Virus record (IMG/VR): IMGVR_UViG_3300031365_000016 | Span: 1-22,217 of that record | DNA: 22,217 bases | Reading direction: 5' to 3' (one strand) | From: a virus | In this document: in pieces, positions 1 to 22,217 of the stretch | How the letters are laid out: each line of letters opens with the position of its first letter | Numbering within the stretch: position 1 is the first letter of the stretch | Notes under the pieces: model-generated | What the model saw: the letters and a program-made list of their open reading frames with translations, nothing else | What the model was told of the DNA's origin: nothing | Database searches by the model: none | Translations under genes and position numbers: made by a program

Positions 1-79
1 CCAATTCCAGTTCGATAACTCCATTATTTTCGGATACCGAGCTTGCATGGACTAGGTTCTCTAAGTCTATAATCATCAT
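1..79 (-). CDS. Unknown protein, N-terminal 26 codons only (cut by window edge)
   Basis: A leftward reading frame begins with two consecutive ATG codons (77-79 and 74-76) behind a strong ribosome site, AAAGGAGGGG at 80-89, and stays open to the window edge. The visible start is MMIIDLENLVHASSVSENNG, followed by VIELEL. The second ATG has the better spacing to the ribosome site. The start overlaps the stop of the preceding small ORF (ATGA-type overlap), so the two are probably translationally coupled. No family can be recognised from so short a fragment. Confidence 0.6.
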   Translation of the reverse strand, partial: MMIIDLENLVHASSVSENNGVIELEL

Positions 80-225
80 CCCCTCCTTTGCCTGAATCTA
101 GTTTGGCCGGGCATCAGAACTTGGCGCTGGTCAGGGATATAGATAATTGACAAAGCACCATTATAGGGCTTACTTACATCGATGCCGGCGAATTTAACCT
201 TAATCTTTGGTAAGTATCCCTTCAT
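76..225 (-). CDS. 49-residue ORF whose N-terminus is encoded by a transposon-like end; probable gene fragment
   Basis: The ORF starts at ATG 225 with a stop codon immediately upstream and runs to a TGA overlapping the next gene. Its first codons (MKGYLP) lie inside the solitary inverted-repeat end at 209-235. Only the sequence from about residue 6 on (KIKVKFAGIDVSKPYNGALS and beyond) would be native phage sequence. No good ribosome site precedes it. The same situation is seen at 2874-3068, where an element end supplies a false N-terminus to a gene fragment. It may therefore be the 3' part of a disrupted gene rather than an intact small protein. No function is recognised. Confidence 0.4.
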   Translation of the reverse strand: MKGYLPKIKVKFAGIDVSKPYNGALSIIYIPDQRQVLMPGQTRFRQRRG

Positions 226-235
226 CTACAGTATT
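209..235 (+). repeat. Solitary IS1595-type inverted-repeat end
   Basis: This 27-base stretch starts GGTAAGTATCCC. It matches the left end of the methyltransferase cassette (7680-7706) at 25 of 27 positions and shares its first 12 bases with both ends of the IS1595 element at 3015-4686. In this orientation the element body would extend rightwards. I could not find a matching right end between here and 3015. If the usual 8-bp duplication applies, the target would be TAATCTTT at 201-208. Confidence 0.6.
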
Positions 236-422
236 ACTCTACTGTGCAGTTAGCCTCAATGGTCTTCTCCATAATGAATCCCACCCGGCGTGTCCTGATT
301 ACCATGCCCATACGGAAATAGAAACCTCTCAAATTGCCTATAAGCCCTGAAGGGGCCACTCGGCTTATATCTGCCAAGGCACAAACGTACTTTCCAGAAG
401 TCAAAACAGATTCGGCTTGCAT
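234..422 (-). CDS. Small protein of unknown function (62 aa)
   Basis: Starts at ATG 422 behind GGAG at 5-base spacing, with an in-frame TAG immediately upstream fixing the start. Sequence begins MQAESVLTSGKYVCALADIS and continues with an RVAPSGL, FYFRMG, RTRRVG pattern ending in IEANCTVE. Its stop lies at the inner edge of the solitary transposon end, so it may be cargo of that lost element. A competing frame, 256-510 (84 codons, very rich in Trp, Tyr and Phe), overlaps it and begins at an ATGA overlap with the DUF5131 stop. I prefer the 62-residue frame on composition, but both could be relevant. No family recognised. Confidence 0.45.
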   Translation of the reverse strand: MQAESVLTSGKYVCALADISRVAPSGLIGNLRGFYFRMGMVIRTRRVGFIMEKTIEANCTVE

Positions 423-506
423 CTACTCTCCAACAGCCCCAACTGCTATACCATCCGAGCCAGACGAATCTGATGTATTGCTCAAGGAACCTGACTATTT
501 TCCCTT

Positions 507-1373
507 TCATTCAATCCTCACAGTATACGGATTTTGACCGGATGCTATTTTGACCGGCATCTCCTGCCTTAATCCGAAATCACCTTTATTCTGAGCCCAT
601 TCTGGATAAAACAGGTCATCTTCCCACAATGGCTTCAGGTTATTCTTCAGGAACACCGGTATCCCAGCCCTGTCCGCTGCCTCGACTATCTCCCTAACCC
701 ACTCTATACGGGGTGGTTTGTAAGGCTTTGTCTGGGCACCGATAATCCACCAGTCAGAGACACATGCCAGATTCCTTAATTCATCCATACCTATCTGGCC
801 GATTAACGGCTCAAAGGATATGAATCTTACGGAGGCTTCAACCATAGAGAGATGGTAAAAAGCCTCGGGCGCAAAGCCATTGGCCGTAACCGTCACGCCC
901 ACCCAGCAGTTATCGGGGAAATAGCTTGGTGAGGTTGGCAAATTCTGGGACTGCTTGGTGAGCAGATAAAACCGGTGCTGTCGGTGCACTTTTACCTGGT
1001 CTATAACTTTATCAGTCCACGCCTTTGGAATCCCAATGCCGAATAGGTCGGACATATCACAGGGAAATATGCCCCTCGGCTCCTTCTGAAATAGTCCTCT
1101 GTCATGGAGTCTTTCCTCCCAGAATCGGGGATAGAAGGGGTTAGATAATGGCTTATCCGCCCAAAACTCATCATCAAATTGACCAACTGGTAATATCTGA
1201 TTATTTAGATACCTCTGCTTCAATCTCCCATTCGCCAGCCTGTGGGCATAACATGGGAAGCCACCACCTTTGCAGAGGCCATCTTTGTGGTTCAGACAAC
1301 CGGTGATTGGATTCCAGGTGTAGCCTTGGCTGCCATCCGGGTTCTTTACCCATTCGATTTTTGTCCTATTCAT
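507..1373 (-). CDS. DUF5131 / phage Gp37-Gp68 family protein (radical-SAM-like)
   Basis: A 288-residue protein with the signature of the phage Gp37/Gp68 family: TKIEW near the N-terminus (residues 4-8), YTWNPITGC (18-26) and a Cys triad C26, C34, C41 (CX7CX6C, the last in CYAHR). Later blocks include IFPCDMSDLFG, RHRFYLLTKQ-like and FISFEPLIG segments, and WWIIGAQT. The family has been linked to the radical-SAM fold, and the triad would ligate an Fe-S cluster. The substrate is unknown. It starts at ATG 1373, eight bases after GGAGG, and overlaps the end of the upstream 69-residue gene by eight bases. It is common in phage accessory regions. The family call is confident; the activity is not. 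Confidence 0.85.
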   Translation of the reverse strand: MNRTKIEWVKNPDGSQGYTWNPITGCLNHKDGLCKGGGFPCYAHRLANGRLKQRYLNNQILPVGQFDDEFWADKPLSNPFYPRFWEERLHDRGLFQKEPRGIFPCDMSDLFGIGIPKAWTDKVIDQVKVHRQHRFYLLTKQSQNLPTSPSYFPDNCWVGVTVTANGFAPEAFYHLSMVEASVRFISFEPLIGQIGMDELRNLACVSDWWIIGAQTKPYKPPRIEWVREIVEAADRAGIPVFLKNNLKPLWEDDLFYPEWAQNKGDFGLRQEMPVKIASGQNPYTVRIE

Positions 1374-1575
1374 TATGATTGCCTCCGTTCAGCGATATCA
1401 GGGCATGGTCGCCGAGTATATAGAGACTTTGGCCGGAGAGATATTTTATAAGGTCGCCGGCCCTGTCCAGGTATCCCTGCTTGGCTTCGGGCGTGAGCGC
1501 CAGCCATTCCCTGCCGGCGAGCCGGGCATCCCTCCGGGCTAGATTGGATTTCAGCTCTTCGACGACTTTGTTCAC
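1366..1575 (-). CDS. Small hypothetical protein (69 aa, GTG start)
   Basis: Begins with GTG at 1575 behind GGAGG (inside the end of the upstream gene) and ends inside the start of the DUF5131 gene, so it sits in a compact translationally coupled run. The protein starts MNKVVEELKSNLARRDARLA, has a basic helical N-terminal half (RRDARLAGREWLALTPEAKQG) and a hydrophobic-polar C-terminal half ending NGGNHNE. It has no Cys cluster, membrane span or signal peptide. I do not recognise a family. Its place and size suggest a small phage accessory protein. Confidence 0.65.
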   Translation of the reverse strand: MNKVVEELKSNLARRDARLAGREWLALTPEAKQGYLDRAGDLIKYLSGQSLYILGDHALISLNGGNHNE

Positions 1576-1579
1576 GACT

Positions 1580-1789
1580 CTACTGCCTCCCTACTACGGG
1601 CAGCTTGGCGCCGGTATTATCGTTGAAAAAACCATTGTGTTTAAGGTATTGCCCGCCGCGATATTGCAGCCCCTCCGGCTCCGAACGGGGTATGACGTTG
1701 CCGCACTGGAGGCAGTGCCATTCCCAGTCGTTGTATTCCGGGTCCTGCTCGAGAGACATCTGGCCGCCGCACTTGGGGCACTGTTTCAT
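1580..1789 (-). CDS. Small zinc-ribbon protein (69 aa)
   Basis: The ATG at 1789 was chosen over a longer frame to 1909 because GGGAGG sits five bases upstream and the start overlaps the stop of the previous gene by ATGA (1786-1789). The longer frame would run through that gene. The protein opens MKQCPKCGGQMSLEQDPEYN and then has WHCLQCGNVIP, giving two CXXC knuckles about 20 residues apart, the arrangement of a single zinc ribbon. The rest is polar and Gly-rich (GLQYRGGQYL). Such ribbons bind nucleic acid or protein; the partner is unknown. Confidence 0.75.
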   Translation of the reverse strand: MKQCPKCGGQMSLEQDPEYNDWEWHCLQCGNVIPRSEPEGLQYRGGQYLKHNGFFNDNTGAKLPVVGRQ

Positions 1790-2514
1790 TTTTCCCTCCC
1801 CAGCATCAGCTTGGCATAGGTCTTGAGCCATTCGACCTGCACATCCTTGCGCCACCACCACCTGAAGGCCGGGAAGCCCGGCGGCAGCAGACGTTCGAGT
1901 TCCTTCCACCTGGTCTCGATATTCTTTATTATTTCCTGGAATTTGCTGTCATCGAACGTTATCTCATAATCAACGCTAAGTTGCGGTTTATCTCCCGTTT
2001 GGGCGACCTCTTCCACCGGCTCTTCTATGGCGGTTTTGGCCGGATTCACATCTCTCCGCGCATACCTGTTGACTCGCCCTTTGGACTTGACGCCCCATCT
2101 TTCTTTGAGTATTTTCCATGTGTTCGGTGATAAATGCCACTTTTTGTGAAATTCTCTCACGGTCATGGAATGATAATCGGCGATGACTTTATCTTTAACC
2201 TTGTCGAGCTGTTTGAAGAGCTTCTCCGTCTTCCGATATCCCCCCCTTTTAATCGCGGCCGGATTAGGCAGCGGCGGCGGCGATTCATTCCTCTGCATCT
2301 TTGTTCCCTCCTCTCTCTTTTCCGCAATAACATCCCGGGCGAAATTATCGGAATGGCCTTCACGGCCCATTTTTTGGTTTAATATCTCTGCCTGTTTTAC
2401 CGCGGCGGTGGCCCCGCTGGTGGGGAAGAAGCGCACCGCCCCGCAATAGCAGGTGCCGCGCTGGCAGAGGCTCGTCTCGGGCTGCTTATCCCACTGATGC
2501 TCATGTTCTTTCAT
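1786..2514 (-). CDS. Hypothetical protein with N-terminal Cys/His cluster and HTH-like middle (242 aa)
   Basis: The start ATG 2514 has GGGAGG six bases upstream and overlaps the corrected stop of the winged-helix gene by ATGA; a longer frame to 2808 is a shadow of that gene. Residues 1-30 hold H4, H6, C17, C22 and C24 (possible metal site). Residues about 80-150 are basic, with KLFKQLDKVKDKVIADYHSM and VREFHKKWHLSPNTWKILKE, a pattern like the HTH of phage proteins that recognise DNA. The C-terminus is Trp/Arg rich (FPAFRWWWRKDVQVEWLK). An internal ATG at 2298 also has a perfect GGAGG, so a shorter product lacking the metal site may be made from the same frame. Function unknown. Confidence 0.7.
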   Translation of the reverse strand: MKEHEHQWDKQPETSLCQRGTCYCGAVRFFPTSGATAAVKQAEILNQKMGREGHSDNFARDVIAEKREEGTKMQRNESPPPLPNPAAIKRGGYRKTEKLFKQLDKVKDKVIADYHSMTVREFHKKWHLSPNTWKILKERWGVKSKGRVNRYARRDVNPAKTAIEEPVEEVAQTGDKPQLSVDYEITFDDSKFQEIIKNIETRWKELERLLPPGFPAFRWWWRKDVQVEWLKTYAKLMLGREK

Positions 2515-2881
2515 GACATACCTCCCGAAAGCAAAGTCAACTGCTCGGGCACATCCATGTCTTTGATGGCCGCCTGGAAATAGCACAGGCGCAGGGAGTC
2601 TTCCCTGATGCGCTCTTGAGGACGCGGATATAGGCGGCGGCCTCGTCGACGTTGGCGCAGATATAGTAACCATAGGGCGGGACGACCGAGCTGGCCACCG
2701 GGACGCCTTCCCTGATGAGGTTGCGGATAACGACACGGATGCGGCGGTCGTCGGGCTCATGGAGCGACCTGGCCAGCTCGTTGCCGGTGATGGCATTGAT
2801 GCGTCCATAGCGGAGGGCCTTCATGACACCGGCGCGGAGGCGTGTCCTCTCAGGTGCGGTGGGGACGAAACGGCTATTCAT
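2511..2881 (-). pseudogene. Winged-helix DNA-binding protein with a single-base frameshift
   Basis: The frame from ATG 2881 encodes a winged-helix-like protein: INAITGNELARSLHEPDDRR, IRVVIRNLIREGVPVASS, then YGYYICANVDEAAAYIRVLK. After residue about 90 it degenerates to a Pro/Ser/Cys-rich tail ending at 2537. Adding one base at about 2612-2614 (AGC GCA to AGC CGC ATC) restores RIREDSLRLCYFQAAIKDMD and VPEQLTLLSGGMS. The stop (2511-2513) then makes an ATGA overlap with the next gene, as elsewhere in this operon. The intact form would be 123 residues and resembles winged-helix proteins of phage early regions that end in an Arg/Glu-rich helix. The lesion may be a real mutation or a sequencing indel. 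Confidence 0.75.
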
Positions 2882-3014
2882 CGGGCACCTCGATAAGTCT
2901 GCTGCGGGCTATTTCAACATATTCTCTAAATGGATTGTGTAAAGGATTATCTAATAGTTTATTTAGCTTCACCCATGATGCAGCATGATAACCCGCCATG
3001 TAGAATTTATATCC
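2874..3014 (-). pseudogene. 3' half of a small gene split by the IS1595 element
   Basis: This segment encodes GYKFYMAGYHAASWVKLNKL and on to a stop at 2874, overlapping the winged-helix start. An apparent longer ORF reaches ATG 3068, but its first 18 residues are encoded by the IS end (3015-3068) and are not native. The missing 5' half lies on the far side of the element at 4687-4760. Joining the two across one copy of the 8-bp duplication gives one 68-residue frame beginning MMEERIKKMLDEELVKALKA and continuing LAGYKFYMAGYHAASWV. The function of the intact protein is unknown. The chimeric ORF could still be translated from 3068, where a weak AAGGG precedes the ATG. Confidence 0.8.
3007..3014. 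repeat. Left 8-bp target-site duplication (TTATATCC)
   Basis: TTATATCC directly abuts the left inverted repeat at 3015 and recurs at 4687-4694 directly after the right inverted repeat. Eight base pairs is the duplication length typical of IS1595-family elements. Confidence 0.88.
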
Positions 3015-3041
3015 GGTAAGTATCCCTTCATAACCCGTAAT
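3015..3041 (+). repeat. Left terminal inverted repeat of the IS1595 element
   Basis: Starts GGTAAGTATCCC and ends CCCGTAAT. It mirrors 4660-4686 with four mismatches, all in positions 13-19. The first 12 bases are identical in both ends of this IS, in the right end of the methyltransferase cassette and in the solitary end at 209. Confidence 0.88.
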
Positions 3042-3069
3042 CTTTATAAAATCTTTATATTTGAGCATG

Positions 3070-3090
3070 GTTTATCCCTTGACAACCAGT
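3070..3090 (+). repeat. Subterminal repeat overlapping the -35 box
   Basis: TATCCCTTGACA followed by AGTA three bases on is shared with the right end of the methyltransferase cassette (read on the minus strand from 8427). Its TTGACA is the -35 element of the IS promoter. A transposase that binds the terminal repeats could bind here and repress its own promoter. That role is inferred. Confidence 0.5.
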
Positions 3091-3107
3091 ATGAAATAGT
3101 TTATAAT
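3079..3107 (+). promoter_or_regulatory. Consensus sigma-70 promoter of the IS
   Basis: TTGACA at 3079-3084 and TATAAT at 3102-3107 are separated by exactly 17 bases, a perfect match to the sigma-70 consensus. The predicted start, near 3114, precedes the AAAGGAGGT ribosome site of the first passenger gene. It should drive both passenger genes and the transposase. Confidence 0.85.
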
Positions 3108-3138
3108 GAGAGTAGAAATAAAAAAAGGAGGTAAGGAA

Positions 3139-3426
3139 ATGAAACCGATTAGAGACTGGGGTGAGGCACTGAATGGAGCGATAAATGGCGAAATAACTCC
3201 CGAAGAGGCAGCAAAATGGGCAGTCGAAAACAGGGTAGACATCGAATACTACGAACCCAATGAGAGAACCTATAAAATGTACGGCCAGATAATGACCGCC
3301 TACAACGAAATAAAATCCCATACTCCGAGACGACAATCGAACGTACATGTCATTAATGGTACGGAAACCCCCGGCTATCAGGCACACGAAAATGTCGATG
3401 ACGGCCCCACCGGACTCGGACTCTAA
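3139..3426 (+). CDS. IS passenger gene, unknown function (95 aa)
   Basis: ATG 3139 is preceded by AAAGGAGGT. An in-frame ATG at 3106 lies inside the -10 box and cannot be used from this promoter. The protein begins MKPIRDWGEALNGAINGEIT and continues PEEAAKWAVENRVDIEYYEP, an amphipathic helical segment, with a polar, Gly/Asp-rich C-terminus ending GPTGLGL. It has no Cys, membrane span or signal peptide. It is not a recognised part of IS1595 elements, so I call it a passenger or an accessory regulator. It is first in a three-gene rightward unit with the 53-residue protein and the transposase. Confidence 0.7.
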   Translation: MKPIRDWGEALNGAINGEITPEEAAKWAVENRVDIEYYEPNERTYKMYGQIMTAYNEIKSHTPRRQSNVHVINGTETPGYQAHENVDDGPTGLGL

Positions 3427-3450
3427 AATTCTTAGGAAAGGAGGGGAAAA

Positions 3451-3612
3451 ATGATAACTTGCAAACAGTGTCTTGAACGAGAGAAGGAGCTCAAGGGCAC
3501 TAGGGCTGACCAAATCTACGATGTCGGCAATCCTGCAAAAGAAGAAATGGGACACGCCATGTATTTTACCAATGACGGTAAAATAACCCTTTGCATCGCC
3601 AGGAAAAAATAG
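3451..3612 (+). CDS. Small IS passenger protein with CXXC (53 aa)
   Basis: A short ORF behind a very strong AAAGGAGGGG site, 24 bases after the previous stop. It starts MITCKQCLEREKELKGTRAD and has a GHAMYFTNDGKITLCIARKK tail. The N-terminal CKQC and a single C-terminal Cys could contribute to a metal site, but one knuckle is not enough to claim a zinc finger. It lies between the first passenger gene and the transposase and is probably co-transcribed with both. I do not recognise a family. Confidence 0.6.
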   Translation: MITCKQCLEREKELKGTRADQIYDVGNPAKEEMGHAMYFTNDGKITLCIARKK

Positions 3613-3666
3613 CCGACAACGGGGGCTGCGCATCCGAGCCACGCAGAATAATACTAGGAGACCACG

Positions 3667-4563
3667 ATGAAAACCGCCAAATACACGATTAAAGAATTCA
3701 ATGAGCAATTTCCTGATGATAATATATGCCTTGAGTTCATTTTTAAGGCTCGCTATCCGCAGGGTGTATTCTGCCCAGTCTGTCAGAAAGTAACTAAATA
3801 CTATCGCCGGACAGGACGCAAGGCTTATGCCTGCGAGTTCTGTGGTAATCACATCTTCCCCACAGCCGGAACGATATTCCACAAATCGCCAACCCCGCTT
3901 CGCTCGTGGTTTTACGCCATGTTCCTGATGTCCTCCACCCGATGCGGAATCTCGGCTAAACAGCTTGAGCGTGAGCTTGGCGTGACCTATAAGACGGCAT
4001 GGCGCATGTTCAAACAGATACGCTCCCTGATGAATGAGTCCACAAAGCCCATGAAGGGGCATATCGAGGTTGACGAGACATATATCGGCGGTAGGCACTC
4101 TGGTAGTACAGGTCGTGGCGCAGAGGGCAAGACACCAGTAGTCGGTCTGGCGCATCGAGACGAGGGACAAGTCCTTACCTCGGTAGTCAAAGACGTGAAG
4201 GCTCGCACCATCATGCCGATTATCTGGAATAACGTTCCCAGAGGCACAGACAATACCATCCATACCGATGAATTCCCCACCTATACCTATGTTAAGAAAC
4301 TCGGCTACTCTCACGGCATCGTCCAGCACGGCAAGGGTGTCTATGCCGAGGGTATCAACCATGTGAACACAGTTGAGGGCTTTTGGTCGCTGGTCAAGCG
4401 TGGTATCAATGGTGTCTATCATGCCGTATCTCCCAAGTATCTCCAAACGTACCTCAATGAGTATGGCTTTCGTTATAATCACCGGAAGTCTGCGACTCCG
4501 ATGTTTTCTCTGATGATGGAACGGATGCTAGCTTTGGCTGTCCCAAAGGTTGTGAGGCTTTAG
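3667..4563 (+). CDS. IS1595-family (ISXO2-like) transposase
   Basis: A 298-residue transposase. The N-terminal zinc ribbon has C36-PV-C39 and C56-EF-C59. An HTH-like segment follows (SAKQLERELGVTYKTAWRMF, residues 97-116). The ISXO2-like catalytic domain shows VDETYIGG (first acidic residue D136), HTDEFPTY (D201) and HVNTVEGFWSLVKRG (N234, E237), then the YNHR block near residue 270. These are the DD-N/E residues of the family, which moves by cut-and-paste and makes 8-bp duplications. Length is normal and no lesion is visible. GGAG precedes ATG 3667. Its 3' end overlaps a small gene on the other strand. It could act on all GGTAAG-type ends in the window. Confidence 0.93.
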   Translation: MKTAKYTIKEFNEQFPDDNICLEFIFKARYPQGVFCPVCQKVTKYYRRTGRKAYACEFCGNHIFPTAGTIFHKSPTPLRSWFYAMFLMSSTRCGISAKQLERELGVTYKTAWRMFKQIRSLMNESTKPMKGHIEVDETYIGGRHSGSTGRGAEGKTPVVGLAHRDEGQVLTSVVKDVKARTIMPIIWNNVPRGTDNTIHTDEFPTYTYVKKLGYSHGIVQHGKGVYAEGINHVNTVEGFWSLVKRGINGVYHAVSPKYLQTYLNEYGFRYNHRKSATPMFSLMMERMLALAVPKVVRL

Positions 4564-4612
4564 TGAGTAGTTTTTCAAATTCTTTTTCGGTTAATTTCTT
4601 CTTTCGTCCCAT
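4454..4612 (-). CDS. Small Lys-rich protein overlapping the transposase end (52 aa)
   Basis: ATG 4612 has AAGGGGGT seven bases upstream; an ATG at 4645 would add 11 residues. The sequence starts MGRKKKLTEKEFEKLLTKAS and goes on QPLGQPKLASVPSSEKTSES. The charged helical N-terminus and Pro/Ser tail look like a real small protein rather than a chance antisense frame. About 110 bases overlap the transposase 3' end in the opposite direction, so transcription of one would produce antisense to the other. It lies wholly inside the IS. I believe similar small ORFs accompany some related elements, but this is recollection and unchecked. Confidence 0.5.
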   Translation of the reverse strand: MGRKKKLTEKEFEKLLTKASQPLGQPKLASVPSSEKTSESQTSGDYNESHTH

Positions 4613-4659
4613 TTCTATTACCCCCTTTTCTTCTAATTTTAACATGGTTTTGAAGCTAT

Positions 4660-4686
4660 ATTACGGGGTGAGAGGGGATACTTACC
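4660..4686 (-). repeat. Right terminal inverted repeat of the IS1595 element
   Basis: Read on the minus strand from 4686 it starts GGTAAGTATCCCC and ends CCCCGTAAT. It matches the left end at 23 of 27 positions and is followed immediately by the second TTATATCC. Confidence 0.88.
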
Positions 4687-4694
4687 TTATATCC
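4687..4694. repeat. Right 8-bp target-site duplication (TTATATCC)
   Basis: Second copy of the duplication next to 4686. On the coding strand of the interrupted gene both copies read GGATATAA in the same reading frame (Gly-Tyr-Lys), which allows exact reconstruction of the target gene. Confidence 0.88.
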
Positions 4695-4760
4695 CGCTAA
4701 GGCTTTCAATGCTTTCACCAATTCCTCGTCCAACATTTTTTTTATTCGCTCTTCCATCAT
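4687..4760 (-). pseudogene. 5' half of the small gene split by the IS1595 element
   Basis: From ATG 4760 (or the adjacent ATG 4757) the frame reads MMEERIKKMLDEELVKALKA then LAGYK, at which point the IS begins. Translation would continue 11 codons into the IS end and stop. It lies 10 bases after the stop of the ASCH gene and belongs to the same leftward operon. The other half is at 2874-3014. The helical charged N-terminus is all that can be described. Confidence 0.78.
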
Positions 4761-4770
4761 GAACGGCCGG

Positions 4771-5175
4771 TCAAGCATCGGGCACCTCATCAAATATAGA
4801 TTTGGGGTCACATCCGCATATCCGGCACCGACCCGACTCAGTTAATTCGTGGACATGGAATGGTGCTAATTCTGTCTGTAGTATGAATTTATGGAAATAT
4901 ACTTTCTGCCCCGGCACATATCCTTTTCTCGGGTGTAATCGCTCCCAAACCTTTGTAAATTCAAAGTCTGAGTTGAATCCTTCCTCCAAATAATGCATGT
5001 AGGCAACTGAAGATAGAGATATAAGATGGACATCAGTGAGTATAAATTGCCTCCCGAACGCCTCAAAATAGTCGCCGGGCCAGCCATAACGCTTAGTCCT
5101 TGATGTAGCCGACTTTTTACCAGTGAGCATCAATAGTTCAAACTCAGGCAAAAATGGAATATTAACTTTTTTCAT
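4771..5175 (-). CDS. ASCH-domain protein with C-terminal Cys cluster (134 aa)
   Basis: The N-terminal half has the ASCH pattern: a buried LLMLTGKKSATSRTKRYGWP stretch (residues 14-33), then GDYFEAFGRQFILTDV and later PGQKVYFHKF. ASCH domains are small beta barrels related to PUA; some members bind RNA and some hydrolyse modified nucleosides, and phages often carry them. The C-terminus adds C117, C120 and C122 (GRCRICGCDPKS), with H107 and H109 just before, a possible metal site. GGAGA lies before ATG 5175, and the start overlaps the upstream KOW-like gene by 14 bases. The fold is fairly secure; the substrate is unknown. Confidence 0.75.
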   Translation of the reverse strand: MKKVNIPFLPEFELLMLTGKKSATSRTKRYGWPGDYFEAFGRQFILTDVHLISLSSVAYMHYLEEGFNSDFEFTKVWERLHPRKGYVPGQKVYFHKFILQTELAPFHVHELTESGRCRICGCDPKSIFDEVPDA

Positions 5176-5362
5176 TTATCTTCTCCAGATGCTTTTCCTC
5201 GATTTTGATGTGGTGGTAATGGGGCTCGGGGAAGCCCTCGTGCTTTATCTCGACAACACATTGATGTTCGAAGAGACGGAAAAAGATTTTACCCTCCTGG
5301 CCTGCGAACTCCCCGGTCAGGATGCGGACTCTTTCGCCTAACATAGACTCATACGGCTCCAT
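5162..5362 (-). CDS. Small KOW-like protein (66 aa)
   Basis: The protein starts MEPYESMLGERVRILTGEFA and continues GQEGKIFF, followed by HQCVVEIKHEG and a His-rich PHYHHIKIEEK tail. ERVRILTGEFAGQEGKI resembles the KOW motif of ribosomal and NusG-type proteins (a short SH3-like barrel). ATG 5362 is preferred to an upstream TTG at 5398. It ends inside the start of the ASCH gene. A second SH3-like small protein lies at 7224-7427, on the other side of the ParB-like gene. An RNA or protein contact is plausible but unproven. Confidence 0.6.
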   Translation of the reverse strand: MEPYESMLGERVRILTGEFAGQEGKIFFRLFEHQCVVEIKHEGFPEPHYHHIKIEEKHLEKINEKS

Positions 5363-5425
5363 CTTTCCAATAATCCCCTTATCACGGCCCCCCAGCAATG
5401 CCCCTTGACTCTGGGAGGCCGGGGA

Positions 5426-5440
5426 AAGAGATTATCTCTT
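5426..5440. terminator. Short perfect inverted repeat after the ParB-like gene
   Basis: AAGAGAT-T-ATCTCTT is a 7+7 palindrome with a one-base centre at the stop codon of the large ParB-like gene. It has no clear U-tract, so it is more likely a binding site or an mRNA-stability hairpin than a full terminator. Confidence 0.25.
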
Positions 5441-7227
5441 CAATCGCTGCCCTCCTTTTCTTCTTCCTTTTTAAGCCCGAGCATGTTGTCCCAGCGGGCG
5501 TTCTTGACGAAGTTTATGGCTTGGCACTTGGGGCACTCGGCCTTCCAGTGATGCTCGGAGGTATCTCCCTCGGCGAGCCGGAACTCCATGGTCTTCTTCT
5601 CACCACAGCCATGGCAGCGCACGCTCTTGGTGAACTTCGTCTCCCGGGCCTGCCTCTCTTTCTCGGCTTCGATTTCAATCTCGGCCTGCGCCTTGATTTC
5701 TTCTTTGTCCGGCCATTTTTCAATAGGCACAGTGTGAATAAGCTCGGCCTCGGGCGATGGCCTGATAGCTTTTAGTTCATCAACCGGTGATGGCGCGGCG
5801 GAGGCCTCCAGCCTCTCCACGATGGATATATCATCACGGCCGTAATGCCATGAACCAAGCATGAGCCTCAGCATCAGGCGGATAATCGCTTCGATACTCA
5901 GTTCCAAAAGCCGGCCGCGGACGGCGTTCCCCAGCCGGTCTTCATTGCTATCAGCCTCTTCATCCTCAGGTGACCAATCGATTTCGAGGATTTCTACCAT
6001 ATCTGTGATATCATCATCGGTTATCATCATGAATATCTCGACCAGGCCGAGCTTCATATCGTTAAGGTTGGCGATGGCAGAGGCGACGCGCTGGTCTTTC
6101 GCCTCCGATTCTTTTTCATGCTCCCGGTTCCTCGCCTCATTCTGCTGCTTCCTTTTCTTCTCCCAGCATTCGGTATCGATGCAGACGATGGATATCGAGC
6201 TATCATAAGCAGACATGATGCCGGCGCGGTGGGCGCATTCCTTGCATTCGGGGTTCGCCTCGAGGAAATCATGCCAGAGCTGGTTATACTGGTCGTATGT
6301 AATCTCATTCGGTTTATAGAGCCTTTCGATGCCTTGCTTGGCGAGCTCCGCCTTCGCCTTCTCAATCTCGGCGGCCTGCGCTTCCGCCTGCTTTCCCTCC
6401 CAGCATTCGGGGTCGAGGCAGCGCAGCTCCTTTTTGACGCCGCCATAGCCGGCCAGCTTCTCGGCGTGGGCGCAGCCTTCACATCCGGAGATATCGAACT
6501 TCGGCGGTTTTTCATATGATTGCGCTTTGGGGTTGAGGTTCCGCGAGCCGCGGTAAAGCTCCGTGGCTATCTGGCTGTCGAGGGCATCGACGGACAGGCC
6601 CTGTTTGATGCAGGTTTTAAATGTACTCTGCTGCTTTTCCGGGAAGTCTTTGAGCCGCAGCAGCTCACGCCCGTGAGTTTTGCTTATTTCATGTGAAATA
6701 ATCCGCTGCTGGATATCATCGGGGAGCTCCAGGAGGCGGATGGTGTTGGAGACTTCTTCCTGGCTGATGCCGCGGCCGGCGGCGAATTCCTCCTGCGTCA
6801 CGCCGAAGTCGTCCAGATACTTCTTATAGAGCCAGGCGAGCTCGATGGGGTTGAAGTCCCGGCGCTGCAGGTTCGCCTCCAGTGTTAGGTCGGCCATCTG
6901 CTGATCGGTCAGTTCCCTGACGATGCAGGGAAGGCGGGAGTATTCCTCGAGGCCTTTCTGCTTCCAGTTATAGAGATAGCCCGCCCGTCTCAACCACCCG
7001 TCGCCGACCTCGTAAAAGCCGTGGAAGCCGCTATCGTCTCTGGCCCTGCGCACCACCGGGAAATGGATGAGGCCGCTGCGCTCAAAGGAAGCCCCGAACT
7101 CAGCGGCGGTCTCATCCGGCACGTCTTCGCGGCTCTTCGGTTGATAAGGGTTCGGGATAAGGTTGGCGGGTGATATGTGGGTAATAACGTCATCCAACTT
7201 GAGCGTCATCTGCTCGGCTAATGTCAT
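5440..7227 (-). CDS. Large ParB-like (ParB/Spo0J N-terminal domain) protein with Cys clusters (595 aa)
   Basis: Residues about 20-130 resemble the ParB N-terminal domain: LIPNPYQPK (23-31), VGDGWLRRAGY (74-84, at the GERR-box position) and EANLQRRDFNPIELA (117-131). Residues 140-168 form an HTH (VTQEEFAAGRGISQEEVSNT). Two copies of a Cys module follow: C249, C252, C270, C275 and C328, C331, C349, C354 (CXXCAH...C...ECWE). An acidic helical region leads to a zinc ribbon, C538, C541, C565, C568. True ParB proteins are about half this length, and the GERR box is altered, so plasmid-type partition is not implied; phage ParB-like proteins may act in DNA binding or transcription. Its ATG overlaps the upstream stop (ATGA). 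Confidence 0.85.
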   Translation of the reverse strand: MTLAEQMTLKLDDVITHISPANLIPNPYQPKSREDVPDETAAEFGASFERSGLIHFPVVRRARDDSGFHGFYEVGDGWLRRAGYLYNWKQKGLEEYSRLPCIVRELTDQQMADLTLEANLQRRDFNPIELAWLYKKYLDDFGVTQEEFAAGRGISQEEVSNTIRLLELPDDIQQRIISHEISKTHGRELLRLKDFPEKQQSTFKTCIKQGLSVDALDSQIATELYRGSRNLNPKAQSYEKPPKFDISGCEGCAHAEKLAGYGGVKKELRCLDPECWEGKQAEAQAAEIEKAKAELAKQGIERLYKPNEITYDQYNQLWHDFLEANPECKECAHRAGIMSAYDSSISIVCIDTECWEKKRKQQNEARNREHEKESEAKDQRVASAIANLNDMKLGLVEIFMMITDDDITDMVEILEIDWSPEDEEADSNEDRLGNAVRGRLLELSIEAIIRLMLRLMLGSWHYGRDDISIVERLEASAAPSPVDELKAIRPSPEAELIHTVPIEKWPDKEEIKAQAEIEIEAEKERQARETKFTKSVRCHGCGEKKTMEFRLAEGDTSEHHWKAECPKCQAINFVKNARWDNMLGLKKEEEKEGSD

Positions 7228-7427
7228 AGTAAATGTTCCTCCTTTATTATTCTGAGCTGGCCGATGCGGAATATCTGCACGCCGCCGCCGAATTCCCGGT
7301 CGAGGCGGACGCGGACGACGGCCGTCAGGTAACGCCAGTTCCAGCCTATCGGCTTCATGATAACGCCGGTCTCATGCTTTCCGTAGCGGTGGCGGACCCG
7401 GGAACCCGGCTTGAAATTCACATCCAT
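7224..7427 (-). CDS. Small basic SH3-like protein (67 aa)
   Basis: Starts at ATG 7427 behind AAAGAGG and begins MDVNFKPGSRVRHRYGKHET then GVIMKPIGWNWRYLTAVVRV. The pattern PGSRVRHRYGKHETGVI is typical of small SH3-like barrels with alternating strands. It ends in an ATGA overlap with the ParB-like gene, so the two are probably translated together. No exact family recognised. Confidence 0.6.
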   Translation of the reverse strand: MDVNFKPGSRVRHRYGKHETGVIMKPIGWNWRYLTAVVRVRLDREFGGGVQIFRIGQLRIIKEEHLL

Positions 7428-7440
7428 ATCATGCCTCTTT

Positions 7441-7662
7441 CTAATCCGGCAGCTCCATGGCCAGCTGGGGACAGGCCATCATCACATCCACCTTCTGATT
7501 GCCTTTCAGGGCCTCATGGACTTTATCGAACTGCCCGGCCAGCGTCTCGCACTCGAACTTGACGGCCGTAATGATGAAGGCCTGTTCGTCTCTGATGACC
7601 TTTTTCGTCTTCGTCTCCAGGTTGCTGATATTCTGGACGGTAACTTTCAATTCTCTGGCCAT
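7441..7662 (-). CDS. Small hypothetical protein (73 aa)
   Basis: ATG 7662 follows an excellent AAAAAAAGGAGG site. The protein starts MARELKVTVQNISNLETKTK and has a predicted mixed beta/alpha character with a hydrophobic middle (QAFIITAVKFECETLAG). No motif is recognised. The A-run of its ribosome site was the target of the methyltransferase cassette, which now separates this gene from the preceding one (8433-8675). Before the insertion that stop and this start would have been about 19 bases apart. The gene remains intact because the 8-bp duplication regenerated the site. Confidence 0.7.
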   Translation of the reverse strand: MARELKVTVQNISNLETKTKKVIRDEQAFIITAVKFECETLAGQFDKVHEALKGNQKVDVMMACPQLAMELPD

Positions 7663-7671
7663 GGCGCCTCC

Positions 7672-7679
7672 TTTTTTTA
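7672..7679. repeat. Left 8-bp target duplication of the methyltransferase cassette (TTTTTTTA)
   Basis: TTTTTTTA abuts the cassette end at 7680 and recurs at 8428-8435 directly after the other end. Low complexity makes it less informative than the IS duplication, but on both sides the flanks join into one sensible stop/ribosome-site sequence. Confidence 0.7.
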
Positions 7680-7704
7680 CGTAACTATCCCTTCATCTAC
7701 AGTA
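7680..7704 (+). repeat. Left inverted repeat of the methyltransferase cassette
   Basis: Starts CGTAACTATCCC and ends CTACAGTA. It matches 8403-8427 read backwards at 20 of 25 positions. Extended by two bases it matches the solitary end at 209-235 at 25 of 27 positions. Confidence 0.78.
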
Positions 7705-7705
7705 T

Positions 7706-8392
7706 TCATATCTCCAACTTCATTATTGATTGACTACACCTTTTAGCGGCAATCTCACAATATTTTTCTTCTATCTCGATGCCGATACATTTACGGTTGA
7801 GTTTCTTGCTTGCTAATAATGTTGAGCCAGCCCCCATATAAGCATCTAGTATTATTGCAGGAGAGTTCCCCCATTTATCAATTTGTAATATAACCCACAT
7901 TATTACAGATACTGGTTTTTGCGTGGGATGGTAATGTTCAACTTTTTCGCTATCACGATTATATCCATTCCAACGGTGTTGATATAGGCGTACACCTTTT
8001 ATACAGTTAGACCATGCCAATTCACAGTCTGATTGGTCGTTTTGACCCATTCCATACCTTTTATCCCAAACAATCCAGCCAGATGATACGGGTAATTTAT
8101 CTGCATAATAATGCCCCCCCCACAATATAAGTTGTGTATTGAGATTAAGTAAATGAACAGGATTAAATGGTTGCTCATCCCCATATACGGGGAGATAATC
8201 TATTCGACAAACACCCCTTCCTCTTGAAGCATAGTCAGTAGGTAAATTTATCCCATACGGCGGGTCAGTGAGTACAAGATCTATACTTTTTTCAGGGATT
8301 AACGGCAATACCTCACGGCAGTCTCCGTGTATGATATAGACCGCATCATCTGAATAATAGGCTGACGGTAATTCTAATCCGTTCCAGTTCAT
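7706..8392 (-). CDS. DNA methyltransferase, N4/N6 amino type (228 aa)
   Basis: The catalytic motif DPPY is at residues 43-46 (LTDPPYGINLP) and the cofactor-binding motif DAYMGAGST at 183-191, near the C-terminus, with HPTQKP at 155-160. This order (motif IV first, motif I last) is that of the beta-class family PF01555, which methylates N6 of adenine or N4 of cytosine. It is short for the family, with a small target-recognition region (about 50-150), but all key motifs are intact. TAGGAG precedes ATG 8392. No restriction enzyme is adjacent, so it is an orphan methylase that may protect phage DNA from host restriction. It is the sole cargo of a transposon-like cassette. Specificity cannot be read. 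Confidence 0.92.
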   Translation of the reverse strand: MNWNGLELPSAYYSDDAVYIIHGDCREVLPLIPEKSIDLVLTDPPYGINLPTDYASRGRGVCRIDYLPVYGDEQPFNPVHLLNLNTQLILWGGHYYADKLPVSSGWIVWDKRYGMGQNDQSDCELAWSNCIKGVRLYQHRWNGYNRDSEKVEHYHPTQKPVSVIMWVILQIDKWGNSPAIILDAYMGAGSTLLASKKLNRKCIGIEIEEKYCEIAAKRCSQSIMKLEI

Positions 8393-8402
8393 TCCAGTCT
8401 CC

Positions 8403-8427
8403 TACTGTATGTCAAGGGATACTTACC
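8403..8427 (-). repeat. Right inverted repeat of the methyltransferase cassette
   Basis: Read on the minus strand from 8427 it begins GGTAAGTATCCCTTGACA. The first 14 bases are identical to the left end of the IS1595 element. It also holds a TTGACA but no suitable -10 before the methyltransferase start. Confidence 0.78.
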
Positions 8428-8435
8428 TTTTTTTA
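8428..8435. repeat. Right 8-bp target duplication of the methyltransferase cassette (TTTTTTTA)
   Basis: Second copy of TTTTTTTA. On the coding strand it is TAAAAAAA, whose TAA is the stop codon of the gene at 8433-8675. Removing the cassette rejoins this stop to the AAAAAAAGGAGG ribosome site of the next gene. Confidence 0.7.
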
Positions 8436-8675
8436 TAAGCCCTCGCGGGCCATAATCTCGTTGATTTCCTTGTCGATAGGGTTCCGGCTGAGCGATATCG
8501 CCCTCTGCTCTATCATCGCCTTGAGATACTGGTCATGCAGTAGCCAACCTTTATTTAGACCCGTCAGGTAGGCCTGCTGGACCATATTGTTTATCGGCCG
8601 GCGGACGAAGCGGTATAACAGTTTCATCAGGGCTTTATCGATTACAAAATGTGCTTTCCATATCACGATTTTCAT
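8433..8675 (-). CDS. Hypothetical protein, basic and helical (80 aa)
   Basis: ATG 8675 follows AAGGAG by six bases and lies inside the end of the upstream gene. The protein begins MKIVIWKAHFVIDKALMKLL and continues YRFVRRPINNMVQQAYLTGL, with a polar C-terminus (NPIDKEINEIMAREGL). It is predicted to be mainly helical with a basic face and no clear membrane span. Its TAA stop is part of the target site used by the methyltransferase cassette. No family recognised. Confidence 0.65.
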   Translation of the reverse strand: MKIVIWKAHFVIDKALMKLLYRFVRRPINNMVQQAYLTGLNKGWLLHDQYLKAMIEQRAISLSRNPIDKEINEIMAREGL

Positions 8676-8802
8676 CTTCGGCTCCTTCCTTTAAGAGTGT
8701 GTCGGCTTTCTTATCGAGCTCCTCCATGAACTCCCCCCAGGCCCGCTTTTGCCACTCGGGGACTTTCTCCCGGCGCTCGATGTTGACGGTAATGTTGTCC
8801 AC
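8635..8802 (-). CDS. Small hypothetical protein, charged helical (55 aa, GTG start)
   Basis: The GTG at 8802 is chosen because GGAGG lies eight bases upstream and the upstream stop overlaps it by one base (TAGTG). A longer frame to 8871 would run into the upstream gene. The protein reads VDNITVNIERREKVPEWQKR, then AWGEFMEELDKKADTLLKEG and an acidic tail ending in STFCNR. It is probably a short coiled or helical protein. It overlaps the following gene by 41 bases. Function unknown. Confidence 0.6.
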   Translation of the reverse strand: MDNITVNIERREKVPEWQKRAWGEFMEELDKKADTLLKEGAEDENRDMESTFCNR

Positions 8803-9041
8803 TATTCGAACCTCCGGCGCCGGAATGCATCCCGCACCAGGAAGATTATCCCCACCACGGTCAGAACGCATATGAGGATGGCTTGGCCGAGCTCCGCCTT
8901 GTTGACCCAGACGACGGGCTCGCTGAGAAAAATACCGCCGTCATGATAGAGGCGGTAGAAAATAAACGTATAAAACCCGGCCGATGTGGCCATGGCCCAG
9001 CCGATAAGCAGATATAGTATGACTTTCCAGGTCGGCTTCAT
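8802..9041 (-). CDS. Small protein with two membrane spans (79 aa)
   Basis: ATG 9041 follows CAGGAG and lies one base after the upstream stop. Two hydrophobic segments are seen, VILYLLIGWAMATSAGFYTF and ILICVLTVVGIIFLV, separated by a polar loop (YHDGGIFLSEPVVWVNKAEL). The C-terminus is strongly basic (RDAFRRRRFE), predicting a cytoplasmic tail. It sits in the early operon far from the lysis-like genes, so it is not obviously a holin. It might be a superinfection-exclusion type protein, but that is only a guess from position. Confidence 0.65.
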   Translation of the reverse strand: MKPTWKVILYLLIGWAMATSAGFYTFIFYRLYHDGGIFLSEPVVWVNKAELGQAILICVLTVVGIIFLVRDAFRRRRFE

Positions 9042-9042
9042 C

Positions 9043-9255
9043 TTATCTCCTGACAAGAGTAACTTTACGGGCTATCCCCAGCCTCAGCATCCAGATATAG
9101 AGCGTGCTGGACTTTATGCCGAGTTCCTCCGCCACCGCTTCCCGCGTCCCCAGCCTCCCGTACGCCTCGATTATGGCGTCCTCCAGGGGCTTACCCAGCT
9201 CCTTTTCCTTCCGGAGCATCATCGCTGTCTTGTATATTCCTGTCTCTATGACCAT
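9043..9255 (-). CDS. Small helix-turn-helix DNA-binding protein, first gene of the early operon (70 aa)
   Basis: The protein starts MVIETGIYKTAMMLRKEKEL and contains a clear HTH at about residues 34-60 (GTREAVAEELGIKSSTLYIW), similar to Fis-type or homeodomain-like HTHs used by small phage regulators. ATG 9255 is preceded by AAGG, a modest ribosome site. It is the first gene after the predicted leftward promoter at 9356-9383, leaving a leader of about 95 bases. It is a natural candidate for regulating this control region, although its targets are not known. Confidence 0.75.
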   Translation of the reverse strand: MVIETGIYKTAMMLRKEKELGKPLEDAIIEAYGRLGTREAVAEELGIKSSTLYIWMLRLGIARKVTLVRR

Positions 9256-9289
9256 TCTCTTACCTTAATTCCTACCAATTGTTTATTTT

Positions 9290-9439
9290 TTGTGTCCACT
9301 TCTTTATGCCTTGTTTATATGTCAACGTGTAATATTTATATAACATATGTAATATATTATACTCCGATTTAATGATTTGTCAAGTGTTTATTATGGATTT
9401 TTATATGCATCTTGATAAATATATGCAGTGGGGACACAA
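9290..9439. promoter_or_regulatory. Operator-like inverted pair flanking the leftward promoter
   Basis: TTGTGTCC at 9290-9297 is repeated in inverted orientation as GGACACAA at 9432-9439, each next to an ACT/AGT, bracketing the AT-rich promoter segment. A palindrome ACATATGT lies between them at 9343-9350. This is the layout of a phage control region with spaced operators. Which protein binds is unknown. Confidence 0.4.
9356..9383 (-). promoter_or_regulatory. Strong leftward sigma-70 promoter of the early operon
   Basis: On the minus strand TTGACA (9378-9383) and TATAAT (9356-9361) are separated by 16 bases, both boxes perfect. The predicted start is near 9349 and the first downstream gene is the small HTH protein. 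A possible divergent rightward promoter overlaps it (TTGTCA at 9377-9382 with TTATAT about 18 bases on), which would serve the repressor-like stub. Confidence 0.75.
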
Positions 9440-9447
9440 TATTAAAC

Positions 9448-9537
9448 ATGGATAAAATACCAATAGGAATATTATTGAAGCGTTTAAGAGAAAATGCTTA
9501 CATCCTCAATACAGTAACGCCCTGCCGTTCCATTTAA
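9448..9537 (+). pseudogene. 29-codon stub resembling a repressor N-terminus
   Basis: A short rightward ORF starts MDKIPIGILLKRLRENAYIL and stops after NTVTPCRSI. The first 16 residues (IGILLKRLRENA) match the opening helix of XRE/CI-type HTH repressors, which normally continues into the HTH. Here the rest is missing and the tail looks like chance sequence. It lies directly opposite the early promoter, the usual place for a repressor gene. I read it as the remnant of a deleted repressor, but a chance resemblance over so few residues cannot be excluded. Confidence 0.4.
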
Positions 9538-9571
9538 TCTTAAACGATTTTATGTGTGCAAAGAGGCTCAA

Positions 9572-9676
9572 ATGAAGATAGACTGGGACGAGTTCAGCCG
9601 GAAGCTCTGCATGGCGGTGATTATCATACTGGTGATTCTAGCTTTCGTATATCTGATAATATTCTCGCCTAAATAA
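9572..9676 (+). CDS. Single-span membrane peptide (34 aa)
   Basis: The peptide is MKIDWDEFSRKLCMAVIIIL followed by VILAFVYLIIFSPK. It has a charged N-terminus and one strong hydrophobic helix of about 19 residues. A moderate AAGAGG site precedes the ATG by about five bases. It is one of the few rightward genes outside the IS and ends eight bases before the terminator hairpin. It might be a relic or part of the lysogeny side of the control region. Function unknown. Confidence 0.45.
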   Translation: MKIDWDEFSRKLCMAVIIILVILAFVYLIIFSPK

Positions 9677-9683
9677 TAAAAGT

Positions 9684-9709
9684 AGCCCCCTCCGCTTGCG
9701 GAGGGGGCT
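9684..9709. terminator. Bidirectional rho-independent terminator
   Basis: An 11-bp GC-rich stem (AGCCCCCTCCG) closes on a CTTG tetraloop. In the leftward direction it is followed by ACTTTTATTATTT, a good U-rich tail, so it should end the late (tail and lysis) transcript. In the rightward direction the tail (TAATTCTT) is weaker but could end the short unit at 9448-9676. Confidence 0.85.
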
Positions 9710-9755
9710 TAATTCTTAATCCTGTTCGCTCTGGTAGGCTTCTACGTGGCTATTA

Positions 9756-9983
9756 CTAAGAGTCTTCTTTCTTGCGGAAGTAAAAGTTCCAGCTGAGCGT
9801 TATCAAGATGATGAACGAGCCTGTGACGCTGCCTATGCCGAAACCAGCTACAAGAGTCATCATCGGGTCGAGTAGCTCGCTACTGGTCAACAAGGGCACG
9901 AACCAGAAGGCTATCAGTGCCAGCCAGCCGCAGAATATGCCCAGCATTACGAGCAAAAGAGCGAACCTGTTATCTACTTTCAT
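9756..9983 (-). CDS. Two-span membrane protein, possible holin (75 aa)
   Basis: ATG 9983 follows GGGAGG with four-base spacing; an upstream GTG would leave almost no spacing. After a short polar start (MKVDNRF) there are two hydrophobic segments, ALLLVMLGIFCGWLALIAFW and MTLVAGFGIGSVTGSFIILI, joined by a short loop, and a charged C-terminus (FYFRKKEDS). Size, two spans, a charged tail and position right after the tail-tip gene at the end of the late operon all suit a holin. No endolysin gene is in the window, so the role is tentative. Confidence 0.6.
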   Translation of the reverse strand: MKVDNRFALLLVMLGIFCGWLALIAFWFVPLLTSSELLDPMMTLVAGFGIGSVTGSFIILITLSWNFYFRKKEDS

Positions 9984-10008
9984 CACACCTCCCTACGTAA
10001 TATACTTT

Positions 10009-10236
10009 TTACGGCCTTAGAAATATTTGATAAGCGCTTACACCCAACGCTCCGCTTCCGGCAACAAAACAAAATATGCCGATAGCCCGGCGTTTGAATT
10101 TGTAATAATCGGCTTTCAAATTCTCATGCTCTTTTATCAATCCGGGCTGTCCATTATAACCGCGCAAGGCCTGCTCTATCTTGTTGACCTTTTCATGCGT
10201 ATCTTCAACCAGCTTTTCAATATGTTCGCTGACCAT
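10009..10236 (-). CDS. Coiled-coil plus single-span membrane protein, XhlA/holin-like (75 aa)
   Basis: ATG 10236 is chosen because AAGGAGG sits eight bases upstream; a longer frame to 10275 lacks a good site. The N-terminal two thirds are charged and helical (MVSEHIEKLVEDTHEKVNKI then EQALRGYNGQPGLIKEHENL), followed by basic KFKRRA and one hydrophobic helix (IGIFCFVAGSGALGVSAYQI) with a short tail. Soluble helix, basic linker and one C-terminal span is the layout of XhlA-like lysis accessory proteins. It lies between the tail-tip gene and the two-span protein. Confidence 0.6.
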   Translation of the reverse strand: MVSEHIEKLVEDTHEKVNKIEQALRGYNGQPGLIKEHENLKADYYKFKRRAIGIFCFVAGSGALGVSAYQIFLRP

Positions 10237-10295
10237 TTCGTAAGCCTCCTTGCTATCATAAAATGGAACGGACATTTGCTACGATACTCTCGCTT

Positions 10296-13200
10296 TCAAA
10301 TAACGTCGATGATATCCTTCGTCTTGTTGGCGATTTCTATTCTGATATCCTGCGGAATGGCAAGGTCCGGCTTCGAGATGCGGACGACGCGTATCTCCTC
10401 TTCAATCCTGAGCTCTTCATCGATGATGGTAACTATATCCCCCAGCTCCAGCTCTTCGAAGTCCCTGCCTTCCTCGGTCGACAGGTCTATCAGGTCAACA
10501 TCGATTGATTTTAATGGCTCTTTGAGCTCGGTGAGTTTCGTCCTGCCCAGGGATATGAGGGCATCCACGTCACTCGTGGAGAATACCGCCTTGTCGGAAT
10601 GTATGTCGGCCCTTTCGGCAATGTCATCAAGGGATATCAGGTAAGGCGCGTGGGTGAATGAGACCACGTAAGGGTCATCCGCGTCATAATCTCCGATGGC
10701 GCAGCGCAGTGTCTTTTCATTCGCGCCCTGCAACCATTTCGAGGTCTCATCGGCGTAGCCCGCGGCGTCCCATATATATACATCCTTTTGCTTGCAATTA
10801 TTGTTTTGGGGATATGGCAGGCCGTAAGACTGGGGATTGTAAAATCTTATCCTGACCTTCGTTATCGTCTGCTCCGAGAACGAAACTGTACCCCAACACT
10901 CCTCGGGTTGAAATTCATCGGAGTATTTACCATTGAATACGTTATGCCATGCCCCTCCGTAATAGATATCTATCTGGGTGACGGGAAAATAGTAGTAAGA
11001 CCACCAGTAAACCGTATGACACCACCATTTTATCTGCGTGGTGGCGATGGCGGCATGGGTCAATGTCAGCCAGGGCGTCCACGTTTTCTTATTCCAAGTA
11101 AGGTAATTCGCGAATGTTCCAGAATTATCATCATACGCGTGTGTAGGATTACTCCAGTCACCGGCCTCATGACCAGTTGGGCTGACGAAGGAGCCCGTGG
11201 GTTTCTCGACGGTGATATGTCCCGGCAAAGCTTCGCCCAAGCCCGTCCAGTCTTTGTATGCCGAGTAGAGACCCGACAATTCGAGGTAACCGTAACTGGC
11301 ATCAGAGGATTTGAACACGTCCTGGCGCGTGTATTCCTTCGTGCTGAGCAGGAGGCCGCTGGAGCCTACCGGATAGAGACGGTTGCAGTAATCGATATAG
11401 TCGGCGTTGTGGCTGAGGCCGATAAGATTTTTCCCGATTCTTATCTGCTGCCCTTTATTTTCGCCGAGCTCATAGCTGAGCCATAGCTCACGCGTCGTGG
11501 GGTCGTCCTCGTCTATGGTCACAGAAATATAACCGCCCACCGTGTCCCGCACGACTTTGCAGGCATCCCAGATACTCTGGCCCGATATCTCGATGGCAAT
11601 GACCGTATCCAGCTCGGGGGATACGCCCCCCAATGTCACGCGTTCAACCTCCTGGTAATCGAGGAACTCCTGGAGGATTTCGCTCGTCTTCTTGCCATCC
11701 GATTCTTCGCATGTATAAGAGGGGATGATATCCTTGGTGAGCGTGTAGCCGACCTGCTTGCAAATGACCAGGATGTCCGCCTTTTTATCCCTGGACATTA
11801 TCACGTCTATGATTTTGAAGATGTCCTCGAGCAGATTGTTGATATAGAGCCAGACTTCGTTGGGATAAACAAGATAATCGGAGTCAACCGCTCCGGCGGG
11901 GATATTAAATTCCAGATTGCCGAGTTCATTGATGCGGTAATCTGTGCCGATTCCCCATGCGTCTTTGATATAGGCAAGGGTATCCCCGTCCGGGTCCCGG
12001 ATTATCAGGTTGACAGGATTGCGCGGCGCCAACATGCTCTTGCGGTATCCACGTGCGGCATTTGAGGTGGTACCGGTAGCACCGCTGGCGGTGAGGATAC
12101 ATTGATAGTAACGCCCGGCGGGGTATTCGGGGGCGTCATAATCATCGTAGGGCCCGTAAGTGGCCCCGGTTATATTCGAATAATCGGCGTCGGCGTCCGC
12201 GGCCGAGCGCTGCCATTGGTATTTGATTTTGCCTATATCGTCCGTGCCTTTATAACCACGGTCGGCAGCAGATATCTGCTGTGCGCAGCCATCGGCGTTG
12301 AGGATACATTTATAATATCGACCGATTCCCTCAGCATAGGCATCCATGAACAGGCGGATGAACCCGGCGTATGTACCCTGAGATACGCTGCCGTCCTGCT
12401 CATAGATTTGAGGGATGGGAGCATCTTCATCATCATAGGTCGAGGCGGTAGCCCCGGTTATACTGGAGTAACTGCTCTGAATTTCGTCGGCAGCCGAGCG
12501 CTGCCATTGATAGGTCAACGCACCCGGTGCCCGATATCCCGTATCAGTGTCGCTGTAATCCGATTCGTAAGAGGCGTTTTTGCATTTGACTTTATAAGTG
12601 TGCGTGGTGCCATTATTCGCGGAAGCGCCGGAAAGACTCAGGGCGATTTTATCGGGATGGTCGCCGTCCGTGGCCAGTGTCGACCCGGGCGTTATAGTCG
12701 GGGCATCGGCGCCCTCATCATCGTAAGATGCAACATCGTCCAGCCACCCCAGTCCCACATCATCCCGGTAGACCTGGTAACCGGTGGCAAGCGGATTTTT
12801 TGTCCAGGTGACGACGACTTTATCGGAATGGTCACCATCCGTGGCGGTAACATCTATCGGCGGGTTGAAGGGTATTACGTAATTTTGCGCCCATCCAGAT
12901 ATATTGATAGTAGGATTGTCACTATCGTAAGACTGTATCGCATAGGAATATCTGAAATCTTTTTTGCTGGAATGTAGAGCTATGCTAACAGGGCTGCCCC
13001 CGACCTGATTTGTCCGTCCTGAATCGGTATAGACATAAAGATATAAAGTACCATAAGTCCCTACCGATTCATCACGTTTTACTTTAAGCCAGTATTGTGT
13101 ACCCTCTGATATCTCTATATCTTCTTGATATTCAGTTCCAGAGTCAACCTCTCTTAGTCGTAACAGCCACCTTGTATTGTTATAATCATAAAAAAGGACT

Positions 13201-13478
13201 ATGCACAGTTCATCCCCACTGGCAGCAATTATTCCTGCCAAATCATCTATTGTATTGGCAAGCCCCCAGATAACTGCCAATCCATATGTGATTTTGCCAC
13301 TGGCATAGGCTTCCAGCAGATGCTCGAAGTTATCGTTAAAATAGTCCTCGCACCAGTCTTTGTAAACATAGGCATCTTCGTCTCTCGTCAGCGCAGCGAA
13401 TGTCGCGCGTGCAGATGTTACGGCAATATGAGAGTTCGGGTCGACCTCGGTAAATGTGGTAAGGTCTTCATAAGCCAT
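10296..13478 (-). CDS. Tail-tip protein (Tal / endopeptidase-tail type) with lectin, FN3 and Ig-like domains (1060 aa)
   Basis: Residues about 490-750 and 905-1060 look like the tail-associated core (family PF06605), with NPVNLIIRDPDGDTLAYIKD at 487-506 and LGDIVTIIDEELRIEEEIRV near the end. Added parts are a concanavalin-like N-terminal domain (1-200), FN3-like domains (205-315), two Ig-like repeats sharing YQWQRSAAD (323-331 and 420-428), and a discoidin-like insertion (about 755-905) rich in Trp and Tyr (WWCHTVYWWSYYYFP). The additions are probably carbohydrate-binding and suggest host-surface recognition. Its start directly follows the stop of the distal tail gene. Codons of the first 190 residues look more AT-rich than the rest, hinting at domain exchange. 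No peptidase site is claimed. Confidence 0.8.
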   Translation of the reverse strand: MAYEDLTTFTEVDPNSHIAVTSARATFAALTRDEDAYVYKDWCEDYFNDNFEHLLEAYASGKITYGLAVIWGLANTIDDLAGIIAASGDELCIVLFYDYNNTRWLLRLREVDSGTEYQEDIEISEGTQYWLKVKRDESVGTYGTLYLYVYTDSGRTNQVGGSPVSIALHSSKKDFRYSYAIQSYDSDNPTINISGWAQNYVIPFNPPIDVTATDGDHSDKVVVTWTKNPLATGYQVYRDDVGLGWLDDVASYDDEGADAPTITPGSTLATDGDHPDKIALSLSGASANNGTTHTYKVKCKNASYESDYSDTDTGYRAPGALTYQWQRSAADEIQSSYSSITGATASTYDDEDAPIPQIYEQDGSVSQGTYAGFIRLFMDAYAEGIGRYYKCILNADGCAQQISAADRGYKGTDDIGKIKYQWQRSAADADADYSNITGATYGPYDDYDAPEYPAGRYYQCILTASGATGTTSNAARGYRKSMLAPRNPVNLIIRDPDGDTLAYIKDAWGIGTDYRINELGNLEFNIPAGAVDSDYLVYPNEVWLYINNLLEDIFKIIDVIMSRDKKADILVICKQVGYTLTKDIIPSYTCEESDGKKTSEILQEFLDYQEVERVTLGGVSPELDTVIAIEISGQSIWDACKVVRDTVGGYISVTIDEDDPTTRELWLSYELGENKGQQIRIGKNLIGLSHNADYIDYCNRLYPVGSSGLLLSTKEYTRQDVFKSSDASYGYLELSGLYSAYKDWTGLGEALPGHITVEKPTGSFVSPTGHEAGDWSNPTHAYDDNSGTFANYLTWNKKTWTPWLTLTHAAIATTQIKWWCHTVYWWSYYYFPVTQIDIYYGGAWHNVFNGKYSDEFQPEECWGTVSFSEQTITKVRIRFYNPQSYGLPYPQNNNCKQKDVYIWDAAGYADETSKWLQGANEKTLRCAIGDYDADDPYVVSFTHAPYLISLDDIAERADIHSDKAVFSTSDVDALISLGRTKLTELKEPLKSIDVDLIDLSTEEGRDFEELELGDIVTIIDEELRIEEEIRVVRISKPDLAIPQDIRIEIANKTKDIIDVI

Positions 13479-14669
13479 CTAAACATACCTCTCGCGGTAG
13501 ACGATGCTCATCGGGCCGGTGAAACCTTCGATTGTAATCTGGTTATTGCCAGGCAGCAGCTGCGGGAACTGGCCGTCGACCGTGGTCATATCCTCGACGC
13601 CGTTGAGCTTGACCGTGAAATTCCCGGCGTCTATCTCCAGCACATCGTCGGCCACCAAGTCGCCGGTCCACTCAATGGCCTCGCCGGTGGCGGTATTGGT
13701 GATAATGACCGTGGTGTCCGTCAGTGTGTCATCGCAGGTGAACGTGTAAACGGGCCTGACCTTCTCCGTGCCGCCGATATCTAGTCCGATGAAGGGAGAT
13801 GTGGTAACTATCTCGTCCGGTATACTGTCGCCTTCAACTAATATCACGCCGTCCGTATATACCGCCGTGGCCGCACCATCATCGGCTCTCGTATTCATTG
13901 ATGTGTAAGTCACGCCGCTGGAATTAATGGTACGTGTCACCGTCAGCCATTGAAAGGCTGAGTCACCTGTATGCGAGTCTCCCGTCGTTGAGTGCCCTGT
14001 TCCACCTTCGACGATTTGCACGGCTATTCTGCCTGCAACCGAAGCATAAACCCAGGCTGCCAGAGTTATCGTTTTACCTAGATAGTATTCATAGTTATTA
14101 AGGTATTTAATCATCTTGGATAATGTTGAGACCGGCACATTAAGTTTTCCCGAATAACTGCCGATTTTGACCTGTTCGGTACTGCGTTCCAGAGTAGCGC
14201 CGGCACCAGTCGCCTCCCAGCCATCAGGCGGGTCGCCTTCCTCAAGACCGCTGTTTTCAATTACGATTATCTTCAGTTCCGTCTCATCGTTGTCATAGGC
14301 GGCCGGGTCGTTGACCGCGAAGGTTATCGTGCCTTCCCAGATACGGGCGGTCTTTATCTGGCCGTCCATGCTGATGAACCTGGCCATCCAGTAGCGGTCA
14401 TCGAAGGTGTCCAGCGTGAGCTTGCAGTCGCCGCGCTCGTTGAGAGTGCCCTTGATGCTGTCGAGATAAGAGAGCAGGGTGGCCTTGTCGGCGGCGGAGA
14501 CGGCCACATCGAGTGTGAAAGTTTTGGGAGGTCTGAGACTATTGAACCCATAGGCCTTATCGATAAGCTGCGCCGCCGGCGTCTCCTGGTCGAAAGGCTC
14601 TTCATGGCTCCGCAGACGCAGGCCATAGGCGCACAGGTCTACCTCGTTGAATGAGAAACTGTCGGCCAT
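13479..14669 (-). CDS. Distal tail protein (Dit) with inserted carbohydrate-binding-like domain (396 aa)
   Basis: The N-terminal 130 residues have the distal-tail pattern (MADSFSFNEVDLCAYGLRLR, then RPPKTFTLDVAV, GDCKLTLDTFDDRYWMARFI, and ITFAVNDPAAYDND). The last about 105 residues carry the C-terminal beta domain (FTCDDTLTDTTVIITNTATG and LLPGNNQITIEG). Between them, about residues 135-290, lies a module with YSGKLNVPVSTLSKMIKYLN and TITLAAWVYASVAG, typical of CBM4/9-like carbohydrate-binding modules. Normal Dits are about 250 residues, so this is an enlarged ('evolved') Dit. It forms the hub under the tail tube and probably helps adsorption. Its ATG overlaps the tape-measure stop by one base. 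Confidence 0.82.
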   Translation of the reverse strand: MADSFSFNEVDLCAYGLRLRSHEEPFDQETPAAQLIDKAYGFNSLRPPKTFTLDVAVSAADKATLLSYLDSIKGTLNERGDCKLTLDTFDDRYWMARFISMDGQIKTARIWEGTITFAVNDPAAYDNDETELKIIVIENSGLEEGDPPDGWEATGAGATLERSTEQVKIGSYSGKLNVPVSTLSKMIKYLNNYEYYLGKTITLAAWVYASVAGRIAVQIVEGGTGHSTTGDSHTGDSAFQWLTVTRTINSSGVTYTSMNTRADDGAATAVYTDGVILVEGDSIPDEIVTTSPFIGLDIGGTEKVRPVYTFTCDDTLTDTTVIITNTATGEAIEWTGDLVADDVLEIDAGNFTVKLNGVEDMTTVDGQFPQLLPGNNQITIEGFTGPMSIVYRERYV

Positions 14670-17065
14670 TATACCCTCACCTGCTGCATCCGGTAGAGCT
14701 CCCGGGCGACTTTCCTGACATCGGCATCTTCACGCACGACGAGCTGGGCGATATGGAACTGATTGGTGATATTCGTGCCGGCCCTGCCCGGCTGGGATAT
14801 AACTTCCCCACCATGGGCAACAATAGGAACGGGCTGACCTGTATTACCGGGGACGATTCCGCCTTCATCAAACCATGGCCAATGCAGAGGGTCCCATTGT
14901 TTAAATGAAGTTGGAAATTGAAATATCTCATGCCAGGGATGATTTTCCGGCGGATAGAGCTTTTCTCCTGTCTCCGATGGCTGCTGTATCAGTTTTTGTA
15001 GTTGTTGTTGCTGCTGGATTATCTGGTTCGCCCTTTCGGCTGCTTCTATCTTGGCATCCCACATGGCGACAAAGGCTTCGAGTTCAGCCTGATAATCGGC
15101 TTTAGTTTCTTCCAGTGCCGCGTCTTTTAACGCCTTTTCATCTTCCAGATTTTGAACGATTAAGCTCTTCTGGTTTTCCAGGTATTCTTCCATGTTAAGC
15201 GTGGCTATTTCGGCATTACGTTCCTCGAGGATTTCTCGCTCTTGCTGCGCATCCTTCGCCTCTTCAAGGTCGCGTTGAATCCTTTCACGCTCAATCGAGG
15301 ATAATTTTTCTTTATCTAATTGACTCTCCAGGGCGGCGATGCGTTCATCTTCTCTGGCGATATCGCGGGCTTTCTCTCGCTCATCGAGTTTCTCTAATTC
15401 AGTATTATAACCCTCGATGATTGCCGCCACGTTGGGGTCGACAGCGGCGATTTCTTTTAGTGCGGCCTCTTCAATAAGCCGTTCGCGTTCATAGATTTTA
15501 TCCCGGTAATAGTCCAGCCGGGAATCTATCGCCCGCTTATCGGCATCGGCGATATCCTCCAGAGCCTGAATCTCTTTTTCATAGGTCTGATATGCCTGAG
15601 CGAATAAATCACCGCCGGCTAACTCTTTAATATTGAGTTTAAACTTACGCGCCAGCAGGTCTGCATCATCACCGATTTCACCCCATTTAACGCCCAGAAG
15701 CTCGGCACCGCGCCCGGACTCAAGCATGTACCTCGTGATATCCTCGATAGTCACCCCAAGCTCGCTGATATCCGTATAGGCATACCTGATGCTTTCTATC
15801 ATGCCCATGAATTTATCACGGTTTGCCTGAAGTAGGTCCTTCTGCTCTTTGAGCCAGGCATTCGTGTCCGCCAGCACCTGCTCATAACCTTCATGTGCCT
15901 TCACTGCCTGGCGCAGGTCGCGGATATATTCATATTGAACTTCTTTGGCTTCTTTACTGAGGCCGGAAGCTCTGACATAGGCCTCGTTAATATCGGCATA
16001 TGCAGCCATGGCTTCCCAGACTGCATTAGTTTCGCCACGCATGGCTTTCTCGTGTTCTTCGGAAAGTTTCTTGTGGGCTTCAAGTACATCTCCATAACGC
16101 ATATAATGCTGTATCAACAGGCTGATGCCAGTCCCGAGCAGAGTCAGGCCGGCCACGAGACCTCCGGCCGCGAGGCTTAAAGTACCGACACTTATCTTTG
16201 CCGCATTGACAAACTGTATTAGTTTCGGTAGAGCGAGGATAAGGCCGCCGACGGCCAATGATACACCACCAAAAGACAAACCTGTATTTACCAAGGCGTT
16301 CGCTAGCTCGGGCTGCTCATCGGCGAATTTCCTGACCGCTTTCACGGCACCGGTGATGACATTGGCGTATGATTCGATGGTCGGCGCCGCCTGCTCGGCT
16401 ATCTCGTAAGTGACGCCCTGCACCGATTCCGTGAGCCGCTGCATCGTATCGGTTAGTTGGGCGGCCTTATTCGCCGCTTCTTGGTCGAAGACGATACCCA
16501 AATCGTGGGCTTCCTGGCGCAGCCTCTCGATGCCATCGGCGCCTTCGGAAAGCATGGGTAGGAGCTGCGTGCCGGTACGACCGAAGATTGCCAGCAGAGA
16601 TGCCGACATTTCGATTTCATTGTCCATACCCGCGATAGACTCGGCGATTACCCAGAACGCCTCTTCGGGCTTCATCGCCTTGAGCTCCTGGACATTCAGG
16701 CCGAGCCGGTCGAACTCACGGGTATATGTAGCCAGACCATCACCTGCCTGTATTATAGCCTGCGACATTTTCCGGGTGCCCTTCTCAAAGGCACCCAGCT
16801 CAGTACCGCTGATTTTGGCGACGTGATTCAGCTCGCTGAGCGATTCGGCAGCCCAGTTGGTACGCAGGCTCATCTTCTGGACTTCATCACCGGCGGCCGC
16901 CCAGGCCTTGACGGCCATACCTATCCCGGCCACGATAGCCGCGCCGGCCGCCACCATGGTCTTGCCCATGGCGGACATCTGTTTATCAATCTGCTTTAGC
17001 TGTGATTTGAAGCCTTTATCATCCAATCCGAGCGTGACAAAGAGCTTCGAGATTTCTTTAGCCAT
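14669..17065 (-). CDS. Tape measure protein (798 aa)
   Basis: Starts MAKEISKLFVTLGLDDKGFK, the usual opening of tape measure proteins, followed by a small hydrophobic stretch (AAGAAIVAGIGMAVKAWAAA) and the minor-tail domain with ESIAGMDNEIEMSASLLAIF and GRTGTQLLPMLSEGADGIER (PF10145-like). Residues about 265-325 are hydrophobic and could enter the membrane on injection. About 510-690 is a long charged coiled coil (EEAKDAQQEREILEERNAEI), then a Gln run. At roughly 0.15 nm per residue the predicted tail is near 120 nm. The start follows the stop of the T frame directly. Confidence 0.92.
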   Translation of the reverse strand: MAKEISKLFVTLGLDDKGFKSQLKQIDKQMSAMGKTMVAAGAAIVAGIGMAVKAWAAAGDEVQKMSLRTNWAAESLSELNHVAKISGTELGAFEKGTRKMSQAIIQAGDGLATYTREFDRLGLNVQELKAMKPEEAFWVIAESIAGMDNEIEMSASLLAIFGRTGTQLLPMLSEGADGIERLRQEAHDLGIVFDQEAANKAAQLTDTMQRLTESVQGVTYEIAEQAAPTIESYANVITGAVKAVRKFADEQPELANALVNTGLSFGGVSLAVGGLILALPKLIQFVNAAKISVGTLSLAAGGLVAGLTLLGTGISLLIQHYMRYGDVLEAHKKLSEEHEKAMRGETNAVWEAMAAYADINEAYVRASGLSKEAKEVQYEYIRDLRQAVKAHEGYEQVLADTNAWLKEQKDLLQANRDKFMGMIESIRYAYTDISELGVTIEDITRYMLESGRGAELLGVKWGEIGDDADLLARKFKLNIKELAGGDLFAQAYQTYEKEIQALEDIADADKRAIDSRLDYYRDKIYERERLIEEAALKEIAAVDPNVAAIIEGYNTELEKLDEREKARDIAREDERIAALESQLDKEKLSSIERERIQRDLEEAKDAQQEREILEERNAEIATLNMEEYLENQKSLIVQNLEDEKALKDAALEETKADYQAELEAFVAMWDAKIEAAERANQIIQQQQQLQKLIQQPSETGEKLYPPENHPWHEIFQFPTSFKQWDPLHWPWFDEGGIVPGNTGQPVPIVAHGGEVISQPGRAGTNITNQFHIAQLVVREDADVRKVARELYRMQQVRV

Positions 17066-17548
17066 TTACTTCTCCACTTCCGTGCCCCCCAGGGCAGCAT
17101 TTAATATGCGGTAATGTTGCAGGATTTTATCCGGATTATCATGCTTCTTCTTCTTTTCAATGCCCATAATATTGAAGATTCCATCCAGCTTTCTCTGTAA
17201 TTGCTCCTGTGTAAGCGGCTTGGTTTCTTCCTGCTTCCAACCATAGTTCGGGAAGATATCCGATGGTAGAAAGACTTTATTCTTGCTTTTAGACGTGCGC
17301 GGGATGGTATTGAGAATCTGGCTGCAGATAAGCGCCGTTCGATAATCATCACGTTCATTCATATCGCCCTGTAATTTGTTATGACGCTCGGCCAGCGCAT
17401 TGAACTGAGCCAGTGTAAGCCCCCAAAATTCCTCTTCGGAGAGACCAAGACTATAGCGCCCGAATGACCAGATTTCTAGCCATTCTGGGATTTCCTGGCT
17501 AAAGGGGCCTTTTCTTTTTCGCCCCCCTTCGGCATCGCCGCTGCCCAT
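17066..17548 (-). CDS. Tail assembly chaperone, T part (made by -1 frameshift from G)
   Basis: This frame lies -1 to the upstream G frame and overlaps it by 73 bases. It contains WLEIWSFGRYSLGLSEEEFW and LTLAQFNALAERHN, a pattern common in T-domain chaperones of siphophages, then a helical C-terminus. An ATG at 17548 lacks a ribosome site, so independent initiation is unlikely. A GGGGGGC slippery site at 17521-17527 is correctly phased to join the two, giving a fusion of about 255 residues from 17832 to 17066. The G-T protein binds the tape measure and recruits tail tube subunits. Position just before the tape measure is canonical. Confidence 0.82.
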   Translation of the reverse strand: MGSGDAEGGRKRKGPFSQEIPEWLEIWSFGRYSLGLSEEEFWGLTLAQFNALAERHNKLQGDMNERDDYRTALICSQILNTIPRTSKSKNKVFLPSDIFPNYGWKQEETKPLTQEQLQRKLDGIFNIMGIEKKKKHDNPDKILQHYRILNAALGGTEVEK

Positions 17549-17832
17549 GCCTCGATGATTTTCTTGGCAACCATGGCTTGATTTTCCATGTTTATCCAGC
17601 CGGCGACTTCATCGACATCGAGCCCGGGCTCTTCATGGAGCAGCTCCGCCCAGAGCAATACGAGCAGGTCTTCGGGGGTTGTATCGTAGATAATCTGCCG
17701 GACAACATCCGCATTAAGGATATTCCTGCCTGTCTGTTTCGTGAATGCTACCATTGCCTTGAAGTCATACCTGAGATGGCGCTCTTTACCACCGATTTCA
17801 ATAGACACAATCGGGTAGGCTTTATCAACCAT
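17476..17832 (-). CDS. Tail assembly chaperone, G protein (118 aa)
   Basis: Begins MVDKAYPIVSIEIGGKERHL and RYDFKAMVAFTKQTGRNILN, the pattern of gpG-like chaperones that recognise the tail tube protein. The ATG at 17832 has four-base spacing to GGAGG; an adjacent upstream ATG (17835) is too close. The frame ends 45 bases after the slippery site with a short basic tail (KAPLARKSQNG). Most product should be G alone, with a minor G-T fusion. A terminator-like hairpin at 17854-17876 lies between it and the major tail gene, which would reduce chaperone expression relative to tail tube. Confidence 0.82.
   Translation of the reverse strand: MVDKAYPIVSIEIGGKERHLRYDFKAMVAFTKQTGRNILNADVVRQIIYDTTPEDLLVLLWAELLHEEPGLDVDEVAGWINMENQAMVAKKIIEAWAAAMPKGGEKEKAPLARKSQNG
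17521..17527 (-). promoter_or_regulatory. Programmed -1 ribosomal frameshift site (GGGGGGC)
   Basis: On the coding strand G GGG GGC is read in the G frame as GGG (17524-17526) and GGC (17521-17523), a perfect X XXY YYZ heptamer. Slipping back one base pairs both tRNAs with GGG and enters the T frame. Its position, 45 bases before the G stop and next to the tape measure gene, fits the conserved G/G-T system of lambda-like tails. No downstream pseudoknot was checked. Confidence 0.8.
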
Positions 17833-17853
17833 CATGCCTCCTTTAAATAGAAA

Positions 17854-17876
17854 GGGCGGGGTATTCTACCCCGCCC
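17854..17876. terminator. Terminator-like hairpin after the major tail gene
   Basis: A perfect 10-bp stem GGGCGGGGTA/TACCCCGCCC with a 3-base loop, followed in the leftward direction by TTTCTATTT. It lies 25 bases after the major tail stop and just upstream of the G gene's ribosome site. It probably causes partial termination or protects the tail mRNA. Confidence 0.75.
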
Positions 17877-17901
17877 CTAGTCTCACTATGGTCTTATCCG
17901 G

Positions 17902-18624
17902 TTAGGATGCTGCCCTGGCCAGCCAGATGGTATAGGTCTTGGCGGTCTTACTTGTTTCTTTCACCACGATGGTGATTTCCGTCACGGTTCCGGCGTCGCC
18001 AAGCGTGATGGCGCTGGATGCCTCGCCGGTGGCCACCACATTCCCGTCGACGGTGATGACGCCCGCTGTCGCTATCGGAGTGACGGTGACCGATGTCACG
18101 TCGGTCAGCACGGTGGCAACGTATTCGTAGGTGGCTGCGGCCGGGTCGGGGACAATCACGGCACTTTCGCTGATGGAGAAGAACGTGGTCGTCAGACCGG
18201 TCGATGCCGTTACTCCCAGCACGGGCTTGCCGGTGATTTTCAGCGTCGCCGAGAAGTGAATACGGTCTGTCATAGGCATACCGCCGCTGAAATTCTTGAT
18301 ATAGGCGTTGAATGTCCAGGTGAATGCCGCATCAGTGGGGCCAGTGATAATCACCTCCTTTGTCGAACCGGCGATGAAATCGGCGATGGCGGCTATCTGG
18401 CCGGCGGTATCCCCGGGGACGAAGTTCCCTTCGATGGTTACCTCGCCGCCATGCCTCATGCCGGCTTTCCATTCGCTGAACTCATTATCGGAATCATGGC
18501 TGCTGAAATCGATATCGTCCGCCGACATCCCGGGGAAGGGGATATCTCCCGTCAGCTCGACGATAACTTCCCCATCCCAGCTGAGAGTTGTACCGAATCC
18601 TTTGTATCCTGCTGTTTCTGCCAT
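17902..18624 (-). CDS. Major tail (tube) protein with C-terminal cadherin-like beta-sandwich (240 aa)
   Basis: Residues 1-140 show the tail tube pattern: ETAGYKGFGTTLSWDGE, PFPGMSADDIDFSSHDSDNE, GEVTIEGNF and FNAYIKNFSGGMPMTDRIHF. From about residue 150 a separate beta domain follows: FFSISESAVIVPDP, TYEYVATVLTDVTSVTVTPI, and ITIVVKETSKTAKTYTIWLA, which fits the cadherin-like beta-sandwich family (PF12733). Such decorations project from the tube and may bind sugars weakly. GGAGG lies seven bases before ATG 18624. The hairpin downstream and the strong ribosome site suit high expression. Confidence 0.85.
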   Translation of the reverse strand: MAETAGYKGFGTTLSWDGEVIVELTGDIPFPGMSADDIDFSSHDSDNEFSEWKAGMRHGGEVTIEGNFVPGDTAGQIAAIADFIAGSTKEVIITGPTDAAFTWTFNAYIKNFSGGMPMTDRIHFSATLKITGKPVLGVTASTGLTTTFFSISESAVIVPDPAAATYEYVATVLTDVTSVTVTPIATAGVITVDGNVVATGEASSAITLGDAGTVTEITIVVKETSKTAKTYTIWLARAAS

Positions 18625-18831
18625 TTATTTGCCTCCTATCATTTTTTCTAGAAGTTTTATTATCTTATTAAGCCGCTTGATTATCAGCGGCGTTAAATCC
18701 TTCTCCACCCAGCCGACGCCCTCGCAGAGGTCGCATTCCTCCTCCTTCTCTCCCATCTCCGTCATCGATACCGGCTGCCTGCTCTTCATCAGACCAGTGC
18801 CTTCACATTTCGGGCATCTCTGTAAAGCCAT
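18625..18831 (-). CDS. Small DnaJ-type zinc-finger protein (68 aa)
   Basis: Two CXXCXGXG knuckles, CPKCEGTG (residues 6-13) and CDLCEGVG, are spaced as in one DnaJ central zinc-finger unit. A helical, Lys-rich C-terminus follows (PLIIKRLNKIIKLLEKMIGG). It begins MALQRCPKCEGTGLMKSRQP. It overlaps the preceding tail completion gene (TAATG) and precedes the major tail gene directly. That is an unusual place for such a protein; it may be an assembly chaperone for tail subunits. The zinc motif is clear, the role inferred. Confidence 0.75.
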   Translation of the reverse strand: MALQRCPKCEGTGLMKSRQPVSMTEMGEKEEECDLCEGVGWVEKDLTPLIIKRLNKIIKLLEKMIGGK

Positions 18832-19229
18832 TATTCCCTCACCGATATTATATAATCAGATGCGACCCCGAATAGCCCCTTTTCCCCGGGGTCGAGGTCC
18901 GTCTCGTCGTCGTAAGCACAGCTGAATACATAGACCCCGCCATCTCCCCCCATCGTCCCCTGGTATCCATGAAGCGCAGACTGCACCGCAACAATCAATT
19001 GTTTGGCAACCATAGGCAAGGAGGCAAAGGCGGTAATCTGGAAGCGGGCATCTGTCAAACCATCCGGGCCATCATGCGTCATCGTCCGCGGTGACGATAT
19101 CTTGGATAAGACCAGGTAAGGTTCGGCAGTATCCTGGAGTGCCCGATTGAAATAGATGCGAGTCCCGCAGATATCGGTAATGCCGGACTGGTCCAGCAGG
19201 TATATCATCAACGCCGTCTCGATTAACAT
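18831..19229 (-). CDS. Tail completion protein, DUF3168 family (132 aa)
   Basis: Typical DUF3168 features: an N-terminal helix (MLIETALMIYLLDQSGITDI), then GTRIYFNRALQDTAEPYLVL and a beta half with RFQITAFA and VFSCAYDDETDLDP followed by GLFGVASDYIISVRE. Related proteins (SPP1 gp17 type) form the ring joining tail to head completion complex. Order after the gp10-like gene and before the major tail gene is canonical. Start and stop overlap both neighbours. Confidence 0.82.
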   Translation of the reverse strand: MLIETALMIYLLDQSGITDICGTRIYFNRALQDTAEPYLVLSKISSPRTMTHDGPDGLTDARFQITAFASLPMVAKQLIVAVQSALHGYQGTMGGDGGVYVFSCAYDDETDLDPGEKGLFGVASDYIISVRE

Positions 19230-19636
19230 CAGACCGCCCCTTCAACCGTCTTTTTCAGTCTGGCTTCAACCATATCCAAGGCTGCTCCTTTTCTATCATC
19301 TATCGCCGGTCTCACAAATTCGTGCGGCGGCGCCGGATGCGGTCCCCCATGCCCGTATTCCAAAAGATGTGCATGCGGCGCCCGTCTCGGCCTGATGCCG
19401 GCGAAGGCCACGGCCGGTGAATTTATCTTCGCTGGATAAGCAACTGCATATGGTGATTTTAAAAGATTACCTGACCTGACTTTAAACTGGGATTTTATAT
19501 TTTGCTTGATTCCATCTCTGATATAACGCGCCGCACTTAATAATATTAAACGCTCTTCTTTGCTGACCTCTTTCAATATCTGGTCGCACTTCCGCTCCAG
19601 CGCATCGATTCCCTTGAGATAAATACTTGGTTTCAT
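19229..19636 (-). CDS. HK97 gp10-like head-tail protein (135 aa)
   Basis: Opens MKPSIYLKGIDALERKCDQI and carries the family hallmark near the middle: RAPHAHLLEYGHGG, then HPAPPHEFVRPAIDD (PF04883 type). The N-terminal half is a helix with many charged residues. Length is normal. These proteins take part in tail termination at the head-tail interface. It is translationally coupled (TGATG overlaps) with the head closure and DUF3168 genes. Confidence 0.88.
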   Translation of the reverse strand: MKPSIYLKGIDALERKCDQILKEVSKEERLILLSAARYIRDGIKQNIKSQFKVRSGNLLKSPYAVAYPAKINSPAVAFAGIRPRRAPHAHLLEYGHGGPHPAPPHEFVRPAIDDRKGAALDMVEARLKKTVEGAV

Positions 19637-19956
19637 CAGTCCTGGAACTCCTTGCAGTTCAACTGCAGCTCCCGGCCGCGCTCCATGACATTGGCTATCG
19701 AGAGTATCTGGAAATAACGCCCGTCATATGAGATGCGCCAGGTGGGCTGCACGTCAGAGCGATACCGTATCCGGACAACCCCTTTTATCTCCGCATTGAG
19801 CTGGCTGGCCTCGACATAGCGCCGCCCGCTCCCCCACTCTATCGCCGCCCAGACTGTCGCCTCGTCCGTCCAGGTCGGTACCATCTGCTGATACTCGTCC
19901 CGACTATGTGAAGGACTCTGCAGCGTAATTCGATGCCTGAGGTCGCCGGATTTCAT
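19636..19956 (-). CDS. Head closure / head-tail adaptor protein (106 aa)
   Basis: MKSGDLRHRITLQSPSHSRD is the classic start of the phage head-tail joining family (PF05521, SPP1 gp16-like): G-D-L-R-H-R-I. It continues with TDEATVWAAIEWGSGRRYVE and FQILSIANVMERGRELQLNC. The family is a beta barrel closing the connector. Its start directly follows the stop of the connector gene and its end overlaps gp10. Confidence 0.92.
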   Translation of the reverse strand: MKSGDLRHRITLQSPSHSRDEYQQMVPTWTDEATVWAAIEWGSGRRYVEASQLNAEIKGVVRIRYRSDVQPTWRISYDGRYFQILSIANVMERGRELQLNCKEFQD

Positions 19957-20547
19957 CTAAAATACCCCCTCCAGCGATAGCAGCGCATCGACACCCTTGG
20001 GTATCTCGACCGCGTTCAGGCCCGTCGTCACCACCGCCTCCCGGTTCTCGTAGAGGTGCCCGATGAATAAAAGCATGGCGCTACGGACGTTCTGCGGCAC
20101 GTCATAGCCATCATCCCCGTAGCCCGCCACGAAAGTCACGCAGACCCCGTTATAAGGCCGCAGCGCCGTCGAGGGCCAGCTCTGCCCGTAATTGAGGAAG
20201 ACCTTCGGATTGTACTGGTCTTTGTCATCGACCGTGTAATAGCTGCTGGAAAAGGTGGCCTCGCTGTCGGAGGTATCGTAATATTTGATGCTGTCCACCG
20301 ACTGCAAGGGCGGCTTCGGTATTTCGATATAGCCCTTATCCGGGAAGGCGTCGAGCCAGAGTTCCCACGTCTGCGTGATGTAGGTGCGGTTCTGGCGAAG
20401 CTCGCAGTATTTTCGCGCCGCCGGGATGAGCGTCGTTTTAATCAGGTCATCTTCGGTATGTTCATCATGGTCGAGGCGCAGATGGTCTTTGACCTCGAAT
20501 AGCGATATCGGCTCTATCTCCGGTTCGGTATTTATCTTCAACGCCAT
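19957..20547 (-). CDS. Head-tail connector, gp6-like (196 aa)
   Basis: Characteristic features are EPEIEPISLFEVKDHLRLDH at the start, LIPAARKYCELRQNRTYITQ, TWELWLDAFP, IEIPKPPLQSVDSIKYYD and near the end PQNVRSAMLLFIGHLYENRE. These match the gp6-like/YqbG connector family that attaches below the portal. It follows the Ig-like protein gene by one base between stop and start. Ribosome site is weak (GGAG about 9 bases up), so coupling probably supplies ribosomes. Confidence 0.9.
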   Translation of the reverse strand: MALKINTEPEIEPISLFEVKDHLRLDHDEHTEDDLIKTTLIPAARKYCELRQNRTYITQTWELWLDAFPDKGYIEIPKPPLQSVDSIKYYDTSDSEATFSSSYYTVDDKDQYNPKVFLNYGQSWPSTALRPYNGVCVTFVAGYGDDGYDVPQNVRSAMLLFIGHLYENREAVVTTGLNAVEIPKGVDALLSLEGVF

Positions 20548-20548
20548 C

Positions 20549-20863
20549 TTATCCGCTCTCCGTTACGATTAATCTTATGGGTATCATGCTTTCTTTCTTG
20601 CCGGTGGCCGTCAGCTCCAGCTCTCCGGCGTATGTCTCGGCCGTGTCGAAATCTCCCGATTTTACTGTGTAATGGCAGGTGCCACTGGCTTCATCATCTG
20701 GCGTGCATTCCTCATCCAGCACCAGTGTATCGTGCGTGGCCGGTCGCCATAGCTTCAGCGTGACCGTATAGTTGGTGAGATTATAAGCATCGCCATCGCT
20801 ATCCTGGCAGGTGAAATTCAGGTTATGGCCGTAATCGCCTTTTGGTGTGACAACTTCCTGCAT
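20549..20863 (-). CDS. Ig-like structural protein resembling BppU N-terminal domain (104 aa)
   Basis: An all-beta protein with a NLNFTCQDSDGDAYNLTNYT then VTLKLWRPATHDTLVLDEEC pattern and a final AGELELTATGKKESMIPIRL strand pair. This resembles the Ig-like N-terminal domain of baseplate upper proteins (PF10651). Here the domain stands alone, with no C-terminal extension, and lies upstream of the connector gene rather than in the tail tip region. It may be a head decoration or collar protein. GGAGA precedes ATG 20863 and the start is two bases after the upstream stop. Confidence 0.6.
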   Translation of the reverse strand: MQEVVTPKGDYGHNLNFTCQDSDGDAYNLTNYTVTLKLWRPATHDTLVLDEECTPDDEASGTCHYTVKSGDFDTAETYAGELELTATGKKESMIPIRLIVTESG

Positions 20864-20865
20864 GA

Positions 20866-21390
20866 TTACTCTCCATCATCGGCTGCTGAGACCGTATAGG
20901 TAAGATTGAGCACGTCATCATCTACTACTGACCTTGAGCTCCCCAACTTGGCATAGCAGAATAGCGTGCCACCGCCGGCCGTGTTGCCTTTGGTGCTGGG
21001 GACGCTACCGCCGCCGACCAGCGCAGCGCCGTAAATCGTCTTGGTGGCATTCATGGTGAACTGCGCCTTGTTGGCCGAGTTGGTTATTGATTGACTTGAT
21101 GAAGCCGCCTCTTCATATTCGGGCCGGGTCTCTTCATCATAGGCTGTGGATTCGGTATATGTTGGGGTGGCGTAGGTCATGGCAGCCGCCGGTTCCGTGT
21201 CCGATTCTACGATGACGCAATACCATGTTGTTATCTGTGTTGAATCATGCAGCATGATATCGAGCAGGGCATCCAGACCTTCGTTGGTGATGATATTATG
21301 TGCTTCTTCAATCCATTTCAGCCTGCCTTCCTTGTCACGGCACTCCAGTATGAATTTTCCCCCAATTCTCGCTTTTATGTTGGCTTCCAT
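20866..21390 (-). CDS. Fibre or collar-like structural protein (174 aa)
   Basis: MEANIKARIGGKFILECRDK leads to HNIITNEGLDALLDIMLHDS and TQITTWYCVIVESDTEPAAA, then TYATPTYTESTAYDEETRPE. The central region has FTMNATKTIYGAALVGGGSV and GTLFCYAKLGSSRSVVDDDV, with a Gly/Thr-rich beta C-terminus. This succession (N-E-G, short helix, W-Y-V-I, DT, Y-E-RP, N-A-FT) is familiar from small phage structural proteins annotated as tail fibre or virion proteins of unknown exact location. GGGAGG lies nine bases before ATG 21390. Confidence 0.6.
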   Translation of the reverse strand: MEANIKARIGGKFILECRDKEGRLKWIEEAHNIITNEGLDALLDIMLHDSTQITTWYCVIVESDTEPAAAMTYATPTYTESTAYDEETRPEYEEAASSSQSITNSANKAQFTMNATKTIYGAALVGGGSVPSTKGNTAGGGTLFCYAKLGSSRSVVDDDVLNLTYTVSAADDGE

Positions 21391-21393
21391 ATT

Positions 21394-22217
21394 TCATTCC
21401 CTCCCATAAGGCGATTCTGTTGTCGTGTTCCTGCTGTTTATTTTTAATGTGACCGAGCGCGGATTAAGCGAGGTTATTTTGTTACGGTCATTTAGCTTCA
21501 TAGTTACGGAGATACCTGATTGTGTTGTCTCCAGCGTAATTACTGGCATAGCACTTATCTTTGCGACATCCGATATCGTCAGGTAAAACTGACATATTAT
21601 AGATATTACCTCGGATAATTCGATTCCATCGGCGGCACTGATGTTTATTTCTATATTCGCTGATGTATTATCGCTAAGGACGATTCCATCGGAAGCTGAT
21701 ATTAGTTGCGCGAGAACCGCCTGAGCGCTGTCACTTAGCTTAATACCATCGGCGGAGGCTATATCAAATAATATCCCCGCCAATATTTGCTCTCCGATGT
21801 TTATTCCTTCGGAGACTTCTATATCCGCGAGTAAATTGGCTGTGTTTAAATCACTTAATTTCAGTCCTTCAGATAAGGCAATTCCGATTGTCAGACTGAT
21901 ACTCAATGCATCGGATAAGGTAATCCCATCCGACAATGATAAATCTATATTCAGCCCCGAACCCGGGCTATCTCCTGAACTTATCCCATCTGATAAGCTC
22001 AAATTGATTGTTAAGTTCGCTGATGGACTCTCCCCCAGCGCCACCCCATCCGAGCAAGATATCTCATATGTTGTCGGGCCCCCCTCCTGTAAATCAAGAT
22101 TTTCTATGTAGTACGATGCTTCATTAGCGCTACCCTGGTCTTGCGAGCAGACACCCTGAACATACTCATAGGCGGTGGTTCCGCAGGTAATAGATAGTGT
22201 ATCATGCAAATTAGTCC
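21394..22217 (-). CDS. Repeat-rich structural protein, 5' end outside window (at least 274 codons)
   Basis: The frame is open to the right edge of the window, so the start lies outside; the apparent TTG at 22209 is not trusted. After a short segment (YYIENLDLQEGGPTTYEI) it has eight tandem 20-residue repeats (21580-22059) with the consensus SxSDGIxLSDxxxAxLxIxI. A non-repeat basic beta C-terminus follows (VTMKLNDRNKITSLNPRSVT). The strict 20-residue period with alternating hydrophobics suggests a beta-solenoid or fibre shaft. Position ahead of the fibre-like and connector genes points to a virion surface protein. No named family is recognised. Confidence 0.65.
   Translation of the reverse strand, partial: TNLHDTLSITCGTTAYEYVQGVCSQDQGSANEASYYIENLDLQEGGPTTYEISCSDGVALGESPSANLTINLSLSDGISSGDSPGSGLNIDLSLSDGITLSDALSISLTIGIALSEGLKLSDLNTANLLADIEVSEGINIGEQILAGILFDIASADGIKLSDSAQAVLAQLISASDGIVLSDNTSANIEINISAADGIELSEVISIICQFYLTISDVAKISAMPVITLETTQSGISVTMKLNDRNKITSLNPRSVTLKINSRNTTTESPYGRE
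21580..22059 (-). repeat. Eight tandem 60-bp coding repeats (20 aa each)
   Basis: All eight units have exactly 20 codons. Examples are SLSDGITLSDALSISLTIGI and SASDGIVLSDNTSANIEINI. Protein similarity is clear while DNA similarity is partial, so the array is old rather than a recent slippage product. A ninth partial unit (TISDVAKIS) follows. Confidence 0.85.

Follow-up and report, generated by a model that had tools for sequence, protein, structure and literature searches.

How does a single DNA methyltransferase gene come to lie between ends of an insertion sequence (IS) with no transposase beside it? The question is raised by a virus record, IMGVR_UViG_3300031365_000016, whose entire 22.2 kb (22,217 nucleotides) is called the window here, and which carries tail, head-tail adaptor, tape-measure and ParB-like genes on the minus strand. 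Positions 7680-8427 hold a unit of 748 bp whose inverted ends agree at 20 of 25 positions. On both sides of it (7672-7679 and 8428-8435) stands TTTTTTTA, an 8-bp direct repeat without mismatch that is taken as the target duplication, and the right copy of this repeat includes the stop codon of the upstream gene. The left end (LE, 7680-7704, plus strand), CGTAACTATCCCTTCATCTACAGTA, belongs to a cassette-type subtype common to L097, L195, L198, L202, L203/L206, L209 and L216. The right end (RE, 8403-8427, minus strand) reads inward as GGTAAGTATCCCTTGACATACAGTA, contains TTGACA and has its first 14 bases in common with the left end of an IS1595 element that starts at 3015. The coordinates, the flanking repeats, the 20 matching positions and the 14 shared bases had all been put forward in a sequence-only reading of this DNA and were correct on re-check; the neighbouring IS1595 element that it described is present, but lies 3.0 kb away (from its right end at 4686 to the cassette) and not 3.6 kb. 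Two 8-mers at a fixed distance match at 8/8 with a rate of 3e-5, as computed in the window, and in this case the matching 8-mers directly flank two 25-bp ends similar to those of an IS1595 element of the same window with its own 8/8 repeat. Comparison with other phages, given below, is the stronger evidence against chance.

The unit contains one intact gene (7706-8392, minus strand) for an N6/N4 DNA methyltransferase of 228 aa (PF01555, E 1.3e-19; phrog_67, E 3.5e-41), with the DPPYG motif IV ahead of the DAYMGAGS motif I. As had been claimed, the gene almost fills the unit (92%), and no transposase ORF is encoded within 7680-8427. Its stop is 1 base from the left repeat and its start 10 bases from the right repeat. 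An AGGAG ribosome-binding site, recognized in the sequence at the inner edge of the right end (8399-8403, minus strand), is located 6 bases ahead of the ATG. The methylase is an orphan: neither of the two genes flanking the cassette matched an endonuclease family, so that a type II restriction-modification system is not seen here. Its probable role is to shield phage DNA from host restriction or to modify this DNA in some other way, and the antirestriction-type role proposed earlier is no more than plausible. Among its 80 best viral relatives (35-56% identical) none has the end pair around the gene, and only L144/L181 have an IS1595 element, separate from the methylase and adjoining it.

Excision of the unit together with one repeat yields TTATAAAAAAAGGAGGCGCCATGG, a stop followed by a ribosome site, just as the sequence-only reading had predicted, and the uninterrupted junction that it expected in a related phage was found in the contig L202. 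There, homologues of the upstream gene (80 aa, 8433-8675, minus strand) and of the downstream gene (73 aa, 7441-7662, minus strand) are directly joined in the same order, with identities of 42% and 71%, the latter to the gene at 4776-5012. The L202 junction consists of a stop, a short leader with GAAGGAGG and an ATG; the window without the unit and one repeat has the same layout, a stop and then AAAAAGGAGGCGCCATGG. Insertion disrupted neither neighbour, the upstream gene being intact despite it. A search for further empty sites by means of the 73-aa gene returned L202 only. An ordinary phage methylase with repeats arising by chance was ruled out by the empty sites together with the family of units described below.

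A candidate source of transposase is the complete IS1595 element of 1672 bp (3015-4686, plus strand), flanked by the direct repeat TTATATCC (8/8, at 3007-3014 and 4687-4694). Its transposase (298 aa, 3667-4563, plus strand; NF033547, 208.8 bits; PF12762 and PF12760) is intact and keeps the catalytic residues D136/D201/E237 (DDE). Two passenger ORFs that belong to no family, of 106 aa (3106-3426, plus strand) and 53 aa (3451-3612, plus strand), are 100% identical in the IS of the virus contig L210. This second copy (99-1770), also of 1672 bp, is 99-100% identical to the first for 1000 bp and then mostly 70-77%, with the switch point inside the transposase gene, so that these elements also recombine. 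The window IS DNA gave no match to plasmids. IS1595 elements were also observed in the virus contigs L052 (2847-5452, with two unknown proteins extra) and L144 (5055-6960, with an extra DUF3800 gene), each with perfect 8-bp repeats. The cassette LE CATCTACAGTA diverges from both ends of the window IS past base 17, and thus the transposase that acts on the cassette may be another than that of the window. The RE is identical at 25/25 positions to one end of L227 (from STA_40), an autonomous passenger-carrying IS1595 whose transposase is 81% identical to that of the window. A methylase passenger lies right inside one end of L227, with the end-RBS-ATG layout of the window cassette, and its flanks, TAGATAGA and CAAAAAGT, show no direct repeat. 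L227 could illustrate the look of a parent, a passenger-carrying IS1595 that yields a cassette upon transposase loss.

The existence of such elements in the same group, with a methylase in the same layout, would also fit a history in which a full passenger-carrying IS1595 inserted into the phage and lost its transposase later by internal deletion, so that the unit never moved as a cassette. Direct repeats alone do not date the loss, and for any single unit taken alone a loss after insertion is possible. We nevertheless consider in-place decay unlikely. The window methylase is just 26% identical to that of L227, and the 15 occurrences of the cassette-type LE all lack a transposase (0/15, in the available inner sequence of up to 3 kb), with none on an autonomous element, so that the cassettes seem to form a separate lineage. 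Pairwise identities among the methylases of the window, L209 and L227 are 22-26%, and the L211 methylase matches these three only over a stretch of 67-74 residues; being so divergent, they were probably acquired separately.

Viral contigs were scanned with the end pattern and the ends were then paired with 8-bp repeats. As the sequence-only reading had anticipated, other units with the same ends and no transposase exist, and they hold different single genes. Nine further two-ended units with closely similar ends and unrelated genes were found in viral contigs and in one Dehalococcoidales MAG, and six other transposase-less units have perfect 8-bp repeats. These are a unit of 779 bp in L097 (repeat AGTTATTT, 179-aa unknown protein), one of 300 bp in L202 (repeat TATATATA, no long ORF), one of 841 bp in L211 (repeat TTTATTTC, another methylase, with ends of a related but distinct subtype) and three nested in L209. 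The latter comprise inner units of 697 bp (repeat TAGTGTGA, a methylase different from that of the window) and 326 bp (repeat TTGATAAA, a 74-aa zinc-ribbon-like protein), and an outer composite of 1438 bp that holds both (repeat TATATATA). Matching repeats or one end are missing in the units of L195, L203/L206, L198 and L216; those without matching direct repeats are L195, L203/L206 and two of the L216 units. L216, which is phage-like DNA of the Dehalococcoidales MAG STA_40, has up to five units, with cargo that includes a C5-methylase-like gene. The ends are shared between units over about 24-49 bp and are often 96-100% identical around unrelated genes, while the cargo is not shared. In the genome collection the ends occurred only in STA_40, which was also the only one to have them out of 393 Dehalococcoidia genomes, and they are thus known mainly from virus contigs; this single genome suggests a Dehalococcoidales host. 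A search for the L209 methylase elsewhere returned the L209 contig only. A Dam-like reading of a 39-aa ORF in L202 had no Pfam support and was dropped, and end pairs in L026, L030 and L051, with one good core and no repeats, were taken as chance.

Ends of this kind might be thought to be phage regulatory sequences, with a promoter element and ribosome site before genes and a terminator-like element behind, instead of transposon termini. The TTGACA in the right end with AGGAG after it, the co-directionality of cargo and neighbouring genes in clear cases and the proximity of several L216 units without clean repeats agree with this. It is nonetheless highly improbable, given the 8/8 direct repeats at seven units, the empty sites, the restored ORF described below and the occurrence of these termini on transposase-encoding IS1595 elements.

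The most informative comparison is between L209 and L210, two contigs from different assemblies that are 99.9-100% identical over 5.7 kb. The 1438-bp composite of L209 sits at TATATATA in the leader of an HNH-like gene and is absent from L210; the full IS1595 of L210 sits at ACCTATTA in this leader and is absent from L209. The two insertion points are 6 bp apart. When each insertion is removed with one repeat, the two junctions are identical, ACGACCTATTATATATAAAGGAAAGAAGACCTGATG. This reciprocal difference is almost a direct demonstration that units without a transposase are mobile, most probably through an IS1595 transposase acting in trans. Furthermore, the outer unit of L209 is interrupted twice, and removal of the inner units and one copy of each of their repeats restores a unit of 399 bp with a single ORF of 116 aa whose stop lies just before the LE, as in other units, a result difficult to explain if the inner units did not each insert as a whole. 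Loss of the transposase in place would require at least three independent, gene-trimming, nested deletions in L209, and is also at odds with a transposase-less composite that is present in one and absent from the other of two near-identical phages. The leader of the HNH-like gene, ACCTATTATATATA, has different cassettes or IS in four virus contigs (L202 at 8757, L209 at 201, L210 at 91 and L198 at 3664). L198 and L202 have other cassettes at this same leader, which is thus an insertion hot spot.

The last 100 bases of the L209 composite are repeated exactly just upstream. Comparison of positions 1-200 with 1553-1652 reveals two copies of the outer cassette whose inner cargo differs at one and the same TTGATAAA point, which looks like an exchange of cargo by way of the cassette ends. 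The left copy is truncated by the edge of the contig, which lies in a repeat. Cargo might then be moved by homologous recombination between the ends, used as short homology arms, besides transposition or now more than by it. The copies in L209, the near identity of ends around unrelated genes, the mosaic IS copies of the window and L210 and the several units without direct repeats point in this direction. Such recombination leaves both the exact 8-bp duplications and the presence and absence of insertions in L209 and L210 unexplained, and we regard it as a rather unlikely route.

The reading that we favour, with a probability of about 0.86, is that of a transposable cassette which is non-autonomous, carries a single gene between IS1595 ends, is of the type of the mobile insertion cassettes (MICs), and is most likely moved by an IS1595 transposase in trans. 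Its ends, the 8-bp duplications, the empty sites, the lack of a transposase and the recurrence of standard ends around unrelated genes are seen in the sequences themselves. Action in trans is the best inference because no unit encodes a transposase and intact IS1595 transposases are found in the same or sister phages. Encoded by an element of the same phage or cell, the transposase would bind both cassette ends and insert the unit at A/T-rich targets of 8 bp; direct repeats of this length and composition characterize ISApl4 of the IS1595 family (PMC12561309). Insertion would take place into A/T-rich leaders between co-directional phage genes, and the right end would bring a ribosome-binding site, so that the cargo gene could be translated from the operon of the recipient phage. 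More tentatively, and with somewhat less than an even chance, the units may form a gene-cassette system of phages of uncultured Dehalococcoidales or similar hosts, in which very small cassettes with fixed transposon ends and a ribosome site of their own exchange single genes, in many cases for DNA methylases, between phages by means of an IS1595 transposase in trans and of recombination between standard ends at shared hot spots. If true, compact phage genomes could gain single accessory genes without a transposase of their own, by borrowing one, and these could include methylases that may defeat restriction. Such cargo could easily be searched for by means of the fixed ends, and pairs of empty and filled phages make the cassette model directly testable.

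Among known systems, the closest is MIC231, which together with IS231 (IS4 family) shows IS ends around a passenger gene and no transposase, and which can be activated in trans by a related transposase. The MIC class is named in PMC3129680, and MIC231 is cited in PMC2266710. The window cassette shares this layout of IS ends and passenger gene without a transposase; its ends match autonomous IS (25/25 with L227 for the RE, 14 bases with the window IS), and its target duplication has the length of that of the parent IS, 8 bp at both the cassette and the window IS. It differs from MIC231 in its IS1595-type ends, its 8-bp duplications and its phage location. The units here are also small (about 230-850 bp) and have a terminal ribosome site, and one end subtype comes with several unrelated cargos and with nesting. 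Integron gene cassettes likewise combine standard ends with varied cargo, each unit holding a single gene with little DNA to spare. The likeness of the window-type units to them on these points is an analogy: no integrase or attC was seen, the ends are DDE-type with 8-bp target duplications, and the units nest rather than line up at one attI. Transporter IS (tIS) of the IS1595 family, such as tISCpe8 and MTnSag1, carry passenger genes and have ends roughly 25 bp long (PMC5704250). The cassette resembles them in its family, end length and passenger gene, but lacks a transposase and a mobilisation gene. Transposase and passengers occur together in the window IS and in L227, a true passenger-carrying IS1595 of the same group, and a DDE transposase is found inside 3015-4686 and not inside 7680-8427. 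The cassette is also short, non-autonomous and has IS-derived ends, like a MITE, but MITEs have no coding capacity and here an intact gene for 228 aa fills the unit; the 300-bp unit of L202 comes closer to a MITE. MICs and IS1595 passenger elements are thus already known. What appears to be new for MIC-type units is that they have IS1595 ends, occur in phages and combine standard ends with varied cargo. Neither IS1595-ended MICs of phages nor a set of cassettes with one end type and many cargos turned up in the open-access papers searched.

The window also contains a decayed third cassette (209-527, minus strand) that was missed in the sequence-only reading. Its orphan LE at 209-233 is intact and 25/26 identical to the LE of the methylase cassette; the terminal right end is lost, an inner right-side part, TCCGTATACTGTGAGGATT, remains near 508-527, and no single ORF spans the unit. 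The last 47 bases of this relic equal the end of a unit in L209. Inner palindromes occur in one subtype of the ends (ACAGTATCCGTATACTGT on the right side and ACAGTAGAGTAATACTGT on the left side), as seen in L195 (3240-3288), L209 (1264-1320) and the window (505-530). In L198 (3674-4500), a 258-aa ORF containing many QPAWAEYEKIE-like repeats is immediately followed by a cassette-type LE, and no right end was found. Finally, in L216 (950-2410) the outer flanks of three successive units have TTGATATGA in common, 4-5 bases from the end motifs, possibly a displaced duplication.
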